Shown here piece after piece: positions 1 through 64,000 of a stretch of 64,000 nucleotides of DNA. Both the position numbers and the translations under genes were made by a program. Source of the stretch: Bacteroidales bacterium (GTDB lineage: Bacteria; Bacteroidota; Bacteroidia; Bacteroidales; UBA12077). Numbering within the stretch: the first letter of the stretch is position 1; every line of letters starts with the position of its first letter. The stretch covers positions 1 through 64,000 of the forward strand of contig DAOWGM010000077.1 of the NCBI GenBank assembly GCA_030637515.1, written 5' to 3'. The notes beneath the pieces are model-generated. The model was not told where the DNA came from, did not search any database, and saw only the letters and a list, made by a program, of their open reading frames with translations.

Positions 1-524
1 CTGTAACCATAGTCAAGAGCATTTACTCCCTGTACTTCATCGCAGGTACGCACACATATTCCGCACATTATGCATTTATTGTGATCAAGAGCAAAGAATG
101 GATTTGATTCATCCTTCTCTATATAATCTTTGGTGGGACGTAATCTTTTCATCCTCTCTTCATCAACCCCTACATATGCAGTTACTTCCTGCAATTGGCA
201 ACTACTGTTTTTTGAACAGTTAGTGCAATCCTGGGTATGATTTACATGAATTAACTCCAGCGTTATCTGTCGTATAAGTGAGATTTCTTGACTTTCAGTC
301 CTAACAACCATACCTTCCTCAACTGGTGTTTTACAAGCAATTATCTGACCTCTTCTTCCTTCAATTTCTACAAGGCACATACGGCAGTTACCTGAAGGAA
401 TCAAGTCGGAGTGGTGACATAGGTTTGGAATATAAATTCCGTTTTCAATTGCAGCCTCAAGGATGGTCTGTTCACTATTTACTGTTAATTTTTTACCGTC
501 AATATTTATGTTAATCATATTCAT
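1..524 (-). CDS. hydA: [FeFe]-hydrogenase catalytic subunit HydA, N-terminal part (cut by window edge)
   Basis: Only the first ~174 residues are in the window. They show the NuoG-like start of HydA/HndD-type hydrogenases: a plant-type [2Fe-2S] ferredoxin domain (CHHSD, then GNCRMC, then IIACKTPV), a His-Cys cluster motif (HTQDCTNCSKNSSC), and the first half of a 2x[4Fe-4S] domain (DHNKCIMCGICVRTCDEVQG). The ATG at 524 lies 3 nt after the hydB stop and has a clear GGAGG ribosome site inside the hydB end. The hydC-hydB-hydA order indicates a trimeric NAD(H)/ferredoxin-linked, probably electron-bifurcating, cytoplasmic hydrogenase. The H-cluster domain lies outside the window, so a NuoG- or formate-dehydrogenase-type C-terminus cannot be excluded. 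Confidence 0.78.
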   Translation of the reverse strand, partial: MNMININIDGKKLTVNSEQTILEAAIENGIYIPNLCHHSDLIPSGNCRMCLVEIEGRRGQIIACKTPVEEGMVVRTESQEISLIRQITLELIHVNHTQDCTNCSKNSSCQLQEVTAYVGVDEERMKRLRPTKDYIEKDESNPFFALDHNKCIMCGICVRTCDEVQGVNALDYGY

Positions 525-527
525 GAA

Positions 528-2348
528 TTATTCCTCCATTACTTTACTTCCAACATACTTTTCTATAGCATTGAATTTTGACGGGCATTTTTCAAGACAC
601 AAACCGCACTTAATACATAATTCCTGGTCAATTTCGTGTATTTGTTTAGGATCCCCACTAATTGCATCTACAGGGCAAGCTTTAAAACAGATATGGCATC
701 CAGTACATTTATCTGGCAAAATATCAAAATTAATTAACTCTTTACATACTTTAGCTCTACACTTCTTGTCTATGATGTGCTCTTCATACTCCTTCCTAAA
801 ATATTTAATGGTAGTTAGAATTGGGTTTGGAGCAGTTTGTCCAAGTCCACATAAAGAACCTGCTTTAATACCTTTACCCAGATCCTCCAACAAATCAAGA
901 TCTTCTATTTTACCTTTACCTTCAACAATATCTTCCAGTATTTTGAGCATTTGTTTTGTACCTAGTCTACAAGGCGCACATTCTCCACACGATTCTTTGG
1001 TTCCGAAGTCAACAAAATATCTGGCTAAATCCACTATACAAGTTTCATCGTCCATTACTACCATACCTCCCGAACCCATCATTGATCCAGCAGCATTAAG
1101 TGAGTCAAAATCAACCGGGGTATCAAGCATATCAGCAGGCAAGCATCCTCCTGAAGGACCTCCTGTCTGAACAGCTCTAAATGGTTTTCCTCCGGGAATT
1201 CCACCACCAATCTCGAAAATAATCTCACGAAGAGTAGTTCCCATAGGCACTTCAACAATTCCACTATTTGACACCTTGCCAGTAAGAGAAAATATTGCTG
1301 TACCTTTACAGGTCTCAGTTCCAATGCCGGAAAACCAATCTGAACCCTTACTTATTATCCAGTGAATGCTGGAATAGGTTTTTACATTGTTAATTATACT
1401 GGGTTTACCCCATAATCCTGACTGTGCCGGGAATGGTGGCCGCGGTCTGGGCATTCCCCTGTTTCCTTCAATAGAACTTATTAATGCTGTTTCCTCGCCA
1501 CATACAAATGCCCCTGCTCCTTCAAAAATATCCAAGTCAAAACTGTATTTACTATTGAAGATATTTTCGCCTAAAAAGCCCTTTTCCTTTGCCTGTGCTA
1601 TAGCAATATTCAGTCGTTTTACAGCAAGTGGATATTCAGCTCGTACATAAACATATCCTTTTGTTGCTCCAATGGTATATCCTGCTATTATCATTCCCAT
1701 AATAAGAGCATGAGGATCACCTTCTAAAATAGAGCGATCCTGAAATGCGCCCGGATCTCCCTCATCTGCATTACAAATAAGATATTTTGTATCATTCTTC
1801 TGATCTTTGCAAAATTGCCATTTACGCCAGGTAGGGAATCCCGCTCCACCAAGTCCTCTCAAGCCAGAGCTTTTAACCTCTTCAAGAATTTGGTCGGGAG
1901 ACATTTCAGTTAATGCTTTTTTTACAGACTCATAATCTCCTTTGGAAATAATCTCCTCAATATCTTCAGGATCAATATTCCCGCAATTTTTTAATACGGT
2001 TCGTTGCTGCCTGTTATAAAAGACAATGTCGCGATAGTGGTGTATAGATTCACCCGTAGTCGGATCTTTGTAGAGTGGTCCATCTTTCAAGGGCTCTCCC
2101 TCGGGTGATATAGATCGAGCAATATCAGGGACATCCTTTACCTGAACTCCTGAAAAAAACTCACCCTCAGGTTCAACTACAACAAGAGGCCCCTGTTCAC
2201 AAAAACCATGGCATCCTGTGCGTTTTACCTTAATATCATCACTTAATTCTAACTTCTCTAATTCGTTTTCAAGTGAAGCATGTATTTCTTTAGATCCTGC
2301 AGAGACACAACCTGTCCCCTGACATATTAAACAAGTTTTATTTGACAT
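528..2348 (-). CDS. hydB: HydB, NuoF-like flavin/iron-sulfur subunit of NAD-linked hydrogenase
   Basis: About 606 residues. It accepts or donates electrons at NAD(H) through FMN and wires them to the hydrogenase subunit. Domains in order: a thioredoxin-like [2Fe-2S] domain (C9/C14 and C46/C50, CHGFC); the NuoF FMN/NADH core (GLRGLGGAGFPTWRKW, NADEGDPGAFQDR, GAGAFVCGEETAL); an SLBB segment; the N3-type [4Fe-4S] site (CGECAPC near 454-460 plus CGLG near 500); and a C-terminal two-cluster ferredoxin (CTGCHICFKACP, CIKCGLCLEKCP). I chose the ATG at 2348, which has an AGGGGG ribosome site and overlaps the hydC end by 11 nt, over an in-frame ATG 27 nt upstream. The C-terminal ferredoxin and N-terminal [2Fe-2S] extension separate it from plain complex I NuoF. 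Confidence 0.9.
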   Translation of the reverse strand: MSNKTCLICQGTGCVSAGSKEIHASLENELEKLELSDDIKVKRTGCHGFCEQGPLVVVEPEGEFFSGVQVKDVPDIARSISPEGEPLKDGPLYKDPTTGESIHHYRDIVFYNRQQRTVLKNCGNIDPEDIEEIISKGDYESVKKALTEMSPDQILEEVKSSGLRGLGGAGFPTWRKWQFCKDQKNDTKYLICNADEGDPGAFQDRSILEGDPHALIMGMIIAGYTIGATKGYVYVRAEYPLAVKRLNIAIAQAKEKGFLGENIFNSKYSFDLDIFEGAGAFVCGEETALISSIEGNRGMPRPRPPFPAQSGLWGKPSIINNVKTYSSIHWIISKGSDWFSGIGTETCKGTAIFSLTGKVSNSGIVEVPMGTTLREIIFEIGGGIPGGKPFRAVQTGGPSGGCLPADMLDTPVDFDSLNAAGSMMGSGGMVVMDDETCIVDLARYFVDFGTKESCGECAPCRLGTKQMLKILEDIVEGKGKIEDLDLLEDLGKGIKAGSLCGLGQTAPNPILTTIKYFRKEYEEHIIDKKCRAKVCKELINFDILPDKCTGCHICFKACPVDAISGDPKQIHEIDQELCIKCGLCLEKCPSKFNAIEKYVGSKVMEE

Positions 2349-2808
2349 CTTGATTCCCCCTGTCCTTTTCTTCAAAAAGTTTATTTACCATTTTAGGTGT
2401 TAATCTCCCTTTAACTTCTTCATTAATCATAATACACGGTGCTAATCCACATGCGCCAATACATGCAACATCTTCCAATGAATGTTTCATATCCCCCGAT
2501 GTTTCACCCTCCTTAATACCTAATTGATTTTCTATCTCTTCCTGTATTCTGGTAGCTCCTTTAACATGACATGCAGTACCTCTACAGCACATTATATGTT
2601 TTTCCCCAACGGGTTTAAACTTGAACTGGGCATAAAAGGTTGCCACACCAAACACTTTACTCATAGGTGCCTTTGTAAACCTGGCTATCTCCTCCATTGA
2701 ATCATCAGACAAAAAACCTTTTGTTTTCTGAACTTTTTGAAGTATTGGTATAAGTTCTTCTTCCTTTCCTTTAAAAGAAGAAAATATATATTTTAAGTCA
2801 TTACTCAT
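2338..2808 (-). CDS. hydC: HydC, NuoE-like [2Fe-2S] subunit
   Basis: About 156 residues, normal for NuoE/HydC. A helical N-terminal domain (IPILQKVQKTKGFL, then MSKVFGVATFYAQF) precedes a thioredoxin-like [2Fe-2S] fold with ligands in MCCRGTACHVKGA and VACIGACGLAPCI. It is first in the three-gene hydrogenase operon and its 3' end overlaps hydB by 11 nt, so the two are probably translationally coupled. An in-frame extension of 14 codons exists upstream, but family alignment favours the start at MSND. No strong Shine-Dalgarno sequence is visible, only the A/T-rich leader usual in Bacteroidota. Confidence 0.88.
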   Translation of the reverse strand: MSNDLKYIFSSFKGKEEELIPILQKVQKTKGFLSDDSMEEIARFTKAPMSKVFGVATFYAQFKFKPVGEKHIMCCRGTACHVKGATRIQEEIENQLGIKEGETSGDMKHSLEDVACIGACGLAPCIMINEEVKGRLTPKMVNKLFEEKDRGNQDVK

Positions 2809-2903
2809 AAAAAAGTATTTAGGTAATTGTATCATATAAATATAAGGCAAGTATCGAAATATATCAATATGTAGAATTAAAATAGACTGATTTTAATTAA
2901 AAA

Positions 2904-2924
2904 AGCCTCGCATAATGCGAGGCT
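2904..2924 (-). terminator. Intrinsic terminator upstream of the hydrogenase operon
   Basis: AGCCTCGCA-TAA-TGCGAGGCT forms a 9-bp perfect stem. Read leftward it is followed by a run of six T. It sits 24 nt after the stop of the decayed gene fragment at 2948 and so should end transcription of that relic before the hyd operon begins. Confidence 0.7.
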
Positions 2925-2947
2925 CAAATTCATAATTTTTTATAATC

Positions 2948-3079
2948 TTATTTCCCAAGTTGCCAACCTAACAATAATTGAATCATTGGCAATATTCTTG
3001 TTTCTAAAGGGTAATAATCTGTTGGTTCTTTACCAAATTCATAATAACCAACACCCTGAAAACACAGAGAATGGTTGAA
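2948..3079 (-). pseudogene. Decayed 3' end of an outer-membrane-type gene
   Basis: An open frame of 43 codons directly after a TAG reads like the last strands of a beta-barrel: QGVGYYEFGKEPTDYYPLE, then TRILPMIQLLLGWQLGK and stop. It has no start codon suited to a real gene and no upstream continuation, because a rightward gene begins at 3131. It still keeps its own terminator at 2904-2924. I infer a truncated relic of an outer-membrane protein; the parent family is not identified and chance coding is possible. Confidence 0.4.
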
Positions 3080-3130
3080 CTAAAACAATTCATAGTTGTT
3101 GAATAACAAAGAATCAATAAGAAATTTATT

Positions 3131-3316
3131 ATGCCAATTATAAAAGTACTAATTATTACTACTGTTTTAATGCTGATAGTTATGTTAGCATTATCAGTAC
3201 GATTAATCTTTACTAAAAAAGGAGAGTTTCATGGAGGATCGTGCAGTAGCCATTCCAGTAAATTGAAAGACCAAGAAATTGGATGCGGCTGTGGTGATGG
3301 AACTTGCGAATTTTAA
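3131..3316 (+). CDS. Small single-pass membrane protein with Cys-rich tail
   Basis: 61 residues: one N-terminal transmembrane helix (residues ~4-27, VLIITTVLMLIVMLALSV), then a short tail with a GGSCSSHSS segment and a terminal GCGCGDGTCEF cluster. From memory, similar tiny proteins in Bacteroidota occur near redox complexes such as Rnf/Nqr and ApbE, but I cannot confirm membership. The four clustered Cys could bind metal or a cluster. It is isolated between two leftward operons and has no recognised partner here. Confidence 0.65.
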   Translation: MPIIKVLIITTVLMLIVMLALSVRLIFTKKGEFHGGSCSSHSSKLKDQEIGCGCGDGTCEF

Positions 3317-3326
3317 AATTTAAAAA

Positions 3327-3356
3327 GTAGATTCAGAACATGTGTTCCGAATCTAC
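3327..3356 (-). terminator. Terminator of the metal-efflux operon
   Basis: GTAGATTC and GAATCTAC pair, with an inner GAACA/TGTTC stem separated by one mismatch. Read leftward it is followed by TTTTT. It lies 9 nt past the stop of the outer-membrane factor gene, and may also act on the small rightward gene ending at 3316. Confidence 0.65.
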
Positions 3357-3364
3357 CATATCTT

Positions 3365-4543
3365 CTATAATTTATATTTATAGAGAACAGCTAATGCTTG
3401 ATGATATTCCTTTTCAACTAATAAATAATCATCGTAAATCTCATAAAAATAAAACATCTCTGTGAAGAAATCTATTATAGATATTTCTCCCAATTCTAAT
3501 GATTTATTAAGAAGTTCTTCATTATTTACAGAACTTAAAACTGTTTTATAGCTTTCTAAGTTTTGCTGTAAGGAATTCACTTTTTTAAACTGAATTCTTG
3601 TTTCTGTAATTTTATTTTCAGAAACAGAAACTTTATTAAGAGCATAAAAGTCAGATTCTGCTTTTGACTGCTGAATTGATCTTTTACTTCCCCACAATGG
3701 AATAGAAAGACCAACCAAAAAACCTTTGAATTTTTCATCAGCAACAGTTTCTGTACCATAGCCTAAGCTAAACTCCGGTAATTGAAGGTTTTTAGTAACT
3801 TTTATCCTTTGCTCAGATGCTTCAAATGCATTCTGATTATAAATTAGAACCGGATCTTTTTCCAACCTATCAAACATTACTGAATCTAATTCTACAACAT
3901 TTCCCAAAGGATATTGATTAACATCAATATTTAAATCAATACCTCCGTTCAGCATTGTGAGCTTTTCTTTTACAGCCAGAATTTCCGTCCTCAAATTATT
4001 TTCTTGCTTCTTTACCTGTAATAAATGTAATTTAGCTTTATTCACTTCCAAGGCATTAGCATCACCTGCCTCAATACGAACCAAATAAGCATTATGAATA
4101 TCATCAGCAAACTTCAACCTTTTATCTGTAACTGAAATTTGTTTGATTAAATAAACATATTCAATTAAGAGGCTCTTTGCTTCATTTAAGATATCCTGTC
4201 TCAAAATCTGATGATTTGCTTCTTCCTGCTTAATCATTAATTTTGAATACGCAGATTGATTTCTGTAAAAACATGGCATCTGAAATGATTGACTTACTTC
4301 AAAAACCTCCTTTGTTCCGGAGACAGATGAATTATCAGGAAAATATCCGTACGATAATGACGGTCCTCCAGGTAAATTATCTTGTTTGTACTCAAATGCT
4401 TTACTTTCCACATATTTACTTCCTGCTTGCAGCTCTAAATTGTTTTGCTCAATTGTTTTCAGGACATTTTCAAAAGTCTGTGAATAGGTACCAGCAGAAA
4501 GAATCAATAAAAATGCAATTAATAATATCTTCTTACTTTTCAT
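3365..4543 (-). CDS. TolC/CzcC-like outer-membrane factor of heavy-metal efflux
   Basis: 392 residues with a signal peptide (residues 1-21, cleavage after TYSQ). The body is alpha-helical and coiled-coil rich, with the usual TolC-type duplicated long-helix pattern (EANHQILRQDILNEAKSLL; ESDFYALNKVSVSENK). Such proteins form the outer-membrane exit duct of a tripartite RND pump. The gene overlaps the pump gene by 11 nt and is last in the operon, followed at once by a terminator. At 392 residues it is slightly short for CusC/CzcC, as is common in Bacteroidota. Metal specificity cannot be read from this subunit. Confidence 0.85.
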   Translation of the reverse strand: MKSKKILLIAFLLILSAGTYSQTFENVLKTIEQNNLELQAGSKYVESKAFEYKQDNLPGGPSLSYGYFPDNSSVSGTKEVFEVSQSFQMPCFYRNQSAYSKLMIKQEEANHQILRQDILNEAKSLLIEYVYLIKQISVTDKRLKFADDIHNAYLVRIEAGDANALEVNKAKLHLLQVKKQENNLRTEILAVKEKLTMLNGGIDLNIDVNQYPLGNVVELDSVMFDRLEKDPVLIYNQNAFEASEQRIKVTKNLQLPEFSLGYGTETVADEKFKGFLVGLSIPLWGSKRSIQQSKAESDFYALNKVSVSENKITETRIQFKKVNSLQQNLESYKTVLSSVNNEELLNKSLELGEISIIDFFTEMFYFYEIYDDYLLVEKEYHQALAVLYKYKL

Positions 4544-7500
4544 CTTTCGCCTCCTTTTTATGAATTAAAAAATAAATAACCGGAATAACATAAATATTTA
4601 ATAATGTAGATGTTAATAATCCTCCAAGTATAACCTTAGCCATTGGACTTTGAATCTCATTACCAGTAGCATCTCCTTTCAAAGCTAAAGGAACAAGAGC
4701 AAGAGCAGCTGTTAAGGCTGTCATCAAGATAGGATTTAAACGATCTGCGGAACCACTTGTAATATATTCATATAAGCCAACACCCTTTGCCTTAAAATAC
4801 TGATAATGCGAAACAAGTAAAATACCATTTCGTGTTGCAATTCCAAACAAGGTAATAAAACCAATGATAGCAGGTATACTAACTATTCCTGATGTAAAAT
4901 AAATTGTAAAAACTCCACCTATCAAAGCAAGTGGTAAGTTTATCATTATTATTCCGGCCAATTTTAAATCTTTGAATTCCTGATATAACAACAAGAATAT
5001 GATAAAAATAGCAAGTATTGAAGTTAGCATGAGAGTTTTAGAAGCGCGTGCTTCACTCTCAAACTGTCCACCATACTGAATCATATAATTTTCAGGCAAA
5101 GAGACATTTTCGTCAATTTCGCTTTTAATCTCATTTACAACACTTCTTAAATCGCGTTCAGCAACATTTGCTGAAATAACTAATTTACGCTGTACATTTT
5201 CACGACTAATTGAGCTTGGACCTGATACTGATAATACATCCGCAACCTGATCCAAAGGAACTTTTTTCCCGTTCTCAGTATCAATCAATGCACTTTTAAT
5301 ACCTTCAATAGATTTTGTATAATCTTTATTCAAGCGAACAATCAAATCAAATTTTCTTTGTCCTTCGTAAATATCAGCTATGCGTTCTCCAGCAAAAGCC
5401 AATTCAACAAATTCATTAAACTGATTCAATGTTATTCCATAACGAGCTAACATTTCTCTTTTAGGACGAATCTGAATCTGAGGAATTTCAACTTGCTGTT
5501 CAACATTCACATCAACTAATCCAGGAATATCAACAATTGCATTCTGAATTTGATTACCTATTGTAAACATCTTATTCAGATCGGTTCCAAAAAGCTTAAT
5601 TGCTATATTTGCTCTTGTTCCTGAAAGCATATGATCAATTCTATGACCCAAAGGTTGACCAACCGTAGCAGCAATTCCAGGAACTCCAGCAAGTTTAGAT
5701 CTTACTTCAGCTATAAATTCTTCTCTGTCACGATCACCTAAATCGAAATTTACATCAATCTCTGCACTATTTGTAGTTTGAGAATGTTCATCCAGTTCAC
5801 CTCTTCCTGTTCTTCGGGCAGTTGTTTTAACTTCAGAAATTGATAAAAGTTCTGTTTCAATAAGATTCCCTAAACGATTACTTTCCTCCAAAGAAATACC
5901 TGGCTGACTAATCGCTGAAATAGTTAAAGCTCCTTCATTAAATTCAGGAAGAAAACTTCTTCCCATAGTTGAAAGAGCAACTAATGAAACCATAAACAAT
6001 CCTAAGGCTGAGAAAACAACTATTTTTTTATGCTTTAATGCCCATTCTAAAGATTTAATATAAGCATCCATTAACTTGGTAGTAAACCACTTATCCTTTT
6101 CTTTTCTAATCAAATACTTCTCCTTTGAAAGCAACAACTTACAAAGTAGCGGTGTCAATGTCATAGCAACAATTAATGACACAAATAATGACACAATGTA
6201 TGCTATACCTAAAGGTTTTAGCATTCGGCCTTCCATTCCTGAAAGAAAGAATAAAGGAATAAAAGCAACAATAATTATTAGTGTAGCATTTAAAATCGAT
6301 GCACGAATTTCTTTTGATGCTTCAAAGACAATCTGGAATGCAGATCCACGATCTTTTTTTGGCAATTTATGGTTTTGCCGCAATCGTTTATACACATTTT
6401 CAACGTCAATAATTGCATCATCAACAAGGGAGCCAATTGCAATAGCCATTCCTCCCAAACTCATTGTATTTATATTATAACCTAATAATTTAAGAACGAT
6501 AATTGCTCCCAGCAAAGAAATCGGAATCGCTATAACTGAAATTATTGTTGTTCTGAAACTTCCTAAAAAGAAAAATAGAATAATAACAACAAATATGGAT
6601 CCTTCAATTAAAGCTCTCTGAACATTCGAAACAGATTTTTCGATAAAATCAGCTTGGCGAAAAATTTTACTATCCAGAACAACATCAGGAGGCAAAGTCT
6701 TTCTTAACTCATCAAGGTTCTTTTCAATATTTTCAGTAAGATTTAATGTATTTGTATTGGGCTGTTTCGAAATTGAAAGAATTACAGAAGGTTTTGCATT
6801 CTGTGATGCATAACCCATTTTCACTGCCGCTCCAATTTTTACTTCTGCAATATCATTTATCAAAACAGGACGCTCATTTATTGATTTTATAAAAGAATTT
6901 CCCAATTCCTCCAAATCGTAAGTTCGTCCAATTCCACGAACAACATATTCGTTTCCATATTCACGAACAACACTTCCTGCAGAATTATCACTTATTCCTT
7001 CGCATACATTAGCCAATTCCTCCAATGAAACATTATAGTATTTCATTTTTTGTGGATCAGCAAGAACCTGATATTGTTTGTAATCACCACCGATAATGGT
7101 AACCTGAGAAACTCCTCCTGTTGCAAGCAATACAGGCTGAACATTCCATTCAGCGATGGTTCTTAAATCCATTAAAGAAGTTGAATCAGATTGCAATCCA
7201 ATAAATAGGATTTCACCCATAACAGAGGATTGTGGCGCAAGCGTTGGTTGACCTATATTTAATGGCATTTGGCCAGCAAGTGTCACCATTTTTTCGCTCA
7301 CAATTTGTCTGGCTTTGAAGATATCAGTTCCCCAATCAAACTCAACCCAAACAAATGAAAATCCCTGCGACGAATTTGATCTAACTCTTCTAACATCAGT
7401 AGCTCCGTTTACAGCTGTTTCGATAGGAAATGTTACCATTCTCTCTACCTCTTCTGCAGCCATTCCATGAGCATCAGTCATAACAACAACAGTCGGTGCA

Positions 7501-7628
7501 GTTAAATCAGGGAATACATCAACATCCATTTGTCGGCCGGTATAAACACCGGCGAACATTAAGAGAATTGCACCTAAAAGCACAAGAAACTTATTGTTCA
7601 ACGAAAATTTTATTATTTTATCTAACAT
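4533..7628 (-). CDS. CusA/CzcA-family heavy-metal RND efflux pump
   Basis: 1031 residues, the normal RND length, with the 12-TM two-half architecture. N-terminal TM1 is followed by GRQMDVDVFPDLTAPTVVV, the heavy-metal-efflux signature. TM4 carries the acidic proton-relay stretch LGGMAIAIGSLVDDAIIDVEN (residues 391-411; D403, D404, D408, E410), closer to the CusA-type GxxVD pattern than to AcrB. The protein drives proton-coupled export of metal ions from periplasm or cytoplasm. It lies between the adaptor (12 nt upstream) and the outer-membrane factor (overlap). The surrounding His-rich proteins favour a divalent or copper-type metal, but the ion is not established. Confidence 0.92.
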   Translation of the reverse strand: MLDKIIKFSLNNKFLVLLGAILLMFAGVYTGRQMDVDVFPDLTAPTVVVMTDAHGMAAEEVERMVTFPIETAVNGATDVRRVRSNSSQGFSFVWVEFDWGTDIFKARQIVSEKMVTLAGQMPLNIGQPTLAPQSSVMGEILFIGLQSDSTSLMDLRTIAEWNVQPVLLATGGVSQVTIIGGDYKQYQVLADPQKMKYYNVSLEELANVCEGISDNSAGSVVREYGNEYVVRGIGRTYDLEELGNSFIKSINERPVLINDIAEVKIGAAVKMGYASQNAKPSVILSISKQPNTNTLNLTENIEKNLDELRKTLPPDVVLDSKIFRQADFIEKSVSNVQRALIEGSIFVVIILFFFLGSFRTTIISVIAIPISLLGAIIVLKLLGYNINTMSLGGMAIAIGSLVDDAIIDVENVYKRLRQNHKLPKKDRGSAFQIVFEASKEIRASILNATLIIIVAFIPLFFLSGMEGRMLKPLGIAYIVSLFVSLIVAMTLTPLLCKLLLSKEKYLIRKEKDKWFTTKLMDAYIKSLEWALKHKKIVVFSALGLFMVSLVALSTMGRSFLPEFNEGALTISAISQPGISLEESNRLGNLIETELLSISEVKTTARRTGRGELDEHSQTTNSAEIDVNFDLGDRDREEFIAEVRSKLAGVPGIAATVGQPLGHRIDHMLSGTRANIAIKLFGTDLNKMFTIGNQIQNAIVDIPGLVDVNVEQQVEIPQIQIRPKREMLARYGITLNQFNEFVELAFAGERIADIYEGQRKFDLIVRLNKDYTKSIEGIKSALIDTENGKKVPLDQVADVLSVSGPSSISRENVQRKLVISANVAERDLRSVVNEIKSEIDENVSLPENYMIQYGGQFESEARASKTLMLTSILAIFIIFLLLYQEFKDLKLAGIIMINLPLALIGGVFTIYFTSGIVSIPAIIGFITLFGIATRNGILLVSHYQYFKAKGVGLYEYITSGSADRLNPILMTALTAALALVPLALKGDATGNEIQSPMAKVILGGLLTSTLLNIYVIPVIYFLIHKKEAKDEK

Positions 7629-7640
7629 AATAATCCTGAT

Positions 7641-9137
7641 TTAATGAACATGACCTGCATGTGGATCTAAACTATTTGAAACAGCTGCTAGTTTTACAAT
7701 TATTGCTCCCTTCGAAACAATTCTCTCAGCGCTGCTTAAGCCAGATAATATTTCAGTATCTGTTCCATCAGAATCTCCAATTTTAATTTCTCTTTTTTCA
7801 AAAAACTCAGGAGTTAGCTGTACAAAAACATAAAAATTTCCTTGTTCCTCAACTAATGCGGAATTTGGTACAATTAATACATTTTCATTCGATTTTGTTC
7901 TGATATAAATCTCAACAAAACTTCCTGATAAAAACATGCTATTGTTTTCAATCTGAAAATTAACTGGTAGTAAATAACCTTCTTCTTCATCAATATTTTT
8001 TCCATAAGAAATTAGTTTACCATTCAGGTCGGTCAAACTATAAATTTGATTATCAATTATTGATTTAAGATTTACTGATGAAATAGAATTTAAAACTGCA
8101 AAATGTTTTTGCTGAAGCTCTGCTTTTAGAATTAAATTTTTATTAGAACTAACAGCAAATAGTTTCTCACCAGCTTCAACATATTGCCCATTTTTTACAT
8201 AAATGTGTTTAACAATGCCATTTTTCGGTGATGTTACAACTTGTCCGTTTTCATTGAAGTTCTTTTTTAAATTATCATAAATAGCTTTTGCATTTTCAAA
8301 ATCACGCTTTGCATTTTCAAGTTCTTTCTCAGATATAATTTTATTCTGATTAAGAGCTTTAGCCCTCTCATAATTTGATTTTGACAGCTCGTAATTATTC
8401 TGAACTTCCTGAAACCTTACATTTGCATTTTCATTTGCTAATCCACTTCCCGAGACATTTAACAAAGCTTCACCTGCTTTTACATCTTTACCTTCGGTAA
8501 TATTTTCTTGAAAAAATACAATACCATTGGTTTTTGAAATAATTTCAATTTCATCTGTATTGTCAGATAATATCTGAGCAGTTGTTTTAATAATTTTACC
8601 AAACTGCTGCATTTTTGGTTGAGTAGTTTCAAAATCAATTTTCCATGATTGCTCTTTTGTGAAATTTATAGCATTTACATTAACTTCTTCTTCTGCAACA
8701 TGTGATGCGTCATGTTCATTGTCATAAACAACAATATTTTTTATAACAATTTTATGATCGCCCTTTTCATTTTTTATATTAAAAATCAATTTGCCATTCC
8801 CTTTTGCTAATGGCTGTAATGCAAATTGATATATTCCAGGTCTTATTGGTTTCTCAATAGTCTGACCTATTCCCTTAGTACCAACATGCAACTCAATTCT
8901 TACACTTCCTGCAGATAAAGGTTTGAAATCAGATAAGTTTGTGAAATGAGCTAAAATAGTTGTTGTTTCTCCAACTATAAATGGATCTGTTTCTGCAAAC
9001 AATTCATACTGATCAGAATATTCTGTAAGTTGTAATTTTACAGTTTCTTGTTCATGATCATGAGTTTCTGGCTCCTTATTTGTACAAGCAAAAGTTGTAA
9101 TAATTAAAACCAGAACATACAATAAAATATGTTTCAT
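7641..9137 (-). CDS. Periplasmic adaptor (membrane fusion) lipoprotein of the RND pump, His-rich ends
   Basis: 498 residues. The lipobox TTFAC gives an N-terminal lipid anchor at C18. After an N-terminal beta domain (residues ~30-150) come the CusB/CzcB-type barrel-sandwich/lipoyl halves (IISKTNGIVFFQ...; VVTSPKNGIVKHIYVKNGQYV) flanking a coiled-coil hairpin (QEVQNNYELSKSNYERAKAL). Beta-barrel and membrane-proximal domains follow. His-rich patches occur just after the anchor (THDHEQE), mid-protein (HDASH) and at the C-terminus (DPHAGHVH), consistent with metal capture and hand-over. It is directly upstream of the pump gene (12 nt) and in the same operon. Confidence 0.9.
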   Translation of the reverse strand: MKHILLYVLVLIITTFACTNKEPETHDHEQETVKLQLTEYSDQYELFAETDPFIVGETTTILAHFTNLSDFKPLSAGSVRIELHVGTKGIGQTIEKPIRPGIYQFALQPLAKGNGKLIFNIKNEKGDHKIVIKNIVVYDNEHDASHVAEEEVNVNAINFTKEQSWKIDFETTQPKMQQFGKIIKTTAQILSDNTDEIEIISKTNGIVFFQENITEGKDVKAGEALLNVSGSGLANENANVRFQEVQNNYELSKSNYERAKALNQNKIISEKELENAKRDFENAKAIYDNLKKNFNENGQVVTSPKNGIVKHIYVKNGQYVEAGEKLFAVSSNKNLILKAELQQKHFAVLNSISSVNLKSIIDNQIYSLTDLNGKLISYGKNIDEEEGYLLPVNFQIENNSMFLSGSFVEIYIRTKSNENVLIVPNSALVEEQGNFYVFVQLTPEFFEKREIKIGDSDGTDTEILSGLSSAERIVSKGAIIVKLAAVSNSLDPHAGHVH

Positions 9138-9219
9138 CTTTAATTTTATTAAAAATTATTATTCGCCCATACTTGTTAAAAATTACTTTAACAAATTCAG
9201 ACATTAATCAAATAAATTA

Positions 9220-9456
9220 CTAATGTTGGTGGTCGTGGTCATGATCATGGTCATGGTCATGTGCCTCCGTTGAGTCTGCTTCTACTTCGAAGCTCTCTTG
9301 TTCGGGCTTTACTTGATCTTCGTGATCTCCATCGTTATGAACAGTTCCATCTTCATGCGTATGAACTCCAGAATGCTCTTCTGTTGCTTTATTGTTACAA
9401 GAAGAAATTGTTAATGCAAATACCAAAACAAATACTATTGATAATATCTTTTTCAT
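9220..9456 (-). CDS. His/Asp-repeat metal-binding lipoprotein
   Basis: 78 residues. A signal peptide ends in the lipobox ISSC (C20), then a low-complexity acidic/His tail: EEHSGVHTHEDGTVHNDGDH, then a terminal run of alternating H and D. The sequence predicts a surface- or periplasm-anchored metal buffer. It sits 82 nt upstream of the adaptor gene in the efflux operon. No folded domain is visible. A role as metallochaperone or storage peptide is inference from composition and context. Confidence 0.75.
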   Translation of the reverse strand: MKKILSIVFVLVFALTISSCNNKATEEHSGVHTHEDGTVHNDGDHEDQVKPEQESFEVEADSTEAHDHDHDHDHDHQH

Positions 9457-9539
9457 AATTCAAATTTTAAAATTGATTAAATAAATTTTAAGTAAAAATG
9501 ACTTGTTTTATAAAACAAGTAAAAAAAAATTAGTGTGAA

Positions 9540-9917
9540 TTATGAAATAATTGGAGGTCCACGAAGATAATTACTTGTAGGTATATCTTGAAATACAAAA
9601 TTAGAATTAAAATTATTCTTGTTTATTTCAAAAACTGAAAGGTAATTTAAAAAAACATCCTCGGTATCTGCAATAAAAATATTATCTATAGATACTTTTG
9701 TTAATACTTCAACATGAAAGTGACAAACATGATCATTACCATCCTGATTGCAATCATGAATTTCAGTACTTTCTTCAAAATTGATATTCTGAGCATGATG
9801 ATTACATTCAGTATGGCTATTTTCGGCATGGTGATGATGTGGGACAATGCTATGAGCAAAAATTATTGTCCACGCCAGAAGCAAAAAAGGTAATATGATA
9901 TACTTGTTTTTTATCAC
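9540..9917 (-). CDS. Small His-rich exported protein with RGPP tail, first gene of the efflux operon
   Basis: 125 residues: a hydrophobic N-terminus (residues ~7-22), a His/Cys-rich segment (VPHHHHAENSHTECNHHAQ, then DGNDHVCHFHVEV), and a conserved-looking end SNYLRGPPIIS. No ATG is available; the frame opens with GTG at 9917. A consensus TATCTTTG -7 box ends only 4 nt upstream of that GTG, so the transcript may be leaderless. A protein of identical length with the same RGPP ending precedes the TonB receptor at 15047-15424. I infer a periplasmic metal-binding accessory or sensor; the function is unknown. Confidence 0.65.
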   Translation of the reverse strand: MIKNKYIILPFLLLAWTIIFAHSIVPHHHHAENSHTECNHHAQNINFEESTEIHDCNQDGNDHVCHFHVEVLTKVSIDNIFIADTEDVFLNYLSVFEINKNNFNSNFVFQDIPTSNYLRGPPIIS

Positions 9918-9921
9918 GAAC

Positions 9922-9949
9922 CAAAGATAATGAATTATTTATATTATCT
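9922..9949 (-). promoter_or_regulatory. Candidate promoter and operator of the metal-efflux operon
   Basis: Read leftward, TATCTTTG (9929-9922) matches the Bacteroidota -7 consensus TAnnTTTG. It overlaps an inverted repeat AGATAAT-N11-ATTATCT (9925-9949). The -33 element is weak (TTAG about 20 nt upstream). The -7 box is nearly abutting the GTG start. The palindrome could be a repressor site; no regulator gene is adjacent. Confidence 0.45.
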
Positions 9950-10088
9950 CTAAGACAAAAACAAATGTGATAAGTTTAAACGTCCTAAAACAAAAAGGTG
10001 ATTAAATGTTTCTTGATTAACTATTAATAGCTTCACTTTTCTTTTCATTAAAAAATTTGTATTTTAGAACGGACCAAAAATTAAACTT

Positions 10089-11462
10089 ATGCATCCTTTA
10101 CTTATTTTTGTTTTATTTATGACCTTAGGTGCTACACCAATAGCTATTCTTGTAAATCGAATAAGATATCGCGGAACAATTATATTCAAAACTGCGATTG
10201 TAATTCTTGCAACAAATTTTCTTGTCGCAGTCACATCTTTTATAATTGGGCTTTACGGAATAAAGTATTTAATCTGGTATATTCCAGTTGGATACGCAAT
10301 ATTACTGATTGGAAACCAAATTTTTAAGAAGTATGTTCAACGACCTATTAAAGGATCTATTGAAGTATTAAGTAAAGTAACAAAAGGAGACTTAGATGTT
10401 GAAATTAGTGAGGATATCAAGAAATATAATGATGAAATTGGACAAATGAATGTTGCTTTGGAAGAAATGATTCATAATTTGAAAGATACTGCTGAATTTG
10501 CACGACAGATAGGCGAAGGCAATCTCGATCATCAAATAGAACTTTTAAGTGAATCGGATCATTTAAGAATAGCTTTAAAAGAAATGAACCAAAAACTTTT
10601 AGATGCAACTAAAACTCAGGAAGAAAAAAGAATTGAAGATGAAAAACGATCGTGGGCAAATGAAGGATTGGCTAAGCTCAATGAAATTTTAAGAAAACAG
10701 GATGACGTTGCTGAATTATCATTTCAAATTTTAAGTTACTTGGTTAATTACATGGATGCAAATCAAGGTGGGATATTTATAAGAAATAACGAAGATCAGA
10801 ATAATATAATATTAGAACTTCAATCGTTTTATGCATTCAACAGAAGAAAATATATTAAAAAAACATTTGAATTAGGTGAAGGATTAGTAGGTAATTGTGC
10901 TATTGAGAAAAAACGAGTTCATCTAACCGAAATTCCTGATAACTATATTCAAATTACAAGTGGCTTAGGTGGATCGAATCCTAAAAGCTTAGTACTTGTT
11001 CCAATGAAGCTCGAAGAAGAGGTATTAGGAGTTATTGAAATTGCTTCTTTCAATAGTATTGAAGATTATCAGATTGATTTTCTTGAACAGGCATCATTAA
11101 GTATAGCCAGCTCACTAAATATGGCTGAAACAAATAAACGCACTTCTGAGCTCTTAGAAAAAACCCAACAGCAAGCCGAAGAAATGTCAGCTCAGGAAGA
11201 GGAAATGCGTCAGAATATGGAAGAGCTTCAGGCTACTCAGGAAGAATCAACAAGACGAACTATTGAAATGGAAAAACTTCTTGAAGAAACTCAAGGTCAA
11301 AAGGGAGATATGGAAAGGATTATAGAACAATCTCAAAAACAGTCTGAAGAAATTGAAATGCAAGTTGTAGAATTTGAAGAAAGAGAAATTGTGTGGGAAA
11401 CAAAGCTTGAATCAGCGAATGAAAAAATTAAAGAACTTGAAGCTAAACTAAAAAAGAAATAA
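10089..11462 (+). CDS. Membrane HAMP-GAF coiled-coil signalling protein without a catalytic domain
   Basis: 457 residues: three N-terminal hydrophobic helices (~1-22, 32-53, 58-78); a HAMP domain (~80-130, RPIKGSIEVLSKVTKGDLDV) and a second HAMP-like turn (~135-175, IGEGNLDHQIELL); a GAF domain (~205-342, LGEGLVGNCAIEKKRVHLTE); and a long coiled coil (~345-455, EEMSAQEEEMRQNMEELQ). There is no histidine kinase, cyclase or methyl-accepting output domain. Such architectures are common in Bacteroidota, where the output is thought to be through a partner. It is divergent from the metal operon with 171 nt between, and followed by a strong terminator, so probably monocistronic. Its ligand is unknown. 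Confidence 0.8.
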   Translation: MHPLLIFVLFMTLGATPIAILVNRIRYRGTIIFKTAIVILATNFLVAVTSFIIGLYGIKYLIWYIPVGYAILLIGNQIFKKYVQRPIKGSIEVLSKVTKGDLDVEISEDIKKYNDEIGQMNVALEEMIHNLKDTAEFARQIGEGNLDHQIELLSESDHLRIALKEMNQKLLDATKTQEEKRIEDEKRSWANEGLAKLNEILRKQDDVAELSFQILSYLVNYMDANQGGIFIRNNEDQNNIILELQSFYAFNRRKYIKKTFELGEGLVGNCAIEKKRVHLTEIPDNYIQITSGLGGSNPKSLVLVPMKLEEEVLGVIEIASFNSIEDYQIDFLEQASLSIASSLNMAETNKRTSELLEKTQQQAEEMSAQEEEMRQNMEELQATQEESTRRTIEMEKLLEETQGQKGDMERIIEQSQKQSEEIEMQVVEFEEREIVWETKLESANEKIKELEAKLKKK

Positions 11463-11481
11463 AATTATTTTACACAAATTT

Positions 11482-11510
11482 AAATACCCTCTTACAAGGG
11501 TATTTTTTTT
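11482..11510 (+). terminator. Intrinsic terminator after the HAMP-GAF gene
   Basis: AAATACCCT-N6-AGGGTATTT forms a 9-bp stem and runs into a tract of eight T, 20 nt after the stop codon. Confidence 0.85.
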
Positions 11511-11536
11511 AGTACTACTTGTATAAATTACTATTA

Positions 11537-12559
11537 ATGAAATTATTAATTACCTTCTCAACACTCTTTCTATTTAATGTCTTTTACATACAATTAAAAG
11601 CACAAGAGAATCCTGACTATACTGAAATAAGTGATAATCTATATGTGATAAGCAATACAGATGGAGGAAATGTTGCATTTCTTGTAACCAAAAAAGGTAT
11701 TGTGGTAGTTGATGCCGGAGCAACTCCAAAAAATGGGAAAAGAATTATTTCAATAATTAAATCCGTTTCAGATAAGCCCATAAAATATTTAATCTTAACA
11801 CATTTTCATGGTGATCACATAAACGGCATTTCAGGTTTTCCAAATAGTGTCAAAATAATTGCTCATTCAAGCCTAACTGAAAATTACAAACAATTTAATG
11901 AGAACAACTTAAAAAAATATATTGATAATGTGCTTCCAAGTTATCTGGTAAATTTAAAATTGCAAATGGGCTCAATGAAGAATAAAGAAAGTGAAGAATA
12001 TTTGACTCTAAAAAATGATTACGAAATAAATCAGGAATACTATAATGACATACAAAATATAAAATTCAGAGAACCGGATATTACTTTCAACGATTTTTAC
12101 AGATTCAGAATTTCAGATGAGCGAATAATGTTGGAATGTCCGGGACCGGGACATACAAATGATAATATTCTTGTTAAATTTTCAAATCATAATATTATAC
12201 ATATAGGCGATTTGGTCTTTAATAAAAGTTTTCCTTACACAATTGAAGAACACGGTGTGGACATATACAATTGGGTAAAAACACTGGACGATTTAAAAAA
12301 AGAAAATATATTTACTGTTATTCCAGGTCATGGTGAAGTTGGTCCAAAATTAATTTTGCAAGAACAATCAGATTATTTTAAAAGTCTTGCTCAAAAAATT
12401 GAAAGATTGAAAAAACAAGGATTAAATTTAGATCAGATCATCGCTAAATGCGATTTAAATGATTATGATTTAATTGGAAATGAAGATCAGTTTAAAGTAA
12501 ATATTACAGTAATATATAATCAACTGACAACTTCAAAAGTTGAATGGTGGAATTTTTAA
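11537..12559 (+). CDS. Exported metallo-beta-lactamase-fold hydrolase
   Basis: About 340 residues. Signal peptide MKLLITFSTLFLF...LKAQ, then the MBL fold with all zinc ligands visible: the HxHxDH motif (THFHGDHIN), GPGHTNDN, IHIGDLVFN and a terminal IPGHGEVG. It is a periplasmic zinc hydrolase resembling the SoxH/quinoprotein-relay branch rather than a confirmed beta-lactamase; the substrate is unknown. A TTG six codons upstream would extend the frame but would lie before the signal peptide, so I prefer the ATG at 11537. It begins 27 nt after a strong terminator and must therefore have its own promoter. Confidence 0.85.
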   Translation: MKLLITFSTLFLFNVFYIQLKAQENPDYTEISDNLYVISNTDGGNVAFLVTKKGIVVVDAGATPKNGKRIISIIKSVSDKPIKYLILTHFHGDHINGISGFPNSVKIIAHSSLTENYKQFNENNLKKYIDNVLPSYLVNLKLQMGSMKNKESEEYLTLKNDYEINQEYYNDIQNIKFREPDITFNDFYRFRISDERIMLECPGPGHTNDNILVKFSNHNIIHIGDLVFNKSFPYTIEEHGVDIYNWVKTLDDLKKENIFTVIPGHGEVGPKLILQEQSDYFKSLAQKIERLKKQGLNLDQIIAKCDLNDYDLIGNEDQFKVNITVIYNQLTTSKVEWWNF

Positions 12560-12565
12560 TTTGAG

Positions 12566-12592
12566 AAAAAAAAGCCTGTCAAATTCTGACAG
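12566..12592 (-). terminator. Terminator of the TonB-receptor operon
   Basis: CTGTCA-N5-TGACAG (12576-12592). Read leftward it is followed by GGC and eight T. It lies 19 nt beyond the receptor stop and can also insulate the rightward hydrolase gene. Confidence 0.7.
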
Positions 12593-12610
12593 ACTCAACA
12601 AAACTCTATT

Positions 12611-14962
12611 TTATATCAAATTCCCAAATTTAATTCCAAAATAAACTGTTCTTGGTAACGACGGTCCATAAACATAACCTGGATCACGCGAACCTCCAAC
12701 ATCAAGATCATTTTGATACGAATTAAATATATTCTTAATACCTCCAAAAGCTTGAATTGTAACATTATTCAATTTAAAATCATAACTCAGTTTAGCACCC
12801 ATATCAAAAAATGGATTAGATTCTCTTAATTCACCTATTGTAGGATCTACTGCATTAGGCCCATAATATGGAACTAACATACTACCAGTATAGTTTCCTG
12901 TAGCCGATAAACAAGTATTCTTAATAAAATCCCAGTCAATAGTAATATATCCATATTGGTTTGGTGTTCTGAAAAACGATTTCTCATTAAATTCCACTTG
13001 AGGATTGTCATATTCGCTTTTTTGAATCGTAAAACCTGCTGTTAACATAAAGTCATTATCAGGATTAAGCTTAGTTTCAAAATTCACACCATTTACCATT
13101 GCACCACCATCTGAATTAACTCTGGTATAGATAAACGTATTTTCCTCAGTCGGATGTATTGAAGTTTCATTAGCAAATGCATCATTTAATTGTGTATAAA
13201 AACCTTCAGCCAGGAAACCAATATTTACACTTCCTACTAATTTGTTAAAATCTAAGGAAGCCATGTAACTATGACTTGTTTCTTGCTTTAAGTCTGGGTC
13301 GTTTTTATGTATCACCTTTCTTGATTCAGATGATAAAATGTGTAAGTCTTCGTCGAAAATTTGAGGTGCTCTGTAACCTTGAGAATAACTTGCTCTCACT
13401 TGAATTGACTTAAGCACATCATATTTTAGGGTTAACCTTGGACTTATAACATTTCCAGTTTTTTTATTGGCATTATGTTTTTTATCTTCAATAAAATAAT
13501 TATCAAAACGAGCTCCAGCTGACACATTAAATTTTTTCCAATCAAATTCATATTGCATAAAAAATCCAAAAGTATTTGAGATTTGATCAGCAATAACATT
13601 GTTTTCGGTATGGGTTTGATTCCCAAATTCATCAATATCTAAATAACCAAGTTTTATATCATTAAGTGATTCGTTTCTATTTTCAATACCTAATATTAAA
13701 CTTGAATTATTAAATCGGTCACTATATTGTGTGCCCACAGTATAAGTAAATCCATTTGTAAATCCATAATCTTTAAGTGATTGACCTGCTCCATAGTATG
13801 AATCTCTATTTACGTTTTGAGCTGATACAAAAAGAGAAAACAAATCTTCATCTCTAAAGAACTTATCATAAGTTATTGCTCCTGTAGTAATATCATGTTC
13901 TGCAGATTCAGCTACATCAGCTTCATGCTGGGGCAAATCAAATTTATTGCCGCCTCTTCGTTCTTCTTTAATATTAAAGAAATCTATTGCTAACTTACCT
14001 CTGTAACCTATTCTTCTAAAAATACGGGTTCCAATTGTAGTATTTTTAATACTTGCTAATTCTGAGAAATCATCTTCGTTTGCATCAAATGGTTGCCTAT
14101 CTCTATAAAAACCATATAAAACCATACCCGTTTTATTATCATCAGAAACCAAGGATGTATTTAAGTTAACACTGTAATCTTGAGCCAGATCAACATCTTT
14201 AATTCCAACACCGATAATTCCTTCATTTATTGAAGCCTCATAAGAATTATTAATAGGATCTTTTAAAATTAAATTGATTGTTCCTGCAATTGCATTACTT
14301 CCATAAAGCGCTGAACCTCCTCCTCGAACTACTTCAATTCTTTCAATTATACTTGTAGGGATTAACTCTAAACCATAAACTCCTGCTAATCCACTAAATA
14401 TTGGACGACTATTAATCAATATTTGAGAATACGGACCTTCCATTCCATTCATTCTAACCTGATTAAATCCGCAGTTAGAACAATTATTCTCCATACGAAT
14501 TCCTGGACAAAAATTTAATCCATCAGCAATTGTTACTGTTTGTGCTGCTTCAAAAACTCTTGGTGTTATTGTATTTACAATTACAGATGCTTCTGTTCTA
14601 TTTTTCTCATTTCTATCTGCAGTAATCACAACTTGTGCCAGACCTAAAACATCTTCTTCTAAATCAAAACTAAGCTCCTGCGAATCATTAACTTTAATTT
14701 CAATTTCAATTTCTTCTGGTTTATACCCTATTGCTTGTGCACGTATAACCAATTTCCCCGAAGGAATATGCTCTAAATTAAATTCTCCTAATACATTCGA
14801 AGCTGTTCCAATAGTTGTTCCTTTTATAATTATTGTTGCGTAAGGAATTTCTTCTCCATTACTGGTTACTTTACCAACAAGCCTTGTAGTTGGAATATTT
14901 GTATTTGCCATTGAGATGTTAGCATATAATGCTAATATCAATATATATATGAATCTACTCAT
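12611..14962 (-). CDS. TonB-dependent receptor with Cys/Met-rich plug, probable metal or metal-complex importer
   Basis: 783 residues: signal peptide (1-19); a carboxypeptidase-regulatory-like beta domain (~27-105, RLVGKVTSNGEEIPYATI); a plug (~120-240) with VVRGGGSALYGSNAIAGTI; and a 22-strand barrel ending in the aromatic YFGIKFGNLI. The plug holds an unusual cluster, FCPGIRMENNCSNCGF then RMNGMEG (C152, M157, C161, C164, M171, M174). This recalls metal-ligating residues in copper-type receptors such as OprC/NosA, but the spacing differs and the assignment is inference. It follows by 84 nt a small His-containing protein (15047-15424) of the kind that also heads the efflux operon. Confidence 0.88.
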   Translation of the reverse strand: MSRFIYILILALYANISMANTNIPTTRLVGKVTSNGEEIPYATIIIKGTTIGTASNVLGEFNLEHIPSGKLVIRAQAIGYKPEEIEIEIKVNDSQELSFDLEEDVLGLAQVVITADRNEKNRTEASVIVNTITPRVFEAAQTVTIADGLNFCPGIRMENNCSNCGFNQVRMNGMEGPYSQILINSRPIFSGLAGVYGLELIPTSIIERIEVVRGGGSALYGSNAIAGTINLILKDPINNSYEASINEGIIGVGIKDVDLAQDYSVNLNTSLVSDDNKTGMVLYGFYRDRQPFDANEDDFSELASIKNTTIGTRIFRRIGYRGKLAIDFFNIKEERRGGNKFDLPQHEADVAESAEHDITTGAITYDKFFRDEDLFSLFVSAQNVNRDSYYGAGQSLKDYGFTNGFTYTVGTQYSDRFNNSSLILGIENRNESLNDIKLGYLDIDEFGNQTHTENNVIADQISNTFGFFMQYEFDWKKFNVSAGARFDNYFIEDKKHNANKKTGNVISPRLTLKYDVLKSIQVRASYSQGYRAPQIFDEDLHILSSESRKVIHKNDPDLKQETSHSYMASLDFNKLVGSVNIGFLAEGFYTQLNDAFANETSIHPTEENTFIYTRVNSDGGAMVNGVNFETKLNPDNDFMLTAGFTIQKSEYDNPQVEFNEKSFFRTPNQYGYITIDWDFIKNTCLSATGNYTGSMLVPYYGPNAVDPTIGELRESNPFFDMGAKLSYDFKLNNVTIQAFGGIKNIFNSYQNDLDVGGSRDPGYVYGPSLPRTVYFGIKFGNLI

Positions 14963-15046
14963 TTTGAGTTCTAATTATGAAATTTAGTACTTAAAATATT
15001 ATTTAAGCATTTAGCTCAAACAATAAAATGATAATAAAAATGTGAA

Positions 15047-15424
15047 TTAAACTAATGTAGATTCGTAAGGAGGACCTCTTGTAGTAGATAACTTATAGAT
15101 ATTTGAATCTGAGATTAAATTCGGCTTACTGATAATCTCTAATTCGAATTCTATATTAAAATCAAGATTAATATAATCTTGTGAAAAAGTATAATAATTA
15201 ATTGAACTTATTACTTGTAAATCGATTTTATTATGCTTGTGTTGTGAAGAAGAATCCTCGCTTTCGGCACTTTTATTAAATGGATGAGCGTGGACAATTA
15301 ATTTACCACAGGCCGTTCTATGAGAATGAAGAAAGAAAGTAGAATTAAAAACAATTCCTCCTATTATTATAAAAAACAGGAATGTTATAATTCGATTTTT
15401 AATATTTGTTTTTCTATCTCTCAT
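15047..15424 (-). CDS. Small exported His-containing protein with RGPP tail, head of TonB operon
   Basis: 125 residues. A hydrophobic helix (residues ~12-31) is followed by FLHSHRTACGKLIVHAHPF, a Ser/His segment (SSSQHKHNK) and a C-terminal LSTTRGPPYES. Its length, layout and RGPP ending parallel the protein at 9540-9917, though the middle is divergent. It precedes the TonB receptor in the same direction. A TATATTTG box ends 8 nt before the ATG, so the 5' leader is predicted to be only a few nucleotides. Function unknown; a metal-related accessory role is inferred from context. Confidence 0.65.
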   Translation of the reverse strand: MRDRKTNIKNRIITFLFFIIIGGIVFNSTFFLHSHRTACGKLIVHAHPFNKSAESEDSSSQHKHNKIDLQVISSINYYTFSQDYINLDFNIEFELEIISKPNLISDSNIYKLSTTRGPPYESTLV

Positions 15425-15432
15425 TCTGGGAG

Positions 15433-15482
15433 CAAATATATAATAAACTATTTAATCTTGGAATACCATATATTAGGTATTC
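15433..15482 (-). promoter_or_regulatory. Candidate promoter and operator of the TonB-receptor operon
   Basis: Read leftward, a TATATTTG -7 box (15440-15433) lies downstream of the inverted repeat GAATACC-N8-GGTATTC (15461-15482), which covers the expected -33 position. The arrangement suits a dimeric repressor that occludes the promoter. Confidence 0.45.
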
Positions 15483-15516
15483 TGACTAACAATAAAACAT
15501 AAGGTTTAATTAAACT

Positions 15517-15560
15517 AAAAAAAGGCTTGATCCCGATAGATATCGGGATCAAGCCTTTTA
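15517..15560. terminator. Long bidirectional hairpin after AOR gene
   Basis: GGCTTGATCCCGATA and TATCGGGATCAAGCC form a 15-bp perfect stem with a 2-nt loop, flanked by A and T runs on both sides. It ends the leftward AOR transcript 17 nt after the stop. The CCCGATA/TATCGGG core recalls short palindromes repeated in many Bacteroidota genomes and seen in altered form at 51134-51147. Confidence 0.8.
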
Positions 15561-15577
15561 AATTTATCAGATTTATT

Positions 15578-17728
15578 CTATTGCTTATCTTTTACAACTT
15601 CGATTACTTCAGGAAGATCCATACCTATTTCTTTTAGATATTCAACTTTTGGAACTCCATTTTCATTCCAACCTCTACGCTTATAAACAGCATCAAGAAG
15701 TTTTTCATATTGACCTTCGCGGTATTCTCTGGTTATTGCTACTTTTTCTTCAGAAGATTTTCCTTCAGGATTAACTCCGATAATTTCTTTCATTTGTTTA
15801 TCGTATCGTTCTGCTCTTGAATCATATTCTTCAACAGTAACAGGACCAGCAGCTCTATATGGTTGTTTATCGAATTTTCTAACACCATAACCTCTACGAA
15901 TATTAAAGATACGCTGGAAATTATATACACGTTCTGAATCTTCAATCATTCTGTTTTTATCAAATTCTTTTCCTGTAACAGCCTTGTAAATAGTTACGTA
16001 ATTATCAACATGCTCAGGAACTTTTGCAGGCTCATCAGTTTCTGCATTATTTGCAGGTTCTACATCGTTCCATGGTAATTTACATAAACCAACTAAGCCA
16101 AACCATGTACGGAACATTGGAAAATAGTGTAATGCTTCTGCTTTGTCTTCAAAAGTAGGAATTTGGTTATTAACCATATCCATAAAGATTAACCATGCTT
16201 CGTCATGCTGTGGACCTTTATTTGTCATAGCAAAACCACCTTGCTGAGCTAATGATTCTTTTGAAACGTACTCAGAATATTCTAAGTTCTTATTTACCAT
16301 TCCAATATCATCAAGGAAAGCTCTATCAGCACCATACTTTTCAACAAAAACATCTTTCATTTTAGCAATACCTAAACCGGCTATTTTACCAAAACCTTCG
16401 CCACGTGCTAATTGATGAATTAATTCAAGTGCTGCTTCTTTAGCACCAAAGTTAAGCTCTAAGCCTCCGGTAATTTCTTTGTTAATAATACCGGCTTCGT
16501 AACATTCCATAATGAACGCAACAAGCGTTCCCCATGTAATAGTACAAATACCATAAGTATCGCAATAAAAGTTTGCTTCAATAATATAATCAGCGTCAAA
16601 AATACCACCATTTGAACCTAAACCACCTGCGTTTTCATATTCTGGTCCATCAACAATAACTTCTTGTCCTTTATAAGGCCCTGTTTGCAATTTAAAGTTC
16701 TGAACACCTTTAGCACAACTCATTGAACAACCAATCCAACATCCATCAGGAGTACCTTGAGCAAATCGGGATTTCCAAACTTCAGAATGAATTTTATCAA
16801 TATCTTTATGACTACCATACTTGTAATTATTAACAGGTAATAAGTCATAATCATTCATGATTTCAACAAGGTGAGCTGTTCCTTTAGTCCTCATTTCGCA
16901 TTGTTCTTCATCGAGGTCTTTCATCTCTTTGTTAAATGTCTTACCTCTTTCGCGAATAGCGTCAATATCAACAACATTATTTGCATTTCCTTTAACACCA
17001 GAAACTTTTGCAACTACAGCTTTAATTTTTTTATCTCTAAAAACAGAACCAATACCACCTCTACCAGCTTGTTTTAAACGAATTTCTTTCTTTTTTGTAT
17101 CGTAGAAACTTATGTTAAGCATTCCAATTAATGAATTTTCAGCTGCTTTACCTGATGAAACTACACTAATATTTTTCATGTCTTTTTCATCGTCGGCATA
17201 CATCTCGGTAAGTTGTTCTGCTAACATATGACTATCAACATTCTCTTCAGGAGCCTCAAAAATTTCAACTTTCCCGTTTACACCATCGATAAAGATAATT
17301 ACATCATTTTCTGCTTTTCCTTGTAATTCTAAAGCATCGAAACCTGAGAATTTCAAAAATGGACCAAAATAACCACCAACATTACTATCCATAACGAAAT
17401 CGGTAGGAGAGATAGAAACAATAAGTGATTTTCCTGCACCTGAATATTGTGTAATACCACTTACAGGACCTGGAGTAATAATAACTTCATTTTCAGGATC
17501 ATTCCACTTTGTATCAGGCTTTGTAGCATCCCATAACATTTTTAGACCATAACCTTTTCCTCCAATAAATTTCTCTTTCATTAAAGGCGAAACAGCTTTT
17601 TCTTCAATTACATTATCAGACACATTAATGTACAGGGTTTTATCCGTAGTACCTCTGTCTAATGGAGTAATATCGTATTTATACTCCTTAAGCAATTTAT
17701 GCTTCTTTTTCATTTCGTTAATATCCAT
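15578..17728 (-). CDS. aor: Tungsten-type aldehyde:ferredoxin oxidoreductase family protein
   Basis: 716 residues, longer than the ~600 of archaeal AOR. It should oxidise aldehydes (or reduce acids) with ferredoxin, using a tungsto-bispterin and one [4Fe-4S] cluster in the cytoplasm. Seen: the N-terminal AOR domain (FIGGKGYGLKMLWDA, IITPGPVSGITQYSGAGKS, AGRGGIGSVFRDKKIKAVVA at ~221-240); cluster cysteines C330, C334 and C338 in DGCWIGCSMSCAKG; a pterin-loop motif DTYGIC (390-395); and C549 in GLVGLCKLPW. The CX3CX3C spacing differs from the classical CX2CX3C. It stands alone, divergent from a DUF364-ThiF-ThiS operon. Substrate unknown. Confidence 0.9.
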   Translation of the reverse strand: MDINEMKKKHKLLKEYKYDITPLDRGTTDKTLYINVSDNVIEEKAVSPLMKEKFIGGKGYGLKMLWDATKPDTKWNDPENEVIITPGPVSGITQYSGAGKSLIVSISPTDFVMDSNVGGYFGPFLKFSGFDALELQGKAENDVIIFIDGVNGKVEIFEAPEENVDSHMLAEQLTEMYADDEKDMKNISVVSSGKAAENSLIGMLNISFYDTKKKEIRLKQAGRGGIGSVFRDKKIKAVVAKVSGVKGNANNVVDIDAIRERGKTFNKEMKDLDEEQCEMRTKGTAHLVEIMNDYDLLPVNNYKYGSHKDIDKIHSEVWKSRFAQGTPDGCWIGCSMSCAKGVQNFKLQTGPYKGQEVIVDGPEYENAGGLGSNGGIFDADYIIEANFYCDTYGICTITWGTLVAFIMECYEAGIINKEITGGLELNFGAKEAALELIHQLARGEGFGKIAGLGIAKMKDVFVEKYGADRAFLDDIGMVNKNLEYSEYVSKESLAQQGGFAMTNKGPQHDEAWLIFMDMVNNQIPTFEDKAEALHYFPMFRTWFGLVGLCKLPWNDVEPANNAETDEPAKVPEHVDNYVTIYKAVTGKEFDKNRMIEDSERVYNFQRIFNIRRGYGVRKFDKQPYRAAGPVTVEEYDSRAERYDKQMKEIIGVNPEGKSSEEKVAITREYREGQYEKLLDAVYKRRGWNENGVPKVEYLKEIGMDLPEVIEVVKDKQ

Positions 17729-17762
17729 ATCTATTTTTATTTTATATATATTTCAAACTTGC

Positions 17763-17796
17763 CTGTCAGTAGACAGATTTTTGTGTTTCAAAAGTA
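17763..17796 (-). promoter_or_regulatory. Candidate AOR promoter with palindrome in the leader
   Basis: Read leftward, TACTTTTG (17796-17789) matches TAnnTTTG about 60 nt before the ATG. Just downstream of the predicted start of transcription is CTGTC-agta-GACAG (17763-17776), either an operator or a hairpin in the ~55-nt leader. A related palindrome, CCTGTC-ggca-GACAGG, occurs at 37380-37395. Confidence 0.4.
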
Positions 17797-17913
17797 TAAA
17801 AATATAGTGTGCAGTAAAAGTATAATATGACTTATATCAATATGTTATATTATGCATATCGTAATGATTATTAAGTATTTTATTACTTATATGAATATGA
17901 GAGTCTTATAGCA

Positions 17914-17945
17914 TTGAAACTTTGAAAATAATAATTGTAAATTTG
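17914..17945 (+). promoter_or_regulatory. Candidate promoter of the DUF364-ThiF-ThiS operon
   Basis: TTG (17914-17916), then a 21-nt spacer, then TAAATTTG (17938-17945). The -7 box lies 32 nt before the ATG. It is divergent from the AOR promoter in a shared 249-nt intergenic region. Confidence 0.45.
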
Positions 17946-17977
17946 TTAAATAATTTAGCATTTATTGAATTCAGAAT

Positions 17978-18679
17978 ATGCAAGAACCTATCGAGTACTT
18001 TTTCGAAAAATATGGAATTGATTTAAAGAGTATAAATCAAATTGTGTGTGGAGAAAAATATGTTGCAGTTTTATTAAAAAATGGTAAAGTCGGAGTTTGT
18101 GCTACACTCGATAATTATGTAAATATTGACGTTCGCGATTTAAAAATTCCGGATATAAAAAATATTCAGCATCGAATTGTTTTAAATGCCTATTTCAATG
18201 CTGTATTCAATTATCAAAATGAGTATGATGCAACAATTGATATATTTGATGAAATTGATTTTAAAAAATACAATTCAATTGTAATGATTGGTTTTTTTCA
18301 ATCTTTAGTAAAGAAGTTTGAAAATGACAAAATTGCTCTAAAAATATTTGATAAAGCTGTTCAAGATGATAAGCTAACTGCTATGTCAGATCAAATTTCT
18401 GAAGTTGCAAAAGCAGATGCTTTAATTTTGTCATCTACATCGGTTTTTAATAATACATTTTTAGATTTGGTAAATGCAACGAATGAAAACTGTGATATAT
18501 ATACTTTAGGACCATCAACTATTCTTAATAAAGAAATGTTTCAATATCGAAATATTAAATTCTTGTTTGGTTCTATCTTTGAACTTAATGATGTGAATAC
18601 TCTAAAAATTATTCAGCATGGTGGCGGAACAAAACAGTTTTTGCCTTTTATGGACAAAGTCTACTTGAATTATGAATGA
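17978..18679 (+). CDS. DUF364-family Rossmann-like protein (putative heavy-metal chelation domain)
   Basis: 233 residues. The N-terminal part (VCGEKYVAVLLKNGKVGVCA, then LNAYFNAVFN) and the C-terminal Rossmann-like half (SIVMIGFFQSLVKKF, ADALILSSTSVFNNTFLDLV, YTLGPSTIL) with the family end motif HGGGTKQFLPFMDKV match the DUF4213/DUF364 layout. Members are often found near molybdenum/tungsten-cofactor or metal-uptake genes and are proposed to bind a metal or its chelate; the function is unproven. It is first in a three-gene operon with ThiF- and ThiS-like proteins and divergent from AOR. Its stop codon is embedded in a 14-bp tandem repeat that leads into the next gene. Confidence 0.8.
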   Translation: MQEPIEYFFEKYGIDLKSINQIVCGEKYVAVLLKNGKVGVCATLDNYVNIDVRDLKIPDIKNIQHRIVLNAYFNAVFNYQNEYDATIDIFDEIDFKKYNSIVMIGFFQSLVKKFENDKIALKIFDKAVQDDKLTAMSDQISEVAKADALILSSTSVFNNTFLDLVNATNENCDIYTLGPSTILNKEMFQYRNIKFLFGSIFELNDVNTLKIIQHGGGTKQFLPFMDKVYLNYE

Positions 18680-18718
18680 CGAATTATGAATGACGAATTA
18701 TGAATGACGAATTATGAC
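18667..18718 (+). repeat. 14-bp tandem repeat forming a chain of overlapping mini-ORFs
   Basis: The unit GAATTATGAATGAC is present three times perfectly plus a 10-nt partial copy, spanning the DUF364 stop and the thiF start. Each unit creates an identical five-codon reading frame MNDEL-stop (18672-18689, 18686-18703, 18700-18717). Each overlaps the next by ATGA, and the last overlaps the thiF ATG at 18714 the same way. Confidence 0.9.
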
Positions 18719-19298
18719 ATTTGAAGAAATCAAATCAAAACTTAAAAATTATACTGTTGGCATAGCAGGTGCCGGTGGATTAGGATCGAATTGCGCTATT
18801 GCACTTGCAAGAGTGGGCGTTGGTAGAATCATTATTTCTGATTTTGATATTGTGTATGAATCAAACCTTAACCGCCAGTATTTTTTTAAAGATCAAATAG
18901 GACTAAGAAAAGTTGATGCTTTAAAAGATAATATTAAAAGGATAAATCCTGAGATTGAAATTATTGACAAATTTATTAAACTTAACGAAGGTAATATTGT
19001 TGAGATTTATAAAGATTGTGATGTAATAGTTGAAGCTTTTGATTTAGCAGAAATGAAAAAAATGCTCATTGAAACGTTATTATCGGAGCTACCCGAAAAA
19101 CCAATTGTAATTGGAATCGGAATGGCTGGCTTTGGTAATAGCAACTCAATTAATTTTCGACAATCTGAAAATCTATATATTTGTGGCGACGAGAAATCAG
19201 AGGTCTCCGATGATAATCCACCCATAGCTCCAAGAGTAGGAATAGTAGCTAACATGCAGGCAAATACAGTTTTAGAAATTTTATTAAGTAAAAAATAA
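18714..19298 (+). CDS. ThiF/MoeB/E1-like adenylyltransferase (short family 2 type)
   Basis: 194 residues, matching the short ThiF family rather than full-length MoeB/ThiF. It has the nucleotide loop GIAGAGGLGSNCAIALARVG (residues ~16-35), the SDFDIVYESNLNRQ motif with the adenylation-site Asp/Arg set, and GLRKVDALK. It should activate the C-terminal Gly-Gly of a ThiS/MoaD-type carrier with ATP. No CxxC zinc knuckles are seen, as expected for this subfamily. The partner ThiS-like gene follows with a one-nucleotide stop/start overlap. The start is fixed by an ATGA overlap with a mini-ORF. The role could be thiamine, molybdopterin/tungstopterin or another sulfur transfer; AOR next door favours the cofactor option. 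Confidence 0.85.
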   Translation: MTFEEIKSKLKNYTVGIAGAGGLGSNCAIALARVGVGRIIISDFDIVYESNLNRQYFFKDQIGLRKVDALKDNIKRINPEIEIIDKFIKLNEGNIVEIYKDCDVIVEAFDLAEMKKMLIETLLSELPEKPIVIGIGMAGFGNSNSINFRQSENLYICGDEKSEVSDDNPPIAPRVGIVANMQANTVLEILLSKK

Positions 19299-19501
19299 TG
19301 AATATCACTCTAAATAATAGACCAGATTCAATTGACAAAGATAAAGTGACAATTTCTGAATTACTTGAAATTAAAAATTTCACTTTTAAAATGTTAGTTA
19401 TAAAAGTAAATGGGAAATTAGTAAAAAAAGAAAAATACGATAGCTCATATGTAAATAATGGCGATGATGTTACAGTACTTCACCTGGTAAGCGGAGGATA
19501 G
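19298..19501 (+). CDS. ThiS/MoaD-like ubiquitin-fold sulfur carrier
   Basis: 67 residues ending in the diagnostic HLVSGG, the C-terminal Gly-Gly that is adenylated and thiocarboxylated. The beta-grasp pattern is visible (MNITLNNRPDSI; TISELLEIKNF; LVIKVNGKLVKKEKY; NNGDDVTVLHLV). The start ATG shares its A with the TAA stop of the ThiF-like gene, so the two are co-translated. No ThiG/ThiH or MoaE is nearby, so the sulfur acceptor is not identified here. Confidence 0.88.
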   Translation: MNITLNNRPDSIDKDKVTISELLEIKNFTFKMLVIKVNGKLVKKEKYDSSYVNNGDDVTVLHLVSGG

Positions 19502-19661
19502 AAATAAATCTCAAATTGAAAATTCCAAATTTCAGATTAAAAAAGCACTTATTAACAAAAACTTGAAATTTGAAACATAAAACGTGAAACCAACAAATAA
19601 TTGTTAATACTTTACATCCCATTTTTTTTGCATAAAATCTAATTTCAATTAACATTGCAAT

Positions 19662-19973
19662 ATGAGTACTGTTTTAAAAATATGGAAAAAGATACTTCCT
19701 TATGCAAAGAATAAATTTATTCTTACAATACTCATTTTTATTGTTTGGCTCTTATTTTTTGACCGCAACAATCTTATTGACCGAGTTAAAGAAATGAACC
19801 ATCTTCGTCAGTTAGAGAAAGATAAAAAGTACTACATTGAGCGTATCGATAAGGATGCAAAAAGACTTGAACAACTAAAAACGAATAACAAGAATCTTGA
19901 GAAATTTGCTCGCGAACAATACTTAATGAAAAAAGATAACGAAGATATTTTTGTAATTGTAGAAGAAGATTAA
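19662..19973 (+). CDS. FtsB/DivIC-like septum formation initiator
   Basis: 103 residues: a short cytoplasmic N-terminus, one transmembrane helix (residues ~18-33, FILTILIFIVWLLFF), then a coiled coil (LRQLEKDKKYYIERIDKDAK) and the family end LEKFAREQYLMKKDNEDIFV. The protein would act in the divisome at mid-cell with FtsL/FtsQ homologues. It converges on the glycosyltransferase gene, overlapping its 3' end by 4 nt. The 160 nt before it are AT-rich with imperfect repeats of a TTGAAATTTGAAAC type and no gene. Confidence 0.85.
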   Translation: MSTVLKIWKKILPYAKNKFILTILIFIVWLLFFDRNNLIDRVKEMNHLRQLEKDKKYYIERIDKDAKRLEQLKTNNKNLEKFAREQYLMKKDNEDIFVIVEED

Positions 19974-21229
19974 AACTGCCTTTCCAGACTTCTAAATAAT
20001 TCTAAATAATTTTTATAATTCTTTTCAACTACTACTTTATCTGAAAGTAATTGAATAAGCTTTTCACTCTCATTCAATAATGCTTGTTTTTCGTAGTAAT
20101 TATCATGTGCAAAATTCAGAAACTTCAAAACACGAAATGCATCAAACCAATTAAAAAATCGTTTAGTGAAGGTTTTAATATTTGAACTATTAGAATTAAT
20201 TTCTTCTATGGCAGAAGAAATTCCATTTGCAATTAAAAATTCTGAGATACAATTTGGTAAACTATTTAATAATTGCTCTAAATCTTCTATTCTAAATAAC
20301 TTATCTACAATAGATAGAAAATATTTCAACTCAATAAAAGCATCAAAATTATATGTTAAAAATTCCTCAGTCTTTGATTCTGCAATCAACTTGACCATCG
20401 GTCCTGTTCCAAAAGGAACTCTATCTGACGGTCTGGAAGAAGGGTAAACGCAAGTAGTATTTATTTCATAACAATCGCCAAGTGGGAAAATTTTGTGCAA
20501 GAAGTAGAAATCTTCGCCTGCTTGTTTTCGATTCATTCCACCTTGTTTAACATAAGTATTTGCATTTACTACAAAACATGAGCCTACAGTGTAATAAGAA
20601 TATGGAAATTCTGTAAAACTTAAAGCCAGTTTGTAATAACGCATGTAGAGTTCGTATTGACTTATAGCATCGTAAATATCAACTTCAAATTCATTTCCTT
20701 CAACTGGGTGTTCAAAATAAGTAGTAACGGCATTTGTTTTAGGGAACTTACTGAAATGCTTCTCTAATTCAACAAAATAATTAGATTTTAACTTAGAATC
20801 TGCATCAACTGATACAATCACTCCATTATTATTATCCAATTGATTAAATCGAGCTACAGCTTGATCCATTCCGATCTTTCTTGCCAATCCTGCTCCGGCA
20901 AATTTCTTCGGCAAATTCTTTTCGTGGAGTATAAAAAAACGAAGCGAAGAATCTTCATGCTGTGCAATCCAATTTTTCGCTTCGTTAAATGCTTTTATAT
21001 TTTGATCTAATATTTCTTGTTGTGTATCCTCAGCTGAATTAATTACAATTATTACTTCAATTGAAGATTTTATTTTTTCGCAATTCCTAATTGAGCTAAG
21101 AGTTTCGTTTAAGTTAAACTCATTAAAACATGGAATTACAGCAATAAATTTAAGATCGGATTGCGGTTTACTCTGAATCTTTACTTGAAAATCCTTTTGT
21201 CTTTCAAAATAAAAATCAGCAAAACACAT
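19970..21229 (-). CDS. Family 2 (GT-A) glycosyltransferase
   Basis: 419 residues without transmembrane segments. The GT-A nucleotide-sugar fold begins at FIAVIPCFNEFNLNETLSSI (residues ~28-47), followed by IEVIIVINSAED, AGAGLARKIGMDQAVARF and the DxD-type metal motif VSVDADSKL (~143-151). A later GEDFYFLHKI supplies the catalytic-base ED. Donor, acceptor and product cannot be predicted; cell-surface glycan assembly is likely. It is 11 nt downstream of the OmpH-like gene on the same strand, so probably co-transcribed with it. Confidence 0.8.
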   Translation of the reverse strand: MCFADFYFERQKDFQVKIQSKPQSDLKFIAVIPCFNEFNLNETLSSIRNCEKIKSSIEVIIVINSAEDTQQEILDQNIKAFNEAKNWIAQHEDSSLRFFILHEKNLPKKFAGAGLARKIGMDQAVARFNQLDNNNGVIVSVDADSKLKSNYFVELEKHFSKFPKTNAVTTYFEHPVEGNEFEVDIYDAISQYELYMRYYKLALSFTEFPYSYYTVGSCFVVNANTYVKQGGMNRKQAGEDFYFLHKIFPLGDCYEINTTCVYPSSRPSDRVPFGTGPMVKLIAESKTEEFLTYNFDAFIELKYFLSIVDKLFRIEDLEQLLNSLPNCISEFLIANGISSAIEEINSNSSNIKTFTKRFFNWFDAFRVLKFLNFAHDNYYEKQALLNESEKLIQLLSDKVVVEKNYKNYLELFRSLERQF

Positions 21230-21240
21230 TTCAATTTATC

Positions 21241-21846
21241 TTATTCTTTTATTTTTTCGTACTTCACGTTAAGCCCTATAAGTACATCACTTGTAACATT
21301 TAGGCTTTTATCTGTAAATAGAAGTTGTCCCCCAAATGAATTACTAAAAATATATTTGTAATTATATTCAACATTATATTCTTCAAGATACGACATTACC
21401 TCATTTAATACCTGACGATACATAACTTGTTCTTCTTCTGATAACTGCATAGCAAGATTATCTCTGGTTGCATACAGTTGCTGTTCTTTTTGTGCAAGTT
21501 CTTGTTGTAACATTTGAGCTTTTGTTCTTGTAATTAAGCCTTTGTTTACCTTATCCTGAAAATCACGAACTTCGTTTTCGAATTTTTTTGATTGAATTTG
21601 TAACTCAGCTTCTGATTCATTTCTCTTTTGAGTCAACTCATCACTCTTATCAATAAATAAATCATAATTTCTAATCAAAGTATCAATGTTTACATAAGCA
21701 ATAGCATAATCCCTGTTAATTTCTACTTCTGCACCATCTTCATTTACTTCTACTTTAGAAGTATTATTCCCGGAAAAATGTAAAAAATAGATTCCCCCAA
21801 CAGCTATGATCAAAACTATATTTAACCAAAGAGAAAGTTTTTTCAT
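21241..21846 (-). CDS. OmpH/Skp-like periplasmic chaperone, membrane anchored
   Basis: 201 residues: an N-terminal hydrophobic segment (residues ~5-24) that may remain as an anchor, then AIAYVNIDTLIRNYDLFIDK, the typical OmpH/Skp opening, and a long coiled-coil pair (LQIQSKKFENEVRDFQDKV; QQELAQKEQQLYATRDNLAM). It returns to the beta core at YNYKYIFSNSFGGQLLFTD. Skp-like proteins hold unfolded outer-membrane proteins in the periplasm. Followed closely by a glycosyltransferase gene. Confidence 0.85.
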   Translation of the reverse strand: MKKLSLWLNIVLIIAVGGIYFLHFSGNNTSKVEVNEDGAEVEINRDYAIAYVNIDTLIRNYDLFIDKSDELTQKRNESEAELQIQSKKFENEVRDFQDKVNKGLITRTKAQMLQQELAQKEQQLYATRDNLAMQLSEEEQVMYRQVLNEVMSYLEEYNVEYNYKYIFSNSFGGQLLFTDKSLNVTSDVLIGLNVKYEKIKE

Positions 21847-21884
21847 AATTAATTGATTTAATTTTTATTTGTTATTTAAGAAAG

Positions 21885-21892
21885 CAAATATA
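21885..21892 (-). promoter_or_regulatory. Candidate -7 box for the OmpH-glycosyltransferase pair
   Basis: Read leftward the sequence is TATATTTG, a match to TAnnTTTG, 38 nt before the OmpH-like start; the -33 element is poor. Nothing else is recognised between 21847 and 22017. Confidence 0.4.
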
Positions 21893-22017
21893 ATTGAATA
21901 TACACATACCTAAAAGAAATTTAACTTTTTTTAAGCAAACCTTTATAAATCATTCCAAATGAACTGGAATTAAAGATGTTTTTGGATAAAAAACTAAAAA
22001 TAGTTGTGAAAAATACT

Positions 22018-23001
22018 CTAAAAAGTAGGACAAGGAATACCTTTTCTTTTTTCTCTTTGAGTAACTCCTTGATTGAAAAAGTAATTTAACGAGATTTCAT
22101 GTGTTCCTCCTGTTAAGCCTGTTAGCTTTGATATAGTTAAATCATAACTATAACCTACACTAACCTGATCTATTTTAAACCCTAGTAGAAAAACAAGAGC
22201 ATCATTACTTGAAAGTTCTTTAAAAACGGGTATACCTCTGTACCATATTCCAATTACTAAAGGAACTTGATACCAATACAATCCAAGATCCAATTGTGAA
22301 TATTGATCCTGCATTTTAAACATGAAAGAAGGTGATATACTTTGTCCACTGGCCCAGTTGTACCTATCAAAAATTTTAAATTTAGTTCCACCATATATTG
22401 AAAATTTAAAAGGATCTTCAATAACATCACCTGTTAAAGAACGATTTGGTTTTAAAATTCTATCCCAGGTAAAACCCATCCAGTAGTTCTTATTATATGC
22501 TAATATTGAAAATGATGCGTCAATATCAGCCTTTTTCTCTAATATTTGAAGTTCTCCAGTACCAGTTGTCAGATCGCTTCTTAACTCATCCTCAAAAATT
22601 AAAGCATCAAAATCAATATTCCTTTGAGTATAGAAAAAACTTAAACCCGGGCTTACTCTCCATTTATTTCTAAAACTAAACTTATATGAATAAGCTATAC
22701 CAATATTAGTTGTAGAAAGGTTACTTGTTCCTGCTTGCTCTCTATATAATAATATTCCTACACCACTTTTCAAATGAGGAAAGTAGTGATCATAACCCAA
22801 AGAATAAGTTTGAAATGATTTAGTTAGTGCTGGCCACTGATTTCTGTAATTTATAGCGACACGGTCACCGTCAGTTGAGCCTGCAAATGAAGGAGCTAAA
22901 TATAGCGGGCTCGCATAAAATTGTGAAAACTGAGAATCCTGAGAAAACCCTGTTTTAAATAAAACTAAACTAAATGTAATTAATATATATAATCGTTTCA
23001 C
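22018..23001 (-). CDS. PorP/SprF-family type IX secretion membrane protein
   Basis: 327 residues: signal peptide (1-20, ending GFSQ), then the family hallmark DSQFSQFYASPLYLAPSFAG and repeated beta-strand pairs (INYRNQWPAL, YSLGYDHYFPHLKSGVGILL, IAYSYKFSF). These are outer-membrane barrels that help export or attach T9SS type B cargo such as SprB. It lies 137 nt downstream of the giant PKD protein on the same strand, the usual sprB-sprF arrangement, which supports a dedicated cargo/partner pair. Confidence 0.9.
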   Translation of the reverse strand: MKRLYILITFSLVLFKTGFSQDSQFSQFYASPLYLAPSFAGSTDGDRVAINYRNQWPALTKSFQTYSLGYDHYFPHLKSGVGILLYREQAGTSNLSTTNIGIAYSYKFSFRNKWRVSPGLSFFYTQRNIDFDALIFEDELRSDLTTGTGELQILEKKADIDASFSILAYNKNYWMGFTWDRILKPNRSLTGDVIEDPFKFSIYGGTKFKIFDRYNWASGQSISPSFMFKMQDQYSQLDLGLYWYQVPLVIGIWYRGIPVFKELSSNDALVFLLGFKIDQVSVGYSYDLTISKLTGLTGGTHEISLNYFFNQGVTQREKRKGIPCPTF

Positions 23002-23143
23002 AATTATTATTTTCCTTATTTATAGCAATTTCAGTATCCATACAACGCATGACACCCTCTTGAATTGTAAATTTATAAATATTTTCAGTTCTTACAACTA
23101 TGTTTAAAATAAATACTTTCAACAATTACTTAATTGTATGAAC

Positions 23144-26100
23144 TTATCTTACTAGAGTTACATCACCTGCAAGCTCAAAAGCTCTTCCATTTGTAAACTT
23201 ACCTTCTGCTTTCCACACATATACATCCGGTTTTGCCAATTCTCCATTAACTTTTCCATCCCACCCGGCATTTAAATCCTTAGTTGTGAAAATTAATTCT
23301 CCCCATCTTGTGTAAAGAAGTAATTCATATTTTATAACACCCTCAGATACAGGTCTAAAAACATCATTCAAGCCATCTCCATTAGGTGTAAAAGCATTCG
23401 GGAATGTAATCTCTCCTGCTCCTAATATTTCAACTTCCTCTACTTTTAACAATGAATCTACACATCCATGAGCTGTGGTTACTGTTAATCCAATATCATA
23501 AAATCCTAAATCTGTATAGTTATGTGTTACATCTCTTGATATTGCCGTTTCACCATCTCCAAAGTCCCATAAGTAAGCACAGCCTGAAGTATCATTACAT
23601 TCTGCCAAATTAAAAAACTCAACCCTAGCAACAAGATCATAATTTAGCATAGATGATTTTGGTGAAACCTCAAAATTGGCTACTGGGTTAGAATATACAC
23701 GTATGGTTTCATATTCATAGTCTTCACCGCCTATTCCAGTTGCAGTTAATTTCACATAATAAACTCCGGCTTTTGCGAAATTATAATCAACTATCTGTCC
23801 TGTAGCAGTTCCTCCGTCTCCAAAATCCCACGAATATTCATAAACTTCTGAATAAGAGGATGAAGCAGCTGTAAATAAAACATCAAGACCATCCTGTAAA
23901 CAGCCTTCAGTTTTATCAACAATAAAATCTGCATTTATATCAGGAGGTAAAATTTCAATCGTTTTTGTTATATTATCAGTACACGTACTGGTTTGACTAT
24001 TAACAGTAAGTTTAACATCATATTCACCCCAATGATCATAAAGATGACTTCCGGGTTCTTGCACTGTTGATGTTTCTCCGTCATCAAATTCCCATAGATA
24101 ATCAAAAGGACCGTTGTTTGTTTTATTATCAATATCAGCCTGACTGTCAGGGAATTTTTGTACAATCGGATTAATGTCAAACTCTACTATAGGTTGTACA
24201 TAAGCAGTAACTGGTTTGAAAATAGTATCCCTACAATCATACTCAGATCTTGCTACCATCATAATATCATAAATACGATCTGTAGCCCATGTATTTGTAA
24301 AAGTATGCACAGGTGCTATATCATTCGAGGTTCCATCTCCTCCAAAATCCCAATAAAAATACTGTGCAGGATCGGATGAAGGATCTGAATCGAAAGTAAC
24401 TGTTATTGGATTACATCCCGTCTGTGGTGTCAGTGTGAAATCAGCAATTACATCTGGGAAAACATTTAAAATAAGTGAAGCACTATCACTGCAACCATTT
24501 ACAGTTGTAACCCAATGCTCAAGGTAATAATTCTGAACAACATTTACGAGAGTATTAGGATAAGTATGTGCTAAACTGGTATTTGTAGTATTCGTACTTC
24601 CATCACCAAAACGCCATTCGAAAGAATCGTACCCTTCCGAATCATTATTGTTCATATTTGCAACTAAATCAGGACATGAAGAAGTTTTATCAATCCAAAA
24701 CTTAGAAAATGGCAAATGATAAACAGATACCTGATCTGTAATAGTATCAGAACAATAATTAGCAGATAAAACAATTTGTTCTACAGTATAATTTAAATCT
24801 GTAACACGGCTTGGATTATAAAAAGTATGATTTGGACTATCAGCACCTGAAGAAGCTCCATCACCAAAATCCCAAATATATGTTGTTAACGGTGGAACAA
24901 GAGATACATCGGCAAAATCAACATATAGAGGATTACATCCGTTATCTATATCCATTGTAAAGCCTGCTGTTACGTCTTCAAATACAGTTATAGTGTCTAT
25001 TTTTTCGGATAAACAACCGTGTACATTTTCAGCAATCAGTTTTACCTGATAGTCTCGTGTTGCAAGAAAATCAACATTATCATAATCATGTATAAAAGGA
25101 GATTTATCAACCGGTGAACCTCCAACGGGAGCTCCATCTATCTGCCATTCATAAGTATTTGCTAAATTTCCTAAAGATGTATTCAGAACTGCAGTGTTAA
25201 ATGGAGGACAACCTTCATTATCTGTAATTGAAAAATTGGCAAATACATTTGAATAAACTGTTATATCGAGTGTTGTATCATGTGTACAACCATGAGCAGA
25301 TTCAGCAACTAAACTAACCGTATATAAAATGTCATTAGTTGTTGTATTTGTGAAAATATGGCTAATATCCGCACTTCCTTTTATTGAAGCACCGGATGTA
25401 CCATCGTTAAAATCCCATGAAAAGAAATCCGCATCTGAAAGTGGATCTGTCTGGTTATCAAAATTAACGGCATAAGGTGTACAGCCTTCATATATTCCAT
25501 CATCTGTATCAAATATTGCTTTAACTGATGAATGTACCAAAATTTCTCTAGTCAGTGTATCCTGACATCCATTTATATTTTCGGCAATTAAGGTTAAATA
25601 AAATGTTTGATCAACCCCTGAATTGTTTACATAAGTATGAGGAATTACTTCAGTTGCAACTGAAAGATAATCCGCAGGACCAGCAGCCGTAGCATCGTTC
25701 CAATACCATCTATAAATTCCCCCCCTTGAATTATTCGTGATAACAATATCAAGTGGAGAACAACCTTCTGATACATTTATTACATACGAAGCATTCGAAA
25801 ATGGGTCTACAAAAACGTTTGTTCCTGTTGCATCACTGCAACCTTCTGGTGTCTCTACATCTAATGTTACATTATATGTTACCTGAGCTGCTGTTAGGTT
25901 TCTATATAAATGTGTTGGATTTGCATTCGGAGAAGAAGCTCCATCACCAAAATCCCATACATAACTTACTCCCGCAAGAGCAGGATCTATAATTGACGAT
26001 GTAAAACTAATCGCAGTTGAATCACAAATAGTTTGATTTAAAGGTGTTATAGCATCAATATTTATTTCAGGAAATATTTTCATTTCAATACTATCCCTTG

Positions 26101-29047
26101 AACTACAACCGCTTGTTCCAGTTACCTCAAGCACTAATAAGTTTGTATCTGTTTCAAACCCAGTATTATTATAAACATAAGTAGGAGGATTTTCAAGAAT
26201 ACTTGTTCCTATTCCATCACCATAATCCCAATCCCAATTTGTAATACCGATTCCAATTGAATTATTTACAACACTAACTCCAACAGGAGAACATCCGCTA
26301 ATTGTATCTACATAAAAATCAGCGTAAGCTCTATACATATTAATAGAGTTGGAAGTATCATCAAAACAACCATAAGGAGATTCTGCATGTAAAGTAAAAG
26401 TGTAAATCTGATCAGTTACTGAAGTATTTTTGTAAATATGATCTAAGGAAGGTGCGGTAGAGTTGGAATTTGTTCCATCTCCAAATGTCCATGTAATTTC
26501 AGAAGTTTTATGTACACCAAAGTTAGACAGATTGTTAAATGTTAAAGTATCTGTGTTACATTCACTATATGGATCAATAGTATAATCTGCTATGATTTCA
26601 GGATATACAATAATGGTATCTCTTTCTATAAATTCACAACCTTCATTATTCTTAACTCGCATGACAATAATATTGGTATCGACTTCATCAACTCCATCGT
26701 TATTTTCATAAAAATGATCAATAAAATTGAAAGTTGTCATTACTGTATCTGTTCCATCACCATAATCCAGAAATATTGTATCTGCTCCAGATGACGTATT
26801 CGTAATCCGAACTGTAAAAGGAGAACAACCATCATCCTTATCAATTGTAAAACCCGGATCGAGATATGGATAAACTGATATTGTCTTTCTTGCAGTATCT
26901 CTGCAAAAATATGGTGAAGTTACGACTAGTTCAACATCATAATTTACTGTATCATTTACCAACACATGTTTATACTCATGCAACGGACTTGCTGCGGTTT
27001 CCTGTCCTCCATCGCCAAGCGTCCATTTATATTTATCCAGGTTTCCTGAAGAAGTATCGGTAAACTGCACAAGTAAAGGGTTGCAACCAACTACATTATC
27101 CTGATCAAAACCAGCATAGATTTCAGGCTTCACATGAATCTGATTAAAAAAAGTATCAACGCAGGGATTTCCTAATTGTTTTGATAGTAACCTGATATTG
27201 AATGTAGTATCGGAATTTGTATTATTATAAAAAGTGTGTATAATTGTATCTATAGGATCTGTTGTTACTAAATGAAATACAAATGGGTCATTATCATAAT
27301 TAAAATTCCAGTTTTGTTCATCACTTATTATATCGCTATTATTATAAATTTCTACATCAAAAGGTGCGCAAACTGTATAATCTGACAATGTAAATGAAGC
27401 ATCGGGTGTATTAATCGATATAATCTGAACATCAATAGCAGTATCTCCCAAACAAGGTCGTTCAATTAACACTTCATAATTATGAACACCTGCAGGTAGT
27501 GTTACCCAAGGAGTTGCAATGTTAGGATTATCCATAAAATCGCTTGGAGTCCATTTATAAGTTTTACCACCGCTGGCAAAAAGCTGTAAAGGATTATTCT
27601 CACATACCTCGCCAAAAGCACTGGCACTTTGCACAACTTTCCCGGAAACAACACCCTGCACAAAATCCGAGAAATAACCATACTTACAAGTTGTATTCGT
27701 TCTTCCATTAACCACTCCCAAATGAAAAACATCTTTTGTGTTAATGATTTTAGTAGCTTGACCCATTGGAATACCTCCTCCTGTTCCATTTGCAAACATA
27801 TAGTTAGCTTTTTCAAGCACCACCCATCCTGTGGTTCCAACAGGAGCAAACCAGCCACTTGGAATATTATAAGTACTACCATCCTCATATTCAAACCAAA
27901 ATGCATCTTTATTTGCATCTTTTGTCATTAAAAACAACCAAAAATCATTACTATTTGATCTATAGTAGGTTACTTGCAAAGAACCTGTACAACCATCTAT
28001 TGTTGGAAGTAAAGCTCCTCCTATTTCACAAGACATTCCTGTAACATGAAAAACATAAAGAGATGTATCTCCTTTTATATGAATTGCTTCTGATCCACTT
28101 GGTATTACTACAGTCGCAGGATTTAATATATCATAGAATCCTATTGATACTCCATCCACCTCTATCTCTGTATTATCTACTACCGGATATACAAATGCGC
28201 GTTCAGTCGTGGGCAAAGGACCCCTCATGACAATATACTCCTTTCCAGGTACATCCGAAGGTACAATCTGATCCCCAATAGCATCTCTACAAGTACCAAC
28301 ATCATTAAAAGCTGAATCATCATCGATAGTTACTGCTATATCATCACCTGCAATCACTTCAATAATAGTTCCTCCTAAGTGACCAGCTCCTGCAGCAACA
28401 GCAGCTTTAATAACATACGTTTCCCCTTCATCCAAAAATATATCAAAGACATCAGTGGCTATATGACCTTCCATATCAGCATTACTTAATGTAATTCTCA
28501 CCTGAGTTGCATCTCCGGTAGCTACTATATTTATAGTTGATAATGGATCTGGATTATAACCCCAGTCGTTTCTATACAGATTTTGCATTGGAGCAATAAA
28601 ATGTTTTCCCAGTGCATTTGCTCCTTTTAAAGAAAAAATATCCTGATTATATTGTGAGTCAAATTCATAATATACAGAGATAAGATTTGTTGATGTTATG
28701 TGAATCCCGGTTTCATATGGTTGTGGATTAACCGGATGATTTGTTTCTATTAATGCTTTAATGGTAGATAAATCAACAGAATAATAGTCTTGAATACCCA
28801 TTGTAAATTCTTCAATAAGATAACCTGCTCCACCATTATATGCCGGCAGCTCAACTCTTACAGTTGCCTCTACATCAAAAGTGGCAAATCTAAGATAAAT
28901 AGGCTCATCTCCATTAGGACCACCATGCCCACTTGTAAAATCAGGAGCTGCAAACCAAAATTCTCTGTCAGTTTGTGTGTATGCTTTATTTAAAAAAACA
29001 ATTGTTAAAATTAAAAAAAAGATGTATTTTGGTAGTAAGTTTTTCAT
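23144..29047 (-). CDS. Giant PKD-repeat adhesin with IgGFc-binding-like N-terminus and T9SS type B sorting domain
   Basis: 1967 residues. Signal peptide; an IgGFc-binding-protein-like N-terminal domain (DREFWFAAPDFTSGHGGPNG..., residues ~25-500); about 14 PKD/immunoglobulin-like repeats, each with a W-F-GDG-type core (YVWDFGDGASSPNANPTHLY; FEWRFGDGSTNTTNTSLAHT; some degenerate, as in FLDYGDGTD); and a gliding-associated C-terminal domain (ITFPNAFTPNGDGLNDVF, then YTRWGELIFTT). The family is exported through T9SS and displayed on the surface, as in SprB adhesins. I use the ATG at 29047; a TTG two codons earlier is less likely. Its PorP/SprF partner follows. Ligand unknown. Confidence 0.92.
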   Translation of the reverse strand: MKNLLPKYIFFLILTIVFLNKAYTQTDREFWFAAPDFTSGHGGPNGDEPIYLRFATFDVEATVRVELPAYNGGAGYLIEEFTMGIQDYYSVDLSTIKALIETNHPVNPQPYETGIHITSTNLISVYYEFDSQYNQDIFSLKGANALGKHFIAPMQNLYRNDWGYNPDPLSTINIVATGDATQVRITLSNADMEGHIATDVFDIFLDEGETYVIKAAVAAGAGHLGGTIIEVIAGDDIAVTIDDDSAFNDVGTCRDAIGDQIVPSDVPGKEYIVMRGPLPTTERAFVYPVVDNTEIEVDGVSIGFYDILNPATVVIPSGSEAIHIKGDTSLYVFHVTGMSCEIGGALLPTIDGCTGSLQVTYYRSNSNDFWLFLMTKDANKDAFWFEYEDGSTYNIPSGWFAPVGTTGWVVLEKANYMFANGTGGGIPMGQATKIINTKDVFHLGVVNGRTNTTCKYGYFSDFVQGVVSGKVVQSASAFGEVCENNPLQLFASGGKTYKWTPSDFMDNPNIATPWVTLPAGVHNYEVLIERPCLGDTAIDVQIISINTPDASFTLSDYTVCAPFDVEIYNNSDIISDEQNWNFNYDNDPFVFHLVTTDPIDTIIHTFYNNTNSDTTFNIRLLSKQLGNPCVDTFFNQIHVKPEIYAGFDQDNVVGCNPLLVQFTDTSSGNLDKYKWTLGDGGQETAASPLHEYKHVLVNDTVNYDVELVVTSPYFCRDTARKTISVYPYLDPGFTIDKDDGCSPFTVRITNTSSGADTIFLDYGDGTDTVMTTFNFIDHFYENNDGVDEVDTNIIVMRVKNNEGCEFIERDTIIVYPEIIADYTIDPYSECNTDTLTFNNLSNFGVHKTSEITWTFGDGTNSNSTAPSLDHIYKNTSVTDQIYTFTLHAESPYGCFDDTSNSINMYRAYADFYVDTISGCSPVGVSVVNNSIGIGITNWDWDYGDGIGTSILENPPTYVYNNTGFETDTNLLVLEVTGTSGCSSRDSIEMKIFPEINIDAITPLNQTICDSTAISFTSSIIDPALAGVSYVWDFGDGASSPNANPTHLYRNLTAAQVTYNVTLDVETPEGCSDATGTNVFVDPFSNASYVINVSEGCSPLDIVITNNSRGGIYRWYWNDATAAGPADYLSVATEVIPHTYVNNSGVDQTFYLTLIAENINGCQDTLTREILVHSSVKAIFDTDDGIYEGCTPYAVNFDNQTDPLSDADFFSWDFNDGTSGASIKGSADISHIFTNTTTNDILYTVSLVAESAHGCTHDTTLDITVYSNVFANFSITDNEGCPPFNTAVLNTSLGNLANTYEWQIDGAPVGGSPVDKSPFIHDYDNVDFLATRDYQVKLIAENVHGCLSEKIDTITVFEDVTAGFTMDIDNGCNPLYVDFADVSLVPPLTTYIWDFGDGASSGADSPNHTFYNPSRVTDLNYTVEQIVLSANYCSDTITDQVSVYHLPFSKFWIDKTSSCPDLVANMNNNDSEGYDSFEWRFGDGSTNTTNTSLAHTYPNTLVNVVQNYYLEHWVTTVNGCSDSASLILNVFPDVIADFTLTPQTGCNPITVTFDSDPSSDPAQYFYWDFGGDGTSNDIAPVHTFTNTWATDRIYDIMMVARSEYDCRDTIFKPVTAYVQPIVEFDINPIVQKFPDSQADIDNKTNNGPFDYLWEFDDGETSTVQEPGSHLYDHWGEYDVKLTVNSQTSTCTDNITKTIEILPPDINADFIVDKTEGCLQDGLDVLFTAASSSYSEVYEYSWDFGDGGTATGQIVDYNFAKAGVYYVKLTATGIGGEDYEYETIRVYSNPVANFEVSPKSSMLNYDLVARVEFFNLAECNDTSGCAYLWDFGDGETAISRDVTHNYTDLGFYDIGLTVTTAHGCVDSLLKVEEVEILGAGEITFPNAFTPNGDGLNDVFRPVSEGVIKYELLLYTRWGELIFTTKDLNAGWDGKVNGELAKPDVYVWKAEGKFTNGRAFELAGDVTLVR

Positions 29048-29164
29048 AAACAATTATCTTTTATCAACTTTTTTCTATATTTCACGTACAAAATATTGCC
29101 GATTATCAAATTAAACGTAAAAAATAATAATAGGTTATACTATTTTAAATAAAAACTAATAGAC

Positions 29165-32100
29165 ATGAAATTCAAATATACATTATTTTTCTTGTTTTTT
29201 CTATCCGTACGCCTAATTGCTCAGGATACAATTCTGTATTATGAAAAATTTGACCTTGATGAAAAACCTATTGACTGGTCATACGATTATGAGGTTGGAA
29301 GTATTGACTGGCATTTTCAAAGTGGGGGCTACAGTATAAGTGGAAACCCTGGTGATGGACAACCGCCTTTCCCGAAACAAGGAGACAATAATGCGGTGTT
29401 TTATTATGTTAGTCCATCAGGTGAAACAACAAAATTGATTTCTCCTTCATATAACATAGCATTTGCCGTTAAACCAGAATTACGGTTCTGGCATGCGCAG
29501 CCTAAAAAGATTACTTCAGGTAATAATGATGATTTAAAAGTATATTATAGAAACAGTACCGAGGGTTCTTGGGTTCTTTTAAAATATTATACTTCGGAAA
29601 TACCAGAATGGATTGAACAAACCATACAACTGCCAGATTCATCCTTTTCTTCTGATTACTATATAGCTTTTGAAGGAATTACGAATAATGGTTTTGGGAC
29701 CTGTGTAGATAGTATGATTATTATTGAAACAGGAATAATAAGCAAAGCTATAGAATCCGTAACTATAAAACAAGCAAGTACATATGATATTCCAACATCA
29801 TCCACTTTAAATAAGATTTTAAGAGTAGATTTTAAAATTATTGGAAATGATGGCGAAATTGTGATGGATTCCATTGCATTTAAATCATTAAATACAAATG
29901 ATGAAAATATAGTTTCAGGTGGAGTGAAAATTTATTATTCAGAAGATACTCTTTTCATGAATAGTTCACAATTAAAGACAGGAAGCAACTTTAGCTCAGG
30001 AAATATTTCTTTTAGCGATCTTAATCTAACACTTGAAACAGGCTTATCCTCAATCTGGTTATTATATGATATAAAAGAAGATATTGATCATAACATGCAA
30101 GATAATATTCTGGATGCCTATATTCCGGAAAATGGCATGAAAATAAATGGATATTATTACCCTGTAATTGACAAATCTCCTGATGGGGAAAGAATAATAG
30201 TAGAATCTATATTTTTTGATGATTTTGAAACAGATAAATCGTGGGTATTCACACCTGAGTTTGAAAGAAATATACCATTAGGTGCAGGAGGAACACAAAA
30301 CTTAGGTCAACATGTTGGAAAACCAGATCCGACAATTGCTGTATCAGGAGAAAATATTATTGGAACTGATCTTGGGTATACTATAAATGATGGAGATTAT
30401 GCAGATAATTTAACTCATAGAGAAACTCAAGCAGTAATGCCTACAGTAAATGCAAAATATTATAAAAATACCAGATTGTATTTTCAAAGATGGCTAAATG
30501 TTCAGGTATCAGATACTGTTGCAATTGATATTAGTACGGATAATGGAAGTACATGGATAAATTTTTGGGAAAACCCAAAACAGTTTACTGAAAATAATTG
30601 GCACTACATTCAATATGATATTGGAGATTATGCAGACAGAATAAATGAATTAAAAGTCCGTTTTGCATTAGGAGGAACAGATGACTCTTATGTATTAAGC
30701 GGATGGAATATTGACGACTTTTTTCTAACTGGTGATTTTATTTCAAAAGATGTTGGAATAACAGAATGGATTGCACCACTTGGTGGATGTGGGTATTCAG
30801 ATGAAGAATATGTAAAAGTAAGAATTCAAAATTATGCCGGAGAAGATTTAACCGTTCCATTACCTTTGAGTTTTTCATTTGATGGGGGAATAAACATTAT
30901 TTATGATACTATCCCACTACCAAACATTGCTATAGATGGATTCATAGAATATGAAATTACTAAACCTATTGATCTATCAGCTCCCGGATGGTATAATAAT
31001 GTTTATGCCACTACCAATCTTCCAGGAGATGAAGACAACACCAATAATAGAATTGACACCTCAGTTTTTATTTCACCAACATATAGTTTACCATATTCTG
31101 AGGATTTTGAATCCAATTATGGTTATTATAAAATAGGTGGAATTAATACTACCTGGGAGTATGGAACACCGTCTGAATTTAATCCTATAATTGATACCGC
31201 AGCATCGGGAATAAATGCATGGGTAACAAATTTAGATGGGACATACCTAAATAATGATTCTTCCTTTTTAGAAAGCCCATGTTTTGACTTTACAGGAACC
31301 GACTCTATTATTTTTGAGTTTAAATGTATAGGTACATCAGAAGATAAGGTAGATGGTTTAACATTACAATATTCATTTGATAATGGAGATACCTGGGATT
31401 TTGTTCCAAATGATCATGATTATTATTGGGAATGGTATAACGAAACATCTATTAGTGAGTTAGGAACTGCAGGAATAGATAATACCAGCAGCTCATGGTT
31501 AACAATGCGACAATTACTTCCTGATAATTTTAGTAGTGAAAGTAATGTTAAATTTAGATTTCTCTTTGAAAGCAGTCCAACAACAACCCAAGAAGGATTT
31601 GGAATTGATGATATAAAGATTTACAAAGCACCTAACGATGCTGGAATTAGTTCTATTGATGCACCAGCCACAGCATGTACTATTGGTGCAGATACGGAAG
31701 TAGAAGTTTATGTTGAAAATTATGGACCAAATATTATTGAAACGGGAACAAAAATTCCGTTAACACTAAAATTCGACTCTGAAATTATTAATGACACTTT
31801 AACAGTTGCAGGTCCGTTTAATCCAGGAAGTAATACTCTTTTTACTTTTGGAACTACAGTGGATATGTCATATGCAGCAGATTTTGATTTTACTGTTTAT
31901 ACAAAAATAGAACAAGACACCTACTTCTATAATGAAACAGTAAGTAACGATACTATTTACGATACTATTTCTGTAACTGGAATGCCAAATTACAATCCAT
32001 TTAACGATCAGTTGGGTGACATCGCTCCTATTGACACATTCCTTGTTGCTGGAGAAGGATTTGACACATATACTTGGTGTGATGGTGATAGTATACCTAA

Positions 32101-34693
32101 CGATCTTGCACCTAATGACACATTATTTGTTCAATACCCTGGATGGTATGATGTAACTGTTACAAATATAGCAGGTTGTTCTGCCAAAGATTCGGTGGAA
32201 GTAGTTTCTTCAATTATTAATATGGAAATGGATACTTTATTTACCATTGCTGCCGATTCATGTGAAAGAAACGAACTAACTGAATTAGTAGTTCAGATTA
32301 CACACAATAGTCTAAGCGACCTTACTCTTAATGATACAATATGGATGGGTTATCAGGTTAATGAAAACGCTGTTATAGAAGATACTTTAGTTCTTACTGA
32401 AGATTTTGTTAAAGGAACAACTAAAATGTTTACATATAGTGAAAAATGCGATTTAACGTCTCCTGGAGTTTATAATGTAAAAGTATTTACCAATGTTTTA
32501 AAAGACCTTGATCATGCTGATGACAGTACAAGCAAAACTTTTAACACAAACGGGTATGTAGAAATTGATATGAATTATGATACTGTTTATTCATCGAGTG
32601 CAGATACTTTAGATTTAATTACAACTCCTGGTTATTCTAACTATGTATGGAATGTAGCGGGAACAACCAATACCATTAAACCTACCGACAATCAGAGCAA
32701 GTGGTATAAAGTTACTGTTACAGATGTTTTTGCTTGTTTAGATGACAAAGATTCTGTTTATGTTGAGACTTATGACTTTGGCATCGACAGTGTTGTAAAT
32801 CCGATTAGTGATTGTGGACACACAACAACTGAAGCAATTCAAGTTTCAATACATAATTATAGTGGTAACACTTATTTAACTGATACAAAAATCCCATTCA
32901 GATTCAATTTTAATGGTGCTGGTTGGGAGAACGATACAGCAACACTTGTAAGTGATATTACACCTGGTGAAGACAGAACGTTAACTTTAACAAAAACGGT
33001 TAATGCCAATTCGGATGCGAGCTATACATTTGATATTGAACTGAATTCAGGACAAGATGCAAATTTATTAAACGACAGCTTTAATGGTGACTTTGAAACA
33101 TATGGATATCCAGTTGTTTCACTTCCTTATGATACCATTTTTACAACGCGTGCAGATACGGTAGAGTTAGTTGCACAATTTGGATTTAAAACATACGACT
33201 GGAGTGATGGTTCTTCAGGTAGCAATACACTTTCTGTAAGTGATAATTTTTCTAAAAAATATAAAGTTACAGTAACTGATATGAATGATTGTATTACCAG
33301 TGTAGATTCAACTCACATCATTACCTATAATGTAGGAATAAATACACTGGTTAGTCCTGCAAGCGCCTGTGAAAATACAGGAAGTGAGGATGTAATTATT
33401 ACAATTAAAAATTATAGTCAGGATATTATGTACACTGATACAGTTATTCCTGTTGGATATATCTTAGAAGGAGAAGACCCTGTAATAGAAAATTTTACTT
33501 TAGAAGCAGATTTAGGGCCTTCTCAAGCTGTTAATTATACTTTTGCAGATCAGGTTGATGTTTCATCTTTAAAAACACATAGATTTAAACTATTTACAGC
33601 CTTTAATCTGGATGTAAAAACATCAAATGATACTTTGGTTGATGCAATTAAAACTTTTGGTTATCCTTCAACAGAAATTGGTACAGATATTTACACAACC
33701 CAGCCTGACACTGTTAAGTTAGTGGCTGAGCAAGGGTTTTATGGATATTACTGGAATACCGGGATACAAAATGACACATTAATAGTAACTTATCCTGCAA
33801 CAAAATTATATAGGATTACAGTAAGTGATATTAATGGATGTACAACCAGTGATGAATTAACAGTTTACACATATAATATCACTACGGATTCATTAATAAA
33901 TCCATTTCCATATGAATCATGCGATGCGTTAAGTTCTGAACCAGTTAGAATCGAGTATATTAATAATAGCAAAGACACATTATTAGCAGGTGAATCTTTA
34001 AGTTTCAGCTATTCTATTAATTCCGGGAGTTTAAAATCCGGATCATATATTTTAACCGAACCTCTTTACCCTGATAGTGTTGGTGAGTTCGAGTTTACTC
34101 AAAAAGCTAACTTATTAGAAAGTATTACATATGAGTTTACTATTATTTCGAGAAAAACAACTAATGATGCAGATACGGATGATGCGCTTATTAAGGATGT
34201 TAATATAAATGCACCTATTGTAAGCTTAGGCTCTGACATAGTGTATTTTACAGGAAGCACCGAACTTAGTACTACCGAAATATATGAAAGCTATTTATGG
34301 TCTACTGGAGAAACAAGCTCATCAATTATCGTTACTGAAAGTGGAGAGTATTCGGTTGAAGTAGAAAATTTCGATGGATGCACGGGCACAGCTTCAATTG
34401 AAGCTTTTAATACTACGGGTATTGACAATGTTGTGCAAGGAGAAGATTATAAGATAACATATTTCCCTAATCCTGCAACAGAGAAGCTAAATCTTGTGTT
34501 TGAAAATAAGAAAAATACAGACATTCTAATTGAAATTATTAATATCAATGGTCAAGTTATGTATAATAACAAGCTTTCAAATGTTTTGGATGAAGTGAAG
34601 CAAATTGATGTAAATCCATTTACTTCGGGAGTCTACTTTATCCGATTCAGAATAAATGATGAATATTATTTGAAAAAACTTATAATACAATAA
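29165..34693 (+). CDS. Giant multidomain T9SS (type A tail) surface or secreted protein
   Basis: 1842 residues. Signal peptide; two or three MAM/jelly-roll-like domains, one around residues 20-180 and others starting FFDDFETDKSW and YSEDFESNYGYYKIGG. Then come alternating modules: CARDB-like beta domains (DVGITEWIAPLGGCGYSDEE; DAGISSIDAPATACTIGADT; DFGIDSVVNPISDCGHTTTE; NVGINTLVSPASACENTGSE; DSLINPFPYESCDALSSEP) and short W-x-G/T-x-V domains (YDWSDGSSGSNTLSVSDN; YYWNTGIQNDTL; YLWSTGETSSSIIV). The end is the type A sorting domain (YFPNPATEKLNLVFEN ... GVYFIRFRINDEYYLKKLII). It is divergent from the PKD giant with 117 nt between. No enzyme domain is seen; an adhesin or structural role is inferred. 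Confidence 0.9.
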   Translation: MKFKYTLFFLFFLSVRLIAQDTILYYEKFDLDEKPIDWSYDYEVGSIDWHFQSGGYSISGNPGDGQPPFPKQGDNNAVFYYVSPSGETTKLISPSYNIAFAVKPELRFWHAQPKKITSGNNDDLKVYYRNSTEGSWVLLKYYTSEIPEWIEQTIQLPDSSFSSDYYIAFEGITNNGFGTCVDSMIIIETGIISKAIESVTIKQASTYDIPTSSTLNKILRVDFKIIGNDGEIVMDSIAFKSLNTNDENIVSGGVKIYYSEDTLFMNSSQLKTGSNFSSGNISFSDLNLTLETGLSSIWLLYDIKEDIDHNMQDNILDAYIPENGMKINGYYYPVIDKSPDGERIIVESIFFDDFETDKSWVFTPEFERNIPLGAGGTQNLGQHVGKPDPTIAVSGENIIGTDLGYTINDGDYADNLTHRETQAVMPTVNAKYYKNTRLYFQRWLNVQVSDTVAIDISTDNGSTWINFWENPKQFTENNWHYIQYDIGDYADRINELKVRFALGGTDDSYVLSGWNIDDFFLTGDFISKDVGITEWIAPLGGCGYSDEEYVKVRIQNYAGEDLTVPLPLSFSFDGGINIIYDTIPLPNIAIDGFIEYEITKPIDLSAPGWYNNVYATTNLPGDEDNTNNRIDTSVFISPTYSLPYSEDFESNYGYYKIGGINTTWEYGTPSEFNPIIDTAASGINAWVTNLDGTYLNNDSSFLESPCFDFTGTDSIIFEFKCIGTSEDKVDGLTLQYSFDNGDTWDFVPNDHDYYWEWYNETSISELGTAGIDNTSSSWLTMRQLLPDNFSSESNVKFRFLFESSPTTTQEGFGIDDIKIYKAPNDAGISSIDAPATACTIGADTEVEVYVENYGPNIIETGTKIPLTLKFDSEIINDTLTVAGPFNPGSNTLFTFGTTVDMSYAADFDFTVYTKIEQDTYFYNETVSNDTIYDTISVTGMPNYNPFNDQLGDIAPIDTFLVAGEGFDTYTWCDGDSIPNDLAPNDTLFVQYPGWYDVTVTNIAGCSAKDSVEVVSSIINMEMDTLFTIAADSCERNELTELVVQITHNSLSDLTLNDTIWMGYQVNENAVIEDTLVLTEDFVKGTTKMFTYSEKCDLTSPGVYNVKVFTNVLKDLDHADDSTSKTFNTNGYVEIDMNYDTVYSSSADTLDLITTPGYSNYVWNVAGTTNTIKPTDNQSKWYKVTVTDVFACLDDKDSVYVETYDFGIDSVVNPISDCGHTTTEAIQVSIHNYSGNTYLTDTKIPFRFNFNGAGWENDTATLVSDITPGEDRTLTLTKTVNANSDASYTFDIELNSGQDANLLNDSFNGDFETYGYPVVSLPYDTIFTTRADTVELVAQFGFKTYDWSDGSSGSNTLSVSDNFSKKYKVTVTDMNDCITSVDSTHIITYNVGINTLVSPASACENTGSEDVIITIKNYSQDIMYTDTVIPVGYILEGEDPVIENFTLEADLGPSQAVNYTFADQVDVSSLKTHRFKLFTAFNLDVKTSNDTLVDAIKTFGYPSTEIGTDIYTTQPDTVKLVAEQGFYGYYWNTGIQNDTLIVTYPATKLYRITVSDINGCTTSDELTVYTYNITTDSLINPFPYESCDALSSEPVRIEYINNSKDTLLAGESLSFSYSINSGSLKSGSYILTEPLYPDSVGEFEFTQKANLLESITYEFTIISRKTTNDADTDDALIKDVNINAPIVSLGSDIVYFTGSTELSTTEIYESYLWSTGETSSSIIVTESGEYSVEVENFDGCTGTASIEAFNTTGIDNVVQGEDYKITYFPNPATEKLNLVFENKKNTDILIEIININGQVMYNNKLSNVLDEVKQIDVNPFTSGVYFIRFRINDEYYLKKLIIQ

Positions 34694-34706
34694 TAAAACA
34701 TAAAGA

Positions 34707-34733
34707 AAGCAGCCAAATTATCGGCTGCTTTTT
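34707..34733 (+). terminator. Terminator of the giant T9SS protein gene
   Basis: AAGCAGCC-N8-GGCTGCTT followed by TTT, starting 14 nt after the stop codon. Confidence 0.8.
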
Positions 34734-34773
34734 GATATAAAATATTATTCTAACACATTACCAGAATAAATTA

Positions 34774-34805
34774 AAAAGCTTCCTCAAAATTATGTGGAAG
34801 CTTTT
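34774..34805 (-). terminator. Terminator of the lipocalin-like gene
   Basis: AAAAGCTTCC-N12-GGAAGCTTTT, a 10-bp stem with T runs on both sides, 22 nt past the stop at 34827; bidirectional in form. Confidence 0.75.
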
Positions 34806-34826
34806 ATCCTATACAAGTATTTATAT

Positions 34827-35222
34827 TTACGACTTTTTGAATTTACCAATTATACCCTCATCAAATTCTGTCGTGTAATATTCTCCTTCTTTAGTTAAGG
34901 TTACATTTCCGTCAGTATTTGTAATAATTATTGTATTACTATCCTGTCTGGTCCATGTTCCGGTTTCATTAATAACCTCATCTCCCATTACTCCTATCGC
35001 TGTATAAGTCTCAGCAGTAAATACTACAGTCATACTCATACCCTCTGCTGCTAATTCAGCTGCATTTAGTGTTTCAGATTCCATTTGCATCTCGTAAAGA
35101 GTCCAAGTTCCTACCATTTCATCAATAACATCATCTTCATCGCAACCTGTAGTTACTAACAAAGACATACTAATCAAAGTAATAAATAATACACTGAATA
35201 AATTTTTTGTAAAAGTTCTCAT
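34827..35222 (-). CDS. Lipocalin-like lipoprotein
   Basis: 131 residues. Signal peptide with lipobox VTTGC (C27), then a small beta-barrel pattern: MVGTWTLYEMQMESE, MSMTVVFTAETYTAIGVMGD, TGTWTRQDSNTIIITN, GNVTLTKEGEYYTTEFDE. The GTW motifs are typical of Bacteroidota lipocalin-like (DUF4923/5004-type) lipoproteins; the exact family is not assigned. It is monocistronic, with its own terminator and a 97-nt gap to the nitroreductase. Ligand unknown. Confidence 0.75.
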   Translation of the reverse strand: MRTFTKNLFSVLFITLISMSLLVTTGCDEDDVIDEMVGTWTLYEMQMESETLNAAELAAEGMSMTVVFTAETYTAIGVMGDEVINETGTWTRQDSNTIIITNTDGNVTLTKEGEYYTTEFDEGIIGKFKKS

Positions 35223-35319
35223 ATAAATAAAATTTTAGTTAATAATATTAAGATAAGAGTAAAGTTAAGAATAATATTTCATATTGGCAATAGACCAAAA
35301 CTACCCAGATCTTTCATTT

Positions 35320-35907
35320 TTAATTACTTATATTAGAAATTATAATTTCCTGTAGAGTTCGCTTAGGAACATGATGAACATGCTTTTCATCTCGGTAATA
35401 TTTAATATTATCATTCAAGACTTCTTCAATGATAACTTCCTCTTTTGGTTTTCCTAATGCAATAACTAAAAGAACATCAAAATGATCTTCAATGTTTAAT
35501 AGTTCTTTCAATTTCTCTCTTTTTATTGAAGCAAAAATACAGCCACCAAGACCTTTTTCAACAGCACCCAACAACATACTTTGCGAAACAATTCCATGAT
35601 CACATAAAAAATTATTCGTTAATCGCGTATCTCCTAAAATAACAATATATCCTGATGGTTTCTCTCCTTCTTTAGGACCATTCCAGTCTTTTAAATAACC
35701 AGCCCATGCTAAAGTTGAAAAAATCTTTTCATTCGTTTCTTCATCTGCCGATAAATAATACTTTAAAGGCTGTAAGTTTTTACCAGAAGGCGAAAGTCTT
35801 GCTAATTCTACCATTTCTTTTAAATCATTAATCGATATTTTGTGATCCTGATAAAACCTTCTATAGCTTCTGTTTTTTAATATTAAATCTTTAATCATAA
35901 TCTTCAT
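35320..35907 (-). CDS. Nitroreductase-family flavoprotein
   Basis: 195 residues. FMN-binding nitroreductase fold: NRSYRRFYQDHKISINDL with the R-S-x-R motif (residues ~13-16), LARLSPSGKNLQPLKYYLS, and the GAVEKGLGGCIFASIKREKL helix. It would catalyse NAD(P)H-dependent two-electron reduction of nitro compounds, quinones or similar; the substrate is unknown. Two ATGs (35907 and 35898) are equally usable. It is followed by an AT-rich gap and preceded by the rubrerythrin terminator, so it is a separate unit among oxidative-stress genes. Confidence 0.85.
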   Translation of the reverse strand: MKIMIKDLILKNRSYRRFYQDHKISINDLKEMVELARLSPSGKNLQPLKYYLSADEETNEKIFSTLAWAGYLKDWNGPKEGEKPSGYIVILGDTRLTNNFLCDHGIVSQSMLLGAVEKGLGGCIFASIKREKLKELLNIEDHFDVLLVIALGKPKEEVIIEEVLNDNIKYYRDEKHVHHVPKRTLQEIIISNISN

Positions 35908-35929
35908 ATTTTTCGAAAAGGTACAAAAA

Positions 35930-35958
35930 AAAGATGGTCATTTAATATGACCATCTTT
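35930..35958 (-). terminator. Terminator of the rubrerythrin gene
   Basis: AAAGATGGTCAT and ATGACCATCTTT form a 12-bp stem with a 5-nt loop, followed leftward by a T run, 21 nt after the rubrerythrin stop. Confidence 0.85.
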
Positions 35959-35978
35959 GTATTAAAGAGTTTAAATTT

Positions 35979-36554
35979 TTAATAGTTTGTTTGCTCAATT
36001 TCGAAATAAGCTTCCGGATGACCACAAACTGGACAATTCTTTAAAGCTTTTGCACTTTCATGAACATGTCCACACTTACGACAAACCCATTTAACTTTTT
36101 CTTCGCGTTCAAAAACTTTTCCTGTTTCTATATTCGCAAGAAGTTTACGATATCGTGCTTCGTGCTCAGCTTCAATTTTTGCAATTAACTTATAAGCTAT
36201 AGCTATTTTCTTGAAACCTTCTTCTTCAGCTATTCTTGCAAATTCAGGGTATAGATCAGTCCACTCTTCGTTTTCACCATCAGCAGCAGCTTTTAAATTC
36301 TCTGCTGTTGTTCCGATTACACCAGCGGGGTATGAAGCAGTAATTTCTACAACGCCACCTTCTAAAAATTTGAAGAAAGTTTTTGCATGTTGTTGCTCTT
36401 GCATTGCAGTTTCGTTAAAGAATTCAGCAATTTGCTCGTAACCTTCCTTTTTAGCTACTTTTGCAAAAAATTCATATCTATTTTTCGCCTGTGATTCTCC
36501 GGCAAACGATTTTAATAAATTTTGTTCTGTACGTGTTCCTTTTAAAGAGCTCAT
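35979..36554 (-). CDS. rbr: Rubrerythrin
   Basis: 191 residues, full length. The N-terminal four-helix di-iron domain shows the Glu/His ligands in LLKSFAGESQAKNRYEFFAK, ETAMQEQQHAKTFFKFLEG and AKIEAEHEARYRKLLANIE. The C-terminal rubredoxin-like domain has WVCRKCGHVHE and NCPVCGHPEAYFE. It acts as a cytoplasmic NADH-linked peroxide reductase in anaerobes. Neighbours are two SODs and a nitroreductase, giving a coherent oxygen-defence segment. Confidence 0.95.
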   Translation of the reverse strand: MSSLKGTRTEQNLLKSFAGESQAKNRYEFFAKVAKKEGYEQIAEFFNETAMQEQQHAKTFFKFLEGGVVEITASYPAGVIGTTAENLKAAADGENEEWTDLYPEFARIAEEEGFKKIAIAYKLIAKIEAEHEARYRKLLANIETGKVFEREEKVKWVCRKCGHVHESAKALKNCPVCGHPEAYFEIEQTNY

Positions 36555-36680
36555 ATTCTATTGTTTAGTTATTATTAATAAAAGTCTATAAACTGGTTTC
36601 GAAGATATAAAAATCAATACATATAAAAAGGTAATTAACTACTTAATTAAGCAATTTAAAATCGATTTAAATACTATCTT

Positions 36681-37256
36681 TTAGTATCGACCAGAAACAA
36701 TATCCCAATTAATAATACTCCAGAAGCTATTCACATAATCAGGTCGTTTGTTTTGATAATCTAAGTAATATGCATGCTCCCATACATCACATGTTAAAAT
36801 TGGAATTAATCCTTCCGCTAAAGGATTTGCAGCATTTGAAGTTTGCACTATTTCCAGACTTCCATTTGGCTTTTTAACTAACCATGCCCAACCTGATCCG
36901 AAAAGTGTTTTTGCTGCATTTGAGAATTCCTCTTTAAACACATCAAAAGAACCAAAACTGGCAATAATAGCAACTAACAGCTCTCCACTCAATTTTTCTA
37001 TTTTATTTTTTCCAAACTGATCAAAATAAAAAGTATGATTCCAGATCTGTGCTGCATTATTAAAGATTCCTCCTTTTGCTTTTGTAATAATTTCAAGGAT
37101 ATCTGCATTTTCAAATTCGGTACCAACAATAAGATTATTCAAATTATTTACATATGCAGCATGGTGTTTATCGTGATGAAACTCAAGAGTTTGTTTAGAA
37201 ATTACTGGTTCTAACGCATCATATGCATAAGGTAATGCGGGTAAATCGAAAGGCAT
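36681..37256 (-). CDS. sodB: Superoxide dismutase, Fe-type
   Basis: 191 residues from the ATG at 37256; an in-frame upstream start would add 13 residues outside the family alignment. Metal ligands are H27, H74, D157 and H161 ([13 protein letters not shown]). The second-sphere Gln is Q70 in NNAAQIWNH and the position used by Gln in Mn enzymes is Ala (TSNAANPL), the Fe-SOD pattern. It converts superoxide to peroxide and oxygen in the cytoplasm. A second, Mn-type SOD lies immediately upstream on the same strand (142 nt). Confidence 0.93.
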   Translation of the reverse strand: MPFDLPALPYAYDALEPVISKQTLEFHHDKHHAAYVNNLNNLIVGTEFENADILEIITKAKGGIFNNAAQIWNHTFYFDQFGKNKIEKLSGELLVAIIASFGSFDVFKEEFSNAAKTLFGSGWAWLVKKPNGSLEIVQTSNAANPLAEGLIPILTCDVWEHAYYLDYQNKRPDYVNSFWSIINWDIVSGRY

Positions 37257-37379
37257 AATTTTATATTTTAGGTTTAACAATAATTCGTTAAACAAATTTA
37301 AACAATATAAAATTAAAGACTAAAAAAAGCCGGAGAATAACTCCCCGACTTTTCGAAACCTAAATTACAATTAAATCTA

Positions 37380-37395
37380 CCTGTCGGCAGACAGG
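37380..37395. repeat. Short palindrome CCTGTC-GGCA-GACAGG
   Basis: A 6-bp perfect stem 3 nt past the Mn-type SOD stop, followed leftward by an imperfect GC-rich hairpin at 37325-37352. A related palindrome lies in the AOR leader. It may be a terminator component or a dispersed repeat. Confidence 0.5.
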
Positions 37396-37398
37396 CTA

Positions 37399-37995
37399 CT
37401 AAACGAATCGTTTAGCAACATGATCCCAATCAACTACATTCCAGAAGGCATCAATATATTCTGGTCTTTTATTCTGATATTTAAGATAATATGCGTGCTC
37501 CCAAACATCAAGACCGATTATGGGTGTTCCTTTAACTTCAGCAATATCCATTAATGGATTATCCTGATTTGGTGTAGAAGTAACAGCTAATTTACCTCCT
37601 TGATTTACTAACCACGCCCAACCTGATCCAAATCTGGTAGCCGCAGCTTTGCTAAATAATTCTTTAAATTCAGTAAAAGAACCAAAATCTCTTTTAATCG
37701 CATTTAATAAATCTCCCGTTGGTTCTCCTCCACCATTTGGTGACATAATTTCCCAAAATAATTTGTGATTGTAAAAACCACCTCCATTATTTCTTACTGC
37801 AACTGAATGCTTCGAAATATTCTTTATAATCTCTTCTATTGATTGATTCTCTAAATCCGAATCCTTAATTGCATTATTTAAATTATTGGTATATCCTGCA
37901 TGATGTTTTGTATGATGGATTTCCATAGTACGTGCATCAATATTAGGTTCTAATGCATTGTAATCGTATGATAATTGTGGTAATTCAAAAGCCAT
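37399..37995 (-). CDS. sodA: Superoxide dismutase, Mn-type
   Basis: 198 residues. Ligands are H27, H77, D163 and H167 ([13 protein letters not shown]). Here the second-sphere residues are Gly at position 73 (NNGGGFYNH) and Gln at 144 (TPNQDNPLM), the Mn-SOD pattern, opposite to its neighbour. The two genes are tandem but not close copies, so old paralogues or independent acquisition are both possible. Metal preference is inferred from residues only; Bacteroidota enzymes can be cambialistic. Confidence 0.92.
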
Positions 37996-38126
37996 AATTT
38001 TTATTAATTTTAAAAGTTAAACATTTTATTTAGATTCATTCTAATTAATTTAACTTTATAACAAAGAACATATCCAATTGTTTACTATATTTTAAAAAAT
38101 TATTTTCGCATTATAAATACCACGAT

Positions 38127-39425
38127 TTGAACAGAAGAATATTAAATATTGCCATCCCTAATATCATTAGTAATATCACCATTCCATTATTAGGAATTGT
38201 TGATTTGGCTTTAGTCGGTCACCTTGAATCTAAAGTTTACATTGGAGCCATTGCTATTGGGAGCATGATTTTCAATTTCATTTATTGGGGATTTAGCTTT
38301 CTAAGAATGGGAACAGCTGGTTTCGCTGCACAATCCTTTGGTAAAAAAGATTTTCGGGAAAGTTTTTATATTCTTTACAGGGCTCTTTTTGTAGGATTTA
38401 TAGGTGCAATATTTTTATTAATTATTCAACGACCGATCGATTTATTAAGCTTCTCTATAATCAACGGTAGTGACGAAGTGGAATTTTTTGCCAGGCAATA
38501 CTTCAATATCAGAATATGGGCTGCTCCTGCCACAATAGCTCTTTATTCAATTTCTGGCTGGTATATTGGAATGCAAAATGCTAAAATTCCAATGATTATT
38601 GCTATTACGGTTAATCTGTTAAATGTTGGTTTCAATGTGCTGTTTATTAAAGTTTTTGGAATGAAATCGGATGGAGTTGCACTTGGAACTGTGCTTGCTC
38701 AATATTCTGGATTAATTATAGCACTGGTGTTTTTATCAAAACACTCAGGGCGATTAAGGTTGTATTTGAATATGAAAGAGATTCTGCAACAGAATGCTCT
38801 TAAGAGATTCTTCAATGTTAATAAGGACATTTTTATTCGCACCATAAGTTTAGTTTTTGCTCTATCCTTTTTCACAGCAAAATCGGCTAAATACGGAGAT
38901 ACTTTACTGGCAGTAAACACTTTATTACTTCAGTTTTTTATGATTTATGCACACGTTGTTGATGGATTTGCATTTGCAGGTGAAGCTTTAGCCGGCAAAT
39001 ATTTCGGCGCCAGAGATAAAACAAACCTTATAAAAGCATCTAAACTTCTGTTTTATTGGGGATTGTTAATAGCAGGCATATTTACTATTGCTTACTACTT
39101 TGGTGATAATTTGCTTTTAAAAATATTAACCGATAATTCGGAAGTAATTCAAAATATTCAACCTTACTTATTCTGGATATATCTGATTCCTGTAATAACA
39201 TTCGGAGCATTTATATGGGATGGTATTTTTATTGGAGTAACAGCATCAGCAAGTATGCGAAATGCAATGCTTATTTCAACATTCTTAATCTTCCTTCCTG
39301 CATATTTCATTCTGCACCATTACTTTTATAATCATGGATTATGGGCTGCATTTTTGCTATTCATGATAGCCAGATTTGTAACGTTAAGTATATTTGCATC
39401 TAAACATATATATCAAAAATTATAA
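38127..39425 (+). CDS. MATE-family exporter (DinF-like)
   Basis: 432 residues with about 12 transmembrane helices. The opening NRRILNIAIPNIISNITIPL and LVGHLESKVYIGAIAIGS are typical of the DinF branch of MATE transporters, with internal two-fold repeats (RMGTAGFAAQSFG; VVDGFAFAGEALAGKYFG). It uses a sodium or proton gradient to export organic cations or drugs; the substrate is unknown. The start is a TTG: no upstream ATG is in frame and the family N-terminus begins exactly here. Confidence 0.9.
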   Translation: MNRRILNIAIPNIISNITIPLLGIVDLALVGHLESKVYIGAIAIGSMIFNFIYWGFSFLRMGTAGFAAQSFGKKDFRESFYILYRALFVGFIGAIFLLIIQRPIDLLSFSIINGSDEVEFFARQYFNIRIWAAPATIALYSISGWYIGMQNAKIPMIIAITVNLLNVGFNVLFIKVFGMKSDGVALGTVLAQYSGLIIALVFLSKHSGRLRLYLNMKEILQQNALKRFFNVNKDIFIRTISLVFALSFFTAKSAKYGDTLLAVNTLLLQFFMIYAHVVDGFAFAGEALAGKYFGARDKTNLIKASKLLFYWGLLIAGIFTIAYYFGDNLLLKILTDNSEVIQNIQPYLFWIYLIPVITFGAFIWDGIFIGVTASASMRNAMLISTFLIFLPAYFILHHYFYNHGLWAAFLLFMIARFVTLSIFASKHIYQKL

Positions 39426-39455
39426 TAAAAAAGGATTGTCAAAAAAATATCATTT

Positions 39456-40310
39456 TTAATATGTTGTTGTCATATTTTCATCAACACAAATAATAAAATC
39501 TGCCTTACCTTTATTTTCTTCATCAAGCGTAAATACATCTGATTGCATTACTGTTGAAATTGTAATATAATTTAAGTCCGGTTTATCTCTTTTTAGATAC
39601 CATAAAATTCCTTCATAGTTATCTGAATGATATGCGCCATGATAATGAATAAATTTATTTCCTGATATATAATTCTCTGAAATAAAATATGCCATTGTAG
39701 CATCTTTAATTGCTTGTGCTTTAGGGAAGTTTTCGCCACCGTGACCTCCCATCATTTCTAACATATTTTTATAGCAAGGCAATTCAGGATCGTATTCAAT
39801 TGGTAAAGGTGCAATCCATTCTTTCTCTAATTCAGTTACTGAATCTAAAGCTTCAAATCCATTTTTAAAAACCATACTTGCATACCTTCTAGGAATGTTT
39901 GTAGCAATAAATTTTTGCCCGTTGTTTTTTGCCATGTCAACTAAAGGAGCATAATCCGTTTTATAGTTAGACCATAATCGCGCAAGCGATTCAAGCGCCT
40001 TATTATCAATACTATCCCTCAAATAAAGGTTTAATTCATCTTGATTATCGGCTTCAAACATTTCAGCACCAAAAGTCAGATTTCCATTTTTTATTAGATC
40101 AAGGCTTACTTCATATTGCAGCCAGTGTGCAATTGGATTGTTATGTAATTCGCCAAAAAGAATTATATCTGCATCTTTAACAGATTTCATCATTTTTGAA
40201 TAATTTACTTTCTTCCCTTTTGTATCAAATATCTGATAAGCAGTTTTGTTTTGGGAATAAGTGTTTATAGCAAAAAAATAAAGAACAACTAGTAGTATAG
40301 TTTTTTTCAT
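39456..40310 (-). CDS. ChaN-like haem-binding-uptake family protein
   Basis: 284 residues with a signal peptide (1-19, NTYSQ) and no lipobox. Family motifs: ADIILFGELHNNPIAHWLQY (residues ~47-66), TFGAEMFEADNQDELN, ATNIPRRYASMVF and KFIHYHGAYHSDNYEGI. ChaN-type proteins bind haem in iron-regulated systems, though many homologues are uncharacterised. It begins 4 nt after the response-regulator stop, so it may be the third gene of the two-component operon, which suggests a periplasmic target or accessory of that system. Confidence 0.82.
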   Translation of the reverse strand: MKKTILLVVLYFFAINTYSQNKTAYQIFDTKGKKVNYSKMMKSVKDADIILFGELHNNPIAHWLQYEVSLDLIKNGNLTFGAEMFEADNQDELNLYLRDSIDNKALESLARLWSNYKTDYAPLVDMAKNNGQKFIATNIPRRYASMVFKNGFEALDSVTELEKEWIAPLPIEYDPELPCYKNMLEMMGGHGGENFPKAQAIKDATMAYFISENYISGNKFIHYHGAYHSDNYEGILWYLKRDKPDLNYITISTVMQSDVFTLDEENKGKADFIICVDENMTTTY

Positions 40311-40314
40311 GAGA

Positions 40315-41010
40315 TTAATTTATAGTAAGTATAATTCCAACAGTAGGAATAGTTTCTATTTTAATATTAGGTTCGGCTTGTAAATGCTTTCTTAACTTGG
40401 AAACAAACACATCAAGACTACGACCAATAAAATAATCGGTTTCGCCCCAAACAGCTTCCATTATTTCTTCGCGTGGTACAATATTGTTTTTTGATTTTGC
40501 CAGAATAGCAAGTACTTTACTTTCTTTTGATGTTAGTCTTTTTGATTCGTTATTAAGCTTTAATTCCTGGTTCTGAACATCGAATATGTATCTACCAAGT
40601 TGATAAATGAGCTTGCTTTCTTTCGATTCTTCAGGATTAACTCTACTTAGAATTGATTGTATACGAAATAAAAGTTCGTCTTCATCGAAAGGCTTTGTAA
40701 CGTAATCATCTATTCCAATTCCAAAACCTTTTAATTTATCTTCTTTCATGGAACGTGCCGTAAGAAAAATTACAGGAACCTTTCTATTTATCTTTCTTAT
40801 TTCTTCAGCAAGTGTAAAACCATCCATTTTTGGCAACATAACATCCAAAATGCAAAAATCAAATGCAGAAGATGTAAATCCTTTTAATGCAGAAACTCCA
40901 TCACGATAAAGTTTTACAAAAAAATCATTAGACTCAAGGAATTCAAGTAACAAAAACCCAAGGTTTGTATCATCCTCTACCAGTAATATTTTTGTTTTTT
41001 GCTCTTCCAT
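40315..41010 (-). CDS. rprY: OmpR/PhoB-type response regulator (RprY-like)
   Basis: 231 residues. Receiver domain (1-~122): acidic pair E12/D13/D14, phosphoacceptor D56 in ILDVMLPKMDGF, T in FLTARSMKEDKL, and K in DYVTKPFDEDEL. Winged-helix DNA-binding domain (~130-230): LTSKESKVLAILAKSKNNIV and GRSLDVFVSKLRKHL. It follows its kinase by 3 nt. Resembles RprY of Bacteroides, but orthology is inferred from order and sequence feel only. Confidence 0.9.
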   Translation of the reverse strand: MEEQKTKILLVEDDTNLGFLLLEFLESNDFFVKLYRDGVSALKGFTSSAFDFCILDVMLPKMDGFTLAEEIRKINRKVPVIFLTARSMKEDKLKGFGIGIDDYVTKPFDEDELLFRIQSILSRVNPEESKESKLIYQLGRYIFDVQNQELKLNNESKRLTSKESKVLAILAKSKNNIVPREEIMEAVWGETDYFIGRSLDVFVSKLRKHLQAEPNIKIETIPTVGIILTIN

Positions 41011-41013
41011 CCT

Positions 41014-42273
41014 TTATAATTCATTGCAATATGGTAACTGAATAGTAAACCTGGTTCCTTTACCAACTTTACTTTTAACTTCAATCTTACCCTTTACAGA
41101 TTCAATAATAGCTTTAACTGTAGACAAACCAATTCCAAACCCTTTTACATTATGCAGATCTCCTGTTGGTACACGAAAGTATTTTTCAAAAATCTGATTC
41201 AAGTACTCTTGTTGAATCCCAATTCCATTATCTTCTATTTCGATAATAACAATATCGTTTTTATGGTAAGTCGTTATTTTTATTTCGGGTGCTTTATCAC
41301 AATACTTTATTGCGTTGTCAATTAAATTAGAAATAGCAACCTGGAATTGATCTGCATCGGTATTCACGTTGCATTTATCCGATTGTTTATGATATTCAAT
41401 ACTTCCATTAAGTTCTTGTAACTGCACTTGATATGAATCTACTGTACACTTAATAAGATTACAAACATCCGTTGTATAACATTCCAAAGGGCTTCCATTT
41501 TCAATACGTGCAATATCAAGTAAACCTTCTACTCTATTTTTTAATTTCTTCTGTTCCGATTTAATAATTTGAGCATACTGGCTAAGTTTTTCATCTTTAG
41601 TAATCTTCTCACTTTTTGATATCATACTGTTAGCCAATGCGATATTGGTTATTGGCGTTTTAAACTCATGGGTTATGTTATTTATAAAATCGCGTGTACT
41701 ACGGTACAACATTTTTTCACGTCGATAATATTTCAATATCAATAAAAATGAAAAACTAATGAGAATAATTAGCGCAATAGAACTAATAAACATAATACCT
41801 ATCTGTGCTGCAATAAACTCACTCTTCTGAGGAAATTTAATTTTCAGTTCAACACCATTTTGAAGAAATACACTTTCTAACTCTTCGGTAAAATAGGTTT
41901 TTTTACAAGATTTAAAATCAGCATCTTTTTTTGTGTCTACAATATCAAATTCATATCCAGTATTTAAATTATAGTAAGCAAGTGCTGTTTTTACTATAGA
42001 ATCTAACTTACTCCATTCTATCTGATTATACATTGAGGTAAAACATGAGGCTGTTCCTGCTTTACTCATACAACTTGCTACTTCGCTACAAATAGATTCA
42101 TTGTCGGAAAGTTGCTCAACAATCTTACTCATTGCCATTTTAACGCTATGATTAAATTGTTTTTCCTGAATATTAGCTGCATTAACAATCCACGAGATCT
42201 GAATTGCTACAAGCGCAAGCAAGCTTATGAATGTAACAACAATTAAAAAAATCTGTAATTTATTTTTCTTCAC
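41014..42273 (-). CDS. rprX: Sensor histidine kinase with Cys-containing periplasmic domain (RprX-like)
   Basis: 419 residues: TM1 (~8-30), periplasmic domain (~31-155), TM2 (~157-180), H-box FINNITHEFKTPITNIALA with H202, N-box QVAISNLIDNAIKYCD, G-boxes DNGIGI and GFGIGL. The sensor region carries four Cys (C62, C68, C77, C123), unusual for a periplasmic domain and suggestive of a disulfide- or metal-based signal. It is divergent from a small secreted peptide that is also Cys-rich, with a perfect palindrome between them. Confidence 0.9.
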   Translation of the reverse strand: MKKNKLQIFLIVVTFISLLALVAIQISWIVNAANIQEKQFNHSVKMAMSKIVEQLSDNESICSEVASCMSKAGTASCFTSMYNQIEWSKLDSIVKTALAYYNLNTGYEFDIVDTKKDADFKSCKKTYFTEELESVFLQNGVELKIKFPQKSEFIAAQIGIMFISSIALIILISFSFLLILKYYRREKMLYRSTRDFINNITHEFKTPITNIALANSMISKSEKITKDEKLSQYAQIIKSEQKKLKNRVEGLLDIARIENGSPLECYTTDVCNLIKCTVDSYQVQLQELNGSIEYHKQSDKCNVNTDADQFQVAISNLIDNAIKYCDKAPEIKITTYHKNDIVIIEIEDNGIGIQQEYLNQIFEKYFRVPTGDLHNVKGFGIGLSTVKAIIESVKGKIEVKSKVGKGTRFTIQLPYCNEL

Positions 42274-42318
42274 AATACAAATTTAACCAGAAAATGTATG
42301 ATTTATACTATTTTAACA

Positions 42319-42332
42319 TCGTGTTAACACGA
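42319..42332. promoter_or_regulatory. Perfect 14-bp palindrome between rprX-like gene and Cys-rich peptide
   Basis: TCGTGTTAACACGA, embedded in further TTAAC half-sites (42313-42337). It lies 46 nt from the kinase start and 40 nt upstream of the peptide's -7 box. A plausible operator for the response regulator or another dimeric factor. Confidence 0.5.
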
Positions 42333-42371
42333 ATTAACTTCGTTATAACCTACACATAAAGTTGCAAAACG

Positions 42372-42379
42372 TACATTTG
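42372..42379 (+). promoter_or_regulatory. Candidate -7 promoter box of the Cys-rich peptide gene
   Basis: TACATTTG matches TAnnTTTG and lies 29 nt before the ATG; no good -33 element, which would fit an activated promoter. Confidence 0.45.
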
Positions 42380-42408
42380 TTACAGATTAATTATTTAAAA
42401 AAAATATT

Positions 42409-42633
42409 ATGAAAAAATTCTTAGTAGTATTATCAGGAGTAGCATTTATTACACTTTTAACTTTATCAGTTAATGCACAGGACCCTCAGAAAAAAACAAC
42501 TGAGACAAAAGCAAAAACTGAAAAGTGCGATAAAACTAAATCAAAGTGTTGCCCAAAATCTTGTGATAAGAAAGCAGAAGCAACAAAAAAGACTGAAGAA
42601 AAGAAAGAAGAAAAAAAGGAAGAAAAGAAGTAA
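42409..42633 (+). CDS. Small secreted Lys/Cys-rich peptide
   Basis: 74 residues. Signal peptide (1-23, ending SVNAQ) then a 50-residue low-complexity tail with four Cys in CDKTKSKCCPKSCDKK, then a KKEEKKEEKK end. It may bind metal or form disulfides; no folded family is recognised. Divergent from the rprX/rprY-like operon with a palindrome between, and followed by a strong terminator, so transcribed alone. A good candidate target of that two-component system (inference). Confidence 0.75.
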   Translation: MKKFLVVLSGVAFITLLTLSVNAQDPQKKTTETKAKTEKCDKTKSKCCPKSCDKKAEATKKTEEKKEEKKEEKK

Positions 42634-42664
42634 TTCTTTTTGTTGTAATTAGGTTAATAAAATC

Positions 42665-42692
42665 AGAGCCGGCTTTTTAAGCCGGCTCTTTT
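42665..42692 (+). terminator. Terminator of the Cys-rich peptide gene
   Basis: AGAGCCGGCTT-TTT-AAGCCGGCTCT with a T run, 32 nt after the stop. Confidence 0.88.
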
Positions 42693-42821
42693 ACTATTCA
42701 GTAAAATATAAAAAGAACATTGCAGACACTATTCTTGTTTGCATCTGGATCTTTCTTTATGTAACTTTATGCATAAATAATTTAACAATAAACTCCTTTG
42801 AACAATCAGGATAAACCTTTT

Positions 42822-43652
42822 ATGAGCTCACTCAAAGAAGAATCAGGCCGATTGTTTATGATCAGCTTTGGTGTCTTTCTTTTTATCCTATTTTTCCAGC
42901 CCTTTCCACTTGAAATGCTTACTTATGATAACCGCCTATTATATGTTGCTGGTTTTGGAGGAATCACATTTTTTTCAGCTTGTATTATTCTAATTTTATT
43001 ACCATTCTCAAATGCTAAATGGTTTAAAACAAGTGATTGGGAAAGTGGACCACCTTTGATCTTAAGCATTTTTCTTCTTATTCTTAATGCAACCGCTTTT
43101 GGTTTTTATATCAGATTTGTAGGTAAAAGTCCATTGTCGCTTTATATTATGTTTAAAGTGGTTTTGGTTTGTCTTTTACCTGTATTAATTTTAGTAATTC
43201 TTTATAAAAACAAATCCTTGGAACGCGTAATTGTGTTTTTACAAAAACAAAATAAAAGCTACATTACAAAAATAAGGGAAATCGAAAAGAACGGAGAAGA
43301 CAAACAGATTGCTATCTATTCAGGGAATAAAGCCGAAAAGTTAAGTTTAAAATATAAAGATATTATTTTCATAAAATCTGCCGATAATTACATTGAAGTT
43401 CATTACCTCGAGAATAGTTCAGTTGAAAAGAAACTAATTAGAAATACCCTTAAAGATATTGAGTCTCAATTTACACATCATAATAATTTTATACGTTGTC
43501 ATCGCACCAGCATTGTAAATATGGCATTTGCTGAGAAATTAACACGAAACTACAGTGGTTACAACCTGAAATTGAGGAAATTACAAAACGAAATACCTGT
43601 TTCAAGACAATACTTAATTATTGTAAAAGAAATTCTTTCTGACCATAATTAG
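42822..43652 (+). CDS. Membrane-bound LytTR DNA-binding regulator
   Basis: About 276 residues: four transmembrane helices in the first ~135 residues (SFGVFLFILFFQPF; GGITFFSACIILILL; LILSIFLLILNATAFGF; KVVLVCLLPVLILVILY), a short linker, then a C-terminal LytTR domain (IIFIKSADNYIEVHYLE; LKDIESQFTHHNNFIRCHRT; IPVSRQYLIIVKEIL). Such proteins bind DNA while membrane anchored; the signal and targets are unknown. A TTG start eight codons upstream is possible; I prefer the ATG at 42822. No partner kinase is adjacent. Confidence 0.85.
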   Translation: MSSLKEESGRLFMISFGVFLFILFFQPFPLEMLTYDNRLLYVAGFGGITFFSACIILILLPFSNAKWFKTSDWESGPPLILSIFLLILNATAFGFYIRFVGKSPLSLYIMFKVVLVCLLPVLILVILYKNKSLERVIVFLQKQNKSYITKIREIEKNGEDKQIAIYSGNKAEKLSLKYKDIIFIKSADNYIEVHYLENSSVEKKLIRNTLKDIESQFTHHNNFIRCHRTSIVNMAFAEKLTRNYSGYNLKLRKLQNEIPVSRQYLIIVKEILSDHN

Positions 43653-43790
43653 CTGTGCAATTCACCACAGATTATGCGTTAACCACCACAATAATTTCTT
43701 ATTCTCCCCAATAAAACTGTATTCCAGCCCATATATTTTTTTTAACCTTCTTATCGTTTTATATTACAGGCTAACCTAATAAAAACTTAC

Positions 43791-44597
43791 ATGGCAAATT
43801 TTGTTGATGATTATTGTGAATTCCCTGTTGCCCTTCGCAGACCAATGTGGAGAATATGGCATAATTTACTTATCCGTTTTGATAAAGATGTTAGTGCTAA
43901 TTTTATGAATTATGGCTATGCTGGTCTTAATGGAGATAAACCCATTGAACTGGAAAAGAAAGATGAAATAAACAGGTATTGTATTCAACTATACGATCAT
44001 GTTGTACGTGATGTAAAGCTTGAAAACAAGAACGTATTAGAAGTTGGATCAGGAAGAGGTGGCGGTGCTCACTATATTTCACGATACTATAAAACCAAAA
44101 AGTATACAGGAGTTGATATTTCTTCGAGTGTAATAAATTTCTGTAATAGATTTTACAATAATCCTGGTTTATCATTTAAACAAGGTGTTGCTGAAAATAT
44201 TCCTTTCGAAGCAGGAACTTATGATGCCGTTGTAAATGTTGAATCGGCGAGGTGTTACAGAGATGTTAAAGTTTTCTTCAGAGAAGTACACCGTGTATTA
44301 AGTCCCGATGGACATTTTCTATTTGCTGATATGATAGAAACTGAAAAAGTTGATGGAGTCCGTAAAGATCTGGAAAGTTGTGGATTTAAAATTCATAGCG
44401 AGAATGAAATTACAAAAAATGTTGCAAGAGGACTTGAACTGGATACAGAACGCAGAGAAAATCTTATTGATAAAAAGGTTCCAGGATTATTGAGGAAATC
44501 ATTCAAAACGTTTGCTGGAACAAAAGGATCAAAACGTTTCGATTCATTTAATAATGGTCAGTATCAATATATGAGCTTTGTATTAAGCAAAAATTAA
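43791..44597 (+). CDS. SAM-dependent methyltransferase, class I
   Basis: 268 residues. Rossmann methyltransferase with motif I VLEVGSGRGGGAHYISRYY (residues ~80-98), acidic strand-2 end TGVDISSSVINFC, motif II AGTYDAVVNVESARCY and motif III VHRVLSPDGHFLFADM. It resembles the lipid- and quinone-type methyltransferases (phthiotriol-like), so a lipid substrate is plausible given the desaturase next door; this is inference. Hairpins separate it from the desaturase gene. Confidence 0.85.
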   Translation: MANFVDDYCEFPVALRRPMWRIWHNLLIRFDKDVSANFMNYGYAGLNGDKPIELEKKDEINRYCIQLYDHVVRDVKLENKNVLEVGSGRGGGAHYISRYYKTKKYTGVDISSSVINFCNRFYNNPGLSFKQGVAENIPFEAGTYDAVVNVESARCYRDVKVFFREVHRVLSPDGHFLFADMIETEKVDGVRKDLESCGFKIHSENEITKNVARGLELDTERRENLIDKKVPGLLRKSFKTFAGTKGSKRFDSFNNGQYQYMSFVLSKN

Positions 44598-44624
44598 ACA
44601 TATTAACTTCTAAAAATACTCTTA

Positions 44625-44703
44625 CACCAAATGTTTTAAGAATTTGGTGAACTATATTCTTCTAAAAATGTTTCCATTCGGTATCCGTATTATATGCGGA
44701 TAC
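44625..44703 (+). promoter_or_regulatory. Two hairpins in the desaturase upstream region
   Basis: CACCAAAT-N9-ATTTGGTG (44625-44649) and GTATCCG-N9-CGGATAC (44681-44703) occur in series before the desaturase start. Neither is followed by a T run, so they are not simple terminators. Possible leader structure or operator sites. Confidence 0.45.
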
Positions 44704-44746
44704 GTCTGGGGATTTTACCAGATTACATTTTACAAAGAAGAATACT

Positions 44747-45835
44747 ATGGATCAGAGTACTATACGATTTACCGCCCAAGAAAAAAAAGAATTCATTATT
44801 GAATTAAGAGAGAAAGTTGCTGATTATTTTAGAGTAAATAAAATATCAGAATATGGGAATTTTGTTCTTTTATTCAAAACTGTTTTTATGCTAACTCTTT
44901 ATTTTGCTCCCTACGCTCTAATGCTTATCGGTATCATAAATTCTTTTTTAGGAGTACTATTAAGCTGGATTCTTATGGGTTTAGGAATGGCAGGAGTTGG
45001 AATGGGTGTTATGCACGACGCAAATCATCGATCCTTTTCTAAAAAAAAAGCAGTAAATAAATGGATGGAAAATACATTATATCTTCTAGGTGGCTCACCA
45101 TTCACTTGGCAACATCAACATAATACACTACATCATGGTTACACCAATGTTGATGGTTATGATGAAGATATTGATCCGGCAGCTCTTTTACGTTTCTCTC
45201 CTCACAAACCATTACTAAAAATCCATAAATTCCAATATATATACGCTTGGTTTTTTTACGGATTAATGACTCTTTTATGGGTTACAACGAAAGACTTTAA
45301 ACAGTTAAATAGATACAAAAACGAAAAAGTACCCTTAAGCAATAAGCTATCTTACAAACAATTGTTTGCAAGTCTTGTTATATCGAAAGTAATTTATTAT
45401 GTAGTATTTATGATTGTACCTATACTTATTTTACCATTTGCATGGTATTGGATTGTAGTCTTTTTTATTGCTATGCATTTTACTTGCGGATTTATTCTTA
45501 CTATAATATTTCAGACAGCACATGTAGTGCCAACTTCAAAATATCCTTTACCTGACGAAAACGGTACAATGGAAAATAACTGGGCAGTGCATCAGCTTTA
45601 TACTACATCTGATTTTGCTCCAAAAAGTAGATTTTTCTCATGGTTTATTGGTGGTCTAAATCATCAAGTTGAACATCACTTATTTCCAAATATAAGTCAT
45701 ATTCATTATCGTAAAATATCGACTATTGTAAAAGAAATTGCACATAAATATGATTTACCTTATCATGTTCAGCCTGGATTTCTAAAAGCATTAATAGAAC
45801 ACGGTAGAATGCTGAAACAACTGGGAAGAGCTTAA
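44747..45835 (+). CDS. Membrane acyl-lipid fatty-acid desaturase, front-end type
   Basis: 362 residues with four or more transmembrane helices. The di-iron His boxes are complete: HDANH (residues ~89-93), HQHNTLHH (~123-130) and NHQVEHHLF (~305-313). The Q-x-x-HH third box is the mark of front-end (delta-5/6-type) desaturases; there is no fused cytochrome b5. It introduces a double bond into membrane acyl chains using oxygen, so it implies at least micro-oxic growth. It follows a methyltransferase that could act on lipids. Confidence 0.9.
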   Translation: MDQSTIRFTAQEKKEFIIELREKVADYFRVNKISEYGNFVLLFKTVFMLTLYFAPYALMLIGIINSFLGVLLSWILMGLGMAGVGMGVMHDANHRSFSKKKAVNKWMENTLYLLGGSPFTWQHQHNTLHHGYTNVDGYDEDIDPAALLRFSPHKPLLKIHKFQYIYAWFFYGLMTLLWVTTKDFKQLNRYKNEKVPLSNKLSYKQLFASLVISKVIYYVVFMIVPILILPFAWYWIVVFFIAMHFTCGFILTIIFQTAHVVPTSKYPLPDENGTMENNWAVHQLYTTSDFAPKSRFFSWFIGGLNHQVEHHLFPNISHIHYRKISTIVKEIAHKYDLPYHVQPGFLKALIEHGRMLKQLGRA

Positions 45836-45924
45836 TCTCTCACTATCTATTTCCTATTAAGAAGCGTAAAGTCCACAGGAATAAACTTTCGATTCATTTT
45901 AAAATTTATGTCCATTAAAATAGA

Positions 45925-45932
45925 TATCTTTG
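45925..45932 (+). promoter_or_regulatory. Candidate promoter of the DEAD-box helicase gene
   Basis: TATCTTTG matches TAnnTTTG and lies 28 nt before the ATG; the -33 region is T-rich without a clear TTTG. Confidence 0.5.
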
Positions 45933-45960
45933 CAGCTTAAAATATTACACAAAATACTTA

Positions 45961-47160
45961 ATGAAATTTACTGAATTTAAATTAAATGATCATGTGCTTG
46001 AGGCCATCTCGTACATGGGTTTTGATGAAGCTACTCCGATACAGGCAATGGCTATTCCTGAAATAATACAGAATAATGATCTTATTGCTTGTGCACAAAC
46101 AGGAACTGGCAAGACAGCAGCTTTTATTCTGCCTATTTTAGATAAACTTACTGATAAAACAGAAACTTCAGTAAGTACTTTAATAATTGTCCCTACCCGT
46201 GAGCTGGCCTTACAAATCGATCAACAGATTCAGGGTTTTTCTTATTTTGTAAATGTAAGCTCCTGCCCTGTTTATGGTGGCGGTGATGGTGTCGATTTTG
46301 AAACTGAACGAAATGCTTTATTAGGTAATGCTGATATTATTGTAGCAACACCCGGAAAACTGATTTCTCATTTAAAAATGGGTTATGTTAAATTTGATAA
46401 AATCAAATTTCTAATTTTAGACGAAGCCGATAAAATGCTTGATATGGGATTTTTTGAAGATATACAAAAAATCACATCCTATATTCCAAAACAAAGGCAA
46501 ACGCTCATGTTTAGTGCTACAATGCCTCCTAAAATACGAACTCTTGCCAGTCAGATTCTTAAAAACCCAAAAGAAATTAGCATTGAACTTTCCAAACCTG
46601 CAGAAGGTGTTTTACAAGCTTCATACCTGGTTTACGATGAGCAGAAATCTGATTTGATAAAACATCTAATTACGAACAAGCCTGAATACGATAGTATCTT
46701 GATTTTCACATCTACCAAAAGCAATGTATTTAAAATAGTAAGGAAATTAAAAGGAAAAGATTATAGCATTGAAGGAATATCATCGGATTTGGAACAGCAG
46801 GAACGTGAAGAGGTTCTTTCTCGTTTTCGTTCAAAACGAACACGCGTATTGGTAGCTACCGATGTTATCAGTCGTGGAATTGATATTAAAGATATTAATC
46901 TTGTAATTAATTATGATGTTCCACAGGATGCTGAAGATTATGTTCATCGTGTAGGACGAACAGCGCGTGCAAAAACTACAGGTATAGCGCTTACGCTTAT
47001 TAACGAAGACGATATGTTCAAGTTTAAACGTATTGAAGAACTTATTGAACGCGATATAATTAAAATGCCTATTCCTCCTGAAATAGGTGAAAGCCCGGTT
47101 TGGAATCCAAAACCAATTCACAAGTATAAAAAACGACCTTACAAGAAAAAAAGAAAATAA
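45961..47160 (+). CDS. DEAD-box RNA helicase (RhlE/CshA type)
   Basis: 399 residues. Motifs in order: Q-motif (GFDEATPIQAMAIP), Walker A AQTGTGKT (45-52), PTRELALQ, TPGKL, DEADKMLDMGF, SAT, ATDVISRGIDI and HRVGRTAR. A short basic tail ends KKRPYKKKRK. ATP-dependent RNA unwinding, typically in cold adaptation, ribosome assembly or decay. It converges on a cold-shock protein gene, with a shared bidirectional terminator; both are plausible cold-response genes. Confidence 0.95.
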   Translation: MKFTEFKLNDHVLEAISYMGFDEATPIQAMAIPEIIQNNDLIACAQTGTGKTAAFILPILDKLTDKTETSVSTLIIVPTRELALQIDQQIQGFSYFVNVSSCPVYGGGDGVDFETERNALLGNADIIVATPGKLISHLKMGYVKFDKIKFLILDEADKMLDMGFFEDIQKITSYIPKQRQTLMFSATMPPKIRTLASQILKNPKEISIELSKPAEGVLQASYLVYDEQKSDLIKHLITNKPEYDSILIFTSTKSNVFKIVRKLKGKDYSIEGISSDLEQQEREEVLSRFRSKRTRVLVATDVISRGIDIKDINLVINYDVPQDAEDYVHRVGRTARAKTTGIALTLINEDDMFKFKRIEELIERDIIKMPIPPEIGESPVWNPKPIHKYKKRPYKKKRK

Positions 47161-47164
47161 AAAA

Positions 47165-47186
47165 AACCTGTCATAAATGACAGGTT
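47165..47186. terminator. Bidirectional terminator between helicase and cold-shock gene
   Basis: AACCTGTCAT-AA-ATGACAGGTT, a 10-bp perfect stem. Leftward it is followed by a long T run. It lies 30 nt past the stop of the leftward cold-shock gene and directly after the helicase stop. Confidence 0.8.
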
Positions 47187-47216
47187 CCTTAAGTATTGTA
47201 ATTGAAAGCGTAAATA

Positions 47217-47408
47217 TTATATTACTCTAACATTTACTGCGTTCAAACCTTTTTTTCCTTCTGTTAATTCGAATTCTACTGCGTCACCTTCGTTAATCTC
47301 GTCGATTAAACCTGATACGTGTACGAAATGTTCTTTGCTTGTGTCGTCTTCACTAATGAATCCAAATCCTTTAGATTCGTTGAAAAATTTTACTGTACCT
47401 TTGTTCAT
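47217..47408 (-). CDS. Cold-shock protein (CspA family)
   Basis: 63 residues, a complete five-strand OB fold: [19 protein letters not shown] carries RNP1 (KGFGFI) and HFVHVSGL carries RNP2. It binds single-stranded RNA/DNA and melts RNA structure. A near-consensus promoter lies 31 nt upstream of the start. A second family member is at 48085-48276; the VOC gene lies between them. Confidence 0.95.
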
Positions 47409-47438
47409 TATTAAATATTTAAAAAATTAATTAAAGCG

Positions 47439-47469
47439 CAAAGTTAGGATGTAAATATTAATATCCAAA
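47439..47469 (-). promoter_or_regulatory. Near-perfect Bacteroidota promoter for the cold-shock gene
   Basis: Read leftward: TTTG (47469-47466), a 19-nt spacer, then TAACTTTG (47446-47439), an exact match to TTTG-N19-TAnnTTTG. The predicted leader is about 25 nt. This is the best promoter in the window and supports the phylum assignment. Confidence 0.75.
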
Positions 47470-47554
47470 CTATTATTGCAAAAAGTTTCGTTTTTATTCA
47501 CAATTATCTGGAATTAAGCCCTATTTACCCTAAATATATGTCTTTAAAAATAAC

Positions 47555-47629
47555 TTACCCTTTTGTTAACCACGAAATACCAAATGCAAGCAATGCAATT
47601 GATTCTAACAAAAAAACAGGCTGGAAACA
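47555..47629 (-). pseudogene. Relic of a membrane-protein C-terminus (copy A)
   Basis: After a TGA the leftward frame reads CFQPVFLLESIALLAFGISW, then LTKG-stop, a plausible last transmembrane helix with a basic end but no gene body. A second fragment with the same ALLAFGISW-x-TKG end is at 54341-54411. I infer relics of duplicated copies of one membrane-protein gene. Confidence 0.4.
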
Positions 47630-47651
47630 TCAATTCATTAAAAGAATTGTT

Positions 47652-48008
47652 CTATTCTTCCAGCTTAAATGCTGGATTATAAACTACTCCAATAACATTT
47701 CCCCATGGATCTATTACCGAGGCTACCATTAAATCACCTCCCACATTAGTAGGCTTTTCATATTCTAAAGCTCCAATAGTAATTAAATGATTATACACTT
47801 TTTCAATTTCATTTACACCCCAGTAAACCAAAAGGCTTTTTGTTTTTTCAATAACCGGATTTTCTTCAGGGAGCAATCCTAATTCATATCCACCAATGTT
47901 AAACCCCACATAAAAAGGCTCGTCAAAATAGGGTTTTGTAAGAAATGCTTTTGAATACCATTCCTTAGCTTCTGCAAGATTTGGAACTTTATAAACCGTA
48001 GTTCGCAA
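47652..48008 (-). CDS. VOC (glyoxalase/bleomycin-resistance) superfamily protein
   Basis: 118 residues, one VOC unit pair: TTVYKVPNLAEAKEWYSKAF, YVGFNIGGYELGLLPEE, LVYWGVNEIEKVYNHLI and the end VIDPWGNVIGVVYNP. Members are metal-dependent isomerases, dioxygenases or antibiotic binders; with one or two visible ligand positions (the start is at T/V and E near the end) I cannot assign activity. It lies between the two cold-shock genes. Confidence 0.8.
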   Translation of the reverse strand: MRTTVYKVPNLAEAKEWYSKAFLTKPYFDEPFYVGFNIGGYELGLLPEENPVIEKTKSLLVYWGVNEIEKVYNHLITIGALEYEKPTNVGGDLMVASVIDPWGNVIGVVYNPAFKLEE

Positions 48009-48033
48009 TCCTAAAAAATCTGATGATAAAAAA

Positions 48034-48055
48034 AGCCTGTCAAAATTAACAGGCT
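48034..48055 (-). terminator. Terminator of the second cold-shock gene
   Basis: AGCCTGT-N8-ACAGGCT followed leftward by TTTTTTT, 30 nt past the stop. Confidence 0.75.
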
Positions 48056-48084
48056 TATAAATTCTAAGAAATTAAAGAATAATG

Positions 48085-48276
48085 TTATATCACTTTAACA
48101 TTTACTGCGTTTAATCCTTTTTGACCTTCTTCTACATCATAACTTACTTTATCACCTTCAGTTATGTTATCAGTTAATCCATTTTTATGTACAAATACAT
48201 CTTTACTACCATCTTCAGGGGTGATGAATCCAAACCCTTTTGCGTTGTTGAAAAATTTTACAGTTCCGTTACTCAT
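48085..48276 (-). CDS. Cold-shock protein (CspA family), second copy
   Basis: 63 residues with RNP1 (KGFGFITPEDG) and RNP2 (DVFVHKNGL). About 60% of residues match the copy at 47217-47408, and both end [11 protein letters not shown]. Monocistronic with its own terminator. Unlike the first copy, only a weak TAACTTTA box is seen upstream, so expression probably differs. Confidence 0.95.
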   Translation of the reverse strand: MSNGTVKFFNNAKGFGFITPEDGSKDVFVHKNGLTDNITEGDKVSYDVEEGQKGLNAVNVKVI

Positions 48277-48564
48277 AATAATTAGTTTTAAATTTTGTAA
48301 AGTATAAAGTTACAACTATATCGTTTTATCTGATTGTTTTAAGCAACTTTATTTTATTAAAAAATAACAAAGCACTTAAATAAAGCATTTAAGAAAGCTT
48401 TTTGTTTTGAATTGATATTAAGGTAGCTAATATGAGTTTTAGATTAAATTTACATCTAATTTACTGGAACTAAGCTTGTTTGAACCTATACCCGCAACTA
48501 AAACAATATTATTTTTTTTCGGAAAGGGAAAAAACCTTTGATAAAAAATATTGAATTAAGAGGA
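48277..48564. other. AT-rich intergenic region without a recognisable gene
   Basis: The left end should hold the cold-shock promoter. The rest shows no open frame with coding character, RNA gene or long repeat that I can support. Confidence 0.5.
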
Positions 48565-48595
48565 ATAAAAAAGCACAAGCAAAAATACTTGTGCT
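48565..48595 (-). terminator. Terminator, member 1 of the GCACAAG/CTTGTGC family
   Basis: AGCACAAG-N8-CTTGTGCT preceded by an A run that reads as a T run leftward, 27 nt past the lipoprotein stop at 48622. First of at least eight related elements up to 56.0 kb. Confidence 0.8.
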
Positions 48596-48621
48596 ATGTA
48601 TGGTATATTCACAAATAGATT

Positions 48622-49005
48622 TTATTTCATCTTAGTAAATACGCTTGTTTTTTCTTCAGAAATAAAACTTAGTTCTGTATTTTCTTCATTTAAAGAATAC
48701 TCATATTTATGATCATCTGCATGTGCATGATCATCACCTTCATGAGCATGCTCTTCTTCTGCATGTTTCATAATAAAAATATTTTCTTCTACTGCAAATG
48801 GACCTTCTTCAAGAAGTTCACCATCTTTAAAATATTTCCACTCATGGTTTTCGGTAATTTCAAGAATATAAGTAGTAGAAACAGAATCGACAACTGTTCG
48901 CTCCCATTTACCGAGAAGCCCTTCATGCTTTTTACATTCTGAGTTACAACTAAAAAGAATAACTGAAATTAAAATTACGGATAGAAATAGAAGAATCTTT
49001 TTCAT
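48622..49005 (-). CDS. Lipocalin-like lipoprotein with His-rich loop
   Basis: 127 residues. Lipobox LFSC (C20), then LLGKWERTVVDSVSTTYILE, HEWKYFKDGELLEEGPFAV and a terminal ELSFISEEKTSVFTK, a small beta-barrel pattern. A His/Glu/Asp loop (HAEEEHAHEGDDHAHADDH, residues ~79-97) is inserted between strands, suggesting metal binding. Not close in sequence to the lipocalin-like protein at 34827. Function unknown. Confidence 0.72.
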   Translation of the reverse strand: MKKILLFLSVILISVILFSCNSECKKHEGLLGKWERTVVDSVSTTYILEITENHEWKYFKDGELLEEGPFAVEENIFIMKHAEEEHAHEGDDHAHADDHKYEYSLNEENTELSFISEEKTSVFTKMK

Positions 49006-49062
49006 TTTTTGGATAGGTTTAGTTTTTATTAATTAGAGTCGAAAATACTACATTTTTTAATC

Positions 49063-49638
49063 TTAAATAAGATCTTTTCCAATTTTATATGCGTCGCCGA
49101 TCTTCTTGCCTATTTCGCGATATTCTTTTGCACCCGATATATAAATAAGCGGATTAAAAGCTTCAATGTCAATTGAACCCCAATTTTCAACATTCTTAAT
49201 TTTATCGGTATCGATATGTGTTTCAACTATTTCTCCAATAAAGTGGTTGGTTGTGCCAACTATTTTTGATTCTATTAATTTGCACTCCAGATTTAAAGGA
49301 CATTGTTGAATAATTGGAGCCTGGATAATCGAAGCTGGCATTTTTATGAATCCCGTTTTCTCAAATTTATCCGTATCTCTGCCTGACGTTATACCACAAA
49401 AATCTAATTCTTTCATAATATCTGCTGTAGCAATATTTACAGAGAATTCCTTATTCTTTAATATTTGTTCGCCAGTCAAACCTTTGGTGCCAACAGAAAT
49501 ACCAAGTATTGGTGGTTTACCAGATAAAATACTTATCCATGCAATAGTAGCAATGTTTGCATTCTCCATTGTGCCTGTTACTACTAATACTGTTGGTAAT
49601 GGGAATAATATTCGTTGAGGTCCTAACTTTGTTTTCAT
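49063..49638 (-). CDS. Flavin reductase-like/flavoredoxin-family FMN protein
   Basis: 191 residues. The split-barrel flavin-reductase fold is seen in FPLPTVLVVTGTMENANIAT (residues ~12-31), ILGISVGTKGLTGEQILKNK, EFSVNIATADIMKELDFCGI and HFIGEIVETHID. It binds FMN and passes electrons in the cytoplasm; partners are unknown. A good promoter precedes it and it seems monocistronic. Confidence 0.85.
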   Translation of the reverse strand: MKTKLGPQRILFPLPTVLVVTGTMENANIATIAWISILSGKPPILGISVGTKGLTGEQILKNKEFSVNIATADIMKELDFCGITSGRDTDKFEKTGFIKMPASIIQAPIIQQCPLNLECKLIESKIVGTTNHFIGEIVETHIDTDKIKNVENWGSIDIEAFNPLIYISGAKEYREIGKKIGDAYKIGKDLI

Positions 49639-49655
49639 AATTCTTTTGTTTCTTA

Positions 49656-49686
49656 CAAAGTTACTATACTAAATAAGAATTCGAAA
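49656..49686 (-). promoter_or_regulatory. Promoter of the flavin-reductase-like gene
   Basis: Read leftward: TTTC (49686-49683), a 19-nt spacer, TAACTTTG (49663-49656); one mismatch to the Bacteroidota consensus, 18 nt before the ATG. Confidence 0.6.
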
Positions 49687-49870
49687 TGTACCATTAAAAT
49701 ATTTTCCATTAACAAATAAAATATCGTAACTTGTAGAAAATGTTAACATTAAGTCATTAAAAGACGAAATAATTGAGATAAAGACAAGAGATAAACATTA
49801 GATATAAGTAAGTATACAAAGACAATATTTTAATAATATTTTCATAGTATTCACCTTAAATTTCACAATC

Positions 49871-50413
49871 ATGAGAAAGTATCTATTAGCATTATTTGTT
49901 TTTATTTTATTTGTAGGAACCTCCTGTGAAGAAAAAATCGACATCGAAAAAGAAAAAGAAGCTGTTATAGAAACAGTTAAAGAAATTATGAACGATCGCT
50001 CTGAATTAAATTATGAAGCCTATATTAATTATTGGATTGATGAGCAATACGCATTTATAGCAGCAGCTGGTAAAGATGGTCATACTTTTATGTACATAGA
50101 CGACTGGAAAATGAATGGTAAGGAAGAATTTGATAAAATATTGAAAGAGCAAGAAGAAGGTGGCTATAATATAACATTAGAACCTTTTGACTTTAATGTT
50201 AAAGTATATGATGATGTTGCCTGGGCAACATTTAAAAATAAGTGGACCAAAGTGATGAACGAAACCGAAGAGACCGAAGATTTAGGAGAAACTTTTCTTA
50301 CCCTTTTTCTTGAGAAACAGAATGAAGAATGGAAAATAGCTTCGCTAAATGCAATAATACTATTCTCATATGAAGAAGAACCTGAATTAGAAGAAATAGT
50401 TGAAACAGAATAG
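49871..50413 (+). CDS. NTF2/SnoaL-like (DUF4440-type) lipoprotein
   Basis: 180 residues. Lipobox VGTSC (C19); then an NTF2-like cone fold: KEAVIETVKEIMNDRSELNY, YWIDEQYAFIAAAGKDGHTF, FDFNVKVYDDVAWATFKNKW and LFLEKQNEEWKIASLNAIIL. Such proteins often sense or bind small molecules, and no catalytic residues are obvious. An acidic C-terminal tail follows. Convergent with the HEAT-like gene, with a GCACA-family terminator at 50446. Confidence 0.75.
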   Translation: MRKYLLALFVFILFVGTSCEEKIDIEKEKEAVIETVKEIMNDRSELNYEAYINYWIDEQYAFIAAAGKDGHTFMYIDDWKMNGKEEFDKILKEQEEGGYNITLEPFDFNVKVYDDVAWATFKNKWTKVMNETEETEDLGETFLTLFLEKQNEEWKIASLNAIILFSYEEEPELEEIVETE

Positions 50414-50445
50414 TACACCAGCAGCATTAGATAAACTGTATATAA

Positions 50446-50477
50446 AAAAAGCACAGGCACTTTTCGCTTGTGCTTTT
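50446..50477 (+). terminator. Terminator, member 2 of the GCACAAG/CTTGTGC family
   Basis: AAAAAGCACAGGC-N7-GCTTGTGCTTTTT, with one G-T pair, 33 nt after the rightward lipoprotein stop. It stands in the opposite orientation to member 1. Confidence 0.8.
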
Positions 50478-50552
50478 TGTGTAAAATATAATTTATAGAA
50501 AAACGAACTTCCGTATTTAGTACTAATCTGACTGGATTATTTATAAAGAATA

Positions 50553-51059
50553 TTACGGAGTAAACTCTTTTATCATCAGAGAAATAGAGTTTTTTATACC
50601 AGGTGATAAAGAATCCAAATATTGATCTTGAGTAAAAAATATAATTTCATTCCGTAATTCAGGATGTTTCTTTGCTATTTTAAGTATAAACATGAAAGCA
50701 GCAAATCGTACCGATGGCTTTTTATTTATCTTTTCCCAAACACTCATACAAACATTAAAAATGAGACCTTCTTGTTCTTCATTTAATTCCATTTGCAAAA
50801 GAATTTTGAGTAATTCCCGCTGATGACCATCTTTCTTATTAGCTAATGAGTTAATTATGTTATTGATATGTTCTTTTATTCGCTTGTCATTTTCTTCTAC
50901 ACAACTCCATAATAACCAGGCCGATCGCCAGGAATATGGCTGTTTATTTGAGATAGCCAATTCAATTGCCTCATTAAAACATTCAGGATGCGAATCCATA
51001 AAGGAAATCATTTCCTCTTTATATGAGCTTGTTAAAATATGTTCTAATGCTGTCTCCAT
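50553..51059 (-). CDS. HEAT-like helical-repeat protein
   Basis: 168 residues, entirely helical in pattern (LEHILTSSYKEEMISFMDSH; SWRSAWLLWSCVEENDKRIK; LANKKDGHQRELLKILLQME; RFAAFMFILKIAKKHPELRN), matching small adenylosuccinate-lyase-like/HEAT proteins of Bacteroidota. The repeated W-R-S-A-W and R-F-A-A-F core positions suggest protein-protein contact. No signal peptide. Function unknown. Confidence 0.65.
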   Translation of the reverse strand: METALEHILTSSYKEEMISFMDSHPECFNEAIELAISNKQPYSWRSAWLLWSCVEENDKRIKEHINNIINSLANKKDGHQRELLKILLQMELNEEQEGLIFNVCMSVWEKINKKPSVRFAAFMFILKIAKKHPELRNEIIFFTQDQYLDSLSPGIKNSISLMIKEFTP

Positions 51060-51133
51060 AAAATTAATTTAGCCACTATAAAAATCTATTTCTATAGCTT
51101 AAAATTAATCATATATTTTTTAAGTGTAGCAAT

Positions 51134-51152
51134 CCAATAGCTATTGGGACAA
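51134..51152. repeat. Short palindrome CCAATAGCTATTGG with GGGACAAG flank
   Basis: A perfect 14-bp palindrome (51134-51147) overlapping GGGACAAG (51145-51152). The reverse-oriented counterpart CTTGTCCCG-TTTTA-CGGGA lies at 51450-51468, on the other side of the 63-residue gene. Confidence 0.55.
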
Positions 51153-51165
51153 GACGAATAGAGTT

Positions 51166-51357
51166 TTAAGAATTAAATACATCTACTTTAGATATTACAA
51201 TATTTTTACCCGTAAACTCAGGATGCTTTTCTTTAATTAAAACGTGAGCCGATTCGTTTTTAGTTTCGTCACTAATTTTGTCATTAGGAATACTAAAATC
51301 GATACTTTGAGTTTTATCATTAATGTTAAAATATGCTTTGAAATTTTGATTTTCCAT
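51166..51357 (-). CDS. Small conserved protein, paralogue of the one at 57389
   Basis: 63 residues: FKAYFNINDKTQSIDFSIPN, then DETKNESAHVLIKEKHPEFT and KNIVISKVDVF. The copy at 57389-57580 shares the same length and most positions (x-DFSxPNxKIxEETKxESAHxLIKEKHPxFTGK). The conservation pattern indicates a real protein. No known domain recognised; probably a small cytoplasmic alpha/beta protein. It is flanked by inverted copies of a CTTGTCCC repeat. Confidence 0.7.
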   Translation of the reverse strand: MENQNFKAYFNINDKTQSIDFSIPNDKISDETKNESAHVLIKEKHPEFTGKNIVISKVDVFNS

Positions 51358-51552
51358 AAGATGGATATTTAATGTTTTTTTAATTCTTTTTAAACTGATA
51401 CACCAACTAAGAAAAATACAAGCATTAACTTAGCGAAGCGATCTCACAACTTGTCCCGTTTTACGGGAAGCTTGCGAACTTAGTGAAACGATCTCACCGA
51501 AGGTAATATTTCTGTGCGAGCTGGGATTACAACACGACTAAGATAACGGAGC
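51358..51552. repeat. Intergenic mosaic of short repeats
   Basis: Contains two copies of ACTTAG(C/T)GAA(G/A)CGATCTCAC (51428-51447 and 51478-51497), the CTTGTCCCG-TTTTA-CGGGA hairpin between them, and GCGAGCTGGGATTA (51516-51529), which recurs identically at 58190-58203. No gene is seen. These look like dispersed intergenic repeats. Confidence 0.5.
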
Positions 51553-51683
51553 ATTTATTATTCTCAAAATAAAAAAACACCTGTTTTTGAATTTTTGGAT
51601 GAAGCAATCAAAAACTTCCATAAAACACCAGAATATTTTGATGATCTATATCTCCAAATTGTTATTTGTTTTGAATTTAAATA
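51553..51683 (+). pseudogene. Possible relic of a rightward gene end
   Basis: One rightward frame after a TAA reads NKKTPVFEFLDEAIKNFHK, then TPEYFDDLYLQIVICFEFK and stop, a protein-like sequence without any start codon. It is followed at once by a GCACA-family terminator. It could be a decayed 3' gene end; chance is possible. Confidence 0.25.
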
Positions 51684-51684
51684 A

Positions 51685-51714
51685 AAAAGCACAAGCGAAA
51701 ATGCTTGTGCTTTT
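51685..51714. terminator. Terminator, member 3 of the GCACAAG/CTTGTGC family (most perfect)
   Basis: AAAAGCACAAGC-GAAAAT-GCTTGTGCTTTT: a 12-bp perfect stem with A and T runs on either side, 25 nt past the peptidase stop. Confidence 0.85.
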
Positions 51715-51738
51715 GTTTTAAGCTTAATGTAATTATTT

Positions 51739-52815
51739 TTATTGAGCCGACAATCGTAAAATCTCAACTATCATAATAAGTGCTTTCTCCATATCTTCAA
51801 CATAAATATGTTCTTCAAGAGAATGTTCGTTTCTAGCGCCAATCCCAACAACAGCCATTTCTATTCCCATGTTATTATATATCGAAGCATCTGTAAAACC
51901 GGTCATGAAAGTAGCTTTTGCATCAATACCAACTTTTTTAAGTGCTTGTTTCGATAATAAAACTGTAAATGAACTCTCAGGAATATCAACTACTTTACAT
52001 AAATTCTTTTCATCTATTTCAACTTTTGCACCAGCAGCCTTAACTTTACGATTTATTATTTCTTTCATTTCGTTTGCAAGCTTTTCTGCTTTATCGTGTT
52101 TTAAGCTTCTGCATTCAGCCATAAAAACAACTTTATCGGGTACTCCATTACGAACAATACCACCTTCAATGATTCCAACATTAGCTGTTGTTTCATGATC
52201 TATTCTTCCAATCCTTAAGGCTGCTATTGCTTTTGCTGCTGCTGTAATTGCATTTACTCCTTTTTCAGGTTCCATACCTGCATGTGCCGATTTACCTTTT
52301 ACAGTTACGTCAAAAGTAAAATATGACGGACCACCAATTATAATTGTGTCCAGTGTATCATTATCGAGCAAAAATCCTTTTTTAGCAGTAAGTTTACTAT
52401 AATCAAGATTTTTAACACCAAACAATCCTATTTCTTCTTCGCGCGATATGGCAACCTCAACAGGAGGTCTTACTTCTGCAATTCGTAATGCTTCTAACAT
52501 TTCTGCTATTCCGGCTTTATCGTCGGCACCTAAGATTGTTTCTCCTTTTGAGCGTATTACACCGTTTTTAAGAACCGGTTCAATGCCAACTCCTGGTTTT
52601 ACAGTATCAGCGTGGCACGATAATAATATTGGATCTTTGCCTCCGCAGCCTTTTGCAGGTAATTTTGCAATTAAATTACCATAAGAATCCTGGATTGTTT
52701 CAGCTCCCAGTTTCTGGAATTCTTTCTCCAAATAATTTATAAAATTAGCTTCATTACTTGATTCGCTATCAATTTGAACCATTTCCATGAATTGCTTTAT
52801 CATTCTTTCCGACAT
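51739..52815 (-). CDS. M20-family metallopeptidase, PepT-like
   Basis: 358 residues. All di-zinc residues are visible: SCHADT with the flanking D, GADDKAG, catalytic EE in SREEEIGLFG, LDND, and a late H in ARNEHSLEEH. The lid/dimerisation domain is marked by FDVTVKGKSAHAGMEPEKG. It should be a cytoplasmic aminopeptidase acting on di- or tripeptides. The start has the strongest ribosome site in this part (AAAGGAGATAT). A TATATTTG box lies at 52865-52872. Confidence 0.9.
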   Translation of the reverse strand: MSERMIKQFMEMVQIDSESSNEANFINYLEKEFQKLGAETIQDSYGNLIAKLPAKGCGGKDPILLSCHADTVKPGVGIEPVLKNGVIRSKGETILGADDKAGIAEMLEALRIAEVRPPVEVAISREEEIGLFGVKNLDYSKLTAKKGFLLDNDTLDTIIIGGPSYFTFDVTVKGKSAHAGMEPEKGVNAITAAAKAIAALRIGRIDHETTANVGIIEGGIVRNGVPDKVVFMAECRSLKHDKAEKLANEMKEIINRKVKAAGAKVEIDEKNLCKVVDIPESSFTVLLSKQALKKVGIDAKATFMTGFTDASIYNNMGIEMAVVGIGARNEHSLEEHIYVEDMEKALIMIVEILRLSAQ

Positions 52816-52910
52816 ATGGATATCTCCTTTTATTTAAAAATTAGCTTATGCAATTTAAGCATAACAAATATAAAGTTTATGCCTATTAATTTCTGATTTT
52901 ATGGAGAAAA

Positions 52911-52940
52911 TAAAAAAGCACAAGCGAAAGACGCCTGCGT
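52911..52940 (-). repeat. Member 4 of the GCACAAG family, half-degenerate
   Basis: AAAAAAGCACAAGCG-AAAGA-CGCCTGCGT: the left arm is intact and the right arm altered. It lies 57 nt past the STAS-like gene stop. Confidence 0.6.
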
Positions 52941-52996
52941 CAAACTGTACAAACTATGCTAAACCGAAGGAATAAACGAAAAACAGAACTATTTAT

Positions 52997-53401
52997 CTAA
53001 CGGAAACTTTTAATCCAATTCAAAGCTTCTTCTTCATTTTTGAATAGTTTCATGGGTGCTCCATACTTATTAATTACTTTTAATATCATATTCAAATAAT
53101 ACTGTTTAAATACACCACCATCAAAAATTACAGCAATTTGTTTTAATCCTAATTTAACAGCTACTGGCAAACATTCGCCTACAAGCCATTTTCTGTTTTC
53201 AGGAGATACTACTCCCTGATTTCGCGTATCTGTCATAACACTTTCAACTTTTTGTTTTTCTTTTGAATAATCTATAAGTGTTAGAAATGCTTTTTGATAA
53301 GCTTCAAATGTGGGCTTTTTCTTCCAGATTATTTTTCCCAATCTTAAAGCAGTTTCATACGAAACTTCGGCAAACTCGTTATCATCTAATATTTTTTTCA
53401 T
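52997..53401 (-). CDS. STAS/SpoIIAA-like protein
   Basis: 134 residues: EVSYETALRLGKIIWKKKPT, FLTLIDYSKEKQKVESVMTD, the conserved TRNQGVVSPENRKWLVGE and AVIFDGGVFKQYYLNMILKV. This matches the small STAS/SpoIIAA-like proteins of Bacteroidota, of unknown partner and function. The C-terminus EEALNWIKSFR-stop recurs as an isolated fragment at 54139-54180, evidence of a past tandem duplication. Confidence 0.72.
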   Translation of the reverse strand: MKKILDDNEFAEVSYETALRLGKIIWKKKPTFEAYQKAFLTLIDYSKEKQKVESVMTDTRNQGVVSPENRKWLVGECLPVAVKLGLKQIAVIFDGGVFKQYYLNMILKVINKYGAPMKLFKNEEEALNWIKSFR

Positions 53402-53486
53402 AGTTTTAGAATAGTTTAATTTCGAAACAACAATAAAATTTTAAGGATACTGATCCTTTTTTCTATTTAAATTGAATTTATAAATA

Positions 53487-53600
53487 AACTGAATCTAATA
53501 ACAAATATACTCAGTCTCAGAACCAAAGTCAATTTTAGTTCTCGAACATCTATTCATAGTTAAACTAAATAAAAAAGCACAAGAGAAAAACACTTGTGCC
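53487..53600 (-). repeat. ~114-bp direct repeat, copy 1 (upstream of the STAS-like gene; includes terminator member 5)
   Basis: Matches 54182-54295 at roughly nine of ten positions by eye, including TTAGTTCTCGAACATCTATT and a GCACAAG...CTTGTGC hairpin (53576-53599) that serves as terminator of the gene ending at 53637. It is about 86 nt upstream of the STAS-like start. Confidence 0.85.
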
Positions 53601-53636
53601 AGTTGGCGATAGTTGTGTTTCAGTATGTCTTTATAA

Positions 53637-54077
53637 TTATTTCTTTTTTCCTTTATTCTTTTTTCCTTTCCCTTTTGATCCTTTGTTTTTGGTTATCTCT
53701 TTTAATTGATGAAACTCTGGTGAACCAGGCTTAATACCCAATTGTTTAGCAATAAATCCCCAGCCTTTTTCTTTATTTGTTTTGTATACTTCAACAACAT
53801 TATCGATTGGTTTTTGGCTTATTTTAGATAGTTCCAGGGCAAAATAAATTTCTGCCGGTTCCATTTTAACCGAAGTTCTTAAAAAATCAATCTTTTTTTC
53901 TTCAATATTAAAGGATACGGTTAAATCTGTTTTAAAAGATCCAAAATCCAGTTTGGCGCTGGTATTAATTTTGTTTAAATCAGCATCAAGTTCTACACTC
54001 CCGGTGTTAAACGGAAATTGTGCAAAAGAGATTAAGCTAATCGCTACTAAACTATAAACTAAAAGTACTTTTTTCAT
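53637..54077 (-). CDS. Secreted protein with Lys/Gly-rich basic tail, unknown function
   Basis: 146 residues. Signal peptide (1-19, SLISFAQ), then a beta-rich part (SVELDADLNKINTSAKLDFG; FKTDLTVSFNIEEKKIDFLR), an amphipathic helix region (MEPAEIYFALELSKISQKPI, IAKQLGIKPGSPEFHQLKEI) and a terminal repeat of KGKGKKNKG type. The basic tail may bind nucleic acid, lipopolysaccharide or polyanions. No known family recognised. Confidence 0.65.
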   Translation of the reverse strand: MKKVLLVYSLVAISLISFAQFPFNTGSVELDADLNKINTSAKLDFGSFKTDLTVSFNIEEKKIDFLRTSVKMEPAEIYFALELSKISQKPIDNVVEVYKTNKEKGWGFIAKQLGIKPGSPEFHQLKEITKNKGSKGKGKKNKGKKK

Positions 54078-54138
54078 TTTTTCTTAATTTAAGGTTAAAG
54101 TGCACATTTAATGAATATATGATGTAATTTGAACTTCA

Positions 54139-54180
54139 ATCTAACTAAAACTTTTAATCCAATTCAAGGCTTCTTCAAAT
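54139..54180 (-). pseudogene. Truncated relic of a STAS-like gene paralogue
   Basis: Leftward frame FEEALNWIKSFS-stop, nearly identical in DNA (54139-54176 against 52995-53031) to the last codons of the STAS-like gene at 52997. It is joined directly to copy 2 of the upstream-region repeat. The two halves of the original gene's surroundings are present and the gene body is missing, so this is an internally deleted duplicate. Confidence 0.75.
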
Positions 54181-54181
54181 G

Positions 54182-54295
54182 AACTGAATCTGATAACAAA
54201 GATACTCAGTCTCAAAACCAAAGTCAATTTTAGTTCTCGAACATCTATTCATAGTTTAACTAAATAAAAAAGCACAAGCGAAAACACCTGTGCTA
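54182..54295 (-). repeat. ~114-bp direct repeat, copy 2 (includes terminator member 6)
   Basis: Copy of 53487-53600 with about eight differences, including the hairpin AGCACAAGCG-AAAACAC-CTGTGCT. It sits immediately upstream (leftward) of the STAS-like relic, the same relation copy 1 has to the intact gene. Confidence 0.85.
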
Positions 54296-54340
54296 TTTCA
54301 TATAAGATTAGCGTAACGAATATGCTACATTTAATTGTAG

Positions 54341-54411
54341 TTAATCTTTATAAATAACTTGTCCTTTAGTTATCCATGAAATACCGAATGCAAGTAAAGC
54401 TCGAAAAAAAG
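54341..54411 (-). pseudogene. Relic of a membrane-protein C-terminus (copy B)
   Basis: The leftward frame KSFFRALLAFGISWITKGQV then IYKD-stop shares ALLAFGISW-x-TKG with copy A at 47555-47629; about 28 of 34 nucleotides match. No gene body remains. Confidence 0.4.
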
Positions 54412-54416
54412 ATTTA

Positions 54417-54481
54417 AAAGTACAAGCGAAAGACGCCTGCCTGCCGGTTTAACTGCCGAAGGAAGTCAGGCAGGCTTGCAC
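54417..54481 (-). repeat. Member 7 of the GCACAAG family with a nested CCTGCCTG hairpin
   Basis: GTACAAGCG at the left and GCTTGCAC at the right form outer arms. Inside, GCCTGCCTG and CAGGCAGGC form a 9-bp stem around a CTGCCGAAGG loop region. It lies 14 nt past the stop of the gene ending at 54496 and may be its terminator. It looks like another repeat inserted into the family element. Confidence 0.6.
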
Positions 54482-54495
54482 TAAGTTGAGGTCAT

Positions 54496-54870
54496 TCAAT
54501 TTATAAAACCAAAATATCCGAATATAATACCAATGGATATCATAAATAATCCCAAAATTCGAGAGCTTTTGTAAAATTTATTAAAATATGTAAGTGATTT
54601 AGGAATTATTACAACTACTAATCCTCCAATTAGAAATAACCAGCTAATAATGGTTATTAAGACTTCCCAACTTTTAATCCAAATGTTATGGTATTCTATT
54701 AATATTATACCAATAATTATTCCTACCGATCCTGCTACAAATGTTAATGCAGGTGATTTATCAAAATCTTTAACTATATCGCTGAAGTTAATTGTGCCAA
54801 TTAATACTCCTATACCTGATGAAATATAGATAACAGAAATGGTTTTTGCTACTAATGATGATAATTCCAT
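54496..54870 (-). CDS. Small four-helix membrane protein, unknown function
   Basis: 124 residues, four transmembrane helices (~8-30, 41-60, 69-90, 104-122), e.g. IYISSGIGVLIGTINFSDIV and VLITIISWLFLIGGLVVVII. No conserved charged or catalytic motif. The helix pattern resembles small DUF-type inner-membrane proteins. Not related by eye to the ALLAFGISW relics nearby. Confidence 0.65.
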   Translation of the reverse strand: MELSSLVAKTISVIYISSGIGVLIGTINFSDIVKDFDKSPALTFVAGSVGIIIGIILIEYHNIWIKSWEVLITIISWLFLIGGLVVVIIPKSLTYFNKFYKSSRILGLFMISIGIIFGYFGFIN

Positions 54871-54936
54871 ATAGATACTCCTCCTATTAATTTAACAAAT
54901 TGAAGATACAAAATTATTACACAGCAGCAAAAAGTA

Positions 54937-54995
54937 AAAAGCACGGACAATAATTGTAAAAAATAAGCATAGACGAAACGCTTGCGCCAATTGGG
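54937..54995. repeat. Member 8 of the GCACAAG family, degenerate
   Basis: AAAAAGCACGGAC and, 25 nt later, AATAAGCATAGACG-AAA-CGCTTGCGCC followed by AATTGGGG. The AATTGGGG flank recurs next to member 9 (55986-55994), which extends the family consensus beyond the hairpin. Confidence 0.5.
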
Positions 54996-55113
54996 GTAAG
55001 TTAAAATACACTAAAATGTGTGCTTCAGGCTTGAAAACTGTACCTTTGGATTAATGGATAAGGTGATTAAGAATTAAGAAAGATTAAAAGTAGAAACTAA
55101 ATAACATTGAGCC

Positions 55114-55893
55114 TTGACTAGACTTTCAACAACAAAGAAACATTCTGGTGAAAGCATCAAAAAAGAATTTACATTCCGTTTTTATGCTGAGCTAAATGAT
55201 TTCTTGCCTCTTAAGCGGAAACAAAAGGCATTTGTACAATCTTTCAAAACTCCTATTACAGTTCGTGAGTGCATTGAATCTCTCGGTATACCACTATCGG
55301 AGGTGGATATGATACTGGTTAATGAAACATCGGTCGATTTGAATCACAAGCTTAAAGAATATGATTATATCTCTGTTTTTCCGGTTTTTGAAAGCTTTGA
55401 TGTTTCGGCAATAACAAAAATTAGGAAAACAGCATTGCGTACCAGCCTTTTTGTTGTGGATGCCCATTTGGGTAAACTGGCAAAGTACCTGAGAATGCTT
55501 GGATTCGACACTCTTTACAGATCGGACATAGACGATAGTGAAATTATTTCTGTTGCCAGAAAGGAAAAACGGATTATTCTAACTCGCGATAAACTATTAT
55601 TGAAATCGAAGGAGGTTAGGCATGGTTATTTCGTAAGATCTATTGAAAAGCATGAACAACTAAGAGAGGTTGTAAAAAAGTTTGACCTTAACAGCCAATT
55701 CAAATCCTTTACACGCTGCATGACATGTAACACAATTTTTATTAAAGCAGATAAAGAGGAAATCCAGAATAAAGTAGACAAAGACATTTTCAAAATCTTC
55801 AATGAGTTTTTTTATTGCAAACAATGTGATAAGGTATTTTGGAAAGGATCACATTTTAAGCGGATGGAAGCGTATATCAGGGAATTAATCTAA
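55114..55893 (+). CDS. Mut7-C RNase-domain protein with N-terminal ubiquitin-like domain
   Basis: 259 residues. An N-terminal beta-grasp (ThiS/MoaD-like, residues ~18-90: FTFRFYAELNDFLPLKRKQK, ITVRECIESLGIPLSEVDMI). Then the PIN-like Mut7-C domain (~112-255) with acidic residues in FVVDAHLGKLAKYLRMLGFD, SDIDDSEII and LTRDKLLL, and a zinc ribbon (CMTCNTIF, CKQCDKVF). It is a predicted RNA nuclease; the physiological role is unknown. The start must be the TTG at 55114 because an in-frame TGA lies three codons earlier and the next ATG is inside the domain. Confidence 0.88.
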   Translation: MTRLSTTKKHSGESIKKEFTFRFYAELNDFLPLKRKQKAFVQSFKTPITVRECIESLGIPLSEVDMILVNETSVDLNHKLKEYDYISVFPVFESFDVSAITKIRKTALRTSLFVVDAHLGKLAKYLRMLGFDTLYRSDIDDSEIISVARKEKRIILTRDKLLLKSKEVRHGYFVRSIEKHEQLREVVKKFDLNSQFKSFTRCMTCNTIFIKADKEEIQNKVDKDIFKIFNEFFYCKQCDKVFWKGSHFKRMEAYIRELI

Positions 55894-55964
55894 TCAATTT
55901 TTACAAATGTGATTTTACGTAATACGTACAACTATTAATTGTTAAATTAAGACTCCTTTATTTA

Positions 55965-56000
55965 GCGTAGCTGAGACGTTTGCACTAATTGGGGTGCTTT
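55965..56000 (-). repeat. Member 9 of the GCACAAG family, degenerate
   Basis: AGCGTAGCTGAGACGTTTGC, then ACTAATTGGGGTGCTTTT, just past the stop at 56003. It retains the right arm and the AATTGGGG flank of member 8. Weak as a terminator. Confidence 0.4.
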
Positions 56001-56002
56001 TA

Positions 56003-57325
56003 TCAAATATCTTGGTTACCAAAACTATAACCTTCTTCTTTTAGTTTTTTTAAAAAAGAAAATCTTAATCGTTCTGCAAAATTACTGTCCAATGGAAGTA
56101 TTCCTTTCTTATTATTTTTAAGTGCATCTATTGCTTGTATAGAGCCTTTTAACATCATTAAAATGGTGGGTTCAATAAATTTATTAGGTATACCTTTATT
56201 TATTCCATCGAAGTTAATAGGAAATCCCCCATTTAGAAAATTTATTTTTTTCCCTAAAATATTAAATATTAATGTGCTGTGTATTTCCTTAACATTTAGC
56301 TTACTTTTCTCGAAAACTATATCATCAACGTCGCTGGAATCTGCAAGTTCAATAAATTCTTGTCTTGACAATTCACTAGCTCCAGATGAAGCACTTACTA
56401 AAATTGCATTGTCTTCCAAATAAACAGCATCTCCAATTTTGAAAGATGACTTTCCAGTACATCCTATCACAAGATTAAATTTGGTTTTAAAGTCATTCTT
56501 ATCCCATATCTTAAACTGTACATTAATAGCTTTTTTTAAATTTTTCGGATTAATGTCAAATACATAAGTGTTTTCAGTACGTATACCTATAGATTCATTA
56601 ATAAATCGTGCTACATTTCTTCCAATCGCTCCATAACCTAAAATAAGGCAATTCCATGATTGAAAATCTCCTTTTATTTTTTTCAGGGCATTTCTTAAGG
56701 AAGAATTAATTGCAATGCCTACAAATGGAGCTTCTAATTCAATTTTAGGCTTTGATTGCGCTACATTAATTATTGGTATTTCTGTAGAAAGTAATTTTAG
56801 AGTTGAGTTTTCTTCGATTTTGAATATTCCACGACTCGTTTGTTCAACTATGCAAATGTTAAGTAGTTTTTCTTTAAAAGTAGCAATTGTTTCTAAGAAG
56901 TATGCCCCATCATCGAGTACTAAAAGCTTATTCGGTTTCATTTCCAACAGTTCGATATAAAGCTCTTGGATTCTTGTTCTCTGGTAAGTTGCATATGGTT
57001 TGGTAACATCATACTTATGTATAAAGAAGTTTTCTATGGGGATGCTTTTTAGTGATTTACGGACATAATCTGATGAAGTGTAAGGAATATCTAACCAATA
57101 GATATCTTTATATTCGACCCCCAATGCATTTAAACTTTCTACTAATGGTAGTTGATTTGAGAATTGATGTTGAATAAGCAGTACTGTGACTCCTTTTAAT
57201 GCCGAAGTATGTTCATTTTCTGCCAACAATTCTTTTACCATAGGCATATCATCCGAATCTCGACTCTTCTCAGAAATAAAATCAAATTCGGTTTCAGGCT
57301 CAAAGTGAATATTCTTTAATATCAT
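56003..57325 (-). CDS. Divergent S-adenosylhomocysteine-hydrolase-like NAD-binding protein
   Basis: About 440 residues. The order of landmarks follows AdoHcy hydrolase: LDDGAYFLETIATF (family LDDGGDL), VEQTSRGIFKIEE (family EETTTG), PIINVAQSKPKIE (family INVNDSVTKSK), the NAD fold CLILGYGAIGRNVARFINES with YVFDINPKNL, then GCTGKSSF and SASSGASELSRQEF, and NGGFPINFDG near the end. The Asp-Asn that follows the active-site Lys in true enzymes is not seen. So it is probably a homologue acting on a different substrate, or a sensor. The ATG at 57325 is chosen over a TTG nine codons upstream. It stands at the left border of the accessory region. Confidence 0.7.
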   Translation of the reverse strand: MILKNIHFEPETEFDFISEKSRDSDDMPMVKELLAENEHTSALKGVTVLLIQHQFSNQLPLVESLNALGVEYKDIYWLDIPYTSSDYVRKSLKSIPIENFFIHKYDVTKPYATYQRTRIQELYIELLEMKPNKLLVLDDGAYFLETIATFKEKLLNICIVEQTSRGIFKIEENSTLKLLSTEIPIINVAQSKPKIELEAPFVGIAINSSLRNALKKIKGDFQSWNCLILGYGAIGRNVARFINESIGIRTENTYVFDINPKNLKKAINVQFKIWDKNDFKTKFNLVIGCTGKSSFKIGDAVYLEDNAILVSASSGASELSRQEFIELADSSDVDDIVFEKSKLNVKEIHSTLIFNILGKKINFLNGGFPINFDGINKGIPNKFIEPTILMMLKGSIQAIDALKNNKKGILPLDSNFAERLRFSFLKKLKEEGYSFGNQDI

Positions 57326-57388
57326 AATACCATTTTGATTTTCATTATACAAGCTTTCCTTTTATACTATTGCACCGCGCTCGTAGGT

Positions 57389-57580
57389 TTATAACTTAAA
57401 TTCATTTACTGAAGATATTACAATAGTTTTACCCGTAAAATCAGGATGCTTTTCTTTAATTAAATTGTGGGCCGATTCTTTTTTAGTTTCCTCAGTAATT
57501 TTGGCATTAGGCATACTAAAATCGATACATTGAGTTTTAACATTAACATTGTAATGTACTCTGAAATTACTATTTGCCAT
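57389..57580 (-). CDS. Small conserved protein, paralogue of the one at 51166
   Basis: 63 residues: FRVHYNVNVKTQCIDFSMPN, TEETKKESAHNLIKEKHPDF, KTIVISSVNEFKL. Same length and strand as 51166-51357, about two thirds identical by eye. It lies between the SAHH-like gene and the nuclease gene. No domain recognised; the paralogous pair brackets the repeat-rich block. Confidence 0.7.
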   Translation of the reverse strand: MANSNFRVHYNVNVKTQCIDFSMPNAKITEETKKESAHNLIKEKHPDFTGKTIVISSVNEFKL

Positions 57581-57603
57581 AATCTTAGTATTTATATTTA
57601 ATG

Positions 57604-58131
57604 TTATCCAATAAATTCAATAAAAACATTAAAATCTTCCCTCATCTTCTTTATTATTGATGATTCTGTTTTCTCTTTAATTGAATTTTCTATCCTTTTA
57701 TCTTCACTTTCATCGTGAAATAAATAATAGACATAATCAAAATCTTCACATAAAGTATGCATTATAGATTGACCAATACCTTGCTTTACAGTTGAACCAT
57801 TTGGACTCTGCTTATATTCTATAGCAATTAAGTAAGGTGCAGTAATAATAAAATCAGGATAATTCCTTGATCCAAATGACGTTTTTCTTTGCTTACCATA
57901 TTGTCCTTCCTGACCTTCCCAATAAAATGCTTTATTTGCTTTTGCTTCAAAATCGGTAATTCCAGTTTTCTCATAATATTTTTCTAAATATCGAATTATT
58001 AAAGGTCGAATTTCCGCTTGAATTTGAGTTTCAGTTTTATCGAATGTTCTTTTTCTAAATTGTGGGCTTTCAATAATAGATTTATGAAGTCCTTCAATAA
58101 AATCAATAACTTGTTGTGTTTTTCTTTTCAT
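57604..58131 (-). CDS. Small PD-(D/E)XK-type nuclease
   Basis: 175 residues. The core shows YPDFIITAPYLIAIEYKQSP, i.e. the D at the end of one strand and E-x-K on the next, typical of PD-(D/E)XK nucleases. It is preceded by helices (QIQAEIRPLIIRYLEKYYEK) and followed by GQSIMHTLCEDFDYVYYLFH with the extra-fold Q helix. No specificity or partner domain. Standalone in an accessory region next to Gabija-like genes; a role in defence or DNA repair is possible but not shown. Confidence 0.7.
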   Translation of the reverse strand: MKRKTQQVIDFIEGLHKSIIESPQFRKRTFDKTETQIQAEIRPLIIRYLEKYYEKTGITDFEAKANKAFYWEGQEGQYGKQRKTSFGSRNYPDFIITAPYLIAIEYKQSPNGSTVKQGIGQSIMHTLCEDFDYVYYLFHDESEDKRIENSIKEKTESSIIKKMREDFNVFIEFIG

Positions 58132-58200
58132 TATATCATATGTTATGGATCAATAATTCAATTTTGCTTATTTCACGAATTACAAATCCGCGAGCTGGGA

Positions 58201-58398
58201 TTAGTTACAATTACAATACGATCTATCTACATAAGTTTTATTTCCGTTGCTATTTATATAATAGCAACCACCTTGAGGACCTTCAAATAATTCGTTACCG
58301 TTGTAGTAACAAGTATCTTCTTCAGTACAAGAATTGATAGATACACTTGTTAATAATAACAAGGAAATAAATGAAATTATATATAGAGTTTTTTTCAT
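58201..58398 (-). CDS. Small Cys-rich lipoprotein with GPQGGCYYINSNGNKTYV motif
   Basis: 65 residues from the ATG at 58398. Lipobox INSC, then CYYNGNELFEGPQGGCYYIN, then SNGNKTYVDRSYCNCN. The G-P-x-G-G-x-YYIN-x-x-GNKTYV segment resembles the short PBCV-type basic adaptor motif found at the ends of many proteins. An in-frame ATG at 58419 overlaps the stop of the preceding gene (ATGA), so coupled translation from there is an alternative. Function unknown. Confidence 0.65.
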   Translation of the reverse strand: MKKTLYIISFISLLLLTSVSINSCTEEDTCYYNGNELFEGPQGGCYYINSNGNKTYVDRSYCNCN

Positions 58399-58415
58399 AG
58401 TTTGGTTATTATTTT

Positions 58416-59711
58416 TCATTCATCAAAAATCGGAATTAATGTCATTTCAATTTCCGAAGGAATTCTAGCTGTTTCAGTAGTATAAGTATCCTTAAATTTA
58501 AATACTCCAACTTGCACGGTTATATCTCTTCCTGAAAAATCACTTTCATTCCAAAAGCTCATATAAAGGTTCCCATTATTAGGAGTATTTTTCATCTCTA
58601 TTTTTGCATAATCTGATGTAACATTATTGCCTTCTTTGAAAGTGAAATAACTATAATTATTTGAATACATAAATGCATTTTTGTTATCCAAATCCAAGAA
58701 TTGGTAATTAATCGTTGCTGTTGTATTTATCATAGGTAGTTCAGTAATTAATCCTAATCCAAATGCAGCTATTGGATTTGGTGCAAAGCTTGACAATTCA
58801 CTTATACTTTCTGCTAATTGTTTCATTTCTTGAACACTCTCTTGATCTACTCCAAGCCAGTATATCCAGTATTGGGTGTCTTCTGGTATTTTTATATCTA
58901 CGAATGCTTTATTTACATTATCTAAATTTGTTTGAGAATATACACGAAACTTTCTATTAATTAATTCTTGGTAAGTTGTATCCCTATTAGCCAAGATCTG
59001 AATATTTTGATAACTATAAAGAGTATCAATCTGTTCTTTTAATCTGACATTTGTGTTAAAATCATGCGTTTCCTGACTTTTAGGAATTCTTTTTATTGTC
59101 ATTTTGCAGTCTTTCATTATTAATGCAGTAGCAGAAACAGAAAAACAATAAATTGATTTTTTATTGACTTTTATTTTAATATCATTCTTTTCTCGAAAAT
59201 TATTTGCAGTATATTTAACTATATTCGGATATTCACTAATTTCTAAATTTAAATTGCCTCGTTTCTCGGTAATTTCAATATTAACTACAATTTCATCACC
59301 TGGAGCAAATGCATAATAATATATTTCATCTTCTAAAACTGGCGCATAAAAGTTAAGATCTGCAACAATAATCTCATCTGGTGTAAGGTTTTCAGAATGT
59401 GATTGTTCTATATTATTAGTTTGTTCAAACTCAAATTTTATTACTTTTTGTTGATCAGATATTATCTCAAGGATTTTATCTTCTTCAACAACCTTCCCGT
59501 TAATTAAGCTTTTCGCTTGGAAATAATGTTCACCTTCGGTTATTTCAAATTTGGAAGGTGTATTGGCTGTAGTTTTTCCAATCTCATCACCATCAACTAC
59601 TATCGTAGCATCATTATTAGTAATGATCAATATAGTTCCTTTGTTTTGTCCTTGAACAATGCCACTAAGTAAAAAGAAACTAATAAATAATATCTTCTTT
59701 AATTTTTTCAT
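58416..59711 (-). CDS. Exported PEGA-domain protein, unknown function
   Basis: 431 residues. Signal peptide (1-21, GIVQGQ); a PEGA-like beta domain (~24-95: ILIITNNDATIVVDGDEIGK, KFEITEGEHYFQAK); a second beta domain (~110-205, YYYAFAPGDEIVVNIEITEK); and a third beta-rich part with QYWIYWLGVDQESVQEMKQL and MSFWNESDFSGRDITVQVGV. Likely periplasmic or cell-surface. Its last 4 nt overlap a possible start of the small lipoprotein, so the two form an operon. No enzymatic motif seen. Confidence 0.7.
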   Translation of the reverse strand: MKKLKKILFISFFLLSGIVQGQNKGTILIITNNDATIVVDGDEIGKTTANTPSKFEITEGEHYFQAKSLINGKVVEEDKILEIISDQQKVIKFEFEQTNNIEQSHSENLTPDEIIVADLNFYAPVLEDEIYYYAFAPGDEIVVNIEITEKRGNLNLEISEYPNIVKYTANNFREKNDIKIKVNKKSIYCFSVSATALIMKDCKMTIKRIPKSQETHDFNTNVRLKEQIDTLYSYQNIQILANRDTTYQELINRKFRVYSQTNLDNVNKAFVDIKIPEDTQYWIYWLGVDQESVQEMKQLAESISELSSFAPNPIAAFGLGLITELPMINTTATINYQFLDLDNKNAFMYSNNYSYFTFKEGNNVTSDYAKIEMKNTPNNGNLYMSFWNESDFSGRDITVQVGVFKFKDTYTTETARIPSEIEMTLIPIFDE

Positions 59712-59763
59712 GATTATGATTTTTCTGTTTTGTTATAGTGTTCTGTTTTTATTTATTGAATAT

Positions 59764-59785
59764 GACGTAGCGATGACGCTACGTC
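59764..59785. repeat. Palindrome GACGTAGCG-ATGA-CGCTACGTC
   Basis: A 9-bp perfect GC-rich stem upstream of the PEGA gene (52 nt from its start), with no T run. Followed by GGGATATGATTACAAAT, similar to a repeat around 58180-58203. Possibly an operator or a dispersed palindromic repeat. Confidence 0.55.
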
Positions 59786-59853
59786 TAACAGGGATATGAT
59801 TACAAATTTCTACTATTCCATAAATAAAATCACCTATTTTCACTTTTCTAAGT

Positions 59854-60054
59854 TTAACTAATTCTAAAATGACTGAGCATTTTATTAACCATATATCCAA
59901 TATTCATATATTCATGAGTGCTGATTAATGTTTTGCAGGATGAACATCTCAAAAAAAACATTTTCCAGTTGGAATTTTCAGGTGTGTCTTCAACAACTTC
60001 AAAATTTGTACTTTCGCATTTAGGACATTTAGAATTACTGTAATTAGTTGACAT
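59854..60054 (-). CDS. Small zinc-ribbon protein
   Basis: 66 residues. Two CxxC knuckles, KCPKCEST and RCSSCKTL, 28 residues apart, with NWKMFFLRC between: a zinc-ribbon fold. No other domain. Positioned 62 nt downstream of the UvrD-like helicase gene on the same strand, so possibly co-transcribed with the Gabija-like pair. Function unknown. Confidence 0.7.
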   Translation of the reverse strand: MSTNYSNSKCPKCESTNFEVVEDTPENSNWKMFFLRCSSCKTLISTHEYMNIGYMVNKMLSHFRIS

Positions 60055-60115
60055 AGTTTTAGATTTTTAAGAGTTAATATAAGGTACAACGACATATACA
60101 TTGATTTGCAACTCA

Positions 60116-62053
60116 TTATATTTCAGACATATTGATAACATTACTTGCGCCGAACCATTCTTTAGCTTTTGCTACGACAGCATCTGATGGATCATGATAG
60201 AAAACAGCAAGATTTTCTTTTGCCCTTGTACAACACACATAAAATATTTTTTGAGATCTTTCAAGTACACTTGCAGAACCTGATTCCAAAAATAGATTTT
60301 CAAAATTGTACTTATTCCATCCTCCATTATCTAGAATTACCAAAATATTATTGAATTCAGTTCCTTTGGTTTTATGTTGGGTCGAAAATGGTGTTTTCCC
60401 TTCTAAATACTCATATAATTTTTGGAACTCTCTATAATGAACATCCTTTACTCGATTATATAAATACTCCTTTTCTGTTTTAAATTTTTCTACGTTTTCA
60501 TCAATTAGGCAAATTCCTTTTTCGTGTGCATCAAGTATTGCTTCTTCGATTGTTCTTTCTCCAACATTTATTAACTCGTCAATATTACTCTTGAGTATTC
60601 TTTTATCTTCAATACTCCGAATCATAGTTCTGAAGTCTGTAATTCTTATAAATTCATTAAACTGCTTGTTTTGGTATAATGAAATATTTCGTTGGACTTT
60701 AAAAAGATGTTTAATTAGATTATCTCGTTTTGAACCTTTCTTGTTTATATCATCCTCATCTTGTTTTTTATCATCAATCAATGAATCCTTATCCAAATAT
60801 ATTCTTCTAACATAAGAAAAAGGTTTATTCTTTAAGAGATTGTAAAGAGCTTCGTTATCTGGATCTTGTAATAGAATATCTTTTTTTAATTCTCGTTGTC
60901 TATTTTTCAATTGAAATTTATCTACAACAATATCAAATGAATCATTTTCTTCTATTAAAATTTCTGGTCTATTATTCTTCTTATTGTTTTTAATTTTATC
61001 AAGAATTTCTTTCTTTAATTTGATAACTGGGTCTTTATCATAGATATCCATTAAATTTCTAAAACCCGCTTTATCCGCAATAAGATTGTGCGTTAGATTT
61101 AATTCTTTGGTCTCTTTTGAATCTGAAAAATCCCATCCATTATTTTCTGACAAATACTGTTTTGCTATATTAATGTCATCATCTTCAGAATACAAAAAAA
61201 GTATTTTACCATTGATTACCTCACCTTCCAACATATTGGGTGCTGATATATCATTCGATGGAACTTGAACTATTCCATCAGTTCGCAATTTGTTAGCTAT
61301 ATCTATTATTAATTGTGGATTTCGCCTATTTTGTTCTTTTTTCACTTCCTTTACTTTTCCCTCTTCATCTCCTTTGTATTCATCTATATTTCCAATTCCA
61401 TCATCATAGATTGATTGCATTGAATCTCCAAAAAATCCTATAATACTTTGCTTTTTACTGTTAGGGAAATGATCAAGAAAGGATTGTACAACTGCTTTAT
61501 TTGTATCTTGATATTCATCTATAAGAATGAATTTATACTTGTCTTTTACAATATCACTCAACTTTGGGTAATGTTCAAACATGTATTTAGATACAATGAG
61601 AAGTTCATCATGAGAAATTATTCCTTCTCTTAATCTCAAATATTCTTTGTACTGTATTCCATCTTTACAATCAATAAAAAAATCGATAGGAACAGGATTC
61701 TGTTCATCAATTTTTATTCTGGTCACTTCATCGTCATTAGCAAGCGTAATAAGAGCCACTTTTAATTCATTTTGAAAATGTTTGATATTGTCCCATAAAA
61801 AATCATGAATAGTTGATACGCTCAAATTTTTATGGTCAACTCTTTCTTCAATCTCTTTTACAGCAGCATTTGTATATGTCATACATGCAATTTTAGATGT
61901 GGGATTTTCTCTAATTACTTGCTTAATAACTTGGACTAAAGAAAAAGTTTTTCCACTCCCAGCTCCACCGCTTAAAAGGAAATTTCTACCTGCATCAATA
62001 CATTCAAGTATTTCTTGAACTTCGGGTTCTAATTCTAATCTTGCTTCAACCAT
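60116..62053 (-). CDS. gajB: UvrD/PcrA-like superfamily 1 helicase, GajB-like
   Basis: 645 residues. SF1 motifs: Walker A SGGAGSGKTFSL (29-36 core), Ia CMTYTNAAVKEIEER, II FILIDEYQDTNKAVVQSF (DEYQDT 179-184), III GFFGDSMQSIYDD, IV EQNRRNPQLIIDIANKL, V STQHKTKGTEFNNILVILD, VI FYVCCTRAKENL (604-615). In Gabija the GajB protein senses or unwinds DNA ends and stimulates the GajA nuclease. It overlaps the OLD-family gene upstream by 19 nt, the class 2 OLD arrangement. It is longer than the best-known GajB (~500 residues), owing to an internal insertion with basic/acidic stretches (~390-480). Confidence 0.85.
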   Translation of the reverse strand: MVEARLELEPEVQEILECIDAGRNFLLSGGAGSGKTFSLVQVIKQVIRENPTSKIACMTYTNAAVKEIEERVDHKNLSVSTIHDFLWDNIKHFQNELKVALITLANDDEVTRIKIDEQNPVPIDFFIDCKDGIQYKEYLRLREGIISHDELLIVSKYMFEHYPKLSDIVKDKYKFILIDEYQDTNKAVVQSFLDHFPNSKKQSIIGFFGDSMQSIYDDGIGNIDEYKGDEEGKVKEVKKEQNRRNPQLIIDIANKLRTDGIVQVPSNDISAPNMLEGEVINGKILFLYSEDDDINIAKQYLSENNGWDFSDSKETKELNLTHNLIADKAGFRNLMDIYDKDPVIKLKKEILDKIKNNKKNNRPEILIEENDSFDIVVDKFQLKNRQRELKKDILLQDPDNEALYNLLKNKPFSYVRRIYLDKDSLIDDKKQDEDDINKKGSKRDNLIKHLFKVQRNISLYQNKQFNEFIRITDFRTMIRSIEDKRILKSNIDELINVGERTIEEAILDAHEKGICLIDENVEKFKTEKEYLYNRVKDVHYREFQKLYEYLEGKTPFSTQHKTKGTEFNNILVILDNGGWNKYNFENLFLESGSASVLERSQKIFYVCCTRAKENLAVFYHDPSDAVVAKAKEWFGASNVINMSEI

Positions 62054-64000
62054 ACTAGTCCATCCTTTATATATTCAGGAATCTTCCAATTGCTAAATTC
62101 TTTGTTATTCTCATCTGTTTTACTATTTAGTAATATCTCTATTGCCAATGATAGTTTTTTGATTACTGCTTTTTCTGAAAATTCGAATACATCAATTTCA
62201 TCATTATTGTATTTTTCTATATATGTGGGTTTTAAACTCTGAAAAGAATTATCAGAATTTGTAATGAAATCTTTATTAATGTGGAAAAAAGAATCTTCAA
62301 AACTTCTTGCATGATAATCTGCTTCTTCTTGTTGATATAATACAAGCAAATTACCTTCCTTATCAGAATGCCAACCACCATCCCCATTTTTACTAAGTAT
62401 CTTTAAGTCAAAGTGCAGATTTTTAAAATAATTCAATTCTACTTTTCTATCATGAAAGAACTTTAATGAATTATTAGAAGTATATTTTGCTTCGGTGTCA
62501 CTAGCAGCGCATTTAACTTGTTCAAATATAGGATTACCTGTTGTTTCATATTTTTTTTGTGTAATTCCATCTGATTCAAAAACAGGTTTCTTATAAAAGC
62601 TATCTATATCTGTAATTATTAGTGATTTTTCTATCCCTATAAATTCAATAAAAGTTTCAAATATTTGAGAATGTGCACCAACTTCAACTATTGATATGTT
62701 TTGTGATAATAATGGATTCTCTGGTAATTCTTGATCAATTTTTCTCATTATAGCAGGTAATAAAATTCTTTCCGTATCACCTTCAATAAAAATAGCCTTG
62801 TCAGCAAAAAATAATTCTGCTCTATTGAGAGTAAGGTATTGTTTTAAAAATCTGAAATTTCTTTCTTCTTCACCATACTCTTTCTCCAAGTCTTTTAAGT
62901 TTTTAGTAACGATAACATTGTCAGAATCTTTTTTCAAATATTTTATATCGTTAAAGTCACTATCGGCTGCAATATGTGAAGAATGTGTACTAATAATATA
63001 CTGTAGTTTTCTGTTTGCACCATCCTCACGTTTTATTCCTTCTTTAAGTAAGTTCTTTATGTTTTTAATGAATATATATTGCATTTGAGGATGAGTATGT
63101 GCTTCTGGTTCTTCAATAAACAACAGATTAATATCGGCTGGTTCTTCGTCTTTCTTTCGTTTAAATTCCTGAACAAGGATTTCAATTTCGAATATCATGC
63201 TTATTAAATTCATATAGCCCAAACCATTATTATATTCAGGCAATTTATTTTTTTCATCATGTTTATAAACAACTGTTGTGTTACCTTCAAGCAATTCTCT
63301 ATGCTGTAAAGTAGAAATAATTTCAATTTCAGATTCATTAGGTTTTATTCCTCCAAATAGTTTTATCTTATCAATAGTTTCACTAAAAAGGCTTGAATAA
63401 ATGCTACTTAATTGAGTATCAGTTTCACTAAGTTGATCCTTAAAATCTTCAATTATATTATTTTGTTCTTCGCTAGCTTCTGTTCTTTTGTAAATTTTAG
63501 ATGTTTGCGTGGAAAGTGTTTTGTCAATTTCTCTATTTGTAACGTCTCTTTTAGCACTTATGTATTTAAAATTCAATATTTCTTTAATACTAATATTTTC
63601 TTTATCTATGTCAATAAAGTTAGACCCTTCCACTTCTTTTGTGTTTTTATTAAAACCAAAAGAGTATTTTTTTGATTTAAAGTAATCTGCCTGTCTATGA
63701 TTTAAATAATCGAAAAAGGTCTTTATTCTATAATTTTCTTCTTTTTGTACCTTCTTTTTTTCATTTACTTCAAATTCTTTGTATTCACTTTTTAAATGTT
63801 TATAATCAGAGTATCCAAGGATGTATTCAAAACCTAATACAACAACATTATTTTCTGGATCTAAATCCATCATAATCTTGCTAATATTAGATAAATTGTC
63901 TTCTTCAAAATATTCAATAAATAACTTAAGCTTTATTCCAATTGGAGAGTAATCATCTTCTTGAATGGTTTCTGGACTTATAATTAGAGTATCTAATTCT
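62035..64000 (-). CDS. gajA: OLD-family ATPase/TOPRIM nuclease, GajA-like (5' part beyond window)
   Basis: The frame stays open to base 64000, so the start and Walker A lie outside; 654 residues are visible. Seen in order: an ABC-type signature region NNGLGYMNLISMIFEIE, Walker B LLFIEEPEAHTHPQMQ, H-loop ISTHSSHIAADSDF, then the TOPRIM domain with IFIEGDTERILLPAIM (acid E at about 62784) and IITDIDSFYKK (DxD at about 62610), and the OLD C-terminal ARSFEDSF motif. OLD nucleases with an adjacent UvrD-like helicase define Gabija, where a GajA tetramer nicks DNA when nucleotides fall during phage infection. An apparent start at 63873 is only an internal Met. Confidence 0.85.
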   Translation of the reverse strand, partial: ELDTLIISPETIQEDDYSPIGIKLKLFIEYFEEDNLSNISKIMMDLDPENNVVVLGFEYILGYSDYKHLKSEYKEFEVNEKKKVQKEENYRIKTFFDYLNHRQADYFKSKKYSFGFNKNTKEVEGSNFIDIDKENISIKEILNFKYISAKRDVTNREIDKTLSTQTSKIYKRTEASEEQNNIIEDFKDQLSETDTQLSSIYSSLFSETIDKIKLFGGIKPNESEIEIISTLQHRELLEGNTTVVYKHDEKNKLPEYNNGLGYMNLISMIFEIEILVQEFKRKKDEEPADINLLFIEEPEAHTHPQMQYIFIKNIKNLLKEGIKREDGANRKLQYIISTHSSHIAADSDFNDIKYLKKDSDNVIVTKNLKDLEKEYGEEERNFRFLKQYLTLNRAELFFADKAIFIEGDTERILLPAIMRKIDQELPENPLLSQNISIVEVGAHSQIFETFIEFIGIEKSLIITDIDSFYKKPVFESDGITQKKYETTGNPIFEQVKCAASDTEAKYTSNNSLKFFHDRKVELNYFKNLHFDLKILSKNGDGGWHSDKEGNLLVLYQQEEADYHARSFEDSFFHINKDFITNSDNSFQSLKPTYIEKYNNDEIDVFEFSEKAVIKKLSLAIEILLNSKTDENNKEFSNWKIPEYIKDGLVWLKQD

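Follow-up and report, generated by a model that had tools for sequence, protein, structure and literature searches.

At the right-hand end of the window (the whole 64,000-nt stretch of DNA that was analysed), two large overlapping open reading frames encode a nuclease-like and a helicase-like protein, followed by a small zinc-ribbon gene on the same strand (Table 1). An earlier note on this DNA, made from the letters alone, had read the two large genes as a Gabija-like anti-phage pair and the small gene as its possible third member. Inside the window, the gajA frame covers 62035-63999 and is open at the edge, with 654 residues visible. The contig extends 355 bases further, to 64355, and the remainder of the gene was recovered there, with an ATG start at contig position 64197 and a full product of 720 aa. 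The Walker A motif that the note had expected beyond position 64000 is present in the completed protein (GKNNTGKT). The 19-nt overlap that it had reported agrees with the ORF coordinates and may couple the translation of the two genes; its figure of 62 nt between the helicase and the zinc-ribbon gene becomes 61 nt (60055-60115).

Table 1 Features of the locus, in window coordinates unless stated otherwise.
Feature	Position	Strand	Evidence
gajA, OLD-family ABC-ATPase/TOPRIM nuclease	62035..64000, on to contig position 64197	(-)	ORF, Pfam, PADLOC, PDB profile, fold match
gajB, UvrD/PcrA/Rep-like SF1 helicase, 645 aa	60116..62053	(-)	ORF, PADLOC, PDB profile, fold match
gajA stop/gajB start overlap, 19 nt	62035..62053	(-)	ORF coordinates
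CxxC...CxxC zinc-ribbon gene, 66 aa, 61 nt 3' of gajB	59854..60054	(-)	ORF, weak match to NF047912 ECs_2282

A pattern scan gave 26 promoter-like sites (29.0 on average after shuffling) and one terminator-like site (0.7 after shuffling), and an Rfam scan of the completed contig stretch returned no match. The best syntenic contig from the same genus stops in the region matching about 53600-54300 of the window; since this contig and the window's own contig both end, no insertion boundary can be defined.

Family, motifs and folds of the nuclease and helicase

The defence-model search that the note had proposed places PADLOC Gabija models on top for both genes, with scores far beyond chance; the two ORFs are genuine and intact. 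The part of GajA encoded in the window matches PDLC00079 near full-length at 855 bits, and GajB matches PDLC00135 across residues 7-642 at 785 bits. Pfam domains are AAA_15 and OLD-like_TOPRIM in GajA and UvrD-helicase in GajB. AriA (132.7 bits) and Old (72.6 bits) were rejected as identities of GajA, and RTasHel (113.1 bits) as that of GajB, all scoring far under the respective Gabija models.

In the completed GajA, Walker A, Walker B and the H-loop belong to an OLD ABC-ATPase domain at the N-terminus, and the invariant Glu and DxD to a TOPRIM domain at the C-terminus. The motifs that the note had called intact are all found in the translation, namely Walker B (FIEEPEAHTHPQ; IEEPEAH), the H-loop (STHSSH) and the TOPRIM motifs EGDTE and TDID. 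In a PDB profile alignment, K36, H405, E472, E476, D530 and D532 correspond to K35, H320, E379, E383, D432 and D434 of Bacillus cereus GajA (numbering from PMC8136825, PMC10781630 and PMC10822852). Each of these residues is invariant in 35/35 aligned GajA proteins, as are the Walker B residues E362 and E363. Beyond the end of the profile alignment, E634 (34/35), D635 (32/35) and K681 (34/35) are candidates for B. cereus D511, D513 and K541.

The GajB translation contains GGAGSGKT, DEYQDT, GDSMQSIY, QNRR, STQHKTKGTEF and CCTRAKENL, which we take to be the SF1 helicase motifs, and here too the claim of intact motifs stands. Contrary to the note, the helicase is not unusually long for a GajB: in the 56 relatives whose ORF is closed and exceeds 600 aa, the product measures 616-655 aa, and PADLOC GajB models reach up to 685 positions, such that a length of about 640 aa is normal in this Gabija branch.

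The closest GajA found among the loci of GajB relatives is that of Labilibaculum euxinus (74% identical, 718 aa versus 720 here), whose GajB is 70% identical to the one here. The Gabija system of B. cereus VD045 (PDB 8SM3, 8TJY, 8JQB) has the same pair of an OLD ABC-ATPase with TOPRIM domain and a UvrD-like helicase, and its alignable catalytic residues are kept in GajA here. The sequences are nevertheless distant, with GajA 720 aa here versus 578 and GajB 645 aa versus 494. Based on motif spacing and the domain limits given in PMC10822852, the 2A/2B region probably accounts for the extra length of GajB. The PADLOC models show near full-length likeness, with GajB at 645 aa against 603 model positions.

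For the GajA model, BpOLD/XccOLD give the best fold matches through their TOPRIM domains (Z 13.8-12.1), with B. cereus GajA at Z 11.8 (380 residues, rmsd 7.8, 17% identity) and class 1 TsOLD at Z 9.0. The fold thus favours class 2, whereas the PDB sequence profile search places class 1 TsOLD first (E 7e-22) and B. cereus GajA behind (E 3e-14). For GajB, the profile search ranks PcrA (E 4e-19) before GajB (E 3e-10), and the structural model matches UvrD/PcrA at Z 19 (Foldseek rank 1) and GajB at Z 17 (rank 30). Since the UvrD/PcrA match is about equal to or better than that to GajB, the two cannot be told apart by the helicase fold alone.

Gene order links the two proteins. Among the loci of GajB relatives, gajA adjoins gajB in 63 of 64, and gajB adjoins gajA in 16/16 other matches within the phylum. 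An overlap of 13-25 nt between the two genes is the norm (60 of 63 relatives), and in 44 it is exactly 19 nt. With Walker A recovered and this linkage, the reading of an OLD nuclease and a UvrD-like helicase as a Gabija-like pair is borne out.

The zinc-ribbon gene behind gajB

The 66-aa protein carries the pattern CPKC...CSSC and shows a weak likeness to the ECs_2282 family (NF047912; 23.9 bits, under the curated cutoff of 37), which comprises putative zinc-binding proteins without stated function. Three of its relatives likewise match this family weakly. Relatives are 37-49% identical and are located elsewhere than behind gajB. The gene belongs to a small, genuine family, whose conservation marks it as a real gene. 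LIM-type PDB matches (E 0.0008) were set aside as a common cysteine pattern, and a comparison with phage records gave no match.

We consider it very unlikely that the zinc-ribbon protein is the third component of a Gabija variant, acting as a co-transcribed regulator or DNA-binding subunit. The gene follows gajB closely on the same strand, and the gap is without a terminator-like site in the pattern scan, so co-transcription is possible. However, a tblastn search of the sequence behind GajB, reaching as far as 2 kb (less in some loci, where the sequence ends earlier), gave a best E of 1.5, and the same search over 64 whole loci gave one non-adjacent match (E 0.26; L026). Among the 59 loci where 300 nt or more follow GajB, one has a double-CxxC ORF in the first 1 kb, and it encodes an unrelated 162-aa protein; in L059, L082 and L086 an early end of the GajB frame puts the start of the scanned stretch inside the gene. 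Conversely, neither GajA nor GajB is present in the seven stretches, spanning 1 to 5 kb each way, that surround zinc-ribbon relatives and candidate matches. Two of the seven resemble Mu-type phage regions, with relatives beside MuA/MuB-like genes (L097) and, on the Yersinia ruckeri plasmid pYR4, within a Mu-like prophage region. The L. euxinus locus, unlike the locus here, has no zinc-ribbon gene downstream.

When the ORFs lying up to 1.5 kb from the pair were clustered across 58 loci, no family recurred downstream of gajB in more than four, and the families present in four (L023, L029, L030, L077) share one neighbourhood, on the opposite strand. A search of published work on Gabija showed neither a zinc-ribbon partner nor a third gene. 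The co-occurrence survey suggested by the earlier note, in both directions, leads us to reject its possible third gene. It is extremely unlikely, in our estimate, that this one Gabija locus recently gained the zinc ribbon as an addition specific to its lineage, a small regulator or counter-defence protein taken from a phage or mobile element, co-transcribed behind gajB and tuning GajAB. From these comparisons, the gene looks like an unlinked chance neighbour of Gabija and not a third component, and the locus serves mainly as a control, in that a small gene may follow gajB without being part of the system.

In a minority of the 58 loci, a short helix-turn-helix gene immediately precedes gajA; it is commoner than any downstream family.

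Defence function of the pair

We are highly confident that gajA and gajB are a Gabija anti-phage system (class 2 OLD) of a known type, complete with its two genes and probably functional, as supported by gene content, intact motifs, family, linkage and overlap, and compatible folds. Gabija occurs in more than 15% of sequenced genomes according to PMC10781630, and the pair represents one more intact member of this well-studied, very common defence system, in a draft genome of the Bacteroidota group. By analogy with B. cereus, GajA would assemble into a tetramer joined by GajB, with a predicted 4:4 complex that would cut invading DNA at the metal-dependent TOPRIM site, while GajB would detect DNA ends and consume ATP. 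Complex formation, DNA cleavage, nucleotide sensing and phage restriction would be expected of this pair from experiments on homologues, although nicking at specific sites and inhibition by nucleotides may not hold for it, given the low identity of the two GajA proteins.

A role as housekeeping repair nuclease and helicase is exceedingly improbable: OLD and UvrD-type proteins do have relatives among repair proteins, and PDB profile matches of the pair include Rad50, UvrD and AddA (for GajB also Rep), but the top family matches are Gabija models, the pair is accessory (no comparable GajA in 97 other sampled relatives, many of them incomplete drafts, with a GajA-like match at E <= 1e-20 in 3, at 26-32% identity), and its relatives are spread over several phyla, judged by record titles, and on a plasmid have AbiEii, Fic and TaqI-like specificity genes as neighbours. 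Restriction- and conjugation-like genes were also seen near relatives of the pair when translations were read.

Upstream of gajA, the end of the contig truncates a gene that does not resemble the helix-turn-helix gene. The final 45 aa of its product have no family match and are 46-51% identical to plasmid-encoded proteins, three annotated as hypothetical and one unannotated.

The Gabija assignment

The contig comprises 64355 bases, of which the window covers the first 64000, and its final 355 bases complete gajA to a full length of 720 aa with the motif GKNNTGKT, so that the Walker A start anticipated by the earlier note beyond position 64000 has been recovered. The overlap between gajA and gajB is 19 nt, and 61 nt lie between gajB and the zinc-ribbon ORF. 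Because completeness of the draft genome stands at 91% and contamination at 7.7%, the contig likely, but not certainly, belongs to its assigned host.

Coordinates of the Gabija pair and of neighbouring features (window positions unless stated)
Feature	Position	Strand	Basis
gajA-like ORF	62035 to window edge; start at contig position 64197	-	ORF scan + contig extension
gajB helicase ORF	60116-62053	-	ORF scan
Zinc-ribbon ORF, 66 aa, two CxxC pairs	59854-60054	-	ORF scan
175-aa nuclease-like protein	57604-58131	-	
449-aa protein	56003-57352	-	
43-bp partly palindromic sequence	54436-54478		

GajA carries the Pfam domains AAA_15 and OLD-like_TOPRIM and GajB the domain UvrD-helicase, and both match their PADLOC models over almost the full length (PDLC00079, 855 bits; PDLC00135, 785 bits). 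Together with the linkage of the two genes, these matches bear out the proposed pairing of an OLD nuclease with a UvrD-like helicase, and we conclude that the locus is an intact, ordinary Gabija system of an already known kind. PDB searches with profiles of 35 GajA and 24 GajB proteins ranked the Thermus class 1 OLD protein (E 7e-22) ahead of Bacillus cereus GajA (E about 3e-14), and PcrA/UvrD/Rep ahead of B. cereus GajB (E about 3e-10). In the GajA profile alignment, which ends before the equivalents of B. cereus D511, D513 and K541, GajA residues K36, H405, E472, E476, D530 and D532 correspond to K35, H320, E379, E383, D432 and D434, described in the literature as ATPase or nuclease-site residues (PMC8136825, PMC10781630, PMC10822852). 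Each of the six is invariant in 35/35 aligned proteins.

The GajA model, built from the window part of the protein only (mean pLDDT 77.2), best matched TOPRIM domains of class 2 OLD proteins from Burkholderia and Xanthomonas (Z 13.8 to 12.1), after which ranked B. cereus GajA (Z 11.8, 380 residues, rmsd 7.8) and, below it, class 1 TsOLD (Z 9.0). The GajB model (pLDDT 83.9) reached Z about 19 to UvrD/PcrA and about 17 to GajB, and Foldseek placed GajB at rank 30 (TM-score 0.30; best PcrA, 0.45).

Work on homologues describes GajA as a nicking endonuclease inhibited by nucleotides (PMC8136825) that assembles with GajB as a 4:4 complex (PMC10568477). In one model, GajB detects nicked DNA termini and itself hydrolyses nucleotides, resulting in abortive infection (PMC10822852); in a second, Gabija targets linear DNA without bound RecBCD and there is no abortive infection (PMC12407980). 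The sequence of this locus favours neither model.

Linkage and distribution among relatives

GajA relatives (E <= 1e-30) occur in 17 of 395 phylum genomes, this genome included, and gajB adjoins gajA in all 16 others, one of these loci being identical over 5079 bases to that of Chlorobaculum sp. 24CR, which would put the genome of the window among the Bacteroidota as broadly drawn by GTDB. A scan of named genomes recovered 64 GajB loci, 63 of them with gajA immediately upstream (several partial, at contig ends); the one locus without it, L086, is a short C-terminal fragment. Both surveys show the two genes to be linked. The overlap measures 13-25 nt in 60/63 relatives (exactly 19 nt in 44/63) and GajB spans 616-655 aa in the 56 relatives with a closed ORF >600 aa; overlap and length are therefore the norm in this branch, and GajB is not unusually long, against the view of the earlier note that it exceeds known GajB in length.

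Among 97 other relatives from the same genus, family or order, GajA-like matches (E <= 1e-20) were found in only three, at 26-32% identity. GajB matched 133 of 72,556 plasmid records, 16 of these with a match spanning 80% or more of the protein, and one plasmid-borne related pair is flanked by AbiEii, Fic and TaqI-like specificity genes. Based on names read from translations, restriction-modification-like genes adjoin six pairs among 58 loci and conjugation-like genes four (L023, L029, L030, L033). This sparse distribution and such neighbours give the pair the appearance of a mobile defence cassette.

In 7/58 related loci, not all independent, a short gene named from its sequence as XRE-type helix-turn-helix (68-102 aa, at least two sequence types) lies directly upstream of gajA, within 26 nt (L023, L029, L030, L033, L034, L037, L041); in L045 the distance is 161 nt. 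Perhaps it controls Gabija expression.

The zinc-ribbon gene

The zinc-ribbon ORF is a real gene, since relatives at 37-49% identity keep its cysteine pattern (CPxC...FE...(F/Y)(I/L)xCxxC). Related loci speak against its suggested role as a third Gabija component: tblastn up to 2 kb behind GajB gave no match better than E 1.5, and the best match across the whole 64 loci (E 0.26) was not adjacent to GajB. Among 59 loci having at least 300 nt behind GajB, a single one carries a double-CxxC ORF in the first 1 kb, and that ORF encodes an unrelated 162-aa protein. Conversely, the seven stretches examined around relatives of the zinc-ribbon gene, or around candidate matches, contain neither GajA nor GajB; among these seven, L096 is interrupted by stops and the match in L098 spans 14 residues only.

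One relative, on a viral contig, adjoins MuA- and MuB-like genes, another, carried by a Yersinia ruckeri plasmid, sits inside a Mu-like prophage region, and the remainder have varied surroundings. The gene was detected in 4/394 other phylum genomes (one match interrupted by stops), in 0/97 related genomes and in four plasmid records, all from Y. ruckeri; phage records gave no match. The gene is most plausibly a mobile orphan that lies behind gajB by chance.

Other features near the pair

Upstream of gajA, outside the window (contig positions about 64220-64355), the contig breaks off within another gene, of which the 3' end is preserved; the last 45 residues of its product share 46-51% identity with plasmid-encoded proteins without known function. 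The 175-aa protein has a PD...EYK pattern resembling PD-(D/E)XK nucleases; it gave a weak PADLOC match only (PDC-M41A, E 0.0021) and none in Pfam or PHROGs. The nearby 449-aa protein weakly matches, below cutoff, the NAD-binding domain of S-adenosylhomocysteine hydrolase (E 0.0036). The 43-bp sequence (CCTGCCTG...CAGGCAGG) is a dispersed repeat: short copies 84-100% identical to it occur in 8/19 other same-genus genomes. Further short repeats recur near window positions 50440, 51680 and 59690-59790.
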